Assembly (NCBI RefSeq): GCF_005405925.1 | Contig: NZ_BJHV01000001.1 | Span: 2,480,001-2,544,000, forward strand | From: Streptomyces antimycoticus | Lineage (GTDB): Bacteria > Actinomycetota > Actinomycetes > Streptomycetales > Streptomycetaceae | Direction: 5' to 3' | DNA length: 64,000 nt | The notes under the pieces: model-generated | What the model saw: the letters and a program-made list of their open reading frames with translations, nothing else | Databases searched by the model: none | Told to the model about the DNA's origin: nothing | Made by a program: the position numbers and the translations under genes | In this document: in pieces, positions 1-64,000 of the stretch | Layout of the letters: every line of letters starts with the position of its first letter | Position numbering within the stretch: the stretch's first letter is position 1

Positions 1-118
1 CCGTGAACGGACGCCGGTGAGATCTCCGTGGAACAGCACCGCTGCCTCTGGTCTGTGCGCAGGACGATCCGTTAAGTAGGCGTTGGCGTGATCCCAGTGT
101 CGGCGACGGGTGAATCGT

Positions 119-1852
119 AGTTCTGGATCACTTTCCGTGCAGCGTTGACGGACAGTCACGGACCCGACCCGGCCGCTGGACGGTCACACGGCCAGAAGGA
201 CGCGCTTGCGTAGCAGGGCCAGGCCGGCCCGGCCGAACATCTGCCGCTTCAGCATCTTGATCCGGTTCACCTGCCCCTCCACCGCCCCCGAGCTGAACGG
301 CAACGTCAGCCCCGCCTCCACCGCCCGAAGATCACACCCGATCCCGTTCACGAACGACACCAGTTCGGGCAGGTTGCCTGCCTTCACGCTGTCGATCCAG
401 GCCGCGAGCTTGTGACCGGCTCGCGTGTTCATAATCTCGGCGAAGGCCCGGACGTGCTCGGCGGTGGCGTCGAGCTGCGGACAGCGGGCGAGGATGGCCT
501 TGAGCTGCAGAGTCTCGTCCTGGGTGAGGCTGTCGGGGTGGCGGGTGATCCAGCCGGTGACGTCCCGGACCGACGGAGGCCGACGTGCCCGGTCGGCGGG
601 CTTGGCTCCCGCACGCAGTGGCTGGAGGTAGTCGCGGACCACCGAGTAGCCGCCGCGGAATCCGGCGGCCTTGATCTCTTCGAAGAGCTGCTTGGCGCTG
701 GTGCAGCCCTCCCGCCACCGCTGATGCAGGTAGGGCTTGTAGTCGTCGAGGACACTCGCGCGGCCCTGCCACTTGCCCGCGCTCAGCTCCTCGGCGGTGG
801 CGGCGCGGGCGAACTTGCGCACGGTGTTGCGGGCCAGGCCGAGCTCGCGGCTGATCTCGCGCAGGGTGAGCCCCTTGTCGATCAGGGCGTGTATCTCCTG
901 GTGCCGGTCGCGGGTGCGGTCGGCGCACCAGTGGGCGGCGCGTTCTGCCTTCGCGGCCTCCGTGATCTTCTCCAGTTCAGCGGCCGCGGCGGCGGAGGCC
1001 TCCGTGTTGGGCGGCGGTTCCGGGGTGCGCAGGTGGGTGGAGTGCTTGGTCACGCAGCGGTCCACGGCTTCGGTGAGGTTGTGGAACAGGTGCCAGCGGT
1101 CCGCGACTTGCACGGCATCCGGGGCGCCGAGGCGGGCGCCTTCGGCGTAGCCGCTGGCGCGGTCGCGGCAGATGATCTCGACGCCGGGGTGCTCGGACAG
1201 CCAGCGGGCCAGGGTCGCCGACTCCCGATCGGGCAGCAGGTCGATCGGGCGGTGGGTCTCGACATCGATCAGCACGGTGCCGTAGACGTGGCCCTTGCGC
1301 AGCGCGAAGTCGTCGACGCCGAGCACGCGCGGCGTCACAGCCGGTGGGTCCGGCAGGGCGTGGATCAGCCGCAGCAGCGTGGAGCGGCTGACGGCCGCGC
1401 TGAGCACGGCGGCCAGGCGGCCTCCGGCTCGCCCGGCCAGCATCAGCGCGACCATCTGCAAGACGACGTTCAGCCGCTGGCTTCTGCGCCCGTGCCGGAA
1501 GGTGAGCCCGTCGATCTGCTCGACGAACGTCGTCCGGGGGCACGACGCCGCCGGGCAGCGGAACCGCCGGACCTGCAGGTGTACGACCACCGGCCGGCCG
1601 CCCACCGCGGCATCCGCCAGGCGGCGCTGGTAGCAGCTGTGGACTCGCCGGGATCTCGTCCGCAGGCCGGGCAGACAGCCTCGCCCGCGCACGCGCGGGC
1701 GGTCACGGTGACCGAGTCCTCGCTGAGTTCGACCCGTCGACCTGCAGGCTGTCCAGGTCAGCGAACAGGACGTCCTCTATCTCCACATCGCTCACGGGCC
1801 TGGATCATCAGGCACGCACACGCGGCGGCGCCGGGAAGAACCGAAAGTGATC
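119..1852 (-). mobile_element. ISL3-family insertion sequence, copy A
   Basis: This ISL3-type element carries one transposase on the minus strand. The left end near 119-140 reads ttctggatcactttccgtgc, and the inner right end (1836-1852, minus strand) reads gatcactttcggttcttc, so both ends share the core GATCACTTTC. The right terminal repeat stops after gatc at 1852, where it meets an inverted fragment of a second copy. That join implies a rearrangement rather than clean insertion. Boundaries are read by eye and may be off by several bases; no target-site duplication could be identified. Confidence 0.7.
184..1795 (-). pseudogene. ISL3-family transposase with two single-base frameshifts near the N-terminus
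   Basis: DDE transposase of the ISL3 family. The uninterrupted frame is 184-1692 and holds the catalytic core: GVDDFALRKG with the first Asp, CRDRASGY and DRWHLFHNL around the second, and a C-terminal SSGAVEGQVNRIK carrying the Glu. The expected N-terminus (VEDVLFADLDSLQV, then VELSEDSVTVTARA and the CPACG zinc knuckle) lies just upstream but in two other frames. Restoring one C near 1733-1736 and one G near 1660 joins everything into one protein starting at a GTG around 1795. Both lesions are one-base losses in C/G runs, so sequencing error is as likely as decay. The family assignment is firm; whether it is active is unknown. Confidence 0.8.
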
Positions 1853-2107
1853 GTAAGAGGCTGGTGTCGTTCGTGAACGGGATCGGGTGTGATCTTCGGG
1901 CGGTGGAGGCGGGGCTGACGTTGCCGTTCAGCTCGGGGGCGGTGGAGGGGCAGGTGAACCGGATCAAGATGCTGAAGCGGCAGATGTTCGGCCGGGCCGA
2001 CCTGGCCCTGCTACGCAAGCGCGTCCTTCTGGCCGTGTGACCGTCCAGCGGCCGGGTCGGGTCCGTGACCGTCCGTCAACACTGCACGGAAAGTGATCCA
2101 GAACCAG
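1853..2107 (+). mobile_element. Inverted 3' fragment of a second ISL3 copy
   Basis: This stretch repeats, on the opposite strand, the 3' end of the ISL3 element at 119-370. It encodes the last about 60 residues of the transposase (LVSFVNGIGCDLRAVE... to RKRVLLAV, stop at 2038-2040), then the same terminal sequence ending in ggaaagtgatccagaacc. It differs from copy A at a few bases (for example an Ala-Gly versus Ala-Asp change near the end). With copy A it forms a roughly 250-bp inverted repeat about 1.5 kb apart. Only the 3' end is present, so it cannot be autonomous. Confidence 0.8.
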
Positions 2108-2460
2108 ACTTCGACCGACGCCGAGACCCAGGTTTGCAAGTCGGCAGTGAGACTCTCGTACCAAGCCAAGCCGCGAGTGTTGCAGTCCTTGCACAGCAGT
2201 CCTCGTACGCACTGTCCGCAAGAGGTTGGACCGGAACAGCAGCGATGGTCATGATCAATGTGCCACCACGACGGCCCTTCCATTGAGGAGTCGCCTCCCA
2301 GGCTGCCGCAGAGGGGCAGGTGTCATCCTGAACTCTGAGGATTGCATTGACACGAGCACGCGTCAGGTTGTGTCGCCGTGCCTGCCGTTCGGCGTTGCGG
2401 CACCGCGCACATATCCTCCCCTTGGGTCCCGCATCGACCCGCCAAAGCTTGTCGAAGCAC
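2108..2460 (-). pseudogene. Endonuclease VII-like (His-Me finger) gene remnant
   Basis: Minus-strand remnant of a phage-type recombination endonuclease VII domain. Reading through one shift gives [15 protein letters not shown], then [19 protein letters not shown] and TRGLAWYE. That is a CxxC knuckle, the catalytic HIDHDH and a second CxxC, in the family's order. The frameshift near 2317-2325 falls in a C-run (four C where five would restore CPLCG). The 5' end is replaced by the terminus of the IS starting at 2461 and the 3' end is cut by the ISL3 fragment, so the gene is truncated at both ends. The family normally cleaves branched DNA or is a phage HNH-like nuclease; this remnant is not functional. 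Confidence 0.65.
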
Positions 2461-3701
2461 TGCGGGTGCCGATAAATCATCCACGCAGGTCGGGAGACTG
2501 ATCGCGGATCTCCAGTTCTCCTCGACCTTCACGCCGGGTGCCTTCACCCGCTCAGGGTCCTGGCGGCATCATGATCTGTCGTGCTGCTGCGCCTGGCCTA
2601 CCTCACCGCGACCAACGCCCTTGCCTTCCTACGCCTCCTGCCGATGAGCGACAGAGACAAGGACATCGAGATCCTCGTACTCCGGCACCAACTGCTCGTC
2701 CTCCAGCGCCAGGTCGGCAAACCGACCCTCACCGACAGCGACCGCGCCATCCTCGCCGGCCTGCTCCACCACCTCCCCAAAGACAGACTGCGGCACCTTC
2801 TGCCGCTGGTCCGCCCCGACACAGTGTTGCGCTGGCATCGCAATCTGCTCAGGCGACGCCATGCCACGACCTGCGTACCCAAGCGACGCGGACGCCCACG
2901 CACCATCCGATCGATCCGCGCCCTGACCCTGCGCCTGGCCAGGGAAAATGCCTCGTGGGGATATCGCCGGATCCACGGCGAACTCGCCGCACTGGGGATC
3001 AGGGTAGCCGCCTCCACTGTCTGGGAGATCCTCCGCGAGCATGGCGTCCCGCCCGCACCCGCACGGCAGAGCACCACCTGGGCCGATTTTCTGCGCAGCC
3101 AGGCCAAGGCTCTTCTCGCCTGCGATCCGTTCGAAGTCCGCACTCTGACGGGGGCGCGCCTCTACGTCTTCGCTGTCATCGAGCACACCACCCGTCGCAT
3201 CCGGATCCTCGGCGCCACGGCACACCCCACCGCGGAGTGGATCGTGCAGCTCGGACGCAACCTGCTGATGGATCTCGAGGACGCGGGTGCGAGGGCACGG
3301 TTCCTGATCCGCGACCGGGACTCGAAGTTCACAACTGCCTTCGACGTCCTCATGGCCGATGCCGGTCTCAAGGTCGTCACCACCGGTATTCGGATACCAC
3401 GGATGAACTCGGTCATGGAGCGCTGGATACAGACCTGCCGCACCGAACTCCTGGACCGGACCTTGATCTGGAACCAGAGCCACCTCCTCCACGCACTGCG
3501 CGAGTACGAATCCTTCTACAACGAGCACCGCCCGCACAGGGCCCTGGAACAAGCCGCTCCATGCCGCCCACTACCCGCACCCATCACCCAACAAGCCCAA
3601 CTCGCCCACCTGAAAATCGACCGACGAGACCGACTCGGCGGAACCCTCCACGAGTACGGACGTGCCGCATGACCAGGCCGGATGTTCTATCGGCACCCGC
3701 A
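2461..3701 (+). mobile_element. IS3/IS481-like insertion sequence
   Basis: The ends form an inverted repeat: 2461-2474 reads tgcgggtgccgata, and 3688-3701 read on the minus strand gives the same 14 bases. Beyond the core the ends stay similar (aaatcatcc versus gaacatcc). One rve-type transposase fills the element. It sits inside the 5' part of the endonuclease VII-like gene on its left and abuts the long tRNA-Pro-associated repeat on its right. A solo copy of the same terminal sequence, with one indel, is at 5461-5481. Confidence 0.75.
2581..3672 (+). CDS. IS3/IS481-like transposase with integrase core
   Basis: DDE transposase of 363 residues that would catalyse cut and strand transfer of its own IS. 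A hydrophobic N-terminal stretch leads into SDRDKDIEILVLRHQ, which begins the HTH region (about 22-130). The rve core (about 165-330) has its first Asp in LLACDPFEV, the second in RDRDSKFT, and Glu in NSVMERWIQTCRTE. Relatives normally read CDFFEV, so the Pro may reduce activity. The GTG at 2581 gives the family's usual start (MLLRLAYL). The frame is intact, so the element could still be mobile. Confidence 0.85.
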   Translation: MLLRLAYLTATNALAFLRLLPMSDRDKDIEILVLRHQLLVLQRQVGKPTLTDSDRAILAGLLHHLPKDRLRHLLPLVRPDTVLRWHRNLLRRRHATTCVPKRRGRPRTIRSIRALTLRLARENASWGYRRIHGELAALGIRVAASTVWEILREHGVPPAPARQSTTWADFLRSQAKALLACDPFEVRTLTGARLYVFAVIEHTTRRIRILGATAHPTAEWIVQLGRNLLMDLEDAGARARFLIRDRDSKFTTAFDVLMADAGLKVVTTGIRIPRMNSVMERWIQTCRTELLDRTLIWNQSHLLHALREYESFYNEHRPHRALEQAAPCRPLPAPITQQAQLAHLKIDRRDRLGGTLHEYGRAA

Positions 3702-4131
3702 CTGTCTCGCTGCGGCGCCACAGAGCCGGATACGGCGCTCATGCCCTGGGAGTGCCCCATCTGCCGGCAAACGCCAAGGGGCTTTACCTCGCCTTGACGT
3801 AGGCCACCTACAGCGACCAGGATGCCCGCGTGCCCACCGCCTACCGAAACCGACCCGGAGAGATCACCAGCCCCCCGTTCCCCTGTCGCATGGGGAGCGC
3901 GGCTCCGTGCTCCCCATGCGACAGGGGGTCGGGAGCCGACAAGGGGCCTTATGCCTCTCGATGCACAGAGCATCCGAAATCAATAGGGTGACGCCAGGGG
4001 CCTACGGTTGACGACGGCGCACAGGGGCGCGGTACGCGCTGTAGGTGTACCGGATCGGGTGACGGACGAATCGGGCACCGTTGACACGTCTGCGAGTTGG
4101 GAGCACGAGGGCTCCCCATCGCTCCCAGCCG
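3702..4131. repeat. Left copy of a diverged long direct repeat next to tRNA-Pro sequence
   Basis: There is no convincing gene here. The whole stretch aligns by eye with 31949-32380, shifted by about 28.25 kb, at clearly less than full identity: shared blocks include cgccttgac, ctgtcgcatggggagc and gttgacacgtctgcgag. Inside it, 3881-3898 and 3909-3926 form a perfect 18-bp inverted repeat with a 10-nt loop. The right-hand copy keeps a hairpin at the same place but with a different stem. The stretch is probably a terminal region of an integrated element or ancestral sequence downstream of the tRNA. Confidence 0.65.
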
Positions 4132-4235
4132 GGAAACGGTTAAGGCCGCTCCCGCTACCCGCGGAAACGGCCTCCGACCTGCGAAAACGCTGGTCGGGAC
4201 GACAGGATTTGAACCTGCGACCCCTTGACCCCCAG
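4132..4235. repeat. Putative attachment-site repeat (attL-like) with 3' part of tRNA-Pro
   Basis: These 104 bases are identical to 32381-32484. Positions 4191-4235 are the 3' 45 nt of tRNA-Pro read on the minus strand: CCA end, acceptor strand, T-arm and anticodon-stem region. Identity stops abruptly at 4236, within the anticodon loop/stem. A partial tRNA 3' end at one side and an intact tRNA at the other side, in the same orientation, is the classic product of site-specific integration into a tRNA gene. Which recombinase acted cannot be told from the window. Confidence 0.7.
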
Positions 4236-4813
4236 CCGCGCGGCAACTCTCCGCAACGATCGGTATCGGTCTATAGCAGACCGCCTCGAAGCCGTACACC
4301 GCCGTACAGAGCAAGAGAACACCGCTCCCAACGCCCGACCCCCGAACACGTCCCTCCTGCCGCCGCAACGCTTCACTCCAACACCATGACCATCCGCCGA
4401 CCCGGATGCCGTCATGAACCGCACACCTTCACTCCACACAACGCCCCCGGGGAACTTACAGCCGCCCCGAATCCGAGCGCCCCTCTTCCGACATCACCAG
4501 CCTGGAATCACACCCGCCCAACATCCTCAGCGCCTCGCGGGAGTCGTCCCACGCGCTCCCGGAGCAGGAGTCGAGGAAACCGAACCCCTGGACGATCTAC
4601 GGGGTGCGGCGCACTCAACGAACACCGTTAGTGCCAGCCATTCATACGCCCAGGCCGCAGGCTTGATCATCAAACGGAGCCCGCTATGCGGCTTTGCGCG
4701 CGCGCAAGACCGCAGCGACACCCGCACGACCATCAATCCTCAAACGACACCACTTCAACGCCTCATACTGCTATCATTTTGAAGGTCGCCATCCCCGACG
4801 AAAGGAGTTTTCG
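4236..4813. other. Non-coding stretch at the inner left edge of the island
   Basis: I see no supported gene in these about 580 bases. Open frames here are short, lack ribosome-binding sites and have no recognisable family. The first bases after 4235 differ completely from the tRNA-Pro gene and so should belong to the element. The last 14 bases contain the ribosome-binding site (aaaggag, 4801-4807) of the downstream antitoxin gene, so its promoter probably lies in the AT-richer stretch around 4740-4795. Confidence 0.5.
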
Positions 4814-5026
4814 ATGTCGCGCACCATGATCGATCTCGACGATGAGATGGTGGAACACGCCATGCGCCTGTACGGCGTGAAGACGAAGGCCAAGGCTGTG
4901 CGCATGGCCATGGAGGAAGCTGTCAAGCGTCGGCTGCGACAGGAGGGCATCGACGCGATCAAGTCCGGTGACCTGGACCTGACCTACGACAGCCGGACGG
5001 AGCCCGACAGCAGGAACGTGGCGTGA
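4814..5026 (+). CDS. vapB: VapB-type antitoxin
   Basis: A 70-residue protein. It starts MSRTMIDLDDEMVEHAMRLY and continues GVKTKAKAVRMAMEEA, the short ribbon-helix-helix pattern of actinobacterial VapB/type II antitoxins, followed by a basic-then-acidic tail that would wrap the toxin. The ATG at 4814 has a good ribosome-binding site (aaaggag, 6 bases upstream). Its TGA overlaps the GTG of the PIN-domain toxin gene, so the two are translationally coupled. Such antitoxins usually bind their own promoter with the toxin and repress it. Confidence 0.85.
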   Translation: MSRTMIDLDDEMVEHAMRLYGVKTKAKAVRMAMEEAVKRRLRQEGIDAIKSGDLDLTYDSRTEPDSRNVA

Positions 5027-5442
5027 GTGAGCGCTTCCTGATCGACAACTCCGCCCTCCAGCGATGGCGTAAGCCGAAGGTGGCCGAGGTCCTCGACCCA
5101 CTCCACGAGGATGGCGTACTGGCTGTGTGCGGACCGGTCGAGATGGAGGTGATGTACTCCGCACGCAACGACAACGACGCGAAGCGCCTGCACTGGTTCC
5201 TGTCCGGCTTCGACTACCTGCCGATGCCCGACGAAGTGTGGGACCGGGCCAAAGACATCCAGCGACAGGCCATCACCAAAGGCAACCACCGCGCACTGTC
5301 CATGCCTGACCTGCTGATCGCCGCAGCAGCCGAACGACATGCGGTGACCGTGCTGCACTACGACCAGGACTACGACATGATCGCCGCCATAACAGGCCAG
5401 CCCATGAAGTGGGTCACGGAGGCAGGCACAGCGGACCACTGA
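5023..5442 (+). CDS. vapC: VapC-type PIN-domain toxin ribonuclease
   Basis: A PIN-domain ribonuclease of 139 residues, the usual VapC length. The acidic metal-binding set is visible: Asp8 in FLIDNS, Glu40/Glu42 in GPVEMEV, Asp96 in MPDLLIAAAA and Asp114/Asp116 in HYDQDYD. The family cleaves tRNA or rRNA and arrests growth when freed from VapB. The start is a GTG at 5023 overlapping the vapB stop by four bases (GTGA). All key residues are present, so it is probably active. Its position just inside the left edge of a putative island fits a stabilising addiction module. Confidence 0.88.
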   Translation: MSERFLIDNSALQRWRKPKVAEVLDPLHEDGVLAVCGPVEMEVMYSARNDNDAKRLHWFLSGFDYLPMPDEVWDRAKDIQRQAITKGNHRALSMPDLLIAAAAERHAVTVLHYDQDYDMIAAITGQPMKWVTEAGTADH

Positions 5443-5460
5443 CTTCACTGCCCAGGACGC

Positions 5461-5766
5461 TGCGGGTGCCGAATAATCATCCTGAAGGGTGTCTTTATTG
5501 CCCTACGGTGGTTGACCTGGGGCTTTACGATCGTCCGAGTATGGGCATGATCACTGATCGTGGGTCTGCGACTGCTCTACCTGATCTTCTGCCGTCTGCT
5601 GGGCTGCTTCCTTTTGCTGGGCCGCTCGACCGCCGCGAACAACGCCGAGATCCTCGCGCTTCGCCATGAGGTCGCCGTCCTGCGCCGGCAGATCGAGCGC
5701 CCGCGGCTCTCATGGGCCGATCGTGCAGTGCTCTCCGCTCTCGCACGGCACCTGCCACCCGCCTTA
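5461..5766 (+). pseudogene. Truncated IS3/IS481-like transposase, N-terminal part only
   Basis: Positions 5461-5481 look like a lone end of the IS found at 2461. From about 5481 the sequence cctgaagggtgtctttattg is the terminus of a different IS. The reading frame from about 5560 ([14 protein letters not shown], then [18 protein letters not shown] and [17 protein letters not shown]) closely matches the first about 70 residues of the transposase encoded at 5792-6910 on the other strand. The match ends at about 5766, where the intact element begins. It lacks the catalytic core and is dead. The two copies face each other. Confidence 0.8.
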
Positions 5767-8308
<2,542 letters not shown>

Positions 8309-8315
8309 GCCCGGC

Positions 8316-8507
8316 TTGACGTACCGAGCCGACCGCCCCGGCGGGACATCCGTCCTTACGCCTCCTTCCGCCCAACTGCCGACGGCGGTCCTCACCGAAC
8401 TGCTGGGCATCAGCCCCGAGACCGCCACCGCCTGGACCCAGTCTGGCGGCCACTGGGCTCGATACGCCGCAGAACTCCACGGTCGGCCCCGCCCCCAGCT
8501 TCGCTGA
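8316..8507 (+). pseudogene. C-terminal fragment of a second recombinase-like protein
   Basis: The frame encodes QLPTAVLTELLGISPETATA followed by WTQSGGHWARYAAEL and a stop. This aligns with the last about 50 residues of the upstream gene (DLPPVVLARLLGLNINSAER) and with the typical tail of this protein family. Nothing of the rest of the protein precedes it, so it is a fragment left by tandem duplication or recombination. It has no ribosome-binding site of its own and is unlikely to be expressed usefully. Confidence 0.55.
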
Positions 8508-8523
8508 GCCGCACAGCGGGCGC

Positions 8524-10182
8524 TAGCCTCGGGCTTTCATGAAGTGGGCTGTCCGACGGGTGGTCAGGCAAACGAAAAGTGCCTCTGACCAGCAAGAATG
8601 AGGATTGTAGAGGTCCTTGTTCCTGCCACCGTCGGAGACACTTCCCAGGTGAAGAAGCGGGTCCTATCCCGCGTCCGCGTTGAGGGCGGTGGCCGGGCGG
8701 TGGTGTCCCAGGCCGGGGCCGTATTGCTGGTCGAGACGGTCCGCAAGGCCGGGCTTGACAAGGCGATATTGGCGGCCCTGACGCCATGGCGACGTCCGAG
8801 GGCGGTGCACGATCCGGGCAAGATCCTGCTGGACGTGGCCCTGGCGGTCGCTCTGGGCGGGGACTGTCGCGGATGTCGGAACGCTGCGGGCCGAGCCGGC
8901 CGTGTTCGACCCGGTGGCCTCCGACCCGACCCTCTCCCGCCTCGTCGACGCTCTGGCCGCGGCGGGCCCGAAAGCCCTGACCGCGATCCGGTCGGCACGA
9001 GCCGAAACGCGCGAGCGCGTCTGGAGCCTGGCCGGAGCCTCATCGCCGGACAGCAACGTGCAGGTGATCGTGGACCTGGACGGGGTGCTGGTGCTGGCCC
9101 ACTCCGAAAAGCAGGACGCCACCGCGACCTGGAAGAAGACCTTCGGACACCACCCGCTGCTGGGCTTCGTCGATCACGGAAGCGGCGGGAGCGGAGAGCC
9201 GGTGGCCGGCCTGCTGCGGACGGGGCAACGCAGGCAGCAACACCGCCGCCGACCACATCACCGCCACCCAACTCGCCCTGGCCCAAATGCCGAAGAAGTA
9301 CCGGCGCGGGCGCCATCCCTGATCCGCACCGACTCCGCGGGCTGGACCCACGAGTTCGTCGCCTGGCTCGCGAAGCGCGGCCGGTGGCTGTCCTACTCGG
9401 TAGGCATGACCACCACCGACGCCATCCACCACGCCGTCCTCAAGATCCCGCCCGCCGCGTGGACAGTGGCCGTCGAACCGGGCGGCGAGATCCGCGACGG
9501 AGCCTGGGTCGCCGAACTCGACGGTGACTGCCTGACCGGCTGGCCGAAAGGGATGCGGCTGATCGTCCGCAAGGAACGCCCTCACCCTGGAGCGCAGCTG
9601 CGCTTCACCGACACTGACGGCCTGCGGCTCACCGCGTTCGCCACCAACACCACCGGCGATCCGATCGCCGCACTCGAACTGCGGCACCGTCGGCGCGCGA
9701 GGGCCGAGGACCGCATCCGAGCCGCCCGCGCCACCGGCCTGCGCAACCTGCCCCTGCACGACACCGCCCAGAACCACATCTGGCTGGAGATCGTCCAGAT
9801 CGCCCTCGACCTGCTGGCCTGGATGCCCATGCTCGCCCTGACCGGCGAAACCCGCAGGTGGGAGCCCCGTCGCCTACGGCTCCGTCTCTTCTCCGCCGCC
9901 GCCCAGATCGTCACGACCGCCCGCCGCCGGCACCTGAGATTCACAACCCACTGGCCCTGGACCGGCGTGATCACCAAAGCCCTGGCACGACTGGAAGCCC
10001 TCCCGAACCCTGGCTGACCAGCGCGTTCCCGTCCCTACGAGCATCACCACCCCGACCGGAACCGTGGAACCCGGCGCCCCACCCCGCGCGACAGCCGGGC
10101 CATCACGCTGCCCACCACCAGCCCGAACAACTGAAACGGCCCGCCGAAGAAACCGCCAGACCGTCACGAAAGATGGAGGCTA
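8524..10182 (+). mobile_element. IS1380-family insertion sequence, copy 1
   Basis: The left end is tagcctcgggctttcatgaa (8524 onward). The right end read on the minus strand is tagcctccatctttcgtgac (ending at 10182). These imperfect terminal repeats match those of a second copy at 20554-22210 in the same orientation. The two copies enclose about 10.4 kb of genes and could have acted as a composite transposon, although both transposase frames are now interrupted. Confidence 0.75.
8649..10017 (+). pseudogene. IS1380-family transposase, frameshifted (copy 1)
   Basis: Compared with copy 2, the protein is spread over frames. The N-terminus (VKKRVLSRVRVEG to VALGGDC) is in one frame. A two-base loss near 8870 moves the rest (DVGTLRAEPAVFDPVASD...) to another. 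A one-base gain in a G-run near 9222 and a one-base loss in a C-run near 9318 put about 32 codons out of frame. The DDE parts are otherwise readable: DLDGVLVLAHS, IRTDSAGWTHEFV, and RNLPLHDTAQN with WLEIVQIALDLLAWM. It would be inactive as written, but the homopolymer changes could be sequence errors. Confidence 0.8.
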
Positions 10183-10514
10183 AGCAGCAAGTGGATCAAG
10201 TATCCGATCCATTTCCGGCGCGATTTCACGGGCCATTCTGCAGGGGCGGGCCGGCGGCGCACGCGAGTGCCCTCGTCAGCTGCTCGGCGACATACTGGGC
10301 GGCCTCACTCGGCCACCGCACGCGTGAGCGGTCATCCGGGCAGAGGCCAGCATCGGCCCGGCATCGCTCGGCGGGCCACGGCGGATCTCGTATAGCCCAC
10401 GGTCTGGGCGCCGAAATGGCCCCGAATCCAGGACCACGACATGCCTAGGCTGGGTACTGAACGGGCTATACCCCATGAATCGGGTGGCTCGGGTGAATCG
10501 AGGAGGTCTTGATC

Positions 10515-11387
10515 ATGCGCATCTTCGTTGCCGGCGCCACCGGCGTAGTCGGCCGGGTGCTGATTCCCCAACTGATCGCCGCCGGGCACCAGGTGAGCGG
10601 CATCTCCCGCTCTTCCGCGGGCATGGCCGGTCTACGCCACCAAGGCGCCACCGCCTTCCAAGGGGATGTCTTTGACCGCGACGCGCTCAAGCAGATCGTG
10701 GTCGAAGCTGCTCCGGACGTAGTCATGCAGCAGCTCACCGACCTTTCCACTGCGGACAGTGAGGCCACCGACACCGTCCGTCGCCTCGGAACGCGCAACC
10801 TGGTGGAGGCTGCCAAGAACGCCGGCGTCCAAAGGATCGTCGCCCAGTCCCTTGCCTTCGGTTACGCACCGGGAGATGCCCCGGCGGACGAGTCCGCCCC
10901 ACTCGATCGCGATGCCGAAGAGCAGCGCCGAGGCATGGTCGAAGGGGTCGAGGCATTGGAGGAGACGGCTGCCGAACTGCGCGACGCCGTCCTCCTGCGC
11001 TACGGCGTCCTCTACGGCCCCGGCACCTGGTACGCACCCGACGGCCCTGCCGCCGCGGCGCTCGCCGGCGATCCTGCCGCCTCCTTCCTCGGCAGCGTGG
11101 AGGCGAACGACTCCGTGGTGTCCTTCGTCCACGTGCGCGACGCGGCGCGCGCGGCTGTCGACGCTCTCGAATGGCCGTCCGGCCCGGTGAACATCACCGA
11201 CGACGAACCCGCCGCGGCCCGCGAGTGGGTACCGGTCTACGCCGCCTCCCTCGGACTGCCCGCTCCCCGACCGACGTCGGGCAAGCTCGACTGGGCCCGG
11301 GGTGCCACCAACACCCTCGCCCGCAGCCGCGGCTGGCAGCCGGAGTTCCCCAGCTGGCGCACGGGGTTCGCCGCACAACTCTCCTGA
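10515..11387 (+). CDS. NAD(P)-binding epimerase/reductase, extended SDR type (paralogue 1)
   Basis: A 290-residue Rossmann protein. The nucleotide-binding motif GATGVVGR is at residues 7-14; RRLGTRNLVEAAKNAGVQRI follows; and the active-site region is LRYGVLYGPGTWY. The pattern matches NAD-dependent epimerase/dehydratase or NmrA-like oxidoreductases; the substrate is unknown. The ATG at 10515 has a strong AGGAGG ten bases upstream and is preferred over the TTG six bases earlier. A hairpin follows the stop. It is clearly homologous over its full length to the protein encoded at 19518-20393; the two lie near opposite ends of the IS1380-flanked cassette. Confidence 0.75.
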   Translation: MRIFVAGATGVVGRVLIPQLIAAGHQVSGISRSSAGMAGLRHQGATAFQGDVFDRDALKQIVVEAAPDVVMQQLTDLSTADSEATDTVRRLGTRNLVEAAKNAGVQRIVAQSLAFGYAPGDAPADESAPLDRDAEEQRRGMVEGVEALEETAAELRDAVLLRYGVLYGPGTWYAPDGPAAAALAGDPAASFLGSVEANDSVVSFVHVRDAARAAVDALEWPSGPVNITDDEPAAAREWVPVYAASLGLPAPRPTSGKLDWARGATNTLARSRGWQPEFPSWRTGFAAQLS

Positions 11388-11394
11388 CGGAAGG

Positions 11395-11427
11395 GGGCCC
11401 GGTTCGGGATCTCCCCGGACCGGGCCC
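11395..11427 (+). terminator. Hairpin after epimerase 1
   Basis: An inverted repeat gggcccgg...ccgggccc (11395-11402 and 11420-11427), with further pairing inside, lies 8 bases after the epimerase stop. There is no long T-run. It also lies downstream of the convergent TDT gene's stop at 11487, so it may serve both. Confidence 0.5.
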
Positions 11428-11486
11428 TCGGCCCACCTGCCGCGCGGCGCGAGCGAGCCCGTCGATGCCCGTCGCGCGTGCGCTGT

Positions 11487-12449
11487 TCAGGTGCGGGGAC
11501 CGCCGAAGACCAGGACGAGGCTGCGGGCGGCGAGGGCGGCGATGCTCACGGTCGCCAGCGAGGTGAGGAGCCATGCCCACGCCTCACTATCGGCGATGTG
11601 GAGGCCGTTGAGCCAGCGCACGCCGAAATTCGTGGTCAAGGCGATGGGAAAAGCGAAGGCCCAGAACCCCAGAGTGAAGCCGACGCGGCGGTAGTCGGGC
11701 AGGAGGTGCACCTGGACCAATATCAGGAGAAGGATGACGCCGGCCAGTGCGTCGATGACGGGGTCGATGCGGTTCTCGTGGGCGGCGAACCACGCGATTC
11801 CCGCGGTGGCGGGTGAGGCGAGCAGGACGGAGAGCAGAGGTGTCGCAGCCGCTGGCAGAGCTTCCTGTGTGGCGAGCCGGGTGAAGAAGAGGGCGCTGAG
11901 CACGACCCAGAGGAAGAGTCCCGCGCCGACGGCGGTCAGGGCGGCAGTGCGGGCGCCGATGCCGTCGAGCGCGATGCTGGTGATGGACGCGCCTGCCGCA
12001 TAGGGAAGGAAGTAGCCGGGGTGTACGGCGGCGAGCGGCACGTCACCGCGGAAGAGATTGGTGAGCATGGCAGCGACCAGCAGCATCAGAGTGGCGACGA
12101 ACACTCCGCATATCCATTCGGCCGCCGTGTGCGCGTAAAGGCCCAGGTGGGGCACCATGAGCATCCCGACAACCGGTGGGTAGGCCGTCAAGGGACCGGT
12201 CACGGGATTTCTGAGATCTGCCCCGAGCATTCCGGGGCGTCGAAGACCCTGCGCCAGATAGGCGACCGTCAGGATCAGCCAGGCGACCGCTGCCCCTGCG
12301 TACGCGGCATCTCCCGCCCACGCCGGGGCGCTCGCAACAGCCTGGGCCTCCACCCACACCCCTCCCAGGCCCGCGAGGCCGAGGGGCACGGCGAACAGCG
12401 TGATCACGCCCGTCGGCATACCGCCCGGCGGTGGCGGCGCGGCCCGCAT
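11487..12449 (-). CDS. TDT-family membrane transporter (TehA/Mae1-like)
   Basis: A 320-residue polytopic membrane protein with about ten hydrophobic segments. It shows the spacing and motifs of tellurite-resistance/dicarboxylate transporters (TDT): GPLTAYPPVVGMLM, HPGYFLPYAAGASITS and LGFWAFAFPIALTTNF. Family members move C4-dicarboxylates, sulfite or related anions; the substrate here cannot be fixed. The ATG at 12449 (MRAAPPPPGGMPTGV) was chosen because the longer open frame upstream is Arg/Pro-rich and unlike membrane protein sequence. It is convergent with epimerase 1. Confidence 0.7.
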   Translation of the reverse strand: MRAAPPPPGGMPTGVITLFAVPLGLAGLGGVWVEAQAVASAPAWAGDAAYAGAAVAWLILTVAYLAQGLRRPGMLGADLRNPVTGPLTAYPPVVGMLMVPHLGLYAHTAAEWICGVFVATLMLLVAAMLTNLFRGDVPLAAVHPGYFLPYAAGASITSIALDGIGARTAALTAVGAGLFLWVVLSALFFTRLATQEALPAAATPLLSVLLASPATAGIAWFAAHENRIDPVIDALAGVILLLILVQVHLLPDYRRVGFTLGFWAFAFPIALTTNFGVRWLNGLHIADSEAWAWLLTSLATVSIAALAARSLVLVFGGPRT

Positions 12450-12773
12450 CTCCGAGCGTCGACACCGTCGTGGGCCATGTGGCCTCCTGCCTCGCGGGTT
12501 CGAGCACGGTGCATGCGCGCCGCTCGACCGTTCTCGTGGAGCGGAAGAGCAAGCGATCGACGAAGGACGGCTGAGCCCCTCCCTCCAGGGTGTGGGTCGC
12601 CTGACGGCGCCGCATCCCAGGTCGCGCAGGCGGGGGACCCCGATCACGGGGAGCCGCGCCATGGCGCCGGCCACCTTTGTGTGCGGGGGCGCGCTCCCTA
12701 GGGGCGGGGAGCGCGCCCAGCCGGCCCATCGCTCGTGTCCGATGGTGGGACGGGCGACGAAGGGCCGGAGCGA
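12450..12773. other. Intergenic stretch with a strong hairpin
   Basis: No gene is supported between the TDT start and the azoreductase stop. The stretch holds the terminator-like hairpin at 12687-12718 and presumably the TDT promoter. Confidence 0.5.
12687..12718 (-). terminator. Terminator hairpin after azoreductase gene
   Basis: Perfect 12-bp stem: gggcgcgctccc (12687-12698) pairs with gggagcgcgccc (12707-12718) across an 8-nt loop. It sits 55 bases downstream of the azoreductase stop on the minus strand. As in many Streptomyces terminators, there is no T-run. Confidence 0.6.
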
Positions 12774-13430
12774 TCAGGCGATCGTCGGGTCGGCCGTGAT
12801 GGAGGCGACCTCCTCGGCCTGCCGGCGTGCCTGGGTGTGGGCGTCTTCCAGCGAGGCGTGATGCTGTGGGAGCAGGTGCCGGAGCGCGTCCATCGTCGGT
12901 GCGTAGGTCAGCTCGGGCGTGATGGTGCGGACGTCCAGCGCCATCAGAATCGGATCGCCGAGGATGGTCTCCAGCGCGGGGACCAGGAAGTCCTTGCCGT
13001 GCTGGGGTGTGCCGGGGCCGTAGCCGCCGCCGCGGGCGGAGACGACGACAGCGGGCCGTCCCGCACTGGGCGCGGGCCGGCCGAGGCCGATGGTCCTGCC
13101 GACCACCATGGTGTGGTCAAGCCACGCTTTGAAGACCGAGGGGATCGAGTAGTTGTAGAGCGGCACCGCGAAGAGGTAGGCGTCGGCGCCGAGGAACTCC
13201 TCGATCAGCTCATCCTGGAGCAGGGCTGCGGCTTTCTGCTCGGGTGTGTGCTCGCCGGCGGGGGTGGTGCGGGCGGTGATGCCGGCCGCACCGAGGTGGC
13301 CGACGGGGTCGAGTGCGAGGTCGCGCCGGACGACGGTGCCGCTCCAGGCAGCGGTGAAGGAGTCGGCGACCTGGCGTGAGATCGAGGTGGCACCGGAGGC
13401 GGAGGCGTCGATGCGCAGCAGGTAGGACAT
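12774..13430 (-). CDS. azoR: FMN-dependent NADH:quinone/azo oxidoreductase
   Basis: A 218-residue flavodoxin-like fold protein of the AzoR family, which reduces quinones and azo compounds using NADH and FMN. It starts MSYLLRIDASASGATSIS (phosphate-binding region), then PLYNYSIPSVFKAWLDH and SARGGGYGPGTPQ, the family's FMN and substrate motifs. The ATG at 13430 was chosen; the open frame runs far upstream but only as an overlap of the next gene. It follows the DsbA/FrnE-like gene in the same direction with a 56-base gap, and both diverge from an HxlR regulator, the arrangement used by electrophile-sensing systems such as YodB-AzoR. Confidence 0.85.
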   Translation of the reverse strand: MSYLLRIDASASGATSISRQVADSFTAAWSGTVVRRDLALDPVGHLGAAGITARTTPAGEHTPEQKAAALLQDELIEEFLGADAYLFAVPLYNYSIPSVFKAWLDHTMVVGRTIGLGRPAPSAGRPAVVVSARGGGYGPGTPQHGKDFLVPALETILGDPILMALDVRTITPELTYAPTMDALRHLLPQHHASLEDAHTQARRQAEEVASITADPTIA

Positions 13431-13486
13431 GAGGGGCGGTTCTTTCCTTGGGTCGGTTGGTCGGCGCTGTGGTGGGAGCGGGAGAT

Positions 13487-14215
13487 TCAAGAGCCGGGGC
13501 GGGGCGGGACGGCGCAGCCGTCCGGTCCGCAAAGGCCCTCGCTCTCGCCATCGCCGAGGGCCGGCAACGGCCGGGGTTCGGGGTGGGCGGATTCCCAGGC
13601 CGTGGTCATCGCCGCCAGGAGTGTGTCGGTGCTGACCGCGCCGCGCAGGGCGTAGCGCCCGTCGAGGACGGTGAAAGGTGCTCCGCGGGCGCCCAGCCGC
13701 TCGGCCTCGCGCTGGTCGGCGGCCACCTGGTCGCGGTAGGAGCGTGTGCGCAGGGCGTGCGCTGCCTCGGCCCGGTCCAGGCCGATCTCGGCGGCGAAGC
13801 CGAGGACGTCGCTCTCGGTCCACAGGCGGCGGCCCTGGCCGAAGTGGGCGCGGAACATCGCCGTCCATGCCTCCGCGCCCCGCCCTTGGTCGGTGGCGTA
13901 GGCGAGCAGCTCGTGGGCGAGGTCGGTCGGGCCCAGGGTCCGATCCAGTGCCCTGTAGGGCCGAAGTCCGTCCGCGCCGGCGGCAGCCTCTAGCGAGGAG
14001 AAGAGGCGCTCGCCGTCGGAGGCGGGAATGCCGTGCATCTTCAGCAGCTTGCGCTGGGTGACGCCTTCGCGTGGCAGGTCGGGATGGACCTGGAAGGAGC
14101 GATGGGTGACCTCCACGTCCGGGGCGTGCTCGAAGCGCTCCAGCGCCAGCTGGAGCCGGTGGTCCATCAGCCCGCAGTACGGGCAGATGATGTCCGACCA
14201 GAACTCGATCTTCAC
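13487..14215 (-). CDS. DsbA/FrnE-family thiol oxidoreductase
   Basis: A 242-residue DsbA-fold protein with its CPYC active site at residues 11-14 (SDIICPYCG) and no signal peptide, so it acts in the cytoplasm like FrnE. RGAPFTVLDGRYALRGA near residues 185-200 carries the cis-Pro region typical of the fold. A second Cys pair sits in the C-terminal tail (LCGPDGCAV). The GTG at 14215 is preceded by gaggag and gives the canonical N-terminus VKIEFWSDI. It heads a two-gene unit with azoR and is divergent from hxlR. The expected role is thiol-disulfide exchange or glutathione S-transferase-like isomerisation during oxidative or electrophile stress. Confidence 0.82.
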   Translation of the reverse strand: MKIEFWSDIICPYCGLMDHRLQLALERFEHAPDVEVTHRSFQVHPDLPREGVTQRKLLKMHGIPASDGERLFSSLEAAAGADGLRPYRALDRTLGPTDLAHELLAYATDQGRGAEAWTAMFRAHFGQGRRLWTESDVLGFAAEIGLDRAEAAHALRTRSYRDQVAADQREAERLGARGAPFTVLDGRYALRGAVSTDTLLAAMTTAWESAHPEPRPLPALGDGESEGLCGPDGCAVPPRPGS

Positions 14216-14232
14216 GAGGAGCTCCTCGAAAC

Positions 14233-14249
14233 TTACTATCTGTTCGTAA
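14233..14249. promoter_or_regulatory. Candidate HxlR operator
   Basis: In the 51-base gap between the divergent frnE-like and hxlR genes lies TTAC-N9-GTAA (14233-14249). HxlR/YodB proteins bind short inverted repeats of this kind that overlap the promoters of the genes they control. The palindrome is seen; its function is inferred. Confidence 0.45.
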
Positions 14250-14266
14250 CCGCACTGTGCATTAGG

Positions 14267-14758
14267 ATGACGAGCGATACAAAAGGCACATTCATGTGCG
14301 CGGAGTCGAAGAAGGAGCCGGTCGCCGTGGCCGTCGAGAGCGAACTGCGCCGGGGGCGCACGAACGTGCGGTCGAACGTGCGCAAGGCCCCCGGGCCGTG
14401 CGAGCACTGGAACGACGACAGCGCCGATTTCATCCGCGAGATCCTCGACCTGGTCGGCGACAAGTGGAGCGTCCTGATCATCGGCACCCTCGCCGACGGC
14501 TCCGTGCGCTACTCCGACCTGGCGGACGCCATCCCGGGCATCTCGCAGCGGATGCTCACCCTCACCCTCAAGCAGCTCCAGCGCAGCGGTCTCGTCGACC
14601 GCACCGCGTACGCCGAGGTCCCGCCTCGTGTCGAGTACTCACTGACCGCTCTGGGAAGCTCGCTGCTGGCCACCGTGCTGGAGCTGGCGGCCTGGTCCGC
14701 CGACCGGCACGTGGAGATCCGCCGTCACCAGCACGCCTACGACACGCGAGAAGCGTAG
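14267..14758 (+). CDS. HxlR-family winged-helix regulator
   Basis: About 163 residues (137 from the first recognised domain Cys region). The domain runs CEHWNDDSADF, ILDLVGDKWSVLIIGTLADG, RYSDLADAIPGISQRMLT and LKQLQRSGLVDRTAY, the standard HxlR winged helix, with the conserved Cys before the first helix that redox-sensing members use. The start is either the ATG at 14267 or the one at 14294; neither has a strong ribosome-binding site. It is divergent from the frnE-like/azoR pair, which it probably represses until electrophiles modify its Cys. Confidence 0.85.
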   Translation: MTSDTKGTFMCAESKKEPVAVAVESELRRGRTNVRSNVRKAPGPCEHWNDDSADFIREILDLVGDKWSVLIIGTLADGSVRYSDLADAIPGISQRMLTLTLKQLQRSGLVDRTAYAEVPPRVEYSLTALGSSLLATVLELAAWSADRHVEIRRHQHAYDTREA

Positions 14759-14908
14759 CCGCCGTTCAGCCGCGCAGGGCCCGGAGGACAGGCCTCCTGA
14801 ATGCTCCTCACCGGCTTTTCGACCGTGCGCGGGCCCGCCACACCCGGATTCGGCCGGGCGACTGGTATCCCGGAATTCCGATCCGCGGACAGGTCGCGCT
14901 AGGAGCTC

Positions 14909-15688
14909 ATGGTGAGTGCCGTTCCCTCCCTCCCACGCCAGCTTCCTTTGATGCGAGCCATCGACGAGTTCCTGCTCACGACGGTTCTGCTCTTTCTCGC
15001 GGTGACGGTGGTGCGGTGGCTGCGCGATCCGGGTTCCGCCCTCTACCTCGCCGATCTGAAGGTCGCGCTCGCCGTCATCGGCGTGATCAGCGGGGCCATC
15101 CTCACCGCCCTGATCCTCAGCCCTCCCGGGCGGCGCAGCGGCGGGCACATGAACCCTTCCGTGACCGTAGCCCTGTGGCTGATGGACGCCTTCCCCGGCC
15201 GCAGCGTCCTCCCCTACGCCCTCGCCCAGCTCGCCGGCTCGGTGACCGGCACCGCACTCGCGCGCCTGGTGTGGGGGCCCGCGGTCTCCCAGCCCTCGGT
15301 CGCGTACGGCGCGATCAGACCGGCCGAAACCTGGCAGGCGTCAGACGTCTTCCTCGCCGAAGGGGGCGCCATGATGGCCCTCATCCTTCTGGTCGGCGTC
15401 ATCCTGGCCTACCCCCGCTACATCCGCTCACTGCCGTACGTCATCGGGGCGTCGGTCGCCCTGGTGATCGCCCTGCTGGGTCCCCGTAGCGGCGGCTCGA
15501 TCAACCCGGCCCGCCAGTTCGGCCCGGCCGCGCTCTCCGGCGAGACCACCGACTTGTGGATTTACCTGGTCGTGCCCGTGCTGGGTGCTGTCATCGGCTC
15601 GTCCATCTACCACCTGTTCATCTGGCGCTTCAACGCCTGCCGCCCCCTCACCTACAAGCTGGCGGGCGACCACAGCCAGGAGGAGTGA
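14909..15688 (+). CDS. Aquaporin / MIP-family channel (paralogue 1)
   Basis: A 259-residue major-intrinsic-protein channel with six membrane segments. The two half-helix motifs are HMNPSV (NPS instead of NPA) and INPARQFGPA (normal NPA, with the selectivity-filter Arg). The NPS variant may alter the pore, since MIP channels pass water, glycerol, H2O2 or metalloids. The ATG at 14909 has aggag just upstream. It is homologous along its length to the gene at 18608; both sit inside the IS1380-bounded cassette. Confidence 0.82.
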   Translation: MVSAVPSLPRQLPLMRAIDEFLLTTVLLFLAVTVVRWLRDPGSALYLADLKVALAVIGVISGAILTALILSPPGRRSGGHMNPSVTVALWLMDAFPGRSVLPYALAQLAGSVTGTALARLVWGPAVSQPSVAYGAIRPAETWQASDVFLAEGGAMMALILLVGVILAYPRYIRSLPYVIGASVALVIALLGPRSGGSINPARQFGPAALSGETTDLWIYLVVPVLGAVIGSSIYHLFIWRFNACRPLTYKLAGDHSQEE

Positions 15689-15952
15689 GGGGCGACGCCC
15701 AGCGGTGTGTCGCTGCCCGCGCAGGCCCGGCGGCCGCGGTGACGCGGACGGTGTAGCCCTGGCCGCAGCGGATGGTGCGGCCGGCCGCTAGAGCCTCGCG
15801 GACGGACGGGTCCTCAACCTCCCGCACATAGTCGGCGAGCAGGCCGGGCACGTCGGCGGTCAGCGGCCCTGACGGACAGGCGAAATTGGTCCTGTCGTTC
15901 GCCCCCGAAATGGCTCCCGAATCCGGGCCGTCCTGCGCCTAGGGTCGCGATC

Positions 15953-16516
15953 ATGAGGGAAACAACGCCCACCGGAGTGAACATCTGCGTCTTCCTGTCC
16001 GCGGCGGACCTCGACGAGCGGTACACCCGGCCGGCCCGCGGGTTCGCTGAGCTGATCGGGAAGGGAGGCCACACTCTGGTCTGGGGCGGTTCCGACACCG
16101 GACTGATGAAGGTCGTCGCGGACGGAGTACGGAAAAGCGGCGGCCGGTTGGCCGGGGTCACGGTCGGCTTCCTCCGGCAGTGGGCCAGGGATGACGCCGA
16201 CGAGATGGTGGTGACCGGCAGTCTCGCCGAGCGGAAGGCGTCGCTGCTTGCCGCAGCCGACGCGATAGTGGTGATGGCCGGTGGCCTCGGGACACTGGAC
16301 GAGGTGACCGAGATCCTGGAGCTGAGGAAGCACGGGCTGCACCGCAAACCGGTGGTGCTGCTGAACTCGGCGGGCTTCTATGACGGCCTGATACTGCAGC
16401 TCCGGCGGATGGAGGCGGACGGTTTCCTGCCGATGCCGCTGTCCGACCTGGTCTTCGTGGCGAACGAGGAGGCCCGCGCGATGGCGTACCTGGAGGACCG
16501 CGTCGCCGAGCGGTGA
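15953..16516 (+). CDS. LOG-family protein (phosphoribohydrolase-like)
   Basis: A 187-residue Rossmann-like protein of the LOG / TIGR00730 type, which releases bases from nucleoside 5'-monophosphates (cytokinin activation in plants, AMP and similar substrates in bacteria). The two family signatures are present in modified form: GGSDTGLMKVVADG (usually GGGxxGLMG) and AGGLGTLDEVTE (usually PGGxGTxxE). The catalytic Glu is kept, but Pro is replaced by Ala. The 264 bases before it hold no supported gene. Confidence 0.75.
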   Translation: MRETTPTGVNICVFLSAADLDERYTRPARGFAELIGKGGHTLVWGGSDTGLMKVVADGVRKSGGRLAGVTVGFLRQWARDDADEMVVTGSLAERKASLLAAADAIVVMAGGLGTLDEVTEILELRKHGLHRKPVVLLNSAGFYDGLILQLRRMEADGFLPMPLSDLVFVANEEARAMAYLEDRVAER

Positions 16517-16564
16517 GGCGCTGGCACCACACGGGACCGCCGGTGAGCCAGCCACCTTGGGGCG

Positions 16565-16582
16565 CCGGCCGCGAACGGCCGG
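16565..16582. terminator. Small hairpin between convergent LOG and MocR genes
   Basis: ccggccg-cgaa-cggccgg forms a perfect 7-bp stem with a tetraloop, directly against the MocR stop. It could end transcription in both directions. Confidence 0.45.
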
Positions 16583-18031
16583 TCAGGGCATCACCGCGCA
16601 CAGTGTGTCCAGTGCACCTGTCCACGCACTGTCGGAGGGAGCCGCGTAGTTCACGACCAGCCCGTCCAGCACGGGCACCTGGCAGTCGTGGCCCTCCTCC
16701 TGGTGGAGGAACTGCGAGATCCCGCTGACCGCGAGGCCCTTACGGGCGGCCGACCGGACCACCGAGCGTTCGGTCCCGCGGGGGAGCTCAACGAGCGCTT
16801 GCAGACCTGCGGCCATACCCGTTACCCGGACGGCAGGGGCCCTACGCTCCAGGGCGCTGACCAGCTGTTCGCGGCGGCGCCGGTAGTGCTGCCGCATCGC
16901 CCGCACATGCCGGTCGTAGGCGCCCGAGGTGATGAACTCCGCGAGAGTCCTTTGTTCCAAAAAACTGGACATGTAGTCGCCGTGCCCCTTGGCCGCCACG
17001 ATCTCCGGGACGAGCTCCTCGGGCAGCACCATCCATCCCAGTCGCAGGCCCGGCGCGAGCGACTTGCTCACCGAACCGAAGTAGACCACTCGGTCCGCGT
17101 CGAGACCCTGCAGGGCGCCCACCGGCTGACGGTCGTATCGGAACTCGCCGTCGTAGTCGTCCTCCAGGATCAGCCCCCCGGTCTCGCGTGCCCAGTCGAC
17201 AGCCGTCACCCGGCGGTCCGCGCGCAGCGCCACCCCGGTCGGGTACTGATGCGCCGGTGTCAGCAGCACCGCGGCGGCCTCCCGCACGGCTGACAGGTCG
17301 TCGGTCCGTGCCCCGAACGCGTCGACGCCCAGGGGCGGGGTCCCAAGGCCGGCGTCGGTCAGCAGATTGCGATATAGGTCGAGCCCGTACGCCTCGACGG
17401 CCACCGCCCGCGCCCCACGCGCCTTGAGGATCCGCGCCATCAGCGCCAGCCCGTGATGAAATCCGGAGCAGATGACGATGCGCTGCGGATGCGCGTAGAC
17501 ACCGCGAGCCCGCGCAAGGTAGTCGGCGAGGGCTGTGCGCAGCGTCTCCTGGCCGAGGGCGTCACCGTAACCGAATGCCTCGTCGGGCGCCGCGTTGAGC
17601 GCTCGGCGGTAGGCGGTGAGCCACTGCGCGCGGGGGAAGTGCGCGAGGTCCGGCGAACCCGGCTCCATGCCGTACGTGGCCCGGCGCCGCGCTGCCTTCG
17701 TACGTGGAGGGGAAGACTCTGCCGGTACCGCAGTGCGGTCAGCGACGCGGGTCGCGGAACCCTGCTGGGCGGTGAGCCAGCCCTCGGCCACGAGCTCGGC
17801 GTACGCGTGGGTCACGGTGTTGCGCGAGACCCCGAGATCGGCGGCGAGAGAGCGCGACGGCGGCAGCCGCGTGCCGGGACTCAGTCTCCCGGTCCGTACC
17901 GCCTCGCGAAGCGCCTGAGTGAGTCCCTCACGCAACCTGGGGCCACGCAGTTCCACATGTAGGTCGGCGCCGGGTTCGGTGCCGGAGTCGCCGGGCGACC
18001 CGGCGGAGAAATTGGTCTGCGATTTCACCAT
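16583..18031 (-). CDS. MocR/PdxR-type GntR-aminotransferase fusion regulator
   Basis: A 482-residue regulator. The GntR winged helix (about 28-95: TGRLSPGTRLPPSRSLAADL, GVSRNTVTHAYAEL) is followed by a class I aminotransferase-fold domain with the PLP lysine in GSVSKSLAPGLRLGW and the DDYDGEFRYD motif. MocR proteins use bound PLP or a PLP adduct as effector. It is divergent, with a 47-bp gap, from the AhpD-like gene at 18079, which is therefore the likely target. The start at 18031 gives a short leader before the HTH. A repeat element for binding is present in the gap. Confidence 0.85.
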   Translation of the reverse strand: MVKSQTNFSAGSPGDSGTEPGADLHVELRGPRLREGLTQALREAVRTGRLSPGTRLPPSRSLAADLGVSRNTVTHAYAELVAEGWLTAQQGSATRVADRTAVPAESSPPRTKAARRRATYGMEPGSPDLAHFPRAQWLTAYRRALNAAPDEAFGYGDALGQETLRTALADYLARARGVYAHPQRIVICSGFHHGLALMARILKARGARAVAVEAYGLDLYRNLLTDAGLGTPPLGVDAFGARTDDLSAVREAAAVLLTPAHQYPTGVALRADRRVTAVDWARETGGLILEDDYDGEFRYDRQPVGALQGLDADRVVYFGSVSKSLAPGLRLGWMVLPEELVPEIVAAKGHGDYMSSFLEQRTLAEFITSGAYDRHVRAMRQHYRRRREQLVSALERRAPAVRVTGMAAGLQALVELPRGTERSVVRSAARKGLAVSGISQFLHQEEGHDCQVPVLDGLVVNYAAPSDSAWTGALDTLCAVMP

Positions 18032-18032
18032 G

Positions 18033-18071
18033 AAAATGGATCCTAGCTCAGTACCATTTTGGATCTAGCGT
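18033..18071. promoter_or_regulatory. Candidate MocR operator
   Basis: The 47-bp gap contains an inverted pair aaaatgg (18033-18039) and ccatttt (18054-18060), and also a direct repeat tggatcctag / tggatctag. MocR regulators typically bind direct repeats overlapping the divergent promoter. The repeats are seen in the sequence; binding is inferred. Confidence 0.45.
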
Positions 18072-18078
18072 TGCAGGT

Positions 18079-18579
18079 ATGACGACGAACGAAGCACCTG
18101 CGAACATCGACCGCCTTCACGAGCACGCGCCGCGCCTGGACTGGGCGGCGCTGGCCCCCGAGGCCTTCAAGGCCATGATCCGCCTGGACACCGCCGCCAG
18201 GCACGGCGTCGATCCCACCCTGCTCAACCTTGTCAAGATCCGCGCCTCGCAGATCAACCACTGCGCCTACTGCCTGGACATGCACAGCAAGGACGCGCTG
18301 ACGGCGGGTGAGTCTGCGGAACGGATCATCCAGCTCGACGCGTGGCGGGAGTCGCAGCACTTCTACACCGCCCGGGAAGTCGCGGCGATCGAACTGACCG
18401 AGGCGATCACCGTCCTCACGGACGGCTTCGTGCCGGACGAGGTGTACACCAGGGCCGCGCACGCCTTCGACGAGGGCGAGCTGGCCCGGCTCATCGTCGC
18501 GATCACGACGATCAACGCATGGAACCGCTTCGGCGTGTCCACTCGGCTCGTTCCGGGCCACTACACGCCGTCCGCCTGA
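18079..18579 (+). CDS. Carboxymuconolactone-decarboxylase family (AhpD-like) protein
   Basis: A 166-residue all-helical protein with the AhpD-type redox centre CAYCLDMHSKDA (CxxC followed by His). Proteins of this type act as alkylhydroperoxidase-like thiol reductases, often under MocR, GntR or sigma-factor control. The ATG at 18079 is only 47 bases from the divergent MocR gene. The aquaporin gene follows 28 bases after the stop, so the two may be co-transcribed. Confidence 0.82.
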   Translation: MTTNEAPANIDRLHEHAPRLDWAALAPEAFKAMIRLDTAARHGVDPTLLNLVKIRASQINHCAYCLDMHSKDALTAGESAERIIQLDAWRESQHFYTAREVAAIELTEAITVLTDGFVPDEVYTRAAHAFDEGELARLIVAITTINAWNRFGVSTRLVPGHYTPSA

Positions 18580-18607
18580 CCGGACAACCCGACCCCTGGA
18601 ATCCGTT

Positions 18608-19450
18608 ATGAGTACCGCGCTACCACTGCGGAAACGGCCGACCCTGGCACCGGCTGCCGAGGAGTTCGTCCTCGCCACCGTCATGCTGTTCCTCGCGGTG
18701 ACGATCGTCCGATGGCTGCGTGAACCGGGATCCCGCCTCTACATCGCAGACCTCGACACCGCCCTGGGCGTCATCGGCGTTCTCAGCGGAGCCATCCTCA
18801 CCGGGCTGATCCTGTCGCCGCTCGGCAAGCGCAGCGGCGGGCACCTGAATCCCGCCGTGACGGTGTCCCTCTGGCTGCTGGGCGCGTTCCCGGGGCGTTC
18901 GGTCGCCCCCTACACCGTCGCCCAACTCGCGGGTTCCGCTGCGGGAACCGCCCTGGCGCGGGGGGCGTGGGGAAGCCCGGTTTCCGCCCCGTCCGTCGGC
19001 TACGCGGCCATCGTCCCCGCCCCCGGCTGGCAGCCGACGGCCGTTTTCCTCGCCGAGGCCGGAAGCATAGCGGCGATCATGCTCGCCGTCGCCTGCGTGG
19101 CCCAGCCTCGCCACGCCCGCTTGGTGCCGTACCTCATCGGCGCGGCGGTTGCGCTGGTGATCGCCCTCCTCGGCCCACGCAGCGGAGGTTCGATCAATCC
19201 TGCCCGGCAGTTGGGTCCTGCCGTACTCTCCGGCCGGACGGCGGATCTGTGGATCTACCTGCTCGCCCCCATTCTGGGCGCTGCCCTGGGAGTCGGGATG
19301 CACCGCACGCTCGGTCGGCTCCCGCTGTTCACGCGAAAGGCGGGATCCACTGCATCGGAACATCCCGAGAACGCCTTCTTCTCCCCGTCCGATGCGCTGG
19401 AAGGCGAACAGCTTACCTCGGCCATCAGGGAGCGTGACAGAAAATTCTGA
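18608..19450 (+). CDS. Aquaporin / MIP-family channel (paralogue 2)
   Basis: A 280-residue MIP channel. Both pore motifs are canonical here: HLNPAV and INPARQLGPA. Segment spacing and sequence match the 14909 gene closely (DEFLL versus EEFVL start, LGPRSGGSINPARQ in both), but the cytoplasmic C-terminus is longer. It lies between the AhpD-like gene (28-base gap) and epimerase 2 (67-base gap), suggesting an operon of three. Confidence 0.82.
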   Translation: MSTALPLRKRPTLAPAAEEFVLATVMLFLAVTIVRWLREPGSRLYIADLDTALGVIGVLSGAILTGLILSPLGKRSGGHLNPAVTVSLWLLGAFPGRSVAPYTVAQLAGSAAGTALARGAWGSPVSAPSVGYAAIVPAPGWQPTAVFLAEAGSIAAIMLAVACVAQPRHARLVPYLIGAAVALVIALLGPRSGGSINPARQLGPAVLSGRTADLWIYLLAPILGAALGVGMHRTLGRLPLFTRKAGSTASEHPENAFFSPSDALEGEQLTSAIRERDRKF

Positions 19451-19517
19451 ACACGGCGAACCCATTCACCACCCGAATTCATGTCGATTCTCGATCGACT
19501 CAAGGAGAGGTTTCATT

Positions 19518-20393
19518 ATGGATGTATTGATTGCCGGCGCGACAGGTGCTGTCGGCCGGGTCCTCGTGCCGTTGCTGCTGGACGCGGGACACCAGGTCAC
19601 AGCCATTTCACGCAATTCCGCCGGACTCGAGCGCATACGCCGCCTGGGGGCATCAGCCGTTCCGGCAGATGCCTTCGACCCGGCCGGCCTGCGAGAAGCG
19701 GTCTCCGCCGCGGCGCCCGACGCAGTGATCCATCAGCTCACCGCGCTCGCGGACGCGGACGCGGAAGCCACCAACCGGCTGCGGCGCGAAGGAACGCGCA
19801 ATCTGGTGGACGCGGCCAAGGCCGCCGGAGTGCGCCGGATCGTCGCCCAGTCGATCTCCTGGGCGTACACGCCAGGTGACGATCCGGCTGATGAGACCGT
19901 CCCGCTCGACACCGGGGCGGACCAGCCGCGACGAGGGATGGTGGACGGCATCCAGGCGCTGGAGGACACGGCGGCCGAGATCGAGACAGCCGTGGCGCTG
20001 CGGTACGGCATCCTCTACGGCCCCGGCACCTGGTATGCGCCAGGCGGTGCCGTAGCTGCAGCGCTTGCCGGCGACCCCGCCGCGCGTCTCCTCGCGTACC
20101 TGAAAGCGGATCTTTCGGTGACGTCGTTCGTCCATGTCGCCGATGCGGCGCGGGCGGCGGTCGCCGCCCTGGACTGGCCGGCGGGACCGGTTAACATCGT
20201 GGACGACGAGCCTGCGCCAGGACGCCAGTGGCTGCCCGTGCTCGCCGACGCCCTGGGGGTACCCGCACCCCAAGCCGCGGCAGGGCGCCAGGACTGGGCG
20301 CGGGGCGCGTCCAACCGGACAGCCCACTCCCGAGGGTGGCACCCGGAACAGTCGACGTGGCGTGAGGGATTCCTCCACGCGCAACACGGATGA
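19518..20393 (+). CDS. NAD(P)-binding epimerase/reductase (paralogue 2)
   Basis: A 291-residue extended SDR with GATGAVGR at residues 7-14, then RREGTRNLVDAAKAAGVRRI and LRYGILYGPGTWY. It is homologous end to end with the gene at 10515. The ATG at 19518 has aaggagagg upstream and is preferred to the earlier in-frame start. It closes the gene cassette just before IS1380 copy 2. The substrate is unknown. Confidence 0.75.
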   Translation: MDVLIAGATGAVGRVLVPLLLDAGHQVTAISRNSAGLERIRRLGASAVPADAFDPAGLREAVSAAAPDAVIHQLTALADADAEATNRLRREGTRNLVDAAKAAGVRRIVAQSISWAYTPGDDPADETVPLDTGADQPRRGMVDGIQALEDTAAEIETAVALRYGILYGPGTWYAPGGAVAAALAGDPAARLLAYLKADLSVTSFVHVADAARAAVAALDWPAGPVNIVDDEPAPGRQWLPVLADALGVPAPQAAAGRQDWARGASNRTAHSRGWHPEQSTWREGFLHAQHG

Positions 20394-20553
20394 CCGGGTT
20401 CACCACCTCCCGCCCGAAGGCGTGCCGCATCAGCCAACCCTCGCCCTGTTTACGAGGAGGGCGTGCTCCTTGATCGTCACGCTTGGCTGCGGGGCAGAGG
20501 CCGCCGCCGCAACGGATCGGTCGTCGCAATGGAGCATCAGGCATGGGTCGGGT

Positions 20554-22210
20554 TAGCTTCGGGCTTTCACGGGGTGGTCTGTCCGAGTCTTGATCACAAA
20601 CGCGAGAAGTGCTCCTGACCTGCAATGATAGGACTTGTCGAGGGTCCAGATCGTGCGTGGAAAGAAGCACTTCTCAGGTGAAGAAGCGTATCGGGTCGTA
20701 CCCGTGTGTCCGCGTTGAGGGCAGCGGTCGTGGAGTGGTCTCGCAGGCCGGGGCTGTGCTGTTGGTGGGGACGGTCCGTAAGACGGGCCTGGATACTGCG
20801 ATATCGACGGCTCTGTCGCCCTGACGTAAGCCACGGGCGGTGCATGATCCCGGCAAGATCCTGCTGGATGTGGCGCTCGCTGTCGCCCTGGGCGGGGACT
20901 GCCTGGCCGACGTCGGCATGCTGCGGGCCGAGCCTGCGCTGTTCGGGCCGGTGGCCTCGGACCCGACGGTCTCCCGGCTGATCGACACCCTCGCCGACGG
21001 CGGGCAAAAAGCGTTGAACGCGATCCGAAGCGCCCGGTCCCACGTGCGCCGGCACGTATGGAAACTGGCCGGGCAGGACGCGACCGGTTCTGTGACCGTG
21101 GACCTGGACGGCGTCCTGGTGATCGCGCACTCCGACAAGGAAGACACGGCTGCGACCTGGAAGAAGACCTTCGGCCATCACCCGCTGATGGGCTTCGTCG
21201 ACCACGGCATTGGCGGGTCCGGCGAGCCGGTGGCCGGCCTGCTGCGACCGGGCAACGCGGGCAGCAACACCGCCGCCGATCACATCACCGCCGCCCAACT
21301 GGCCCTGGCCCAGCTGCCCACGTCCTACCGGCGCGGGCGCTCGACGTTGATCCGCACCGACTCCGCTGGCGGCACCCACGAGTTCGTGACCTGGCTGGCC
21401 CAACGCGGCCGGTGGCTGTCGTATTCGGTCGGCATGACCATCACCGCAGCAATCCACCAAGCCGTACTCAAAGTGCCAAGCGCGGCATGGACGCCGGCTG
21501 TCGAGCCCGACCGGCAGATCCGCGACGGGGCCTGGGTCGCCGAACTCACCGGCAGCATGCTCGACGGCTGGCCCAAGGGCATGCGGCTGGTCGTCCGAAA
21601 GGAACGACCGCACCTCGGTGCCCAGCTGAGGATCACCGACGCCGACGGAATGCGGATCACCTGCTTCGCCACCAACACCACCGGCAGGCCCGTCGCCGAA
21701 CTCGAACTCCGCCACCGCCTGCGGGCCAGGGCCGAGGACCGCATCCGGGCTGCCCGCGCGACCGGCCTGCGCAACCTGCCCCTGCACGACACCGCACAAA
21801 ACAGGGTCTGGCTGGAGATCGTCCAGATCGCGCTGGACCTGCTGGCCTGGATGCCGATGCTCGCACTGCAGGGGAAGGCCCGGCTCTGGGAACCCCGCCG
21901 CCTACGGCTCCGCCTGCTCGGCGCAGCCGGCCAACTCGTCACCGCCGGCCGCCGTCAGATCCTCCGCCTCGCCCGCCACTGGCCCTGGACTCACCTCCTC
22001 ACCAGCGCCCTCGAACGGCTCGACCAACTGCCCAATCCCGGCTGACCAGCTGCTTTCCCGTCCCTGCGAGCACCAGCACCGTGTCCGGACCAGTGGAACC
22101 CGGCGCCCACCCGACGCGACAGCCGGGCCGCAGCCCTACCCGCAACCAGCCACGGAACGCGAAACAGTCCACCGGTTCCATTGGCAGACCGTCACGAAAG
22201 ATCGAGGCTA
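20554..22210 (+). mobile_element. IS1380-family insertion sequence, copy 2
   Basis: The left end is tagcttcgggctttcac (from 20554). The right end (ending at 22210) read on the minus strand is tagcctcgatctttcgtgac. It has the same orientation as copy 1 at 8524-10182, and the flanking ends are recognisably the same. It forms the right boundary of the possible composite transposon. Confidence 0.75.
20678..22045 (+). pseudogene. IS1380-family transposase with internal stop (copy 2)
   Basis: From the GTG at 20678 the frame reads VKKRIGSYPCVRVEGSG to ISTALSP, then a TGA at 20822-20824 where copy 1 has TGG (Trp). After the stop the same frame continues unbroken to 22045 and carries the DDE core: DLDGVLVIAHS, GNAGSNTAADHITAAQL, IRTDSAGGTHEFV and DLLAWMPMLAL. 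This is a single nonsense change, not a homopolymer slip. Translation restart at the ATG at 20840 would give 401 residues lacking the N-terminal about 50, so residual activity cannot be ruled out. Confidence 0.8.
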
Positions 22211-22257
22211 GTGAAACTCCGAGCGCCTGACGATCCAGCGGTCCTATCGTCTCGGCT

Positions 22258-23166
22258 ATGGATTCAGAGCAGTTGAAAGGTTCATCCCACAGATGGATCA
22301 GTGCCGCACTGGCGGCCTTCGTCGAGGGCCCCGAGAGCTACGACTTCGCCGTTCACCACGCTGGAGTGGCTACGGAACACCTGCTCAAGGCATACCTCGC
22401 CACGCTTCATCCAGCTCTGATTGTCGACGGTCGGCACTTCGACTCGTTGCTCCATGCCACAGGTCTGGGTTCCCACGCAGGCCCGCTGACCAAGGTCAAG
22501 ACCATCGGCCTTGTTGAGGCCCATGAGCGAGTGGTCAAGCTCCTTCCCAGAAAGATCCCGATCGACAGGAAGGCTCTTGAGCCCCTGGCGGATGCCCGCA
22601 ATGGAGTTGCCCACAGCGCGATACACGACTCCTCGCAAGCCGAAGCAGTGTTCACGGTCTGTCTGCGCTTGGTCGACCCGGTTCTCGAAGAACTGAAAGT
22701 TGATCCGAAGAGCTACTGGGGCCCCTATCTGGTTCTGCACAACAAGCTGGTCGATGAACAGGTCCGACAGGAACGCGTCGCGGCAGAAGCCCTACTGGTC
22801 AAGGCTCGCTCAGTGTTTGAACAGCGCTTCGGACACATGTCACGCAAAGAGCGTGAGGTGGTTCTGGCCGCAATCACCAGTCAGCCGATGATCACCATGA
22901 GTAAGGAAGTGCCAACAGAGTGCCCTGCCTGCGGTTCTCAGGGGTGGGTAGCTGGCGAGGTGAGCGTCCAGGGCTTCGCCGAACACGCCAGTGTCTACCT
23001 CGTCCCTTATGCGTTCCACTGCGCGGCATGTGACCTCGAAATCGGGACCAACATGCTCAGACACTTCGGTGACCTGGATTACGACATACACCTCTTGGAC
23101 GAGGACCCTTACGACTACCTCAGCGACGAACCGCCGGTGGACGAAGACTTCTACAGAGGCCGATGA
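22258..23166 (+). CDS. HEPN-like protein with C-terminal zinc ribbon
   Basis: A 302-residue soluble protein. The N-terminal half is helical and contains RNGVAH at residues 114-119, which fits the R-x4-H ribonuclease motif of HEPN domains, preceded by a segment (about 14-60) with the look of a HEPN helix pair. The C-terminal part has CPACG (222-226) and CAACD (255-259), a probable zinc ribbon, followed by a strongly acidic tail. HEPN proteins are often toxin or phage-defence RNases. I recognise no named family, so function is inferred from the motif and the island setting only. The ATG at 22258 lies 47 bases after IS1380 copy 2. Confidence 0.5.
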   Translation: MDSEQLKGSSHRWISAALAAFVEGPESYDFAVHHAGVATEHLLKAYLATLHPALIVDGRHFDSLLHATGLGSHAGPLTKVKTIGLVEAHERVVKLLPRKIPIDRKALEPLADARNGVAHSAIHDSSQAEAVFTVCLRLVDPVLEELKVDPKSYWGPYLVLHNKLVDEQVRQERVAAEALLVKARSVFEQRFGHMSRKEREVVLAAITSQPMITMSKEVPTECPACGSQGWVAGEVSVQGFAEHASVYLVPYAFHCAACDLEIGTNMLRHFGDLDYDIHLLDEDPYDYLSDEPPVDEDFYRGR

Positions 23167-23315
23167 GTCAGCTCGCCCAACGGCATTCCGCAGGTTCTGT
23201 AAGCCGCAGCTACCAATTAACCGCGCCAGGGCCGCCGCGAAAGCGGCTCTCCTTCAGGGGCAACGCCGCCAATCAGCGTGCTGGCCTGGTGTGCGGACCA
23301 CTCATGCACAGCCAA

Positions 23316-24500
23316 CTACTCCTGGTCGCGCCGTCGAACAGTTTCGCTGATCCGAATCCATAGAGTGCGCGAGGCAACCGCGAGGGAGCTGCCGGCGACC
23401 GTGACCATGCTCAGCATTCCCAGCAGGGCGGCGACACGAACGGCAAGACCGTGCACTCCCACGTCGAGAAAGCCGCCAGTGGACGCGATTCCGAAGGATA
23501 GAAGGAAGACGTCAACCAAGTGCGGCTGTTGGCCTACCACGACGGACGGAGCGTTCCCTCGAGCAAAGAATCCGTAGAAGATCGCGAATCCGATAATCAG
23601 AAGTGCTGGACCAATTCCGAGCAGCGTCCGCGAGATACTGGCACCCTGCCGCCGCGCGAACGAAAGGGTGCCAACCACGATGGCGAACGCTGCGGCAGCC
23701 GCGGCGACGAGCCAACCGATCGTCACGGGCGCGATCGACAGCACGATGGCGATCACCGCAAGCGCAAGACTTCCACCACCCCAATAAAGAGCGGAGCCTG
23801 GTGGCCACGTGTCGATGACTCGCCGAGAAGTCCGAAGCCCCTCTGGAGCACCGAGCAGAGCTCGAATGCCTTCGAGAACCAGCGGGTCAGGGCCGCCGAT
23901 CCGACAAGACCCGCTCTCAGGCATCGCCGTTTCTAGCCCCAACGGGTCCGGCGTTGTTCGCCCCAGCCGGGCATTGCGATCGATCAGGGCGTAGTAGGCG
24001 AGGTGATGCAGGCGATCAGGATGGCGGCCCACCGCCGCGACGGGGCGGCATACGGGAAATGTCACGATACACGCCTCGGCGCTGCATGACGGGTACTGGA
24101 AGATGTGATCCTCCTTCGTCAACCAAATGTCCCATAGCCCGCAATTGAGATACACGCAGTTATGCCGTTCGCACTCATCCGCTTCCGCCAAACGGCGTGC
24201 CGCCGAGGTGATTTCCCGACCAAATTCTGCAAGGATCTCCTCCGTCTCACGGCGTACCGCCTGGACGAGGTGAATGGTGACTTGCTGCGGGTCGAGGATG
24301 CGTTCGGTAGCGCAAACCGCCACCGTCAGCCGACCGGCCGCGATCTTCTCGGCCACTGCCCCCGTCTGAAGACCGGACTGAGCTTCACGCAGGACACGAA
24401 GTCGGGCGTCTCTAATCTGCTCGCGTGTCCAGTGCATATCCTTTCGCGGCGCGAGCAACTCGACCGAGAAGGTGCGTTCGACTCGAAGTTCCAGCATCAT
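23316..24500 (-). CDS. Membrane protein with Cys-rich soluble N-terminal domain, function unknown
   Basis: About 394 residues from the ATG at 24500 (MMLELRVERTFSVELL). The N-terminal about 200 residues are soluble, with a helical stretch and a Cys cluster (CERHNCVYLNCG, then YPSC). The C-terminal part has four hydrophobic segments (around ALAVIAIVLSIAPVTIGWL, AFAIVVGTLSFA, LGIGPALLIIGFAIFYGFF and VAALLGMLSMVTVAG). The open frame extends 100 codons further upstream, but that part encodes a recombinase-family tail, so the longer frame is a chance fusion. I know no family for it. The C-terminal end is basic. Confidence 0.5.
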   Translation of the reverse strand: MMLELRVERTFSVELLAPRKDMHWTREQIRDARLRVLREAQSGLQTGAVAEKIAAGRLTVAVCATERILDPQQVTIHLVQAVRRETEEILAEFGREITSAARRLAEADECERHNCVYLNCGLWDIWLTKEDHIFQYPSCSAEACIVTFPVCRPVAAVGRHPDRLHHLAYYALIDRNARLGRTTPDPLGLETAMPESGSCRIGGPDPLVLEGIRALLGAPEGLRTSRRVIDTWPPGSALYWGGGSLALAVIAIVLSIAPVTIGWLVAAAAAAFAIVVGTLSFARRQGASISRTLLGIGPALLIIGFAIFYGFFARGNAPSVVVGQQPHLVDVFLLSFGIASTGGFLDVGVHGLAVRVAALLGMLSMVTVAGSSLAVASRTLWIRISETVRRRDQE

Positions 24501-24614
24501 CCCAGTGTCGTGAATGCTGGCGGGAAGATGCAGGTGAACGCGCCGAAGCAACCAACCCGGTACTGGTGAGCTCTCCAATGCAGCTTCGTCAGTTCGTCGG
24601 GGTATCCAGCTAGA

Positions 24615-25078
24615 TAGTGACCGTAGGTGATCCCCGGCGGCGTACCGGCTCCAGGTTCCGCCCCGCCCTGGACGGCGAGCTTGGCCGTGGTGACCTGGTG
24701 GTAGCCGAGGGCGTCGGCGACGACCGGGCATCTCCAGGACGTGCTGGCGGATAGCCGCCGCGCGGCTGGCGGTGGTCGGGATGCCGATGTCGTTGATCAA
24801 TTAGGAGAGGGTGCGGGGGTTCATCGGTTGTCCGGCCTGGCGGCCAGGGAAGAGCCAGCGGGAGTCGCGGTTCGTGGCGGTGGTCATGTTGTCGCGGCTG
24901 CTGGCCCAGGCCAGCAGCAGGTGTGCGAGGGGGCAGTGACCGGTGAGGGCGGCTCGCCGAGTCGGAGGAGCGCTGGATTGCCGTGGATCACGCCATCTAC
25001 GGTCAGCCGCGTGACGCAGGTGAGCGGCTGCGCGTAGCGCGTGACGGGTCGGTGCGACCCCCATTCCGCAAGTCCCAA
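24615..25078 (-). pseudogene. Tyrosine-recombinase-like protein, decayed C-terminal half
   Basis: Minus-strand pieces in several frames add up to the C-terminal half of the family seen at 7010: YAQPLTCVTRLTVDGVIH, LRLGEPPSPV, HLLLAWASSRDNMTTATNRD with SRWLFPGRQAGQPMNPRTLS, a TAA stop (about 24818), then LINDIGIPTTASRAAAIRQH and GTWSRYAAGDH. Besides frame changes there is a true in-frame stop and a small deletion in the region that normally reads MPAPVVADALGYH. It abuts the broken Ku gene, so the two were probably joined by a deletion. Confidence 0.65.
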
Positions 25079-25089
25079 TAGCCGGACTT

Positions 25090-25569
25090 ACCGATAGCGT
25101 CGCCGACGACCCTGAGCGCGCCGAGGCGCTCGCGTCCGTGGAAGGCGAACTTCGCCACGGCCACCTTGTCGCTCCTTTTGAGCGCCTCGCGCAGCAGTAC
25201 ATACGGTTTGGTGGCGACGACCCCGTCTCGCTCGAGGTAGTAGGGCTTGCCGTAGCGAATGGCGTCGAGCCGCTCCTCGGGCACGAAGGCCTGCACATCG
25301 ATCGCCTTCGCGGTCGGCAGGGGCAGTTGGTCGAGGTCTTCGTCGGTGATGGGGACGAGCTGGTCGCGCGAGACCTCGTAGGCGCGGCCGATCTCTTCTG
25401 GGGCGAGTTCGCGGTCTTCGATCTCGCACACCTTGCGGTTTCGGACGAGGCCGTGGTCGGGCATGTGGATCTGCCGGAACCGGATCGAATGATCTTCGGT
25501 TGCCGAATACATCTTGATCGGAATCGTCACCAGACCAAACGACACCGCACCGCTCCAAACGGGGCGCAT
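25090..25569 (-). pseudogene. ku: Ku protein gene, 3'-truncated
   Basis: The first about 160 residues of bacterial Ku, the DNA-end-binding protein of non-homologous end joining. It starts MRPVWSGAVSFGLVTIPIK at the ATG at 25569, with RQIHMPDHGLVRNRKVCE, KAIDVQAFVPEERLDAIRY and AKFAFHGRERLGALRV. Family members continue for another about 100-150 residues, but here the match ends at GDAI (about 25090) and the frame runs into recombinase remnant. Both the end of the beta-barrel core and the C-terminal region are missing. Streptomyces often carry several ku genes, so losing this one need not affect the cell. Confidence 0.8.
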
Positions 25570-25672
25570 GGCTACCTCCACAGGCACCCCCCTGGGGTCT
25601 CCCAGCGTATGCGAGGTATGGCGGTGATGCCCTGGTCAGCCCGCACCCCTGTATTCGAACTAGAATCGAACG

Positions 25673-26146
25673 GTGGGTGTTGAGGAGGAGTGGCGGTCGA
25701 AGGCCGGGCCATGGGCCAGGGCGACGATGCCGGACGGTCAGGAACTGGACGTCGTGGTCACTGCCCGCCATCGATCGAGGGACGGCCGCTGGTGGTATGA
25801 GTGCGAGGCCATCCTCCCCGCGCGGCACGAAGCGGCTGATGGCACCACGAAGATGATGGGAGCCCCCACCCCGATCAGCGTCGACTCCGAGCGGATCGCC
25901 AAAATCCCGGGCGAGGACTACTCGCTCCTGCCGACGGACGGGGCGATCGCGGGTCGCCAGTGGGTGATCGAGCGACTCCACCAGTACACCGAGGATGCCC
26001 CCTCCCGCCGCCTTCACCGCCGCGACTGCTGGCAGGTCCGCAACGAGCACACACTCATTCCCACCCGCGAAGCGGCCGAGAGTCAGGCCCATCCGGACAT
26101 CGCGATATGCGACATCTGCCGCCCGGACAAGGCGCTGCCACGCTAA
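25673..26146 (+). CDS. DUF6233-like hypothetical protein
   Basis: A 157-residue soluble protein starting at a GTG at 25673. The C-terminal part (RLHRRDCWQVRNEHTLIPT, then PDIAICDICRPDKALPR) resembles a Streptomyces-specific family of unknown function that I associate with DUF6233. It has conserved His/Cys residues that could bind metal. The middle contains a Trp-rich WWYECEA segment. Its last four bases overlap the convergent gene at 26143. Confidence 0.5.
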   Translation: MGVEEEWRSKAGPWARATMPDGQELDVVVTARHRSRDGRWWYECEAILPARHEAADGTTKMMGAPTPISVDSERIAKIPGEDYSLLPTDGAIAGRQWVIERLHQYTEDAPSRRLHRRDCWQVRNEHTLIPTREAAESQAHPDIAICDICRPDKALPR

Positions 26147-26385
26147 GCCCCAGCAGTCTCCTCTGATTGCCGTGCGGCCTTCTTCACCGCCCGCCCCACC
26201 TCGAACCTGTTCAACCCGGCCGATGTGGCGTGTCTGGTCACCGCCGCCTGCACCCGCTCGGCCGCTACGCGCCACTGCTCCCAGCGGGCCCGATGCTCGT
26301 CGCCGTCGAGCCCGGCGAGCCCCGCGTACGCAGCATCTGCGGATTTTTGCAGGTCAATCAACTCATCGGTCGTCAGATCAGACAT
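26143..26385 (-). CDS. Small helical hypothetical protein
   Basis: 80 residues from the ATG at 26385 (MSDLTTDELIDLQKSADAAY). It is rich in Ala and charged residues, with an amphipathic helical pattern throughout and a basic patch near the end (VGRAVKKAARQ). No family is recognised. It is convergent with the DUF6233-like gene, overlapping by four bases. Similar small proteins are common in Streptomyces plasmids and islands. Confidence 0.45.
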   Translation of the reverse strand: MSDLTTDELIDLQKSADAAYAGLAGLDGDEHRARWEQWRVAAERVQAAVTRHATSAGLNRFEVGRAVKKAARQSEETAGA

Positions 26386-26916
26386 GTGCGCGATTCTATG
26401 TGTACAGGGCAATGGACGGCTCGGTCCTCCGTAGGCGCGGCGTCGCGGCAGGGCCGGGGCCGGAAAGTCGCGCGGTCGAGGCCCGCGGCGGGAACCCGGG
26501 TTGGGGTCGAGGGTGGACCGCGGCGGCGGCTGACGGGGCTCGATCGGCGGTTCGGGCGGGCGCGTTACGGCGGCGACGTGGCCGGGCGTGCCGTTCCGCG
26601 GGGCGGTGGCCGCCGCGATTCACCCGCACGAGGGGTATCAGGGGGCGCGCGCCACTTCGTACGCGCCCCTTCAAACTGTGACGTGCAACACGACGGTGGC
26701 TGCGAGTGAGAGCTCCCGACGAGCCCTCGCGCGGGTAAACGCTCAGCTCATCGACGGTTACTTAGCGGTATCGAATATCACCTTCCGCATTCGTAGTGCT
26801 TCGCGTAGTGATTTTCCTTGGGTCGCTCATGCGTCTCTACGCGTCAATACGACTTAGGTGGTGTCCAGGCCCCTCCGGCCTGCGGCACCCGCGTACCCGG
26901 ATGCCGCACCCCCGCC
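26386..26916. other. Gene-free stretch before the sigma-like regulator
   Basis: No supported gene lies in these about 530 bases. The first half is extremely G+C-rich. The part from about 26740 to 26860 is AT-richer than its surroundings (for example tatcgaatatcacc and gtgattttccttgggtcg) and is the likely promoter region of the downstream operon. Confidence 0.45.
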
Positions 26917-27483
26917 ATGTCTTCAAAGAAGAGGACCTTCGTGACCGCAAACGACGACCTGTTCGAGGACGACAGCCCGTCGCTCGGGGCACCCCACGCA
27001 CTCCCCTTGGAGTTTGAGGCGCACTACATCACCAACCAGGAGGCGTACCACCAGTACGCGCTGGTCCACCTGAAGACCTTCGAGGCCGCCGAGCAAGCTG
27101 TGCACCGGGCCTTCATCGAGATCCTGCGGCACTGGAACGCCCTGCTGACGGAGAGCAATCTCCAACAGCAGACCTGGGCCATCGTGCGGCGGGTCGTCAT
27201 ATCCCAGGCTCTGCTCGACGCGCAGGCCCGGCTCACCACCAGCGACCACCCGGTCCACAAGGCGCTCGCCAAACTGCCGCCCAAGCAGTTCGACGCCGTC
27301 GTGCTGCGCGGCTGGATGAACAAGAGCGCCGAGGACATCGCCTGGTACATGGGCATCACCCCCAGCACCGTCGACTACCACTGCCGCAAGGCCCGCGAGC
27401 GCCTGGCCCCGGCACTGGGCAGGACCAGCAGGACGAAGAGGCCCGGCACGACCACACGCAAGACCAAGAACCAGGGGGAGTAG
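26917..27483 (+). CDS. Sigma-70 region 4-like regulator
   Basis: 188 residues from the ATG at 26917; a GTG at 26941 is an alternative. The C-terminal domain (AKLPPKQFDAVVLRGWMNKS, AEDIAWYMGITPSTVDYHCR, KARERLAP) is the helix-turn-helix of sigma region 4. The N-terminal part (HYITNQEAYHQYALVHLKTF) corresponds loosely to an ECF-like helical region but lacks a clear sigma region 2 promoter-melting motif, so it may be an atypical ECF factor or a sigma-like activator. The next gene starts 3 bases after its stop, so they form an operon. Confidence 0.6.
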   Translation: MSSKKRTFVTANDDLFEDDSPSLGAPHALPLEFEAHYITNQEAYHQYALVHLKTFEAAEQAVHRAFIEILRHWNALLTESNLQQQTWAIVRRVVISQALLDAQARLTTSDHPVHKALAKLPPKQFDAVVLRGWMNKSAEDIAWYMGITPSTVDYHCRKARERLAPALGRTSRTKRPGTTTRKTKNQGE

Positions 27484-27486
27484 CCC

Positions 27487-28179
27487 ATGACCACGATTGA
27501 CCAACTGCTTGCCGACGCGGCTCCGTCTGTCCGCGAGCACCACTTCGACGTGGCCGCGGGCCTCCGGCGCCTGGCGCGGGAGGCCGGCTACGTCCTCCCC
27601 GGCCTGGAGACACAGCGGGCGCCGGAGGCCGGGCAGCGGCTGAAGGCCGTCGCCCGCTGGTGGCTCACTAGCCCCCAGGCCGCCGCCCACGTCGACCAGC
27701 TCGTCACCGAGCTGGACGAGAACGCCCCCTCCCCTCTCCTTAACGGCGCCGCGCCGGTGGACGTCCACGGCGTCCAGGTCTTCGCCTGCCTGCTCCACCT
27801 CACCGGCCATCCCGAAAGCGCTCAGTTCTGGTGGGAACTGGCCGCCAGCGCGGACGTCCGCGGCGCGGCCTACTGCCTCCACCTGCACCACCTCAGCCGT
27901 GGCGAGGAACGCGAAGCAGCCCACTGGCTGCTGCAGGCAAAACGGGAACGCGACCAGGACGCCGGGGACGACGGAAACTCCGAGGACATCGACGTCCTGG
28001 ACGACCGGTTCTTCAAGACCTTCGAGCACTACGTCCGTCACCACGACGCCGCCACCACGGCCCCGACCGCCGACCTCGACGCGGAAGTCGACCGCCTCGC
28101 ACGCGAAGACGACGGCCTCGTCGGCCGCCCCGACCAGCAGCTCGCCGAGCGCCTCCACGCCTTCGCCAGCCGCCACTGA
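27487..28179 (+). CDS. Hypothetical protein co-transcribed with the sigma-like regulator
   Basis: A 230-residue soluble, mostly helical, acidic protein. AAHWLLQAKRERDQDAG and the preceding HLTGHPESAQFWWELAASAD resemble a tetratricopeptide-like helical array. The Arg/His-poor acidic C-terminus contains DADLDAEVDRL-type segments. There is no known family. It starts 3 bases after the regulator stop, with ggggag as ribosome-binding site. Such partners often bind or modulate the sigma-like protein, but there is no direct evidence here. Confidence 0.5.
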   Translation: MTTIDQLLADAAPSVREHHFDVAAGLRRLAREAGYVLPGLETQRAPEAGQRLKAVARWWLTSPQAAAHVDQLVTELDENAPSPLLNGAAPVDVHGVQVFACLLHLTGHPESAQFWWELAASADVRGAAYCLHLHHLSRGEEREAAHWLLQAKRERDQDAGDDGNSEDIDVLDDRFFKTFEHYVRHHDAATTAPTADLDAEVDRLAREDDGLVGRPDQQLAERLHAFASRH

Positions 28180-28288
28180 CACGCCCCAAAAAGCGCAAGG
28201 AGCCCGGCCCCGACCCCCGGTTCCGAGGCCAACGGATCGGACAGGCCCCTCGCGACGATGCACCCCCGCAGAGAGAGGAACACCTCCC

Positions 28289-28474
28289 GTGAACAATAGC
28301 CTCAATACCGAACTATCGGTAAGTAAACGGCGAATCAGCCGACTACGGTCCTGGTTCGCCCGACGCCGACGCACCATCGCCGCCCACATGCTGCACGGCG
28401 CCTGCTACGGCCTCGGCACCGGCGCCGTCGGCCTCGGCTTCTGGTGGATCGAATGGTGGGCCGAGCACCACTAA
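28289..28474 (+). CDS. Small single-span membrane protein
   Basis: 61 residues from a GTG at 28289, with gagaggaa as ribosome-binding site. The N-terminal 30 residues are strongly basic (KRRISRLRSWFARRRR). They are followed by one hydrophobic span (MLHGACYGLGTGAVGLGFWW) and a short tail IEWWAEHH. The topology would be N-in. It lies 109 bases after the sigma partner gene in the same direction and may belong to that operon. Confidence 0.5.
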   Translation: MNNSLNTELSVSKRRISRLRSWFARRRRTIAAHMLHGACYGLGTGAVGLGFWWIEWWAEHH

Positions 28475-28497
28475 CCGACCACCTCCAACGACCCTCG

Positions 28498-28644
28498 GCT
28501 CACTCGCGGATGAGGATGGCGTGAGTGCCGATCCGGTGCCACACGATGTGACGGGCGCCGTCGGACCTGCTCCCGGCCGTAGGACCAGGTGGCGCGCCCG
28601 TCCGGTGCCCAGGTGAGCTCGTAGACCCCGGGCGCGACGCGCAG
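28498..28644 (-). pseudogene. C-terminal remnant of an unrecognised Streptomyces island gene
   Basis: On the minus strand, one frame gives LRVAPGVYELTWAPDGRATW then SYGREQV, and with a one-base shift GARHIVWHRIGTHAILIRE and a stop. This pattern (PGVYEMTW..DGRATF..HIVWRRIGTH) is familiar as the end of small hypothetical proteins in actinobacterial plasmids and islands. The 5' part is replaced by the IS110 fragment. The function is unknown. Confidence 0.4.
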
Positions 28645-29382
28645 GCTGTGGAGGCTGATCACCTCCAGCGTCAAATCACAGATCACACGGGCGATTGCGG
28701 ATTCGCCGGGCAGCTGTGTGTGCTGCCGTTCCGCGGCGTCGACGGCAGTGCCGGCCAGGAGCTTCGCGCTGCGGACCTTGCGGTTGCGCAGCCATGTCAT
28801 CAGCCGTTTGCGGCCCAACCGCCGCAGCGCAGCCGGCGTCTGGTAGCCGGACAGCAGCACCAGCGGCCCGATGTTCGTCAGGTCCAGAGCGCGCACCAGA
28901 GCTGGGAAGATACTCAGCACCTGCGCGTGCAGCCGGTTGCTCTTCCGCGTTCGCTCCTGCACCAGATCGGCCCGCCGGTCGGTCATGACCCGCACTTCGG
29001 CGGCCAGGTCACTTTCGGGAGCGAGAAGGTGCAGGTCACGGCGCATACGTGCCTGATCTGCGATGACCCGGGCGTCCTTCGCATCCGTCTTGCCCAGGCC
29101 GCGGTAGCCGGCGGCGGCCCGGTTCACCGCGAAGCCGGGCAGATAGACGATCGTCTGCCCATGGTTGAGCAGGAAATTGACCAGCAGGCAAGCCATGCCG
29201 TCGGCGACATCGACGGCCCACACCACATCCTCACCGAGCTCGAGCACGTCGCTGATAAGGCTCAGCAGTTCCGGCTCGTCGTTGACCACTTTCCGCGACA
29301 GCAGCACTTCGCCGTCGCTGTTCAGCACGACGGTGTGGTGGTGAGCCTTGCCGATATCGGTCCCCGCCCAGTTCCAGGCCAT
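28645..29382 (-). pseudogene. IS110-family transposase, N-terminal part only
   Basis: The first about 245 residues of an IS110 DEDD transposase, starting MAWNWAGTDIGKAHHHTVVL at the ATG at 29382. The DEDD-type catalytic region includes the first Asp in GTDIGK, VWAVDVADGMACLL and the KTDAKDARVIAD motif. The C-terminal transposase_20 domain with its serine is absent, because the match stops after LTLEVISLH at about 28645 and unrelated sequence follows. IS110 proteins are about 400 residues long, so this one is dead. Confidence 0.8.
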
Positions 29383-29454
29383 GCGTGCCTCCGGTCGTTC
29401 GACGTGCTCCATTGCATCCGGACGACTCCGCCAGCATGGTCCTACTCAGCGATA

Positions 29455-29678
29455 CTCGTGGGCCCGCAGCGCCTCATCATGAACGAGGCCCACGCCCGCC
29501 ACGTCCTCGCGGCCTACGAACGGCACTACAACGAACACCGACCCCACCAGGCCCCGCAACCAGTTACCACCCGACGCTCACAAACAACCCGCCGCGGCGG
29601 ATGACCTCCACACCCACAGAGTCGAGCGTATCCGGATCCTCGGCGGCCTCATCAACGAGTACCGATATACGGCATGAC
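29455..29678 (+). pseudogene. IS3/IS481-like transposase, C-terminal scrap
   Basis: Two short frames recall the C-terminus of the rve transposases in this window: RHVLAAYERHYNEHRPHQAP in one and VERIRILGGLINEYRYTA with a stop in another. No catalytic region is present. It is an IS leftover beside the IS110 fragment. Confidence 0.65.
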
Positions 29679-29727
29679 GTGCAGCGATGACTTTTCGAGC
29701 GGCACAGGCGAGCAGCGAACCGACGTC

Positions 29728-30522
29728 TCATGATGTTCCCCTGGGGGCGGTCCAACCGGCGCGGTTGAACTTCTTGGTCCCTGGGAGGGCCATGGCGGGC
29801 CGCGGCTTTCCTTCGACTTGCTGCGCGGCACGGAGGGTCGCAGCGGAGCTCATCTTCCAGTCGTTCCCATCCCACTCGGCGGCCAGGAGAGTGCGGGTGT
29901 AGGAGCTGTGCGTCTTCTCGATCGCCCCGGCTTTCATGGTGACGCGGGCGAGAATGTAGACGCTGACCTCGTCCTTCAACTTTTTGATGACCTTGAAGCC
30001 GATGGTGCGAACTCGTGAATATGCGCGCGGCGGCATGTCGCCCTTGGCCGGGATTCCGAACTTTTCACGCAAGGCGGCGTCCGTCTGGATCGCCCGCTGC
30101 TTGACCTTCTCCTTGTTCGTCGGCGTCTGGTCGGCTGCGGCCAGGTATGAGTCGTAGACGCCCATCTGCTCGTCCACCATGTCCCGACTGCCCTGTGCGG
30201 TCGTCGAGTTCGCGGCGGACAGCATGCTGACGGCCCCTTCGGCGGTGTGCGGGAACAGAACCTCATTGCCGTTGCTGTCGGTGCGCTTGCCGCGCGGCAG
30301 CGCCGCCCACTGCTTCGACTGGGCCCACTCGTCCGGGACGCTGGAGCCCGGCTTAGTCTGGTGTCGGGGCGCAGTGGCGGCTCCGCTTTTCTCGCCTTTG
30401 CCAGCCCCCTCGGTGTCGTCGTCTCCACTGGACGCCGAACAAGCGGTCAGGGCGAGCACGGCAGCGGCAACGCCGCTGGTGCCCCATATCATCGCTCGAT
30501 TCCACCCGTTCATACGCAACAT
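29728..30522 (-). CDS. Secreted lipoprotein, possibly a VirB8-like/conjugation-associated protein
   Basis: A 264-residue lipoprotein. A basic start and hydrophobic helix end in the lipobox LTAC, with the lipidated Cys at about residue 28, followed by a Ser/Gly/acidic linker. The mature domain (about 65-250: GNEVLFPHTAEGAVSMLSAA, then an alpha/beta region) resembles the NTF2-like fold proteins that accompany actinobacterial conjugation systems. That is a structural guess, not a family match. No other transfer genes are visible nearby, so it may be a survivor of a degraded conjugative element. The start may be the third codon Met rather than the first. Confidence 0.5.
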   Translation of the reverse strand: MLRMNGWNRAMIWGTSGVAAAVLALTACSASSGDDDTEGAGKGEKSGAATAPRHQTKPGSSVPDEWAQSKQWAALPRGKRTDSNGNEVLFPHTAEGAVSMLSAANSTTAQGSRDMVDEQMGVYDSYLAAADQTPTNKEKVKQRAIQTDAALREKFGIPAKGDMPPRAYSRVRTIGFKVIKKLKDEVSVYILARVTMKAGAIEKTHSSYTRTLLAAEWDGNDWKMSSAATLRAAQQVEGKPRPAMALPGTKKFNRAGWTAPRGTS

Positions 30523-30742
30523 CAGCCCAACACTCCATCACCATCGAAATTGCCGAAACGATCAACACGATGGCAGGTGGACCGCCGCGCATCCAATGGA
30601 ACGGTTCACTTCCGCCGTCTCTGGGCTTCCACCGACGGCCCATCGCGCGCGCGGCGGAGACCCGTAGCGCTCCATAATGGCTTCACCGGGTTTGACTTGA
30701 GGCAACGCACCTGACCAGCAGGTCCCCGGCATGATCAGTCCT

Positions 30743-31777
<1,035 letters not shown>

Positions 31778-31825
31778 CCATAAGGAAAATCCCAGCTCAC
31801 AACCAGTGAAGCCGTTCTAAACCGC

Positions 31826-31905
31826 TACGCGGCTGGTCACCCCCGGAACGCTGCTGCGCTGGCATCGCCGTCTGGTGACACGGAAGTGGACCTACGGGAG
31901 CTGGT
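31826..31905 (+). pseudogene. Short rve-transposase scrap
   Basis: The frame reads [20 protein letters not shown], the HTH-to-core linker of the same IS3/IS481-like family (compare [20 protein letters not shown] in the protein at 5792-6910). Only about 25 codons survive. Confidence 0.65.
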
Positions 31906-31948
31906 CTGCTTGGCACACTATTATTCACACCGAAGCCCCCAGCCGACC

Positions 31949-32380
31949 GTCTCGCTACTGCGCCACAGAGCCCGATACGGCGCTCACTCCCTGGGAGTGC
32001 CCGGTCTGCCGGCAGACGCCAAGGGGCTTTGCCTCGCCTTGACCCGGCAGGCACCTTGCGGCCGCAACGCCCGAGCGTCGGCCGCCTGCGGAAGCACGTC
32101 GGCCAAGGTCATCAGCCGGCAGCTCCCCTCCTGTCGCATGGGGAGCACGGCACCGTGCTCCCACCCCGAAAGGGGGTCGAGGGCCGACAAGGGGTCCTTA
32201 TGCTTCTCGATGCCGAGAGCATCCATAGCGGTGGGGTGACCTTGGTGGCCTGTGGTTGACAACGGCACATAGGAGCCCGGTACGGCGCCGTAGGTCTACC
32301 GGATCGGGTGACGGACGAATCAGGCACCGTTGACACGTCTGCGAGTTGGGAGCACGAGGGCTCCCCATTGCTCCCAGCCC
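31949..32380. repeat. Right copy of the diverged long direct repeat
   Basis: This stretch matches 3702-4131 with scattered differences. No gene is supported in it. The hairpin that is a perfect 18-bp repeat on the left is replaced here by gggagcacgg-ca-ccgtgctccc (about 32141-32162). A structured element at this place has therefore been kept while the bases changed. Confidence 0.65.
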
Positions 32381-32516
<136 letters not shown>

Positions 32517-32578
32517 GTGCTCGCTCGGCTTGGGCTTTCCCCTCGCCGACCGCGCATGAAGAACAATACCGCACCTCA

Positions 32579-32600
32579 GGGGGTGGCTGCTGCCACCCCC
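32579..32600. terminator. Hairpin upstream of the tRNA gene
   Basis: gggggtggc-tgct-gccaccccc is a perfect 9-bp stem with a 4-nt loop, lying between the tRNA-Pro 5' end and the transketolase promoter region. It could be a terminator of either direction or a promoter-proximal structure. Confidence 0.4.
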
Positions 32601-32754
32601 GGGTGAAGATCGGGAGTCCGGCGGGACCAGCCGGGGTGTTCGCTCTGTGGGATGGGGTGGTTGCTCAGCGTTAGTGGACGGGGCTGGGGCTGCGGCGTTG
32701 GTGGGGAGGGTGGGGGCTTGACTTGAAGTTTGGTTTAAGTTGCACGCTCGGTCC

Positions 32755-33456
32755 ATGACCTTCACCGACGTTCACACCGCGCAGGGGTACGACGATCTTC
32801 CTCGGCTGATGAGTCTGATGACCGGGGACGAGAAGCACGGGCCGGCCGCGACCTCGACGCTTGACGCGGTCTGGGTGCTCTACGACCGGGTGCTGCGGGT
32901 CTCGCCGGAGGCCGTGGATGCTCCGGACCGGGATCGGTTTCTGCTGTCCAAGGGGCACGGGCCGATGGCGTACTACGCCGTGCTCGCCGCCAAGGGGTTC
33001 CTGCCCGAGTCGTTGCTGCCGGGGTTCGGGGCGTACGAGTCACCGCTGGGGCACCATCCGGATCGGGTGCTCGTACCGGGTGCCGAGATCAGCAGTGGCT
33101 CGCTCGGGCATGGGTTGCCGTTGGCCGTGGGGAGTGCGCTCGGGTTGCGGGCGCAGGGGCTCTCCGGGGCGGCGGTGTGGGTGCTCGTCGGCGACGCCGA
33201 GCTGGACGAGGGCAGCAATCACGAGGCGATCGCCTATGCGGGGGCCGTCGGGCTGGAGCGGTTGCACACGGTCGTGGTCGACAACGCCTCCGCCACCCAT
33301 GGCCGGCCCGGGGGCATCGCCGCGCGCTTCGAGGCCGCGGGGTGGTCCACGGCGACGGTGGACGGGCGTGATCACCAGGCGCTGTACGAGGCGTACACCG
33401 CACCGCACCCGGGGCGGCCGCATGCCGTGGTGGCCCGGGTCGAGGCCAAGGTCTGA
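32755..33456 (+). CDS. Transketolase, N-terminal subunit (TPP-binding half)
   Basis: A 233-residue protein equal to the first half of transketolase. The TPP diphosphate/metal site is GDAELDEGSNHEA with the conserved Asn. Substrate and cofactor histidines lie in LLSKGHGPMAYYAVL and SSGSLGHGLPLAVG. The C-terminal half is encoded by the next gene 33 bases downstream; together they would form a heterotetramer moving two-carbon units, as in split transketolases of actinobacteria and archaea. The ATG at 32755 was chosen. It is the first core-like gene to the right of the tRNA. Confidence 0.85.
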   Translation: MTFTDVHTAQGYDDLPRLMSLMTGDEKHGPAATSTLDAVWVLYDRVLRVSPEAVDAPDRDRFLLSKGHGPMAYYAVLAAKGFLPESLLPGFGAYESPLGHHPDRVLVPGAEISSGSLGHGLPLAVGSALGLRAQGLSGAAVWVLVGDAELDEGSNHEAIAYAGAVGLERLHTVVVDNASATHGRPGGIAARFEAAGWSTATVDGRDHQALYEAYTAPHPGRPHAVVARVEAKV

Positions 33457-33488
33457 ATTCTTTCTCCAGGGTGAGAGGAACTGTCTTC

Positions 33489-34400
33489 ATGGACACCATG
33501 CGTGAGCGTTTCGCCTCCGTCGTCTCCCGTCTTCTCGACGACGACCCCCGGCTGGCCGTCGTGCTGGCGGAGATCGGTAAGGACGGCTTCATGGACGCGG
33601 CCCGGGCGCATCCCGACCGGGTGATCAATGTCGGCATCCGCGAGCAGTTGCTGGTCGGCGTCGGCGGTGGACTGGCCCTGACCGGGATGCGGCCGATTCT
33701 GCACACCTTCGCCAGCTTTCTGGTCGAGCGGCCCTTTGAGCAGGTCAAGCTGGACTTCGGACATCAGGGCGTGGGCGGGGTGCTGGTGAGCGCGGCCGGT
33801 TCGTACGACTGGCCCGCGGGCGGCTACACCCATATGGCCCCCGGCGATGTAGCTCTGCTGGACACGCTCGACGGCTGGACGGTCCATGTGCCCGGCCATC
33901 CGGACGAGGCCGAAACCCTGCTACGGGACGCGACAGCGGCCGGTGACGACTCGGTGTACGTACGGCTGTCGGCGCACTCCAACTCCGCCCCGCGGGACAT
34001 CGTCCCCGGCCGCTTCCTGACCGTACGGGAGGGGCGCGGCGGCGTGGTGATCGCGGTCGGGCCGATGCTCGACAGCGTACTCACGGCCGTCGAGGGGCTG
34101 GATGTGACCGTGCTGTACGCCACGACGGTGCGGCCCTTCGACGAACGGGCGTTGCGTGCGACGGCCGGGGCGGCAGCGGGCGCCGGGGCGGCAGTCGATG
34201 TCGTGCTGGTCGAGCCGTATCTCGCGGGCACCTCGACCGCCGCCGTCAACGACGCGCTCGCCGATCGTCCGCATCGGGTGCTCGGCCTGGGCATCCCCCG
34301 GCGTGAGCTGCGACGCTACGGCACGATCGACGAGCATCTCGCGGGTCAGGGGCTGGACCCGGCGTCGTTGCGCGAGCGCATCTCCGGCTTCCTGGGCTGA
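33489..34400 (+). CDS. Transketolase, C-terminal subunit
   Basis: A 303-residue partner of the preceding gene. The pyrimidine-binding half contains the catalytic Glu in VINVGIREQLLVG, HTFASFLVERPFEQVKLD, the YDWPAGGYTHMAPGDVALL region and the C-terminal transketolase fold (VVIAVGPMLDSVLTAVEGLD). The ATG at 33489 is preceded by gagagg and preferred to the in-frame GTG 18 bases earlier. It is convergent with the hydrolase gene at 34436. Confidence 0.85.
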   Translation: MDTMRERFASVVSRLLDDDPRLAVVLAEIGKDGFMDAARAHPDRVINVGIREQLLVGVGGGLALTGMRPILHTFASFLVERPFEQVKLDFGHQGVGGVLVSAAGSYDWPAGGYTHMAPGDVALLDTLDGWTVHVPGHPDEAETLLRDATAAGDDSVYVRLSAHSNSAPRDIVPGRFLTVREGRGGVVIAVGPMLDSVLTAVEGLDVTVLYATTVRPFDERALRATAGAAAGAGAAVDVVLVEPYLAGTSTAAVNDALADRPHRVLGLGIPRRELRRYGTIDEHLAGQGLDPASLRERISGFLG

Positions 34401-34435
34401 GGCGGTGGCTCCGCCGGGGCCGTGCGGCCCGCGGC

Positions 34436-35386
34436 TCAGAGGTGCTTTTCCAGCCAGGTCAGCAGGTCCTGCTGGACTTCATCCCGGTTGGTCTCGTTGA
34501 GGATCTCGTGCCGGGCCCCCTGGTATCCCTTCCAGCTCAGCTCCCGCGTGCCGCCGTAGCGGAAGTCCTCCAGGAGTTCGTAGACGAGTGTCATCCCCTG
34601 GTTGCACGGGTCCTCGGTGCCGACCGCCAGATGCACCGGCAGCGCTGCCGGGATACGGGCCTGGTGGCGCGGGTCGTTGATCTTACGGACGCCATGGACC
34701 CAGTCCAGGGACAGCCCGGCGCTGAACGCGAAACCGCACCGCTCGTCCGCCGCGTACGCGGCCACCTCCGCGGGGTCTCGCGAGAGCCACTCGAAGCCCG
34801 TCCGGTCCTGAAATGACTCGTACGGGTCGTTGAACGAGGCGAAGAGGGTCGAGGTGAAGGTGGACGGGGCGGTCCGACCGCGTTCCGCGATCTCCTGGGC
34901 GATGCCCTCCAGCGCCGCCTCGGTCTCGGTCCCCGGGAGGGAGCGGAAAGTCCCGGAGAGGATCAGCCCGGCCAGTTCCTCGCCGTACTCCTGGGCGCAG
35001 TCGCGGGCCAGCATCGAACCCATGCTGTGGCCGAGCAGGACCAGCGGCGCATGGGGGTGCGCGGTCCGGGCGCGGTCACCGATGGCGCGCAGGTCCGAGA
35101 CGATCGCCCGCCAGCTGTCGCCCTCCTCGCCCACGACGCCGAAGCCGCCCGTCGACTCGGCGGTGGCTCCGTGACCGCGGTGGTCCGAGGCGACCACCGC
35201 ATAGCCGTGCGCGGCGAGGAAGCGGGCGAACCGGTCGTAGCGCCGGGCGTGTTCGGCGGCGCCATGCGCGATCTGGACGATCGCGCGCGGGGCGCCGTTC
35301 TCCGGCAGCCAGGTGTAGGTCGCGACCCGCACACCGTCGGGCATGGGCAGATGGTCGGTGCGGTGGGTGATACCGCCGTCGGGCAT
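34436..35386 (-). CDS. Alpha/beta hydrolase, monoacylglycerol-lipase-like
   Basis: A 316-residue serine hydrolase. The nucleophile elbow is GHSMGSM (Ser in VLLGHSMGSMLARD), the acid is in VGTEDPCNQG, and the catalytic His in KGYQGARHEILNETNRD. The oxyanion region is VQIAHGAAEHARRYDRFARF. This is the serine aminopeptidase S33 / monoglyceride lipase layout. There is no signal peptide, so it is cytoplasmic. The substrate is probably a lipid ester. Confidence 0.82.
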   Translation of the reverse strand: MPDGGITHRTDHLPMPDGVRVATYTWLPENGAPRAIVQIAHGAAEHARRYDRFARFLAAHGYAVVASDHRGHGATAESTGGFGVVGEEGDSWRAIVSDLRAIGDRARTAHPHAPLVLLGHSMGSMLARDCAQEYGEELAGLILSGTFRSLPGTETEAALEGIAQEIAERGRTAPSTFTSTLFASFNDPYESFQDRTGFEWLSRDPAEVAAYAADERCGFAFSAGLSLDWVHGVRKINDPRHQARIPAALPVHLAVGTEDPCNQGMTLVYELLEDFRYGGTRELSWKGYQGARHEILNETNRDEVQQDLLTWLEKHL

Positions 35387-35792
35387 GCCGTCTCACTCTC
35401 CTGGTGCTCATCGATCTGGTGCACATCGATCTGGTGCACATCGATGTGGTGCTGGGCGGTGTGGTGTTGGCCGATCTCGTGCTGGTCGGTCTGTGTCCGT
35501 GCTGGTCAGTCTGTGGCTGTGCTGGTCAGTCTGTGGCTGTGCTGGTCGGTCTCGTGCGGTCGGTCTGCGCGAGTCGGTCTGGTCGGTCTGCGCGAGTCGG
35601 TCTGGTCGGTCCGGTGTGAGTCGGTCTGGCGTGCAGGGGTGCGGACGGAAGCCCACTCTCCCTTTGCCGGGCCCGCAAGCCAAGGGCATCGACGCGCTCT
35701 TGTCCTCCGGGGCGTGGGGGGTGTAACGATCAAGGGCTTGGTACCGCGTATCGACTCCTGATCCATGCAACTCCCTTGCTCCAGGAGGACCG
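35387..35792. repeat. Intergenic short tandem repeats
   Basis: About 400 bases between divergent genes with no supported gene. At about 35409-35450 a 15-mer (catcgatctggtgca, with one variant) occurs three times. From about 35500 to 35630 a 20-base unit (ctgtgctggtcagtctgtgg) and a related unit (cggtctgcgcgagtcggtct) recur several times. These look like slippage-generated repeats. The promoters of both flanking genes must lie here. The last part has the ribosome-binding site ccaggagg (35781) for the TTG start at 35793. Confidence 0.6.
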
Positions 35793-38700
35793 TTGGACAC
35801 GCACGACGCTTCGCTCTCCCCCGCCTCCGCAGTTGCCTCCGCCCTGTCGCGGCGGCGTTTTCTGCAGGCCGCCGCCGCGGGCACCGCCGCCGCCACCGCG
35901 GCCACCCTGCCCTTCGAGACCGCCGCCGCCGCACCGGCCCGACCGGGCTCGCTCTCCTTCACCGCCGCCACCAACGGCGCCGCGACCCTCTCGCCGTCCG
36001 GCGACCGCATGATCGCCGAGGTTCAGAACGTCCTGTGGTCGGTCGCCCGTAAGGGTGGCGAGGCCATATCGCTCACACCGGCCGATCTGGAGCCGACCCG
36101 GCCGGTCTACTCCCCCGATGGAAAGCTGCTGGCCGTCTGCGCCTACCGGGGCGGCGGATTCCATATCTGGACACTGCGCCCCGACGGCTCTGGTTTGCGG
36201 CAGCGAACGGACGGCCCGTGGGACGATCGCGGCCCGGCCTGGTCGCCCGACGGCACCCGGATCGCCTTCGCCTCCGAGCGCGGCGGCGACCCCGTGGCGG
36301 GCAGCCCGTACCGGATCTGGGTGCTGGAGGTGGCCAGCGGTGAGCTCACGCGGCTCACGGGCGCGGACGGCCAGGACGGGCCGCTCCAGGACGGCGCCTG
36401 GGAGGACTTCGACCCCACCTGGTCCGCGGACGGCGAGCGGGTGCTGTTCGTGCGCGGTGCGCTCGCCGGGACGACGCTGAACGCCCGTACGGTCGCCTCC
36501 GTACGGGCCGACGGCACCGGGTCGGTCACGGCCGAGCACACCGATCCCACCGCCGATGCCCAGGTGATGACGCCGTCCGTGTCGGCGGACGGCCATCTCG
36601 CCTATCTGCGGACCACGGCCGCTCCCGCCGCCTCCTGCACGCTGGTCGTGGCCGGGGAGCCGGTGGCGATCACGGGGGATGTGCAGCCCGTGCCGCCCCG
36701 TTGGGTGTCGCGGGACGAGCTGCTGCTCACCGTCGACGGGCGGTTCCGGGTGTTCCGGGTGTCCCCGGCGGTACGCTCCGGCGCGGCCGGAGCCGGTGAG
36801 GAATCCGACCGTAAGGACGTCGCGTACGAGGAGATCCCCTTCTCCGCCACCCTCCCGGTGAACCGGCCCCGGTATCGCGTCAAGCGGTACGACTTCGACG
36901 GTGGCGGGGTGCGGCCGGTGCGCGGGCTGCATCTGCCCGCGCTCTCTCCTGACGGCCGTAAGGTGGCCTTCGCCGCCCTCAACTCCCTCTGGGTCGCCGA
37001 TGTCTCCGGCGGCCGCGCCCCGCGCCGGGTCGTACGGGCGGCCCCCACCCGGTATCTGCTGGCCCCCACCTGGACGCCCGATGGGCGCGCCCTGGTGTAC
37101 GCCGACGACCGGGACGGGCTGCTGGCCGCGCGCCGCCGGGACCTCGCCTCGGGCGAGGAGACCGTGCTGGCCTCCGGCGGCAGGGTGCATCCGGCGCTCT
37201 CCCCCGATGGCAAGCGGCTCGCCTGTGTCGACATGTCGGGAAACCTGGTTCTGCGCGATCTCGACACCGGTACGGAACGGGTGCTCGCCGCGCCGATGGG
37301 CGCCGGCGGACTGCCCGGCCGGCCGAGCTGGTCGCCCGACGGGGGCTATGTCGCCCTGTGCGATCGCAACCGGCTGAACCAGCGGTTCCGCGAGGGCTAC
37401 AACCTGATCCGGGTGATCGACACCGACACCGGTACGGCCAGGCAGCATGCCGTCGCACCGCACACCTCCCTCTCCGACCGCTATGACTCCGGACCCGTCT
37501 GGTCCCCCGATGGCCGCCATATGGCGCTCATCGTCGAGTCCGCCCTGTGGCTGCTGCCGGTAAGGGCGGACGGCACCCCCGACGGCGCGCCGCGCCGGCT
37601 GACCGACGAGGCCGCCGACCATCCCTCCTGGTCCGGCGACTCCCGCCACATCCTGTATCTGTCGGCGGGCCGACTGCGGCTGCTGGACGTCGAGCGCGGC
37701 ACCGCCCGCACGGTCCGCGTCCCACTGGACCACCGGCGGCCGCGCCCCGCGGACACCGTCGTCCACGCCGGACGGTTCTGGGACGGCACCGGAGGCGAGG
37801 GTGACGGCGCCGGTCATGACGGCCGTAAGGGCGGCACGGTCCGCGAGGACGTGGACATCGTGGTCCGCGGCGGACGCATCGCGGCCGTGGAGGCCCACCG
37901 GGCCGGGCGGCCCGCGAAGCGGCGCGTCGACGCCTCCGAACGCACCGTCGTCCCGGGGCTGTGGGATGCCCACACCCACCCCTGGCAGTACACCTATGGC
38001 GGCCGTCAGACCGCTCTGCAGCTCGCCTACGGCATCACGACGGCCGTTTCCCTCGGCGGCTTCGCCTATGAGCAGGCGCGCCTCAGGGAGGCCGTCGCGG
38101 CGGGCGCCCTGGCCGGGCCGCGACTGCTGGCCACCGGCGAGCTGCTGGACGGACCGCGCGTCGCGTACAGCATGGGCCGGGCGCATCGCACCCGGGACGG
38201 TCTGCGGCGCTCTTTGGAGCGCGGTGCCGCGCTCGACTGGGACTTCGTCAAGACGTATGTACGCGCGCCGGGATGGATCATGGAAGAGGCGGCCCGGTTC
38301 GCGCATGAGCGGCTCGGAGTGCGCACCGGCAGCCATCTGTGCTCACCGGGCATACAGCTCGGACAGGACCTGACGACGCATCTGCAGGCCACCCAGCGGC
38401 TGGAGTACGGCCACGCCACGACGGCGTCCGGGCACTCCCAGCAGGACGTGACGGAGATCTACACCGCGACCTCCGACTTCCGGCTCATCGCCACGCCGTT
38501 CACGGCCTCGCCCCTGGTGGGCGCGGACCCCTCGCTGGCGGAGGACGAGCGGGTCACCCGGCTGATGCCGCCGTGGGACACCGCGCTCGTACGGCAGCTC
38601 GCCGGGACACCCCCGACGTCGGACCAACTCACCACGCTGGGCACCGAGATCGGGGTCTACCGGCGGATTCTGGCCGAGGGCGGGGTGGTGGCCCTGGGGA

Positions 38701-39086
38701 CGGACCAGCCGCTGGTGCCGGTGGGCCTCCATCTGCATCTGGCCCTGCGCGCCCTGCACCGGTTCGGGCTGTCGCCGCAGGAGGCGCTGCGCACGGCGAC
38801 GATCCTCCCGGCGCGGGCCTTCGGCGCCGATCGCGACCTGGGGACCCTGGAGGTCGGCAAGCTGGCGGATCTGACGGTCGTGGACGGCGATCCCTTCACG
38901 GACTTCGACACGCTGGTAAGGACGGTGTCAGTGCTGCGGGGCGGGGTGCCGTACGAGCAGCGCGAGCTGGTCGAATCCTTCCCGGGGGCCGGTGCCGCGG
39001 CGGCACCGCACGGGCGGTCGGCGGATGAGTGGCTCGAGGTGGGGCGGCTGTTGCGGCGCGACTCCTGCTGCTCTGTGGAGGGCTGA
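35793..39086 (+). CDS. Tat-exported TolB-propeller/amidohydrolase fusion
   Basis: A 1097-residue protein from a TTG at 35793. The Tat signal has SRRRFLQAAAAG at about residues 19-30 and an Ala-rich cleavage region. The N-terminal two thirds are a TolB/WD40-like propeller with repeats YSPDGKLLAV, WSPDGTRIAF, LSPDGRKVAF, WTPDGRALVY and WSPDGGYVAL. From about 640 comes a metal-dependent amidohydrolase domain with GLWDAHTHPWQYT (metal His pair), a later His in TGSHLC, and VALGTDQPLV with the metal Asp. The combination suggests an exported peptidase- or imidazolonepropionase-like enzyme. The substrate is unknown. Confidence 0.82.
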   Translation: MDTHDASLSPASAVASALSRRRFLQAAAAGTAAATAATLPFETAAAAPARPGSLSFTAATNGAATLSPSGDRMIAEVQNVLWSVARKGGEAISLTPADLEPTRPVYSPDGKLLAVCAYRGGGFHIWTLRPDGSGLRQRTDGPWDDRGPAWSPDGTRIAFASERGGDPVAGSPYRIWVLEVASGELTRLTGADGQDGPLQDGAWEDFDPTWSADGERVLFVRGALAGTTLNARTVASVRADGTGSVTAEHTDPTADAQVMTPSVSADGHLAYLRTTAAPAASCTLVVAGEPVAITGDVQPVPPRWVSRDELLLTVDGRFRVFRVSPAVRSGAAGAGEESDRKDVAYEEIPFSATLPVNRPRYRVKRYDFDGGGVRPVRGLHLPALSPDGRKVAFAALNSLWVADVSGGRAPRRVVRAAPTRYLLAPTWTPDGRALVYADDRDGLLAARRRDLASGEETVLASGGRVHPALSPDGKRLACVDMSGNLVLRDLDTGTERVLAAPMGAGGLPGRPSWSPDGGYVALCDRNRLNQRFREGYNLIRVIDTDTGTARQHAVAPHTSLSDRYDSGPVWSPDGRHMALIVESALWLLPVRADGTPDGAPRRLTDEAADHPSWSGDSRHILYLSAGRLRLLDVERGTARTVRVPLDHRRPRPADTVVHAGRFWDGTGGEGDGAGHDGRKGGTVREDVDIVVRGGRIAAVEAHRAGRPAKRRVDASERTVVPGLWDAHTHPWQYTYGGRQTALQLAYGITTAVSLGGFAYEQARLREAVAAGALAGPRLLATGELLDGPRVAYSMGRAHRTRDGLRRSLERGAALDWDFVKTYVRAPGWIMEEAARFAHERLGVRTGSHLCSPGIQLGQDLTTHLQATQRLEYGHATTASGHSQQDVTEIYTATSDFRLIATPFTASPLVGADPSLAEDERVTRLMPPWDTALVRQLAGTPPTSDQLTTLGTEIGVYRRILAEGGVVALGTDQPLVPVGLHLHLALRALHRFGLSPQEALRTATILPARAFGADRDLGTLEVGKLADLTVVDGDPFTDFDTLVRTVSVLRGGVPYEQRELVESFPGAGAAAAPHGRSADEWLEVGRLLRRDSCCSVEG

Positions 39087-39182
39087 GGGTGCTGAGCGGG
39101 GTGGGGCGGGGGCTCGGGCCCCGGCCCACCCCGACTGGTTCCAGCACGCGGTTTCGGGGATCGGAGCCGGGGGCCGAGACGG

Positions 39183-40850
39183 TCACCGGGGGACGTCGAG
39201 CCTGGCCAGGGAGCCCGTTTCCAGGGCGCACCACAGCGCGCCGTCGTACGGGGCGATGCCATGCGGTTCGCAGTCGGCTCGGGGCAGGTCGTACGCCGTG
39301 ATCCGGCCGTCGGTGGTGATGCGTCCGATCCGGCCGCGGCCCCATTCGGTGAACCACAGCGCCCCGTCGGGGCCAGGGGTGATGGCGTGCGGCCGCGCCT
39401 CGCGGTCGGGCAGCGGGTACTCGGTGACGGTGCCGTCCACCGTGATGCGGCCGATCTGCCCCGCGCCGATCTCGGTGAACCACAGGGCGCCGTCCGGCCC
39501 TTGGGCGATGCCCACCGGCGCGGCGGCCTCGGTCGGCAGCGGGTGGGCGGTCGTCACGCCGTCCATGGCGATCCGGCCGATGGCGTTGCCCTGGTTGAGG
39601 GTGCACCACATCGCGCCGTCAGGACCGGCCACCAGAGCGGACGGGAAGGCTCCGGGCGCGGGGTACTCGGTGATGTCGCCGTCCATGGTGATCCGCCCGA
39701 TGCGGTCGGCGCCCGACAGCGTGAACCATATGGCCCCGTCCGGGCCCGCGGCGATCCCGTACGGGCCGCCGTCGGCGGTCGGCGGTTCGTAGGAGGAGAT
39801 CGCGCCGTCCAGGGTGATCCGGCCGATGCGGTGGGTGCCGTACTCGGTGAACCACAGGGCGCCATTGGGCCCTTGGGCGATCACCGTCGGCTTGGCTCCC
39901 ACGGGGTGGACGGTGATCCTGCCGTCCGCGTCCCTGCGGCCGATCGCGCCCAGGTGGACCAGGGTGAACCACAGGGCGCCGTCGGGGCCACCGGTGAGCG
40001 CGTAGGGCCCCGCGTCCGGCTCACTGACGGTGAAGACGCGGACCGGGTCGGCGAGCCACCGGCCGATCCGGTCCAGCAGCACCTCCCCCGGCTCGGACAG
40101 GTGGAAGGCGTGCGGCATGTCCGCGTACTCCTCCAGGCGCACGCTCACCCCGGCGGCGTCGGCCGCCTCGGCGAAGCGGCGGGCGTCGTCCAGGAGCACC
40201 TCATCCGCGCCGACGGCGATCAGCAGCGGCGGCAGCCCGCGCGGATCCCCGTACAGCGGCGACTGCGGGGCCTGGTCGGCGGGCGCGCCGGCCAGGTACT
40301 GGGCGCGTATGGAGTCGAGCGCGGCCCGGCTCATGACGTCCTTACCGTCGTTGGCGGCGAGCGAGGCACCGGTAAGGGCGAAGTCGGTGACGGGTGAGAC
40401 CACGACCGCGGCACCGGGCCGCGGACCGCCGGTCCGCTCGATCTCCAGCAGGGCGGACAGCACCAGCGTGGCCCCGGCCGACTCGCCGGCGAATACGACC
40501 TCGGCGGCGGGGACGCCCTCGTCCAGCACGCTTCGCCAGGCGGCCAGAACGTCCTCGAGCGCCGCGGGATAGGGGTGTTCGGGCACCAATCGGTAGTCCA
40601 CCCGCAGGGCGGGGCGTCCGGTGGCCTTCGACAGCCGATAGGCCATCACCCGCTCGGCCTCGGGCATGGTGTGGGCGAACCCGCCGCCGTGCACATAGAT
40701 CACCGCGCCGCCCCGGACGCCGGGCGCGCGGACCCAGTCGCCACGCACCTCGGCGTCGTCCGGGAGCGGGGCGGCGATCAGCGCGTCGGCGCGGTCACGG
40801 ACCGCTCGGGCCGCCTCGGGCGCCGCAGGTACGGCGATGACGTTCAGCAA
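39183..40850 (-). CDS. Esterase (HSL type) fused to a Vgb-like propeller
   Basis: A 555-residue fusion. Residues 1-265 are a hormone-sensitive-lipase-type alpha/beta hydrolase: oxyanion motif HGGG at 54-57, nucleophile GESAG at 122-126 (Ser124), and a C-terminal Asp/His pair (GADEVLLDD, MPHAFHLSEP). Residues from about 270 are a streptogramin lyase (Vgb)-like seven-bladed propeller with repeats GPDGALWFTE.G..QIGRIT. Vgb linearises streptogramin B lactones. An esterase plus a lyase-like propeller on one chain is uncommon, and the natural substrate is not known. It has no signal peptide. Confidence 0.78.
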   Translation of the reverse strand: MLNVIAVPAAPEAARAVRDRADALIAAPLPDDAEVRGDWVRAPGVRGGAVIYVHGGGFAHTMPEAERVMAYRLSKATGRPALRVDYRLVPEHPYPAALEDVLAAWRSVLDEGVPAAEVVFAGESAGATLVLSALLEIERTGGPRPGAAVVVSPVTDFALTGASLAANDGKDVMSRAALDSIRAQYLAGAPADQAPQSPLYGDPRGLPPLLIAVGADEVLLDDARRFAEAADAAGVSVRLEEYADMPHAFHLSEPGEVLLDRIGRWLADPVRVFTVSEPDAGPYALTGGPDGALWFTLVHLGAIGRRDADGRITVHPVGAKPTVIAQGPNGALWFTEYGTHRIGRITLDGAISSYEPPTADGGPYGIAAGPDGAIWFTLSGADRIGRITMDGDITEYPAPGAFPSALVAGPDGAMWCTLNQGNAIGRIAMDGVTTAHPLPTEAAAPVGIAQGPDGALWFTEIGAGQIGRITVDGTVTEYPLPDREARPHAITPGPDGALWFTEWGRGRIGRITTDGRITAYDLPRADCEPHGIAPYDGALWCALETGSLARLDVPR

Positions 40851-40980
40851 GGGTCCTCCGTCGTGGGGTGGTCCGGACTCGCGGGGGTCGAGATCGACTC
40901 CCGTAAAAAATTACTCGCGCGACCAGCACGAGGAGGCCCATGGGCGTCGCCCTCAGCCCCGCTCGGACGTGAGTCCGCCG

Positions 40981-41718
40981 TCAGCGCGCCGCCGCCAATG
41001 CGGCCGTAAGGGCGGCGGGCGCCTCGGCCAGCGAGGGGCCGTACCAGGTGAGGTGACGACCGCTGACCAGGGCCGCCGGGATGCCGGGGAACGCCTCGGG
41101 GCCGTCGTCGGCCGTGAAGCGGTATGGCTCGTCGGGCAGCACCACCAGATCCGCGTCGCGCGCCGTCAACTCCTCGATCGGGATGCGGGGATAGCGCTCG
41201 GGATGCGCGCTGTAGAGGTGCCGTACGCCCAGCCGGGCCAGGACGTCACCGGCGAAGGTGTCCCGGCCCAGCACCATCCACGGACGCCGCCACACCGGTA
41301 CGACGGCCTGCCGCGCCGGGCCACTGGCCCGTACGTCCGCCCAGGCGGCCTCGGCCGCGTCCAGCCAGCCGGGCCGGGCCAGTCCGCAGCCGCGCACCAG
41401 GACCCGCTCCAGCTCGGTGAACGCCTGGTCCAGGGTGCGTACTTCGGTCACCAGGACCTCGAGACCGGCGGCGCGCAGCGCGGCGAGGTCGGAGGGGCGG
41501 TTCTCCTCCTCGTTGGCGATCACGAGATCCGGTGCGAGGGCGGCGATCCGGGCGGTGTCGGGGTTCTTGGTGCCGCCGATGCGCTCCGCCGCGAGGCCGG
41601 GCGGATGGGTGCACCAGTCGGTCACTCCGGCCAGCAGCTCCGGCGCCGTGGCGGCGACGGCCTCGGTGAGCGAGGGGACGAGGGACACCACGCTTCGTAC
41701 GGGGGTGCGAGAGCTCAT
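40981..41718 (-). CDS. Helical-backbone metal receptor, BtuF-like
   Basis: 245 residues from the ATG at 41718 (MSSRTPVRSVVSLVPSLTEA). It has the periplasmic-binding-protein III fold: RSVVSLVPSLTEAVAA, GGTKNPDTARIAALAPDLVIANEEEN and a long linker helix. This matches cobalamin- or metal-binding receptors of ABC systems, but there is no signal peptide or lipobox, and no permease or ATPase is next to it. Such cytoplasmic variants exist in actinomycetes with unknown role. The longer open frame upstream is unlike the family. Confidence 0.7.
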   Translation of the reverse strand: MSSRTPVRSVVSLVPSLTEAVAATAPELLAGVTDWCTHPPGLAAERIGGTKNPDTARIAALAPDLVIANEEENRPSDLAALRAAGLEVLVTEVRTLDQAFTELERVLVRGCGLARPGWLDAAEAAWADVRASGPARQAVVPVWRRPWMVLGRDTFAGDVLARLGVRHLYSAHPERYPRIPIEELTARDADLVVLPDEPYRFTADDGPEAFPGIPAALVSGRHLTWYGPSLAEAPAALTAALAAAR

Positions 41719-41826
41719 CGCTCCACCGTACGGCGCGACCGGTCTCGCGGTTCGGCCATGCCGGACACGGGCCGTAAGGCCCCCGCATGAGCCGTAAGGC
41801 CGGGATGCCACTCGTAAGGCGTCCAC

Positions 41827-43457
41827 CTACGCCGCCTCCCCCAGTCGCTCCCACGGCCAGGCGACCCGGCCACCGCGGTCGCTCTCCGACAGCAGCCCGA
41901 CCATCGTGAACAGCTTGTCGCTGAAACCGCCGATCTCGTAGCGGTTCGGCCGGCCGGTGTCGATGGACGTGGCCGCGTAGCCGGTGGTGTTGACGCCGAA
42001 CACCGGCACCCGCGCCTGAACGGCCTCCGAGACCGGCACGGACCGGCCGCCGCGCGCATCGGCGAACGCCTGCATATCCGAGACGATCACCACCCGGTCG
42101 TGGCCGCGGTAGGCCGCCCGCAGCGCCGCCCCGTCTCCGTGCCATGGCCGACCTCCCCGATCCGCGCGCAGAATCCCTCGATGTCGCGGAGCACCGAGCC
42201 ACCCGGGGTCAGCCGGTGGCCGAAGTGCCCGGAGGCGAAGCCGACCAGGTCCACCTGGCAGCCGCGGTGCGCGAGCGCGACCCCGAAGAGCGCGCCGATG
42301 TCCACATGGCGCACCTGGGAGCGGCCCGAGACCGGCGCCTGCATGGAGCCGGAGGTGTCCACGAGCACGAGGGTGCGGCCCGGCAGCGCCGGGACGGCCG
42401 CCGTTGCCGCGGTCAGCGCCCGGTCCAGGGCGTGGCCCCAGCGCAGCGACGGCGCGGCCCGGTACGCGGACAGGAAGCGGTACGGGAACTGGCGGGAGCG
42501 GGCCACCTCCGCCGGGTCGGCCAGCCGTGCCGCGATCCGCTCGGCGACCGCGTCCGGCAGCCCGGCCTCGTCGAGGTTGCGCAGATTGCGCAGCAGCGCC
42601 ATGTAGCCCATCGAGGGCAGCACGGCCTGCCAGGCCACCGCGTCCATCGGCCCCTGCAGCCAGCCCGCGAGCGCCTCCCAGGTCATCCCGGCGGTGCGGA
42701 GCGCTTCGGCGGCGTCCGGCCGCTCCAGCACGGCGCGCCGCTCCCACTGCGGCAGGGCGGTCAGCCGGGCGCGGGCGCGCAGGGTGCGCAGCGAGACCGG
42801 GGGCGCCGCGTCCCGGTGGTGGCGGCGGTCGATGGCGTGCCGGAACAGCTCGCTCTGCCACGGCTTTTCGGGGTCCGGGGCGGCGTGCACCAGCTCCAGG
42901 ACGTCGGCGAAGCGGAAGCCGTGGCTTTCGGTGTCGTGCTTGAGCAGCGAGCGCTCGGTGTAGAGGCGGCGGGCGGCGTCGGCGAGGCCGCGCTTGACCG
43001 GCTTGGGCAGGGCGCGGCCGTGGTGGGCGGTCCAGTAGGCGAGGAACTCACCGGGCTCGTCGGCGCGCAGACACGCGGCGTCGACGATGCGGCGGTTGCC
43101 GCCGTGCAGCCCGGCCGCGAGACGTGCCGCGACGGCCTCGGCCGCGGCGACCAGCGAGGCGGTGCGCATCTGGGCCTCACCGCGCAGCCAGGTGATGAAG
43201 CGCGCGGTCCAGTCGGCGTCCTCGACGGCGACGGTGCGGACGAGGGTGCGGAAGCGGTCGTCGCGGTCGCCGGAGGACTCGTAGAAGGTCTGCTCGCCGA
43301 CCATGTTCACCACGGCCTGGAGCACCAGTTCGGACCTGCTGTCGCGGGTGACGGCGGCACCGCCCTCATAGGTGGTCGTCGGGGCCGTGGTGGTCGTCGG
43401 GGCCGTGGTGGTCGTCGTGGCCGTGGCGCGCCGGATGGCGCGGTTGAACTTCGTCAT
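41827..43457 (-). pseudogene. rsr: TROVE-domain Ro60-like protein, split by a one-base frameshift
   Basis: A Ro60 (TROVE) protein that binds Y RNAs and misfolded or decaying RNA. It begins MTKFNRAIRRATA, then a Thr-rich repeat, RDSRSELVLQAVVNMVG with ETFYESSGDRDDRF-type family sequence, a long HEAT-like ring, and a C-terminal von Willebrand A domain with the MIDAS motif DTSGSM. The frame of 42087-43457 ends early; restoring one G in the G-run at 42129-42132 rejoins the rest of the vWA domain (RVVIVSDMQAFADARGG, VFGVNTTGYA, stop at 41827). The loss of a single base suggests sequence error. A tRNA-like RNA candidate lies upstream. Confidence 0.8.
43365..43440 (-). repeat. Short tandem repeat encoding a Thr/Ala/Pro linker
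   Basis: Near-identical units of about 24 bases (gtggtcgtcggggccgtg core) encode TTTTAPTTT-like repeats near the N-terminus of the TROVE protein. It is a slippage-prone linker. Confidence 0.6.
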
Positions 43458-43621
43458 GCGGTCATGCCTCTCCCCCGAGTGGGCATAGGAGGGAGGCGGC
43501 GCACCGGTGCGTCGGCAGCGCCTGAGGTCGAAAAGTGGGCGGCGGACTGCTCTGGGAAAGGAAGTAACCGCGGCCCGCGCACCAGGCGCTCCGATGCCGT
43601 GCGCGCGCCTCCCGAGATCAA

Positions 43622-43721
43622 AGTCGACGACGGTACGTTTCCCACCCCGCGCCGGCGGGGTGTTTCAGGAATCGAACCCAAATCGACCGAAGTAACCGTC
43701 GTCTTCGCACCGGGAGGTGCG
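43622..43721 (-). ncRNA. Candidate Y RNA (YrlA-like) upstream of the Ro60 gene
   Basis: On the minus strand, upstream of the TROVE gene, a compact fold is visible. A closing stem GACGACGGTTAC (43692-43703) pairs with GTACCGTCGTC (43626-43636). Inside it are a tRNA-like T-arm TTGGG-TTCGATT-CCTGA (about 43665-43681) and a perfect 8-bp hairpin CACCCCGC-CGGC-GCGGGGTG (43643-43662). A further 6-bp hairpin (43706-43721) lies 5' to it. Bacterial YrlA RNAs carry tRNA-like modules and are usually encoded next to ro60 genes. No conserved coding frame explains this sequence. The structure is seen; the identity is inferred. Exact ends are unknown. Confidence 0.5.
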
Positions 43722-43795
43722 TTCACGGATACGACAGTAGGGGCCGCTTCCTTCGCCGTCATCCGGTTTTCTCCGCCCGGAGGACCGCGGACCAC

Positions 43796-43835
43796 AACAC
43801 CGCGGCCCGGAGCGGGTGCTCCGGGCCGCGGTGTG
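43796..43835 (-). terminator. Strong terminator after the glycine-betaine operon
   Basis: A perfect stem of 16 pairs (caccgcggcccggagc, 43798-43813, with its complement 43818-43833) and a gggt loop, extended by two more pairs. It lies 43 bases after the stop of the permease-binding protein gene on the minus strand and separates that operon from the Ro60/Y RNA locus. Confidence 0.75.
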
Positions 43836-43878
43836 TGCGTGGTGTCCGCCGTGGGTCAGCAGACCCCCTGGTGGCAGG

Positions 43879-46497
43879 TCAGGAAGCCACCGGCGCCATC
43901 TTGTCGACGATGCCGGGGTGGGCGTCCATCCACTTCTGGACGCCCTTCTCCTCGTTGCCCTTACCGGCGTCCTGGATCGCCGCCTCCAGGCTCGCGAGTT
44001 CCTTCTCGGTCATGTGCCACTTCTTCAGCCACCCGTTGAACTCGGGGAACTTCTTCGGGAAGGACTTGTTGGCGAGCGTGTGGAGCTGGTTGCTGGCCCC
44101 GAACGCCTGCTTCGGGTCGGCGAGCTTGGTCAGCTTGTACTTGCTGTAGGCCCAGTGCGGGGTCCACAAGACGACCGCGACCGGCTCCTTCTTGGCGTAC
44201 GAGCGCTCCAGCTCGGCCAGCATCGCCGGCGAGGAGCCGTCGCTGACCTTGTACTCCTTGTCCAGGCCGTACTGCTTGAGCACCTGGCCCTTCAGGAGCT
44301 TCATCTCGCCGGTCCCGGGCTCGATACCGACGATCTTGCCGCCGAAGGTGCCGGACTTCCCCTTGAGGTCGGCGAGCGACTTCACGTCCTTGACGTAGGA
44401 CGGCACCGCGATCTCCAGGGAGGTCTTGTCGTACCACGACCCGACGTCGACCAGGTTCTTCTTGTATCTGTCCCAATACTGCTTCTGGGCGACCGGTAGC
44501 CAGCCGTCGAACTCGACATCGACCTGTCCGGTGCTCATACCGGTGAACATCGAGCCGACGTCGTACTGCTTGATCTCCGGCTTGTAGCCACGCCGCTCGA
44601 GGACGTTCTTCCACAGGTAGGTGGTGGCGATGTCCTCGTCCCACGGGAAGTAGCCGATCATCGGCGCGGCTCCGGCGTCCTTGCCCTTCTGCTCGCCGCC
44701 GGGCACCGGGGCCAGCTTGTTGACCAGGCCCGGGTTCTTCTTGAGCCAGGCGCGCACGCCCTCCTGCTCCTTGCCCTTACCGGCGTCCTGGATCGCCGCC
44801 TCCAGGCTGGTGAGCTGCTCCTCGTCCAGCTTGAAGTCCTTGATCCACTTGGCGACCTGCGGGTTGTCCTTGGAGAAGCCCTTGCGCGCGAGGGAGTCGA
44901 TGCGGTCGCCCTTGCCGAAGGCGCCCTTGGGGTCCTTCAGCTTGACGAGGTCGTACTTGTTGTACGCCCAGTGCGGGGACCACAGGGTGACCGCGATCGG
45001 CTCCTTCTTGGCGTAGGAGCGGTCCAGCTGGGAGAGCATGGCCGCGGTGGAGCCCTTGACCAGGGAGAAGTTCTTGTTCAGGCCGTAGCCCGGCATGACC
45101 TTGTCCTGCATCAGCTTCATCTCACCGGCACCGGGCTCGATGCCGACGATCTTCTTCTTGAAGGTGCTGGACTTCTTCTCGAGGTCTTCCAGGGTCTTGA
45201 CGCCCTTGACGTACGAGGGCACCGCGACCTCCAGGGAGGTGGGGCCGTACCAGGAGCCGAGGTTCTCCAGCTTGCTCTTGTACTTCGCCCAGTACGAGGC
45301 GTGCGTGGTGGGCAGCCAGGAGTCCGTCTCGAAGTCGATGTTGCCCGCGGCCATACCGGTGTACAGCGCGCCGACGTCGTACGACTGGACCTTGGGCTTG
45401 AAGCCGCGCTGCTCCAGGAGCTCCTTCCACAGGAAGGTGGAGGCGACGCCCTCGTCCCAGTTGATGTAGCCGATGTTGACCGACTGGCCCTTGCCGACGT
45501 TGGCGGAGACCTCGGGTCCCTTTTCGTCGCCGCCGAACATGCTCATGCCGCCGGCGACCAGCGCCAGGACGACGACGCCGACCATGGCGACGGAGGTCGC
45601 CGGGCGCCAGTGCAGCACCTTGAGGCCGCTGAGCGCCTTGGCCTTCTCCTTGGCCAGCGCACGGCGGGCCAGCGGGGAGACGCGCTGGTTGAGCGCGCTG
45701 GTCATCCGGTCCAGGTACATGGCCAGGATGACCACCGCGATACCGCCCTCGAAGCCCATGGCGACGTCGACGGAGCTGATCGCCTGGAAGACGGTGGAGC
45801 CCAGGCCCTCGGCGCCGACCATGCCGGCGATGACGACCATGGACAGCGCCAGCATGATCACCTGGTTGACGCCCGCCATGATGGTGGGCAGGGCCAGCGG
45901 GAGCTGGACGCGCAGGAGGGTACGGCGTGGATGGGTGCCGAAGGCGTCGGCCGCCTCGACCAGCTCCGCATCCACCTGCCGGATGCCCAGTTCCGTCATG
46001 CGGACGCCCGGGGGCATCGAGAAGATGACGGTGGCGACGACGCCGGGGACCACCCCGAGGCCGAAGAAGAAGATGCCGGGGATCAGGTAGACGAAGGCGG
46101 GCATCGTCTGCATGAAGTCCAGCACCGGACGGATCACGGCGCTCACCGCGCGGTTGCGCGAGGCCCAGATGCCCAGCGGCACCGCGAACACGATGGTGAT
46201 CACACCGGCGACCAGCACCAGTGCGAGGGTGTTCATCGCCTCGCCCCACAACTCGATCGAGTCGATGAGGGCGAATCCCAGGAAGGCGAGCACCGCGGGC
46301 AGCAGTCCGCGCAGCCACCAGGCGAGCAGCGCCAGGATGCCCGCGAACAGCAGCGGCTCGGGGCCGCTGAGCACGGTGTTCAGCCCGTCGTACATGCCCT
46401 GTACGACGCTGGAGATGAAGTCGAAGAGCCAGCTCAGATTGTCTCGGAGCCAGTTGACGCCGGAGTTGATCCAGTCGCCGAGCTGAAGCCTAGGCAC
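43879..46497 (-). CDS. Glycine betaine ABC permease fused to two substrate-binding domains
   Basis: An 872-residue fusion. The N-terminal about 300 residues are a ProW/OpuAB-type permease: several membrane spans, and the EAA-like loop around AELVEAADAFGTHPRRTLLRVQLPLALP. A further membrane span (TSVAMVGVVVLALVAG) leads to two consecutive OpuAC-type binding domains of about 260 residues, each with NIGY/MIGY-x-WDE, a DSWLP/DGWLP segment and the aromatic site WSPHWAY / WTPHWAY. Each ends in LEAAIQDAGKG. It imports compatible solutes during osmotic stress together with the ATPase encoded just upstream, with which it overlaps by eight bases. Confidence 0.88.
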   Translation of the reverse strand: MPRLQLGDWINSGVNWLRDNLSWLFDFISSVVQGMYDGLNTVLSGPEPLLFAGILALLAWWLRGLLPAVLAFLGFALIDSIELWGEAMNTLALVLVAGVITIVFAVPLGIWASRNRAVSAVIRPVLDFMQTMPAFVYLIPGIFFFGLGVVPGVVATVIFSMPPGVRMTELGIRQVDAELVEAADAFGTHPRRTLLRVQLPLALPTIMAGVNQVIMLALSMVVIAGMVGAEGLGSTVFQAISSVDVAMGFEGGIAVVILAMYLDRMTSALNQRVSPLARRALAKEKAKALSGLKVLHWRPATSVAMVGVVVLALVAGGMSMFGGDEKGPEVSANVGKGQSVNIGYINWDEGVASTFLWKELLEQRGFKPKVQSYDVGALYTGMAAGNIDFETDSWLPTTHASYWAKYKSKLENLGSWYGPTSLEVAVPSYVKGVKTLEDLEKKSSTFKKKIVGIEPGAGEMKLMQDKVMPGYGLNKNFSLVKGSTAAMLSQLDRSYAKKEPIAVTLWSPHWAYNKYDLVKLKDPKGAFGKGDRIDSLARKGFSKDNPQVAKWIKDFKLDEEQLTSLEAAIQDAGKGKEQEGVRAWLKKNPGLVNKLAPVPGGEQKGKDAGAAPMIGYFPWDEDIATTYLWKNVLERRGYKPEIKQYDVGSMFTGMSTGQVDVEFDGWLPVAQKQYWDRYKKNLVDVGSWYDKTSLEIAVPSYVKDVKSLADLKGKSGTFGGKIVGIEPGTGEMKLLKGQVLKQYGLDKEYKVSDGSSPAMLAELERSYAKKEPVAVVLWTPHWAYSKYKLTKLADPKQAFGASNQLHTLANKSFPKKFPEFNGWLKKWHMTEKELASLEAAIQDAGKGNEEKGVQKWMDAHPGIVDKMAPVAS

Positions 46498-47638
46498 CGG
46501 TGATCACCTTCTTGGCGGCCTCGGGCGCGTCCGGGGTGCCACCGGCCGGCGGCTGTGCGCCGTCGGGTCCGGCGTCCGGCTCGCCGAGGACGGCGAGCAG
46601 CCGGGCACGGGTGACGACGCCGACGAGCGCACCGTCGTCGTCGGTGACGGCGACCGCGACCCCGCTGCGCGAACAGGGCCGGAACAGCTCGATGATCGGC
46701 GTGGACTCGGGGACGGTGGCAGGGGCGGCCGCCAGCACGTCCTGCTCGGTACGGAGCGTGGTCCCGTCGTCGGTCTTGCTGCCCAGCGCCTCGCTCGGTT
46801 CGGCCATGATCGCGCCGGCGGTGAGCACCCGGCTGCGGTCGACGTCCTGGGTGAAGGAGGCGACGTAGTCGTTGGCCGGGGTGACCAGGATGTCCTCGGC
46901 GGTGCCGATCTGGACGATCTGGCCGTCGCGCATCACGGCGATACGGTCGCCGAGCCGCATGGCCTCGTTCAGGTCGTGGGTGATGAAGACGATGGTCTTC
47001 TTGAGCCGCTTCTGCAGCTGGAGCAGCTGGTCCTGCATATCGCGCCGGATCAGCGGGTCGAGCGCGCTGAAGGACTCGTCCATCAGCAGCATGTCGGCGT
47101 CGGTGGCCAGGGCGCGGGCGAGCCCGACGCGCTGCTGCATACCACCGGAGAGCTCATCGGGCCAGGACTTCTCCCAGCCGGCCAGGCCCACCATCTCCAG
47201 CGCCTCGGTGGCGCGCCGGACGCGCTCCTCGCGCGGCACACCCTGCACCTCGAGGCCGTAGGCGGCGTTCTCCAGCACGCTGCGGTGCGGGAAGAGGGCG
47301 AAGTGCTGGAAGACCATGCTGATCTTGCGGGACCGTACCTCGCGCAGGTCCTTGGGGCTGAGCACGGTCAGGTCGTCGTCGTCGAAGAGCACGCGTCCCG
47401 CGGTCGGCTCCAGCAGCCCGTTCAGCATGCGCAGCAGCGTGGACTTACCGGATCCGGACAGACCCATGACGACGAAGATCTGACCCTCCTCGACGGTGAA
47501 GGAGGCATCGATGACCGCTGCTGTCGTCCCGCTCGCGCGGAGCTCTTCACGGTCCGCGCCGCTCTCGAGCTGCGCCACCGCCTCATCGGGTCGTCTGCCG
47601 AACACTTTGTACAGGCGTTCGGCTCGCAATGTGGCCAC
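46490..47638 (-). CDS. proV: Glycine betaine/proline ABC transporter ATP-binding protein
   Basis: A 382-residue ATPase. Walker A is GLSGSGKST, the signature is LSGGMQQRVGLARAL, and Walker B is DMLLMDESFSALDPL, with HDLNEAMRLGDRI as the switch. The C-terminal CBS-like region (about 270-375: GVAVAVTDDDGALVGVVTRA) probably senses ionic strength or nucleotides, as in OpuA. The GTG at 47638 is preferred because gagagg lies five bases upstream; an in-frame GTG two codons earlier is too close to it. It overlaps the permease fusion. A hairpin followed by T-residues lies in its leader. Confidence 0.88.
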   Translation of the reverse strand: MATLRAERLYKVFGRRPDEAVAQLESGADREELRASGTTAAVIDASFTVEEGQIFVVMGLSGSGKSTLLRMLNGLLEPTAGRVLFDDDDLTVLSPKDLREVRSRKISMVFQHFALFPHRSVLENAAYGLEVQGVPREERVRRATEALEMVGLAGWEKSWPDELSGGMQQRVGLARALATDADMLLMDESFSALDPLIRRDMQDQLLQLQKRLKKTIVFITHDLNEAMRLGDRIAVMRDGQIVQIGTAEDILVTPANDYVASFTQDVDRSRVLTAGAIMAEPSEALGSKTDDGTTLRTEQDVLAAAPATVPESTPIIELFRPCSRSGVAVAVTDDDGALVGVVTRARLLAVLGEPDAGPDGAQPPAGGTPDAPEAAKKVITGA

Positions 47639-47659
47639 ATGCACCTCTCAGATCGCACC

Positions 47660-47693
47660 AAAAAACGACCCGCCACCCCCGCCGGCGGGTCGT
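47660..47693 (-). terminator. Intrinsic terminator/attenuator in the proV leader
   Basis: Read on the minus strand, acgacccgcc pairs perfectly with ggcgggtcgt (47684-47693 with 47665-47674) and is followed by a run of six T (47660-47665). It ends only 22 bases before the proV start, inside the leader, and there is no minus-strand gene upstream for it to terminate. It could act as an attenuator that must be bypassed to express the transporter. I recognise no known riboswitch in the preceding about 100 bases. Confidence 0.65.
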
Positions 47694-47844
47694 GGAGCGG
47701 CACGGCATCGGACCGCGGACCGCCGCAATAGTTGAAGTACTGAACGGGTTCGCTCCGGGGGCGCGCCTGCCCTGATCGGTATGGCGTAAACCAAACGGTG
47801 ATCCACGTCACATTATCCCAGCAGTTCTGTCCGTCGGGTAGTGC

Positions 47845-48783
47845 ATGATCAGGGGTGTGACGCTACGCCTGATGCTCCTCGACACCGCCTCCCTCTACTT
47901 CCGAGCCTATTTCGGAGTGCCGGATTCGGTCCGGGCCCCCGACGGCACGCCGGTGAACGCCGTGCGCGGGCTCCTCGACTTCATCGCCCGGCTCGTCCAG
48001 GACCACCGCCCGGACGACCTGGTGGCCTGCATGGACTTCGACTGGCGCCCGGCCTGGCGGGTCGCGCTGATCCCCACCTACAAGGCCCATCGGGTCGCCG
48101 AGGAGGCCCCGGACGGCGCCGGGGTGGACCAGGAGGAGGTGCCGGACACCCTCTCCCCGCAGGTCCCGGTGATCGACGAGGTGCTCGACGCGATCGGCAT
48201 CGCGCGGGTGGGCGCCGTGGACTACGAGGCCGACGATGTGATCGGCACGCTCACGGGCCGGGCGAGCGGGCCGGTCGACATCGTCACCGGCGACCGCGAT
48301 CTGTTCCAGCTGGTGGACGACGAGCGCGGGGTGCGGGTCCTCTACCCCGTCAAGGGCGTGGGCACCCTGCAGCTGATCGACGAGTCCTACGTACGCGAGA
48401 AGTACGGGGTCGACGGCCGGGGGTACGCGGATCTGGCGCTGCTGCGCGGCGACCCCAGCGACGGGCTGCCGGGGGTGCCCGGCGTCGGCGAGAAGACCGC
48501 CGCCAAACTGCTGGCCGCCTACGGCGACCTGGCCGGGATCATGGCCGCCGTCGACGACCCCGCCGCCAAGCTGACCCCCACCCAGCGCAAGCGGCTGGTC
48601 GAGGCGCGGCCGTATGTCGAGGTCGCCCCGAAGGTGGTGCGGGTCGCCTCGGATGTGGCGCTGCCGGCCTTCGACCCGGCGCTGCCGCGGTCACCGCGCG
48701 ACCCCGGCGCCGTGGAGGCGCTGGCTGAACGGTGGGGATTGGGCGGATCTTTGCGCAGATTGCTGTCCACTCTCGAGGGGTGA
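47845..48783 (+). CDS. 5'-3' exonuclease (FEN-like domain protein)
   Basis: A 312-residue protein like the 5' nuclease domain of DNA polymerase I. Metal-binding acids are in LMLLDTASLYFRAYFG, VACMDFDWRPAWR, EADDVIGTL and VTGDRDLFQLVDD. The helix-hairpin-helix is GLPGVPGVGEKTAAKLLAAYG. It would remove 5' flaps or primers in replication and repair. The ATG at 47845 was chosen; a GTG at 47857 is an alternative. It is divergent from proV. Confidence 0.85.
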   Translation: MIRGVTLRLMLLDTASLYFRAYFGVPDSVRAPDGTPVNAVRGLLDFIARLVQDHRPDDLVACMDFDWRPAWRVALIPTYKAHRVAEEAPDGAGVDQEEVPDTLSPQVPVIDEVLDAIGIARVGAVDYEADDVIGTLTGRASGPVDIVTGDRDLFQLVDDERGVRVLYPVKGVGTLQLIDESYVREKYGVDGRGYADLALLRGDPSDGLPGVPGVGEKTAAKLLAAYGDLAGIMAAVDDPAAKLTPTQRKRLVEARPYVEVAPKVVRVASDVALPAFDPALPRSPRDPGAVEALAERWGLGGSLRRLLSTLEG

Positions 48784-48787
48784 GCTG

Positions 48788-48808
48788 TTAGGTTAGGTAT
48801 ACCTAACT
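48788..48808. promoter_or_regulatory. DmdR1/IdeR-type iron box
   Basis: ttaggttaggtatacctaac is very close to the actinobacterial iron-box consensus (TTAGGTTAGGCTAACCTAA) and lies 22 bases upstream of the start of the siderophore-interacting protein gene. Under iron sufficiency DmdR1/IdeR with Fe2+ should bind and repress. Confidence 0.85.
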
Positions 48809-48829
48809 CTAGTTGATCAGGGAGGTGCC

Positions 48830-49711
48830 ATGGCGGACCGTCCGGCCCGTAAGACGCGCACGCCGCATCGCGCACAGGTGGTGCGCGCCGACCGGCTGAC
48901 CCCACACATGGTGCGGGTCGTCCTGGGCGGCGACGGCCTCGCCGACTTCCACGCGGGCGAGTGGACCGATCACTACATCAAGCTGCTCTTCCCGACCGGG
49001 GGCGCCACCTACCCCGAGCCGTTCGACCTGGAGCGGATCCGCGCCGAGTTCCCGCGCGAGCAGTGGCCGGTCACGCGGACGTACACGGTCCGGGCCTGGG
49101 ATCCGGCGGCCCGCGAGCTGACGGTGGACTTCGTGACCCATGGCGACGAGGGGCTGGCCGGGCCATGGGCCTCGCAGGTCCAGCCGGGCGAGGAGATCCA
49201 CTTCATGGGGCCGGGTGGCGCCTATGCCCCGGGCGCCGAGGCCGACTGGCATCTGCTCGCGGGGGACGAGAGCGCGCTGCCCGCGATCGCCGCCGCGCTG
49301 GAGCGGCTCACCGACAGCCGGGCGGGCGGCGCGGCCGCGGTGCCGGTGCACGCGTTCATCGAGGTGGCGGACGAGGCGGAGGAGCTCAAGCTCACCGTGC
49401 CCGAGGGGGCCCGGGTGAGCTGGCTGCACCGGGGCGCCGCACCGGTCGGCGAGGCGCTGGTGGCGGCCGTCCGGGAGCTGGAGTTCCCGCCCGGGCAGGT
49501 GCACGCCTTCGTCCACGGCGAGGCGGGCTTCGTGAAGGAGATCCGCCGCCATCTGCGCCTCGAGCACCAGATCCCGCGCGAATGGCTGTCCATCTCCGGT
49601 TACTGGCGGCGCGGCCATGACGAGGACGGCTGGCAGGCGTCGAAGCGCGAGTGGAACCAGCAGGTCGAAGCGGAGCAGGAGAAGTCGGGGCCCGAGGAGG
49701 CCGCGGCGTAG
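48830..49711 (+). CDS. Siderophore-interacting protein (ferric-siderophore reductase)
   Basis: A 293-residue FAD-binding protein of the ViuB/SIP type that reduces Fe3+ in imported siderophores in the cytoplasm. The FAD region is REQWPVTRTYTVRAWDP (RxYT motif), then FVTHGDEGLAGPWASQVQPG with MGPGG, and the NAD(P)H-binding C-terminal half has LLAGDESALPAIAAALERL and VHAFVHGEAGFVKEIRRHL. The ribosome-binding site ggaggt precedes the ATG at 48830. The iron box directly upstream supports iron regulation. A terminator follows. Confidence 0.9.
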   Translation: MADRPARKTRTPHRAQVVRADRLTPHMVRVVLGGDGLADFHAGEWTDHYIKLLFPTGGATYPEPFDLERIRAEFPREQWPVTRTYTVRAWDPAARELTVDFVTHGDEGLAGPWASQVQPGEEIHFMGPGGAYAPGAEADWHLLAGDESALPAIAAALERLTDSRAGGAAAVPVHAFIEVADEAEELKLTVPEGARVSWLHRGAAPVGEALVAAVRELEFPPGQVHAFVHGEAGFVKEIRRHLRLEHQIPREWLSISGYWRRGHDEDGWQASKREWNQQVEAEQEKSGPEEAAA

Positions 49712-49735
49712 CGGACGCGACGCGTACGACCATCA

Positions 49736-49765
49736 GGCCCCGGCCGGGAGCATCCGGCCGGGGCC
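49736..49765 (+). terminator. Terminator after the siderophore-interacting protein gene
   Basis: ggccccggccgg (49736-49747) pairs with ccggccggggcc (49754-49765) across a 6-nt loop, a perfect 12-bp stem followed by gttgtgtg. Confidence 0.7.
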
Positions 49766-50221
49766 GTTGTGTGTTCCGGCCTCAGCCGGCACGGGGAAGT
49801 ACCGGCGTCGATCCGGCGGCGGAGAGCGCACTCCGGCTCACAGGAGATGACGGAGAAGCCTTGACATATGGTCATATGAGCTCCGCACACGCCTCTTTCG
49901 CACCTTCCGCATCTATCGCTCTTTTGGTTCACTCACATCGAGCGAGAGTTCCGGCACCGCAGTAGATCTCGGCGCCGACCAGTTCTCGGCACGGCTCGCC
50001 CTACTGCGGCCGGCATCCAGGCACGAGTCACTCTCAAGTCGCCATCACCGGTCATGCCGTCTCCGCCGAAGGCCGTGGCGTCCCGGGCCCGTGGGGTCCA
50101 TCTCCCTCCCACCCCTCTGCACAGCGGAACCCGGTGCGGTCAACAGTCGCGTTGCCCATCCCTCCCGCTCCCGGCACACCACCCACACACCAGAGCAAGA
50201 CGATCAAAGAGGAGAAAACTC
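49766..50221. other. Gene-free leader region of the IPT genes
   Basis: About 450 bases without a supported gene. A promoter-like stretch ccttgacatatggtcatatgag (49858-49880, with a doubled CATATG) has a possible -35 TTGACA. The region ends in the ribosome-binding site gaggag upstream of the ATG at 50222. Confidence 0.45.
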
Positions 50222-51004
50222 ATGCCCATCACCTCTCTCACCCCCAGCCAGGGCACGGTCGGCACTACCGTCAGCATCAACGGCACGTCACTGGGCACCA
50301 CCGTCTCGGTGAACTTCGGCGGCGCCGTCGTCAGCCCGGCGTCGGTCTCCGCCACCCTGGTCACCTTCGTGGTTCCTTCCAGCGCACCGTGCTCGGGTCA
50401 GGTCTCGGTCAGCACCAACCTGTCGAACGGGACCAGGACGAACGCGGTGCCGTTCTTCGTCATCGTGAGGCCGACGACCACGGGGCTGAGCGAGCAATGC
50501 CTGCCCGCCGCCGGTGGTGCCGTCACGGTCTTCGGCACCGGCTTCGCATCCGGGGGCACCGTCAACGTGGGCGCCCTCACCCCAGTCGCGTTCGCCGCCG
50601 GCGGCAGCAACACCCAGGTCACCGTCACTGCTCCGGCCCACACCCCGGCCGGCTGCTTCGACACCCAGCAGGTCACGGTCACCACGGCCGGCGGCACGGG
50701 CACCGCGGGCACCGCCCTGATCGACTACTACAACGCGCCGGATCTGACCGCCGCCACACTGGCCCCTGCCACGGGCCCGGCGGGGACCGAGACCACCATC
50801 TCCGACGCCACCTGCCTCATCGGCGTCACCGACGTCACGTTCACCGACTCGGCAGCCACCGTCTTCGCGGGCCTGCCCTTCACGCCCATCGACGACACCT
50901 CCCTCGTCACCGCGGTGCCCGCCGCGGCGGCCGCGGGCGCCGGAGCCTTCACGGTCACCACATGTGGTGGCACATCCGGCCCCGCTGCCTTCACGGTCAC
51001 CTGA
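50222..51004 (+). CDS. IPT/TIG-domain protein
   Basis: 260 residues from the ATG at 50222. It is composed of about three immunoglobulin-like IPT/TIG domains: MPITSLTPSQGTVGTTVSIN, then GGAVTVFGTGFASGGTVNVG, then ATLAPATGPAGTETTISD. It is very rich in Thr, Ala, Gly and Val and has no signal peptide or membrane anchor. The family mediates surface contacts or forms structural arrays; in Streptomyces the role of such signal-less IPT proteins is unknown. It precedes a larger IPT gene in the same direction. Confidence 0.7.
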   Translation: MPITSLTPSQGTVGTTVSINGTSLGTTVSVNFGGAVVSPASVSATLVTFVVPSSAPCSGQVSVSTNLSNGTRTNAVPFFVIVRPTTTGLSEQCLPAAGGAVTVFGTGFASGGTVNVGALTPVAFAAGGSNTQVTVTAPAHTPAGCFDTQQVTVTTAGGTGTAGTALIDYYNAPDLTAATLAPATGPAGTETTISDATCLIGVTDVTFTDSAATVFAGLPFTPIDDTSLVTAVPAAAAAGAGAFTVTTCGGTSGPAAFTVT

Positions 51005-51161
51005 TCCACCGACCGTGGCCGGGTGGGAACGCCCCCCCGCACGGTCCCCGCTCGGGTCAACGCCGCATGGCACACGCTGAGCGCCGATCCCCCGCGCCCT
51101 GGCCGACAGCCGCCGGTCAGGGCGCGGTCGTCCTCATGGCACAAGAAGGAGAACGAGCATC

Positions 51162-52672
51162 ATGGCTCCCGTAGTGACCAGCGTGACTCCCTCTCAGGGC
51201 AATCCATCGGGGGAACCCCCGTCACGATCAACGGTTCCGGATTCACCGGCGCCACCGTGGTCAGGTTCGGCTCCAACCTGGCCACCAATGTGGTCGTCGT
51301 GAGCAGTACGCAGATCACTGCCAGAACCCCGGCGGGAAGCGGCACGGTGAAGGTGACCGTCACGGGACCGACGGGGACCAGTACCCAGAACGTGTTCTTC
51401 ACCTATACGACGGTCGCGGCTCCAGTGCTCACCTCGCTCAGTCCGGCCTCGGGGCCGACCTCCGGCGGCAACACCATCACCATCACCGGCACGAACCTCA
51501 CCGGCGCCACCCAAGTCCTCTTCGGCGCCACCCCCGCCACCATCCTCACCAACACCCCCACCCAAATCACCGCCACCGCCCCCGCAGGCACCGGCACCAC
51601 CAACGTCACCGTCACCACCCCAAACGGCACCAGCAACCCCCTCCCCTACACCTACACCCCCACCCCCGCACCCACCATCACCACCCTCAACCCCACCTCA
51701 GGACCCACCTCCGGCGGCAACACCATCACCATCAACGGCACGAACCTCACCGGCGCCACCCAAGTCCTCTTCGGCGCCACCCCCGCCACCATCCTCACCA
51801 ACACCCCCACCCAAATCACCGCCACCGCCCCCGCAGGCACCGGCACCACCAACGTCACCGTCACCACCCCAAACGGCACCAGCAACCCCCTCCCCTACAC
51901 CTACACCCCCACCCCCGCACCCACCATCACCACCCTCAACCCCACCTCAGGACCCACCTCCGGCGGCAACACCATCACCATCAACGGGACCGGACTCTCG
52001 GGTGCCATCCAGGTGCTCTTCGGCGCCACCCCCGCCACCATCCTCACCAACACCCCCACCCAGATCACCGCCACCGCGCCGGCGGGGCCGGCGTCCGTGG
52101 TGAACGTGACCGTCACCACGGCGGGGGGCACCAGCAATCCGCTGCCGTATGTCTATGTCGCCGCCCCGGTCGTCATCGGTGTGAGCCCACAGTTCGGTTC
52201 GGACGCCGGCGGTAACACCGTCACCATCATCGGCAGCAACCTGGCCCTGGCCAGCGCTGTCCACTTCGGCCCCAACCTCGCCACCGGCCTCACGGTGATC
52301 TCCGACAATCAGCTGACGGTGACCGCTCCCCCCGGAACCGGCACGGTCGTGGTCACCGTGACCACACCGGGCGGCACCAGCACGTTGGGCCCCGGGAGCC
52401 CGTACTACACGTACCTCGGCGCTCCGGTCATCACGTCGCTCGTCCCCAACCAGGGCTCGGAGTTGGGCGGTGACTCCGTCACGATCAACGGCTCCAACCT
52501 CACGTACACCGACTCCGTGACCTTCGGCGGAACCCCGGCCTCCTTCAGCGTGCTCTCGGACGCCCTGGTCGTGGCGACGACGCCGGCCCACGCGGCCGGA
52601 ACGGTCAATGTCCAGCTCCACACCCCCGCGGGCAACAGCAACACCCTCCCCTTCACCTACGATCCGGCCTGA
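51162..52672 (+). pseudogene. Multi-repeat IPT/TIG protein with a one-base frameshift near its start
   Basis: About 500 residues of six or so IPT/TIG domains. The ATG at 51162 (MAPVVTSVTPSQGNPSG) is the natural start, but after 17 codons the frame breaks. Adding one G to the five-G run at 51209-51213 joins it to GGTPVTINGSGFTGATVVRF and the remaining frame to 52672. In the middle, repeat units are almost identical in DNA. A lost G in a G-run may be phase variation or, more likely, sequence error. Like its neighbour it lacks a signal peptide. Confidence 0.7.
51461..52090 (+). repeat. Tandem 249-bp repeat inside the IPT gene
   Basis: Units start at 51461, 51710 and 51959, each 249 bases (83 codons). 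The first two are nearly identical base for base; the third shares identical blocks at its start and middle, then diverges. Silent differences are almost absent, so duplication or gene conversion is recent. Repeat bases are almost only C in third codon positions. Confidence 0.85.
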
Positions 52673-52695
52673 GCCCGCCGAAGTGAGTGACCGGC

Positions 52696-55517
52696 TCAGC
52701 CGACCGAGGAGTACGCCACGACCCCGCGCAGCAGCCCGTCGACCGCGCGGCGGGCACTGCGCGCCACCGAGCCCTCCGGGGCCGCCGCGGCGATCTGGCC
52801 GAGCACATCGATCAGTTGCTTGGTCCAGCGCACGAAGTCACCGGCGGGCATGTCGATTTCCCGGAGCACCTCGTCGAGCCCATGGCCGGACGCCCAGCGG
52901 TAGGCGGCCCAGGCGAAGCCCAGATCCGGCTCGCGCTGACCGACGCCCTCCGCCTGGTTGATCTTGTGCTCCTCCTCGAGGGCGTCCAGCCGCCCCCATA
53001 TGTGGACCATCTCGCCGAGCGCGTCCTTGGCCCGGCCCGGGGGCAGTTTGGGCGGCAGCGCGTCATCGGCCGTCCGCGCCTCGTAGACGAGCGCGGAGGC
53101 GCAGGCCGCGAGCTCGGCGGGGGCAGCCCCTCCCAGACGCCCTCGCGCAGGCATTCGCTGGCCAGCAGGTCCAACTCGCCGTACAGCCGCGCCAGCCGCT
53201 TCCCCACGTCCGTGACCTCGTCGCCGCGCAGATAGCCGAGCTCGCTCAGCAGGGAGCAGATCCGGTCGAAGGTGCGGGCGATGGTGTTCGTACGGCCCTC
53301 GATGCGCCGCTCCAGCTGCCGGGTGTCGCGCAGCAGCCGCTGGTAGCGCTCGCCCCAGCGGGCGTGGTCCTCGCGGTCGCTGCAGCCGTGGCAGGGGTGG
53401 GCGCGGATGGCGGCGCGCAGCCGGGCGATCTCGGTGTCGTCGGCGGCGGCCGAGCGCTCCTTGCGGCGGCGCCCCACATCGTGGTGACCGGCCTTGCTGC
53501 GCAGCGCGGAGGCCAGATCGCGGCGGGACTGGGGGCTGCGCGGATTGAACGACTTGGGGATCCGCATCCGGTCCAGCGGCTCGACCGGGACGGGGAAGTC
53601 GATCGAGGCCAGCCGCTTGACCTGCCGCTCGGCGGTGAGCACCAGGGGCCGCGGCCCGTCGTGGTACTCCATGCCGCGGTGGCCGCCGACCCGCCCGGCG
53701 GGCAGCCCGGGGTCCAGCACCAGCGCGAGCCCGGCGAACTTGCCGGTGGGCACATGGATGACATCGCCCGGGCGGAGCTTCTCCAGAGCGACCGCGGCGG
53801 CCGCGCGCCGCTGGGCCGCGCCCTGCTTGGCCAGCTCGGTCTCGCGGTCCTTGAGCTCACGGCGCAGCCGGGCGTACTCGTCGAAATCGCCGAGATGGCA
53901 GGTCATGGAGGCGCGATAGCCCTCCAACCCCTCCTCGTTGCGCTGCACCTGACGGGAGATGCCGACGACCGCCTTGTCGGCCTGGAACTGCGCGAAGGAG
54001 GTCTCCAGCAGCTCACGCGAGCGATGCCGCCCGAACTGGGAGACGAGGTTGACCGCCATGTTGTACGACGGCTTGAAGGAGGAGCGCAGCGGATACGTCC
54101 GGGTGCCGGCCAGCCCGGCGAGCGCCGCGGGGTCCATGGTGCGCTGCCACAGCACCACCGCATGGCCCTCGACATCGATACCGCGCCGCCCGGCCCGGCC
54201 GGTCAACTGGGTGTACTCACCGGGGGTGATGTCCGCGTGCTGCTCGCCGTTCCACTTGACGAGCTTCTCCAACACCACCGAGCGGGCGGGCATGTTGATG
54301 CCCAGCGCGAGGGTCTCGGTGGCGAAGACGGCCTTGACCAGGCCGCGGACGAAGAGCTCCTCGACAACTTCCTTGAAGGTGGGGAGCATTCCGGCGTGGT
54401 GGGCCGCGATGCCCCGCTCCAGCCCCTCCAGCCATTCGAAGTACCCCAGCACATGGAGGTCTTCGTCGGGGATCCCGGCGGTGCGCTCCTCGACGAGGGC
54501 CCGCACCCGGGCGCGCGCCGCCTCGTCGTTGAGCCGCAGCCCCGCGTGGAGACACTGCTGGACGGCGGCCTGGCAGCCGGCCCGGCTGAAGATGAAGGTG
54601 ATGGCGGGAAGCAGCCCCTCGGAGTCGAGCCGGTCGATCACCTCGGCCCGGCCGGGGGTCCAGATGCGGCTGCGCTGACGGCGCTCGCGCTCCCGGTCGG
54701 CCTCGCGCATATTGCGGCCGCGGCGCTTGTCGCGGCCGAAGGTGGGGCGGCTGCTCTCCATCCGGGCCAGCCGGACGAGGTCGGGGTTGACCTCGCGGCG
54801 CCCGCTCTGGTCGCCGTCCGGGCCGCTCTTCTCCTCGAACAGGTCGTACATCCGGCGCCCGGCCAGCACGTGCTGCCACAGCGGCACGGGGCGGTGCTCG
54901 GAGACGATGACCTCGGTGTCACCGCGGACGGTGTCGAGCCAGTCGCCGAACTCCTCGGCATTGGAAACCGTCGCGGAGAGTGACACCAGCGTCACCGACT
55001 CGGGGAGGTGGATGATGACCTCCTCCCAGACGGCGCCGCGGAACCGGTCGGAGAGATAGTGGACCTCGTCCATCACCACATGGCCGAGGCCGAGCAGCGA
55101 CTGGGAGCCGGCATAGAGCATGTTCCGCAGCACCTCGGTGGTCATCACGACCACCGGGGCATCGGAATTGACGCTGTTGTCCCCGGTGAGAAGGCCGACC
55201 TTGTCGGCGCCGTAGCGCTTCACCAGGTCGGTGTACTTCTGGTTGGACAGCGCCTTGATGGGCGTGGTGTAGAAGCACTTGCGGCCCTGGGTCAGCGCCA
55301 GGTGGACGGCGAACTCGCCCACGATGGTCTTGCCCGAGCCGGTGGGTGCGGCGACCAGCACGCCCTTGCCGGACTCCAGGGCCTTGCACGCCTCGATCTG
55401 GAAGGGATCCAGCTCGAAGTCGTACATCTCGCGGAAGGGGGCCAGCGCGGTGGCCTGCTCGGCGGCCCGGGTGCGGGACGCCGCATAGCGCTCGGCGGGA
55501 GATAGCTCGTCGGTCAT
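52696..55517 (-). pseudogene. Ski2/Mtr4-like DEAD/H RNA helicase, frameshifted near the C-terminus
   Basis: A superfamily 2 RNA helicase of about 940 residues. Motif I is APTGSGKT, motif II DEVH, motif III SLSATVSNAEEF, motif VI QLTGRAGRRGID, then an Mtr4-type C-terminal domain (VIHVPTGKFAGLALVLDPG). The start is the ATG at 55517 (MTDELSPAERY). Near 53123-53126 the frame is lost after REGVWEGL; one added base restores APAELAACASALVYEART and the end YSSVG at 52696. It is located beside tatC, as in Streptomyces genomes generally. The lesion is one base in a G/C run of a conserved gene, so it may be artefact. Confidence 0.85.
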
Positions 55518-55644
55518 CGTATCTACGAGCCTACCGGCCACCTCCGACAGCGCACGCGATCTTTATCGGGGCTTTGTTCGGTCCGCCGGGCCGGGCGGGG
55601 CCGTGGGCGGCTGCCCCGCCCCCGTCGGGAGCGGTTACGGACGG

Positions 55645-56607
55645 CTAGGTGACGTCGTCGTAGCCGTTGCGCCGGGGGGTGCCGGAGTCGTCCCCGTCGG
55701 TGAGCTCCGGCCTGGCGCTGGGCGCGGCGACGGCCTCGGGGGTGAGATCCAGCGCGGACGCCTCGTCGTCGCTCAGGCCGAAGTCCGGGTCGGCGGCCCG
55801 GCGGCGCGCCCTGCGCCGGTCGTTGGCCAGGGAGACGCCGACGGCGCCGAAGTAGAGCACGACGACCGGCCCGGCCAGGGCGAACATGCCGATCGGGTCG
55901 GTGCTGGGGGTGGCGATGGCGCCGAAGACCGTGATGCCCATGATCATGGCGCGCCACCAGCCGAGCATCCGGCGTCCGGTGAGGACTCCGGTGAAGTTCA
56001 GCAGGATCAGCAGCAGCGGAAGCTCGAAGGCGAGCCCGAAGACGACGATCATCCGGGCGAGCAGATCGAGGAAGTCGTCCAGTGGGAGGAGGTTGTTGGC
56101 CCCCTCCGGGGTGAAGCCGATGAGGACCTTGGCGCTGGTCGGAAGGATCAGGTACGCGAAGTACGCGCCGGCGACGAAGAGCGGTACGCCGAGCCCGACG
56201 AAGAACAGGCCGTACTTCTTCTCGTTGCGGTGCAGCCCGGGTGCGAGGAAGGCCCAGAGCTGGTAGAGCCAGATCGGGGTGGCGACCACCAGCCCGGTCG
56301 TGAAGGAGACCTTCAGCATGATCGTGAACGGCGACAGCAGACCGTTCACGGTGAAGTAGGCGCAGTCGTGCCCCTTGCTCCCCTTGCCCGAGAGATCGGA
56401 CAGCGAGACCCCGTCACAGCCGACGGCGTCCAGCACCGGCTGCATCAGGAATTTGGCGATGTCCATGTAGAAGAACATCGCGACGATCGTGACCACGCAG
56501 ATCGCCAGGACCGACTTGAGCAACCGGTTGCGCAGCTCACGCAGGTGCTCGGCCAGGGGCATCCGCCCCTCAGGGTCCTTCTCCTTCTTGCGGGCAGACT
56601 TGAGCAA
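55645..56607 (-). CDS. tatC: Sec-independent protein translocase TatC
   Basis: A 320-residue membrane protein with six hydrophobic segments. It recognises twin-arginine signal peptides. The N-terminal cytoplasmic motif is GRMPLAEHLRELRNRLLKSV. The family-defining FXXAP-like loop and the acidic residue after the second span appear as QLWAFLAPGLHRNEKKYG. The C-terminal tail beyond residue about 270 is an Arg/Asp-rich extension typical of actinobacteria. It follows tatA with a 63-base gap on the minus strand. Confidence 0.92.
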   Translation of the reverse strand: MLKSARKKEKDPEGRMPLAEHLRELRNRLLKSVLAICVVTIVAMFFYMDIAKFLMQPVLDAVGCDGVSLSDLSGKGSKGHDCAYFTVNGLLSPFTIMLKVSFTTGLVVATPIWLYQLWAFLAPGLHRNEKKYGLFFVGLGVPLFVAGAYFAYLILPTSAKVLIGFTPEGANNLLPLDDFLDLLARMIVVFGLAFELPLLLILLNFTGVLTGRRMLGWWRAMIMGITVFGAIATPSTDPIGMFALAGPVVVLYFGAVGVSLANDRRRARRRAADPDFGLSDDEASALDLTPEAVAAPSARPELTDGDDSGTPRRNGYDDVT

Positions 56608-56670
56608 CCCACGTCCTCATCTCGTGCGTCCGGTGGCGGCCTTCCACTGCCGCCTTCAAGTGGCCCTGGG

Positions 56671-56958
56671 TCAGCGCTTGGTGGTGTCGCTCGGCTCCGA
56701 CACCGGGCGCGAGCTGGTCACGTCACCGGGCGCGGCCTGGATCGTACGGTGGGACTCGTCCTGGCCGGGCTGGGGCGGGTCGGTCGGCGCGGTCTGCTGC
56801 TGACCATCCGACTTCATGGCCTTCGCCTCGCTCTTGAGGATCCGGGCCGACTTGCCCAGCGAGCGGGCCATGTCCGGAAGCTTCTTGGCACCGAACAGCA
56901 GCAGCACGACGACAAGGATGAGGAGAATCTCGGGAACGCCGATCTTTCCGAACAGCAT
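56671..56958 (-). CDS. tatA: Sec-independent translocase TatA
   Basis: 95 residues from the ATG at 56958 (MLFGKIGVPEILLILVVVLL). One N-terminal membrane span is followed by the FGAKKLPDMARSLGKSARIL amphipathic helix, then a Gln/Pro-rich polar tail, the TatA pattern. It forms the size-variable pore of the Tat system with TatC. The longer open frame upstream is not family-like. Confidence 0.92.
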   Translation of the reverse strand: MLFGKIGVPEILLILVVVLLLFGAKKLPDMARSLGKSARILKSEAKAMKSDGQQQTAPTDPPQPGQDESHRTIQAAPGDVTSSRPVSEPSDTTKR

Positions 56959-57204
56959 AAGCGTCTTCCTTCTCACCGAGGCGGCTGGGGGTGGGGCTGC
57001 CCGACCGGTCGGACAGGTGTCCGGCAGCCGTGCTGTCAGCGATCGTAGCGCGCGGGGGTAAACCGGAAGCAATCCCCGTGCGGACTCCGGGTTGCGACCC
57101 TCCGCCTCGCTACCAGGGCCGCGAAATCTCAGCGTACCCCGCTTGGCTGTGGCACAGCAGAGCGCCCATCGGCCGCGGCCCCCACTCCTGGCACCCGGCG
57201 GGCG

Positions 57205-57271
57205 CTCACTCCCGGCACAGAGCGGCTCTCACTCGCGACGCAGAGCGGCGCTCACTCGCGACGCAGAGCGT
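57205..57271. repeat. Three tandem 21-23-bp repeats at a gene 3' end
   Basis: ctcactcccggcacagagcgg, ctcactcgcgacgcagagcgg and ctcactcgcgacgcagagcg follow one another. On the minus strand the last overlaps the final codons and stop of the small membrane protein at 57252, so the gene's 3' end appears to have been duplicated downstream. Confidence 0.6.
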
Positions 57272-57455
57272 CCACCGTTGACCCCAGCGGAGCCGAGGCC
57301 CGCTCCAGGTCCTCGGCGGCCCGGGTGATCCGCTGCGAGCTGTCCGACACTTGCCGGGCCAGCCTGCGGACCTCCGCGTAGACCCGCACCGAGAGCACGG
57401 CGAGTACGGCGACTCCACAGAAGGCGAGGGCGAGGGCGAGCATCGGCCAGAGCAT
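57252..57455 (-). CDS. Small membrane-anchored coiled-coil protein
   Basis: 67 residues from the ATG at 57455 (MLWPMLALALAFCGVAVLAV). One N-terminal membrane span is followed by a helical coiled-coil-like segment (VRRLARQVSDSSQRITRAAE). It sits between tatA and the zinc-ribbon protein in the tatA-paf region. Conserved small proteins at this position are known in Streptomyces, but the function is unknown. Confidence 0.6.
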   Translation of the reverse strand: MLWPMLALALAFCGVAVLAVLSVRVYAEVRRLARQVSDSSQRITRAAEDLERASAPLGSTVDALRRE

Positions 57456-57465
57456 GCGCCAGAGC

Positions 57466-57708
57466 CTAGACGGTGGAGTGCAGCCGCAGCGTACGCACCC
57501 CGCCACCGGTGAGCAGCTCCACGATCCGCTCCCCCGCCGGTTTGCGCACCATGGTTCCGCAGTCGGGGCAGGTGAAGGAGTAGAAAGTGGTGCGGTCGCT
57601 GGCCCCGATCGCCAGCCGCAGCGCGCCCGCGGCCAGCTCGAACCGGCCCCGGCACTCCGGACAGGCTGCCTTGAAGACAACCGAAGCGGCACTCCCCCGT
57701 GCGGTCAC
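57466..57708 (-). CDS. Small zinc-ribbon protein
   Basis: 80 residues from a GTG at 57708. Two CxxC pairs, CPECRG and CPDCGT, about 28 residues apart, form a probable zinc ribbon. The remainder is short and basic-hydrophobic. It lies directly downstream of pafC (13-base gap) and 10 bases upstream of the small membrane protein, so all appear co-transcribed. No specific family is known to me. Confidence 0.6.
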   Translation of the reverse strand: MTARGSAASVVFKAACPECRGRFELAAGALRLAIGASDRTTFYSFTCPDCGTMVRKPAGERIVELLTGGGVRTLRLHSTV

Positions 57709-57721
57709 TGTGTGCGTCCCT

Positions 57722-58693
57722 TCACTCACCGTACGCCGCGAGCGCCTGCCGCGCCGCGTCCCGGGCACTGTCCGCCAGACCCTGCGGCGAGACGATCCGG
57801 CCGTCCCTGCCGAGCCGCAGCGCCAGGCGCCGCAGCGAGCCGGGGTCGGGCGCGCGCAGGGTGATCCGGAGGCCGCCGTCGGGCAGCTCATCCGCGCTGT
57901 CGTGCGGGTAGTACTCGGCGACCCAGCGCCCGCCGGGGCCGACCTCGACGACCACCTCGGGGTCCTCGGCACCGGTCTGCACCAGCGCGGAGGACAGCTC
58001 CGACAGGTCGCGCAGCTCGATGGGCGGCGGATCGGACGCCTCGTCGAGCAGCTTGATCTCGACGACCCGGTCGAGCCGGAAGGTCCGCCGCGCCTCGGAG
58101 AGGCGGCACCACGCCTCCATATAGGTGCGGCCGACGGCGAAGAGCCGGATCGGGTCGACCTCGCGCTCGGTGATCTCGTCGCGCGCCGGTGAGTAGTAGC
58201 GCAGCCACAGCCTGCGGCGCTCGGAGATGGCACGGTCGACGTCGGCGAAGACGCCGCCCTCCGACTCGAAGATCACCGAGAGCCGGGAGCTGGCGCTCGC
58301 CACCTCGCCCGCCGCGGCCTCCAGCTTGGCGGTGGCCCGCAGCAGCGCCTCCCGGTCCCCTTCGCGCAGCCCGGGGAGGGTGGCGACGGCGCGGGCGGCG
58401 ACCAGCAGCGCGGTGGCCTCGTCGGCCGCCAGCCGCAGCGGCTCGGCTGTGCTGGTGCCGGAGGCATTCGGGTTGTGCCACCAGATCCGCTCCCCGTCGG
58501 TGTCGATGTCCAGCAGATCGCCCCCGCGGAAGCTGGTGCCGCACAGCGGCAGCACATCGAGGTCGGCGATCAGCTCGTCCTCGCTGATGCCGAAGGCCCG
58601 GGCGACATCGGCGACGCGGGCGCCGGGGCGCTCGCGCAGATAGGTGACCAGGGAGAGCATCCGCCGGGTCTGGTCAATGGCGTTTCCGGCCAT
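57722..58693 (-). CDS. pafC: PafC, WYL-domain transcription regulator subunit
   Basis: 323 residues from the ATG at 58693 (MAGNAIDQTRRMLSLVTYLR). An N-terminal winged helix is followed by a WYL domain (ISERRRLWLRYYSPARDEIT, DPIRLFAVGRTYMEAWCRLS). With PafB it forms the heterodimeric PafBC activator of the LexA-independent DNA-damage response in mycobacteria and relatives. It starts 19 bases after the pafB stop. Confidence 0.88.
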   Translation of the reverse strand: MAGNAIDQTRRMLSLVTYLRERPGARVADVARAFGISEDELIADLDVLPLCGTSFRGGDLLDIDTDGERIWWHNPNASGTSTAEPLRLAADEATALLVAARAVATLPGLREGDREALLRATAKLEAAAGEVASASSRLSVIFESEGGVFADVDRAISERRRLWLRYYSPARDEITEREVDPIRLFAVGRTYMEAWCRLSEARRTFRLDRVVEIKLLDEASDPPPIELRDLSELSSALVQTGAEDPEVVVEVGPGGRWVAEYYPHDSADELPDGGLRITLRAPDPGSLRRLALRLGRDGRIVSPQGLADSARDAARQALAAYGE

Positions 58694-58712
58694 GATGAAG
58701 TGATCCGTCCCC

Positions 58713-59678
58713 TCAGCCCTTGGCGACCGCGCGCAGCCGGTCCACAACATCCGCCCGCAGTTCATCGGGCCCCAGTACGACCACGTCCGGGCCGAACTCC
58801 ACGAGCCAGGCGTCCAGGCCGTGCCCGTAGGGAATCTCCAGCTCGTCCCAGCCGTCGTCGGCCGCGCGGGTGGACAGCGCCTTCGCCCGCAGCGGATAGC
58901 CGTGGCCCGCGCGCAGCCTGATCCGGGCGGTGCCGGTGGCGGTCTCGCCCGCCCAGGTCTCCACGGTCTCCCGGACGGTGACGTGGTCGGGCACCTCGGC
59001 GGTGAACGCGTCGGACCGCAGCCGGACCCGGCCGGTGATCCGGGAGAGCCGGAAGACCCGCTCGGCGGCGCGCTCGCGGTCCCATCCGGCGAGATACCAG
59101 TGGCCGCGCCAGGACTCCAGGGTCCAGGGCTCGACCTGCCGCTGCTCGGGGCGCGCGGCGTTCGACTTGCGGTAGTCGAAGAGCACGGGGCGGCGGTCGC
59201 GGCAGGCGAGCATCAGCGGCTCGAAGGCGGCCTCGTGGACCGGGATGCGCGGCTCCAGCGCGCTGTGCCCCGGTGTGTCGTACGGATCCTCGGCGACCGG
59301 CATCCCGGCGGCGCGCAGCTTCTGCAGCGCGCCGCTGGCGGCGCCCGCGAGCCGGGCCTGCTGCCAGACCTTGGCGGCCAGGCCCAGGGCGGCGGCCTCC
59401 TCGGCGTCGAGGGTGATCGGCGGGAGGCGGTTGCTGTCCCGGCGGGCGAGATAGCCGATCTCGCCGTCGAGGCCCTCCACCGTCTCGATGATCAGGCCGA
59501 GTTCGCGCAGATCGTCCTTGTCGCGCTCGAACATGCGGTTGAACGCATCGTCGTTCGCCGCGTCGGTCTGGAGGTACGCCTCTATGGAGCCCCGCAACTC
59601 CCGTTTGGTCAGCGGACGCCGCGTTCCCAGCAGGCACAGGGCCAGATTCATCAGCCGCTCGGCCTTGGCAATCGCCAT
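58713..59678 (-). CDS. pafB: PafB, WYL-domain transcription regulator subunit
   Basis: A 321-residue partner of PafC. The N-terminal winged helix is ERLMNLALCLLGTRRPLTKR, and the WYL domain contains RRPVLFDYRKSNAARPEQRQ and VEPWTLESWRGHWYLAGWDR. It has the same domain order as PafC, with which it is homologous. It is encoded in the Pup-ligase neighbourhood but, in mycobacteria, is not needed for pupylation itself. Confidence 0.88.
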   Translation of the reverse strand: MAIAKAERLMNLALCLLGTRRPLTKRELRGSIEAYLQTDAANDDAFNRMFERDKDDLRELGLIIETVEGLDGEIGYLARRDSNRLPPITLDAEEAAALGLAAKVWQQARLAGAASGALQKLRAAGMPVAEDPYDTPGHSALEPRIPVHEAAFEPLMLACRDRRPVLFDYRKSNAARPEQRQVEPWTLESWRGHWYLAGWDRERAAERVFRLSRITGRVRLRSDAFTAEVPDHVTVRETVETWAGETATGTARIRLRAGHGYPLRAKALSTRAADDGWDELEIPYGHGLDAWLVEFGPDVVVLGPDELRADVVDRLRAVAKG

Positions 59679-59740
59679 CGACGCCCTTTCTTCGTGACCT
59701 TACGCACGTGACCGTACCGCTACCGGGACGCGCGGCAAAA

Positions 59741-59776
59741 GCCGAGGGCCCCTGCCCATTGGCAGGAGCCCTCGGC
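59741..59776 (-). terminator. Terminator after the FKBP gene
   Basis: gccgagggc and ccctgcc pair with ggcagg and gccctcggc around a cattgg-like loop (59741-59776), giving about 15 near-continuous pairs. It lies 16 bases after the FKBP stop on the minus strand and before pafB, so it ends the pafA-FKBP unit. Confidence 0.7.
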
Positions 59777-59792
59777 GCGACGGACCGCCGTC

Positions 59793-60167
59793 TCAGACGG
59801 AGACCAGATCGCAGACGAAGATCAGCGTCTCGCCCGGCTTGATCCGGCCACCGCCGGCGCCCCGGTCCCCGTAACCGAGGTGCGGCGGGACGATGAGCTG
59901 CCGGCGTCCGCCGACCTTCATCCCCTGGAGGCCCTGGTCCCAGCCGGTGATGACCTGGCCGACCCCGAGCTGGATCCGCAGCGGGGTGCCACGGTTGTAG
60001 CTCGCGTCGAACTCCTCACCCGTGCTGAAGGAGACGCCCACATAGTGCACGGCGATGTTGTCGCCGGCCTTGGCCGTGGGCCCGTCGCCCTCCCAGATGT
60101 CCTTGATCTCCAGCTCGGCCGGCGGCTCGCCGCCCGGGAAGTCGACCTCGGGCTTCTCGATGCTCAC
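59793..60167 (-). CDS. FKBP-type peptidyl-prolyl isomerase, cytoplasmic
   Basis: 124 residues from a GTG at 60167 (VSIEKPEVDFPGG). A single FKBP domain contains GDNIAVHYVGVSFSTGEEFD, GQVITGWDQGLQGMKVGGRR and VPPHLGYGDRGAGG. Catalytic aromatic/acidic positions are conserved. It accelerates Xaa-Pro isomerisation. It follows the larger lipoprotein FKBP (39-base gap) in the same direction. Confidence 0.9.
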   Translation of the reverse strand: MSIEKPEVDFPGGEPPAELEIKDIWEGDGPTAKAGDNIAVHYVGVSFSTGEEFDASYNRGTPLRIQLGVGQVITGWDQGLQGMKVGGRRQLIVPPHLGYGDRGAGGGRIKPGETLIFVCDLVSV

Positions 60168-60206
60168 GAAATTGCTCCTTGTGACGTTGTGGGCAACCCG
60201 CACAGG

Positions 60207-61202
60207 CTACAGAACGGCCAGGATGTCCACGGAGAACACCAGCGTGGAGTTGGCGGGGATGCCCTTCTGGGCCGCCTTGCCGTAGCCCAGGTCCGGGGGC
60301 ACGACGACCAGCACCCGGCTGCCGACCTTCTTGCCGGTGAGCCCCTGCGACCAGCCCTTGACGACCTGCTGCAGCGAGAACTGGGCGAGCTCACCGCGCT
60401 TGTAGGTGGAGTCGAACTCCTTGCCGCCGTCCCACAGCACGCCCTTGTACTGGACGAGCAGCGCGTCGGTCTTCTTGACCTCCTGGCCGTCGCCCTCGAT
60501 GACGTATTCGGAGACCAGCTTCTTCGGCGCGGCCTTCTTGGGGACGGTGATGGTGGGCGCCTTGCCGTCGGTGTTGGCGGACACCTTGGGCAGGTCGGCG
60601 TTGGTCTGGTCCACCTTGCTGCCCTTGGCGGAGCTCTTGGCGTTGAAGGCATCCACGAGGTCGATGACGAAGACCAGCGTGTCGGTCCCCTTGATACCGG
60701 CCTGCGGCTGGCCCTGCTTGCCGTAGGCGTACGCGGGCGGGACGGCCAGCTCCAGCCGGCTGCCGAGGTTCCGGCCCAGCAGTCCCTGGTCCCAGCCCGG
60801 GAGGACCTGGCCCTTGCCGATCGGGAAGGCGGCGGTCTTCTTCTTGTCGAAGGTGTTGTCGATGGCCTTACCGGTGTCCCAGATCTGCGCCAGGTAGTTG
60901 ATCTGGACCCAATCTCCCTTGACCGTCTTCCTGCCGTCCCCTTGGCTGATCGTCTTGACCGCGAGATCGTGCGGCGGCTTACCCGTGCCCTTGGCGACCT
61001 TCGGCTTCTCACCGAACTTCTTACCCGCGGTAATCGGCGGCACCGGTCCGGAGACGATCTTGCCGGTGGGGGCCGGTGAGGGACTCTGGTCCGTGGGCTC
61101 CTGTGACGGCTTGGTCTTGTCAGACCCTGATTCGTCGTCACCACAGCCCGCGAGTGTCAGCAGGCCCGCGGGCACGGCAAGGAGTACGGAGCGTCGGCGC
61201 AC
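60207..61202 (-). CDS. Lipoprotein with two FKBP domains
   Basis: 331 residues. The signal peptide ends in the lipobox LAGC (MRRRSVLLAVPAGLLTLAGC). Two FKBP domains follow, at about 70-185 (GDWVQINYLAQIWDTGKAID, LPGWDQGLLGRNLGSRLELA) and 220-330 (DALLVQYKGVLWDGGKEFDS, VKGWSQGLTGKKVGSRVLVV). It acts outside the membrane, probably folding exported or Tat/Sec substrates. It is in the pafA cluster, as in other actinomycetes. Confidence 0.88.
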   Translation of the reverse strand: MRRRSVLLAVPAGLLTLAGCGDDESGSDKTKPSQEPTDQSPSPAPTGKIVSGPVPPITAGKKFGEKPKVAKGTGKPPHDLAVKTISQGDGRKTVKGDWVQINYLAQIWDTGKAIDNTFDKKKTAAFPIGKGQVLPGWDQGLLGRNLGSRLELAVPPAYAYGKQGQPQAGIKGTDTLVFVIDLVDAFNAKSSAKGSKVDQTNADLPKVSANTDGKAPTITVPKKAAPKKLVSEYVIEGDGQEVKKTDALLVQYKGVLWDGGKEFDSTYKRGELAQFSLQQVVKGWSQGLTGKKVGSRVLVVVPPDLGYGKAAQKGIPANSTLVFSVDILAVL

Positions 61203-61262
61203 GGAGTCCTCGTTAGGTAGATCTTGCGATGGCCAATGCGCGCCACTCTACGACGTGACTCA

Positions 61263-61289
61263 GGCCCCGTCCGGAGAACGCACGGGGCC
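61263..61289 (-). terminator. Terminator after pafA
   Basis: ggccccgt (61263-61270) pairs with acggggcc (61282-61289), an 8-bp stem with an 11-nt loop, 27 bases after the pafA stop on the minus strand. Confidence 0.55.
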
Positions 61290-61315
61290 CGAGGGCAAGG
61301 TAAGCCGTACGCCGG

Positions 61316-62677
61316 TCACATACCGGCGATGAGTTTCTCCACCCGGTCGTCGACCGAACGGAACGGGTCCTTGCACAGCACGGTGCGCTGTGCCTGGTCA
61401 TTGAGCTTCAGATGTACCCAGTCGACGGTGAAGTCGCGGCGCTGCTCCTGGGCCCGGCGGATGAAGTCGCCGCGCAGCCGGGCGCGGGTGGTCTGCGGTG
61501 GCACCGACTTGCCCTCGAAGATTTTCAAGTCGTTGCAGACCCGGGCCGCCTGGCCGCGCTTCTCCAGCAGGTAGTAGAGGCCGCGGCGGCGGTGGATGTC
61601 GTGGTAGGCGAGGTCTATCTGGGCGATCCGCGGATGGGACATGGTGATGTTGTTCTTGGCCCGGTACCGCTCGATGAGCTTGTACTTCATCACCCAGTCG
61701 ATTTCGGTGCCGATCCGGTCGAGCTCCTCGGTGCGGATCGCGTCCAGGGTGCGGCCCCACAGCTCGAGGACGCGCTCGACCATGCCGGTGCGGATGCCAC
61801 GGCGCTCGCAGAAGTCCACGGCCTTCTCGTAGTACTCCTGCTGCACTTCCAGGGCGGACGCCTCGCGCCCGCTGGCGAGCCGCACCTTGCGCTGCCCGGT
61901 GATGTCGTGGCTGACCTCGCGGATGGCCCGGATGGGGTTCTCCAGGGTCAGGTCACGCATCACGGTGCCCGCCTCGATCATACGGAGCACCAGATCGGTG
62001 GCGCCGACCTTGAGCAGCATGGTGGTCTCGGACATGTTGGAGTCGCCCACGATGACATGCAGCCGGCGGTAACGCTCGGCGTCGGCGTGGGGTTCGTCGC
62101 GGGTGTTGATGATCGGCCGGGAGCGGGTCGTCGCGGAGCTGACGCCCTCCCAGATGTGCTCGGCGCGCTGGCTGACGCAGTAGACCGCGCCACGCGGGGT
62201 CTGGAGCACCTTGCCCGCACCGCACAGCAGCTGCCGCGTCACCAGGAACGGGATGAGAATGTCGGCGAGCCGGGAGAACTCGCCGTGCCGTGCCACCAGA
62301 TAGTTCTCGTGGCAGCCGTAGGAGTTGCCCGCGGAGTCGGTGTTGTTCTTGAAGAGATAGACGTCGCCCGCGATTCCCTCCTCGTGCAGGCGACGCTCCG
62401 CGTCCACGAGCAGACCCTCGAGAATGCGCTCGCCTGCCTTGTCGTGGGTGACCAGCTCGGTCACGTTGTCACACTCGGGGGTTGCGTATTCCGGGTGCGA
62501 ACCCACGTCGAGATAGAGGCGGGCGCCGTTGCGCAGGAAGACATTGCTGCTGCGGCCCCAGGAGACGACACGGCGGAAGAGGTAGCGCGCCACTTCGTCA
62601 GGAGACAACCGGCGCTGTCCCCTGAATGTGCACGTGACGCCGTACTCGTTCTCCAGCCCGAAAATGCGGCGGTCCAT
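61316..62677 (-). CDS. pafA: Pup-protein ligase PafA
   Basis: A 453-residue ligase that joins the Pup C-terminal Glu to substrate lysines, marking proteins for the proteasome. It starts [20 protein letters not shown], with the glutamine-synthetase-like ATP/metal residues in [25 protein letters not shown] (with the catalytic Asp) and [19 protein letters not shown]. The length is normal and the frame intact. The usual dop, pup and prcBA genes are not in this window. Confidence 0.93.
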
Positions 62678-62686
62678 GCCTGAACA

Positions 62687-63969
62687 TTACGCCTGATGGC
62701 GTGCTCTGAAACCGGGTTCGACGGCACGGTTGCGATCATTTTCCGCACAGGGTTCATCCGGTGTTGGGGGAACGGCCGGCCGGACGACGGGGCGTGGCCG
62801 GTCCAGGAGGAAGCGCTGGGCCGCCAGCAGCACCGCCAGCGCGGCCACTCCACCGGCCGCGGGCACCGCGAATCCGGGGGCCACTCCGCCAAGCTGGACC
62901 GCGGGCCCCGCCACGGCGGTGCCGACCGCGTTGCCCACCACGAACGTGGTCACCAGCCAGGAGAACGCCTCGGTGACCGTGCCGGTGGGCGCGTGGCGGT
63001 CCACGACGACGAAAGCGCAGGCCAGCGCCGGGGCCAGGAACACTCCCGCCACCCCGGCGAGGACGGTCATCATGACGACGCCCGGCACCAGCATGAGCGG
63101 CAGATAGCCGAGTGCCAGCGCGGCCACCAGCAGTCGCAGCCGCCGTTCGGGCGCGCCGGGCCAGGTGCGGCCGCCGTAGACGATGCCGCCGACCAGCGCG
63201 CCCACGCCGAGGGCGGAGAGCAGCGCGCTGGAGACCACGCCACCACCGTGCTCGTCGGCGTAGGCCACCGCGGCCACCGCGATCGCGCCGAGGGCGAGCC
63301 CGATGAAGAAGAACGACCCGAGCAGCACCAGCAGCCCGGGCGAGCGCAGCGCGCCCAGCCAGTGCGCCTCGCGCGGCGCCGAGCGCCACTGCCGCGACGG
63401 ACGCGAGACCACGACCCAGAGCGCGCCCGCGACCCCGATGGCGTTGATGACCAGCAGCGCGGCCGCCTCGGACCACACGGCCACGCTCAGGGTGACCAGC
63501 AGCGGGCCGACGGCGAACATCACCTCCTGGGCCACGGCGTCCAGCGCGTACGCCGCGTGCACCTGGTCCTCGCGCCGCAGCACCGAGGGCCACAGCGCCC
63601 GCAGCCCGCCCTCCAGCGGCGGCGTGAACAGGCCGGCGATCAGCATGGCGGCGTACGCCACGGGCAGCGGATCGAGCCCGACGACGGCGAACAGGACCAT
63701 CCCGAGCGCGGAGGTCACGGCGGCGGGGAGCATCACCCAGGTCTGGCCGAAGCGGTCCACGGCCCGGCCCAGCAGCGGCTGGCCCACCGCGTTGGCCACG
63801 CCGTAGACGGCCGACAGCCCCCGGCGAGGGCGTAGCTGCCGCCCTCGGCGCGGGCGAAGAGCAGCACGGCCAGGGCGGCGGTGGCGTTCGGAAGCCGTCC
63901 CAGCAGCGTGCCGATGAGCAGCCGTGCCGCGTGCGGGGTGCGCAGCAGTTCCCCGTAGCCAGCCGCCAT
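62687..63969 (-). pseudogene. MFS transporter with a one-base frameshift near the N-terminus
   Basis: A twelve-span major facilitator of about 430 residues. It starts MAAGYGELLRTPHAARLLIG at the ATG at 63969. After SYALAGG the frame breaks; restoring one base in the five-C run at 63818-63822 (plus strand) joins LSAVYGVANAVGQPLLGRAV and the rest to 62687. DRFGQTW after the second span is the family's loop signature. It is typically found beside pafA in Streptomyces; the substrate is unknown. Ten bases separate its stop from the pafA start. Confidence 0.8.
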
Positions 63970-64000
63970 TTGCCTGCCCCTTCCTTGCCAGGTCCTGCTT

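What the first reader, a model, noticed from the sequence alone, without database searches (positions are those of the whole stretch)
43500..43725. Candidate Y RNA (YrlA-like) directly upstream of a TROVE/Ro60 gene
Seen: on the minus strand a closing stem (43692-43703 with 43626-43636) encloses a tRNA-like T-arm with loop TTCGATT and a perfect 8-bp hairpin, with a further hairpin outside. The 9-mer ggttacttc also recurs 128 bases further on (minus strand, 43561-43569), so a second related RNA may follow in tandem. Established: bacterial Ro60 proteins partner with Y RNAs, many of them (YrlA) containing tRNA-like modules and encoded next to the ro gene. Inference: this is the cognate RNA or RNA pair of the Ro protein here.
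Basis: partly seen in the sequence, partly recalled or inferred. Interest (0 to 1): 0.8.

Follow-up and report, generated by a model that had tools for sequence, protein, structure and literature searches.

The report
Tandem Y RNAs beside Streptomyces Ro60
Just upstream of a bacterial Ro60 gene lie two small structured RNAs of the Y RNA kind that Ro60 proteins carry; one still holds part of a tRNA look-alike but has lost its D arm, a natural test of how much tRNA mimicry these RNAs need.

Summary
The observation and its reading hold. The minus strand carries two tandem Y RNAs between a promoter-like element and the ro (TROVE) gene: RNA1 (43725-43608) and RNA2 (43597-43510). Covariance models trained only on other species' Ro loci find both (R1: E 5e-13 and 6e-10; R2: 2e-15 and 2e-10); the stems covary strongly. 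Motif or model matches lie upstream of 68 of 71 TROVE loci. In 246 genomes of the genus, RNA and TROVE go together (113 both, 119 neither, 14 discordant). The orthologous protein models as Ro60/Rsr. Refinements: (1) RNA1 keeps T arm and closed acceptor stem of the permuted tRNA mimic but has no D arm; RNA2 has no tRNA-like part; no complete YrlA was found elsewhere in this genome. Rfam's YrlA model does not match here. (2) Related genomes hold further Y RNAs far from ro: a tandem pair between metK and priA, and solitary YrlA genes with a terminator-like hairpin. The window's ro gene has a one-base frameshift. Expression and Ro binding are untested.

The parts
43734..43762 (-). promoter-like element: ATGACG (43762-43757), 17-nt spacer, TACTGT (43739-43734); predicted transcript start near 43727
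   Evidence: TGACG and the T, A and T of TANNNT are unchanged in the window and 8 relatives; the simple sigma-70 scan found nothing, so inferred from conservation and the recalled TTGAC / TANNNT consensus
43608..43725 (-). Y RNA 1 (reduced YrlA): lower stem, GGTGCGAAG...GGTTACTTC / GACTTTGATCTC, upper stem, T arm, closed acceptor stem; no D arm
   Evidence: R1 65.9 bits E 5.1e-13; R2 69.1 bits E 2.3e-15; fold z -3.23
43608..43717 (-). lower (Ro-type) stem of RNA1: 43717-43711 with 43614-43608
   Evidence: sequence; covariation of the homologous stem
43626..43703 (-). upper stem of RNA1: 43703-43695 with 43634-43626, 9 bp
   Evidence: sequence; covariation of the homologous stem
43665..43681 (-). 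T-arm-like element, loop TTCGATT
   Evidence: 100% of cells paired in 10 sequences, with one-sided changes at two pairs (G-U to A-U, U-G to C-G)
43643..43662 (-). acceptor-stem-like hairpin, 8 bp, closed by CGGC
   Evidence: 98.8% of cells paired in 10 sequences, two-sided changes at two pairs in five cells
43510..43597 (-). Y RNA 2: same Ro-type ends, no tRNA-like domain
   Evidence: R1 52.4 bits E 6.3e-10; R2 49.1 bits E 1.8e-10; fold z -2.49 for 43510-43595
43706..43721 (-). palindrome CGCACC-TCCC-GGTGCG overlapping lower stem and Ro-type site of RNA1; function unknown
   Evidence: sequence; the CACCTCCC arm occurs in 37 of 107 RNAs, one per locus in 37 loci
41827..43457 (-). ro gene (TROVE, VWA with DTSGSM); frame broken by a single-base deletion near 42130: ORF 42087-43457 stops early and the end is read in the frame of ORF 41827-42861
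   Evidence: Pfam TROVE E 5.1e-14; deletion seen against relatives; model of the L002 orthologue matches Ro60/Rsr structures

Best explanation
The interval encodes two tandem bacterial Y RNAs, made as the leader part of one transcript with the downstream ro gene and presumably cut out of it. Each RNA closes on itself with the conserved ends (lower stem; GGUGCG.AG....GGUUACUUC against GACUUUGAUCUC) that serve as the Ro60/Rsr landing site. RNA1 carries at its outer end a stripped-down tRNA mimic, a T arm next to a closed acceptor stem without the D arm; RNA2 carries none. Most likely the Ro ring binds both, RNA1 tethers Ro to an effector through its T-arm/acceptor minihelix (by analogy with RYPER, PNPase; perhaps also a TruB but not a Dus substrate), and RNA2 acts as a plain gate on Ro. 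Shown: structure, conservation, linkage and co-occurrence with ro, the Ro fold of the orthologous protein (predicted model), no complete YrlA found elsewhere in this genome at the sensitivity of the models. Inferred: transcription, processing, Ro binding, the tether/gate split, PNPase and TruB contact.
Against: No expression or binding data. No Rfam YrlA or Y_RNA match in the window up to E 10. The minimum-energy fold disfavours the T arm. The window's ro gene is frameshifted, so Ro may be missing in this strain unless it is a sequencing error. Only 10 sequences of the reduced type, closely related; T-stem changes are one-sided. Eight genomes have TROVE without an R1 match, 10 of 133 TROVE places no listed RNA within 5 kb, and three of 71 named loci none. 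G160 and G196 have a YrlA-type RNA without a TROVE hit, and no ro piece was found around the RNA in G196 (G160 not looked at). A2 left out 8 of 49 candidate RNAs and A1 2 of 28, chosen by eye.
Confidence: 0.87

Rival explanations
1. The two structures are only cis-acting leader elements: Ro binds its own mRNA leader, or the leader folds, to control ro expression, and no free Y RNA is made.
For: Both lie between a conserved promoter-like element and the ro start, with no terminator-like site found between; the tandem pair in other genomes also lies directly before an ORF, priA.
Against: The same RNA class also occurs as solitary units far from ro with a terminator-like hairpin and differing neighbours: 22 of 150 listed R2 matches lie far from TROVE. 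Established bacterial Y RNAs are small RNAs of 90-150 nt (PMC8394870, passages).
Confidence: 0.1
2. RNA1's T arm and acceptor hairpin are decaying remnants: only the Ro-type ends matter in this clade and the tRNA mimicry is being lost.
For: The D arm is gone in the window and the 8 relatives that keep RNA1, and RNA1 as a whole is missing in L004; some Ro+ genomes show no R2 match of the full tRNA-like kind (G246, G248, G249, G250). L010 has lost the acceptor stem.
Against: T arm and acceptor stem pair in 99.2% of cells, with two-sided changes in the acceptor stem, across 10 sequences, and the T-loop core GGTTCRA is kept in all 10; L010 keeps the T arm.
Confidence: 0.25
3. A tRNA gene fragment or pseudogene, or chance tRNA-like folding in GC-rich DNA.
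For: TTCGATT resembles a T loop; tandem tRNA genes do match part of model R2.
Against: ARAGORN calls no tRNA here; model R1, which has no tRNA-like part, finds both RNAs; RNA2 has no tRNA part at all.
Confidence: 0.02

Closest known systems
YrlA (Y RNA-like A; Rfam RF02553)
   Same: Ro-type stem, T arm before a closed acceptor stem (permuted order), next to a ro/rsr gene; Rfam's model matches 5 of 6 related loci tried and shows the same order of arms
   Different: RNA1 has no D arm and is not matched by RF02553 up to E 10
Y RNAs without a tRNA-like domain (vertebrate Y RNAs; some bacterial ones, recalled)
   Same: Two-stem hairpin with conserved Ro-type ends (RNA2); the vertebrate motif, recalled as GGUCCGAAGGUAGUGAGUUAUC...CUUGACUAG, looks alike
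   Different: No Rfam Y_RNA match; encoded in tandem ahead of ro
rsr-yrlBA-rtcBA RNA repair operon of Salmonella
   Same: ro gene plus two Y RNAs (PMC7790460, passages; that only one is tRNA-like is recalled)
   Different: Here the RNAs lie upstream of ro, and none of the four neighbouring ORFs scanned with Pfam is rtcA or rtcB

Membership tests
bacterial Y RNA | encoded next to a Ro60/Rsr gene | tested here: met
   52 bases lie between RNA2 and the TROVE start codon; TROVE E 5.1e-14; Ro fold of an orthologue
bacterial Y RNA | long stem from paired 5' and 3' ends with conserved Ro-type nucleotides | tested here: met
bacterial Y RNA | binds Ro60/Rsr | not testable with these tools
   needs pull-down or binding assay
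bacterial Y RNA | stable small transcript of about 90-150 nt | not testable with these tools
   no expression data; matched lengths about 118-126 and 88 nt
YrlA (RF02553) | tRNA-like domain with T arm and closed acceptor stem | tested here: met
   RNA1 only; a competing hairpin is less well kept
YrlA (RF02553) | D arm in the tRNA-like domain | tested here: not met
   only 8 nt (GGAAACGT) lie between acceptor stem and upper stem; R2 skips that part
YrlA (RF02553) | score above Rfam's threshold | tested here: not met
   no match up to E 10; in relatives 5 of 6 loci match, all below gathering
Ro60/Rsr protein | HEAT-like ring plus VWA domain | tested here: met

The most novel reading that the evidence does not exclude
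In Ro-carrying Streptomyces, Y RNAs form a multi-locus family acting in trans with Ro: tandem RNAs at ro, a tandem pair in the metK-priA spacer and solitary YrlA genes, mimicking different parts or kinds of tRNA. In the window's clade the mimic has shrunk to a T-arm/acceptor minihelix, and in some lineages it has vanished, which would mean that the D arm and the tRNA elbow are dispensable for Y RNA function.
Probability: 0.45. Interest if true: 0.75.

Novelty: new variant of a known kind. Interest (0 to 1): 0.55.

Why it matters
Bacterial Y RNAs are described as tRNA mimics with D, T and acceptor arms that are modified by TruB and DusA (PMC8394870, passages). A clade whose only mimic has lost the D arm, beside lineages where none was found, is a natural deletion series that makes the purpose of the mimicry testable. 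Y RNAs far from ro, beside priA, would widen what Ro RNPs are thought to serve. The models built here also find RNAs that Rfam's YrlA model misses.

Tried and rejected
Rfam scans of the window gave only the tRNA-Pro above threshold, and otherwise sub-threshold matches of unrelated families. The first RNA motif scan was too strict and was replaced, which itself missed RNAs that the models found. A wrongly indexed structure gave a meaningless count and was redone. Simple promoter and terminator scans found nothing. The 37-119 R2 matches in most genomes first looked like extra tRNA-like RNAs; in the one genome where I looked (own) they are tandem tRNA genes. The regex classes put two RNAs (L056; L059 at -165) under 'T without D'; by eye they carry a D arm, so I count 19 T-without-D, 50 full and 40 without a tRNA part, of 109. 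One search had used 141 of the 150 R2 rows; one search added the other nine (now 128 near, 22 far). Literature: Streptomyces with Ro60 and Y RNA, 0 papers; Streptomyces with YrlA, 4 papers, listing only apart from passages of PMC9569102, which names yrlA in mycobacteria; permuted tRNA with Y RNA, 0 papers; a metK/priA/small RNA search listed nothing on Y RNAs by title. The founding papers (Chen 2014, Sim and Wolin 2018, Wang 2018) are not held; what I say of them is recalled or from reviews, so Streptomyces examples already published there are not excluded.

Full report
What is there. On the minus strand, between an ABC transporter gene (OpuAC and BPD_transp_1 domains) and a TROVE-domain gene that starts at 43457, lie two related structured elements. 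RNA1 (43725-43608) has a 7-bp lower stem (CCTCCCG/CGGGAGG), the stretch GGTGCGAAG, a 9-bp upper stem, then a T-arm-like hairpin with loop TTCGATT and a perfect 8-bp hairpin closed by CGGC. RNA2 (43597-43510) repeats the ends, GGTGCG...CGGTTACTTC and CGACCTC, with its own lower stem, but its middle is short and has no tRNA-like part.

Relatives. A scan of named genomes with the TROVE protein gave 71 loci. A motif scan found RNAs of the pattern GGTGCG...GGNTACTTC...GANCTC upstream of 57 of these 71, and of the window; of the 14 named loci without a motif hit, covariance models found an RNA in 11, so 68 of 71. The three without are L051, L070 and L072, the last two being a partial and a very weak TROVE match. 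By the motif scan 36 of 72 loci (window included) carry two RNAs. A common layout is one short RNA and one with a complete circularly permuted tRNA (T arm, acceptor stem closed by a loop, D arm), the YrlA plan; Rfam RF02553 matches 5 of 6 such loci submitted (E 2.8e-9 to 0.0024, all below its gathering score; none in L022), and its alignment shows the same order of arms.

Test of structure. I built R1 from 26 short RNAs (of 28 candidates) and R2 from 41 complete ones (of 49 of fitting length), none from the window or from L002-L010, its nine closest relatives by TROVE. Covariation is strong: A1 93.8% of cells paired, 11 of 16 pairs with two-sided changes, 60 two-sided cells against 15.0 in shuffles, reached by none of 500; A2 94.9% paired, 23 of 31 pairs, 233 cells against 69.4, none of 500. 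Sliding the partner by 1-3 columns drops pairing to 35.6-51.0% (A1) and 38.2-50.6% (A2). R1 finds RNA1 at 65.9 bits (E 5.1e-13) and RNA2 at 52.4 bits (E 6.3e-10), the next window match being E 0.41; R2 gives 2.3e-15 and 1.8e-10, next 0.061. In the own genome R1 finds only these two up to E 1; R2 adds a partial match at a pair of tandem tRNA-Asn genes and weaker ones, the next two also at adjacent tRNA genes.

The tRNA-like part of RNA1. In the window clade it consists of T arm and acceptor stem only; 8 nt (GGAAACGT) separate the acceptor stem from the upper stem, too few for a D arm. In 10 sequences 99.2% of cells pair, with two-sided changes at two acceptor-stem pairs (five cells) and one-sided changes at two T-stem pairs. 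The UCGA/UCGA hairpin that the energy model prefers loses pairs in two of the ten, one in L008 and three of four in L076. With L010, which keeps the T arm but lost the acceptor stem, and without L075 and L076, 94.0% of cells pair (nine sequences). By my corrected classes 50 of 109 RNAs have the full domain, 19 a T arm without D arm, 40 no tRNA-like part (two RNAs reassigned by eye). I also searched ten named genomes, nine because their ro locus had shown no full-length YrlA and L002's as a sister of the window: in S. lavendulae (G246), G248, G249 and L004's genome (G250) R2 found no full tRNA-like match, only tandem-tRNA-type partial matches and, in G249 and G250, the short RNA; L002's genome resembles the window; the other five have a strong full-length match somewhere, in places beside ro. 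This runs against the rule, recalled from Chen 2014, that each species has at least one tRNA-like Y RNA, within the sensitivity of the model.

Y RNAs away from ro. Of 150 listed R1 matches 124 lie within 5 kb of a TROVE hit, 20 elsewhere in TROVE+ genomes (some on another contig), 6 in genomes without a TROVE hit; of 150 listed R2 matches 128 and 22. Two kinds stand out. A tandem pair sits between metK and priA: both genes confirmed by NCBIfam in L175 (primosomal protein N' 1155.7 bits, metK 558.4 bits), the Rfam Streptomyces-metK RNA lies upstream in 4 of 4 such loci scanned, and similar priA starts follow in the other loci by eye. Solitary complete YrlA genes, many with a tRNA-Glu-like D arm (recalled likeness), are mostly followed by a GC-rich inverted repeat resembling a terminator and have differing neighbours. 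Neither was found in the window's genome. These RNAs argue for a trans role, which is why I rank the pure leader explanation low.

Mechanism. Reviews state that the basal stem of YrlA binds Rsr, that the tRNA-like domain binds PNPase (RYPER), and that TruB and DusA modify it (PMC8394870, passages; PMC4726728, passages). The window genome has PNPase. I infer that RNA1 is the tether with a reduced mimic and RNA2 a gate without one, both cut from the ro leader: one promoter-like element stands before RNA1 and no terminator-like site was found up to ro.

Limits. No transcript or binding data; the literature library lacks the founding papers; the reduced-type sample is small and closely related; the window's ro gene is broken by one base in this assembly.

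Noticed in passing
window 42120-42140, minus strand: A single-base deletion in the ro gene relative to three relatives shifts the frame inside the VWA domain; 66 of 68 named loci examined are open over 470-640 aa. Sequencing error or recent loss.
   Followed up: partly
L141-L153, L175: Tandem Y RNAs between metK and priA in a number of Ro-carrying Streptomyces, hundreds of kb from ro or on another contig.
   Followed up: partly
L161-L174: Solitary complete YrlA genes, mostly with a terminator-like hairpin, with differing neighbours and D arms of different tRNA types.
   Followed up: partly
window 43706-43721 and 36 other loci: One RNA per locus carries CACCTCCC (37 of 107 RNAs; 28 of the 37 read CGCACCTCCC), able to form a hairpin with GGTGCG that competes with the lower stem; it also resembles the 16S anti-Shine-Dalgarno sequence (recalled). 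Unexplained.
   Followed up: partly
G000:C1:3566506-3566590 (L155): Tandem tRNA-Asn genes match the permuted tRNA-like part of the YrlA model; tandem tRNA genes may be a source of the YrlA domain.
   Followed up: partly
L004 2800-2950: A relative has lost RNA1 but keeps RNA2 and an open ro gene: a natural RNA1 deletion.
   Followed up: partly
L135-L139 (G066, G125, G170, G172, G186): Y RNA kept in front of truncated ro pieces: decaying ro loci.
   Followed up: partly
L140 (G196) and G160:C9:303383-303533: YrlA-type RNAs in genomes without a TROVE hit.
   Followed up: no
window 43370-43425, minus strand: Short in-frame repeat near the N-terminus of Ro (TTTTAP units) not present in the seven relatives printed.
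   Followed up: no
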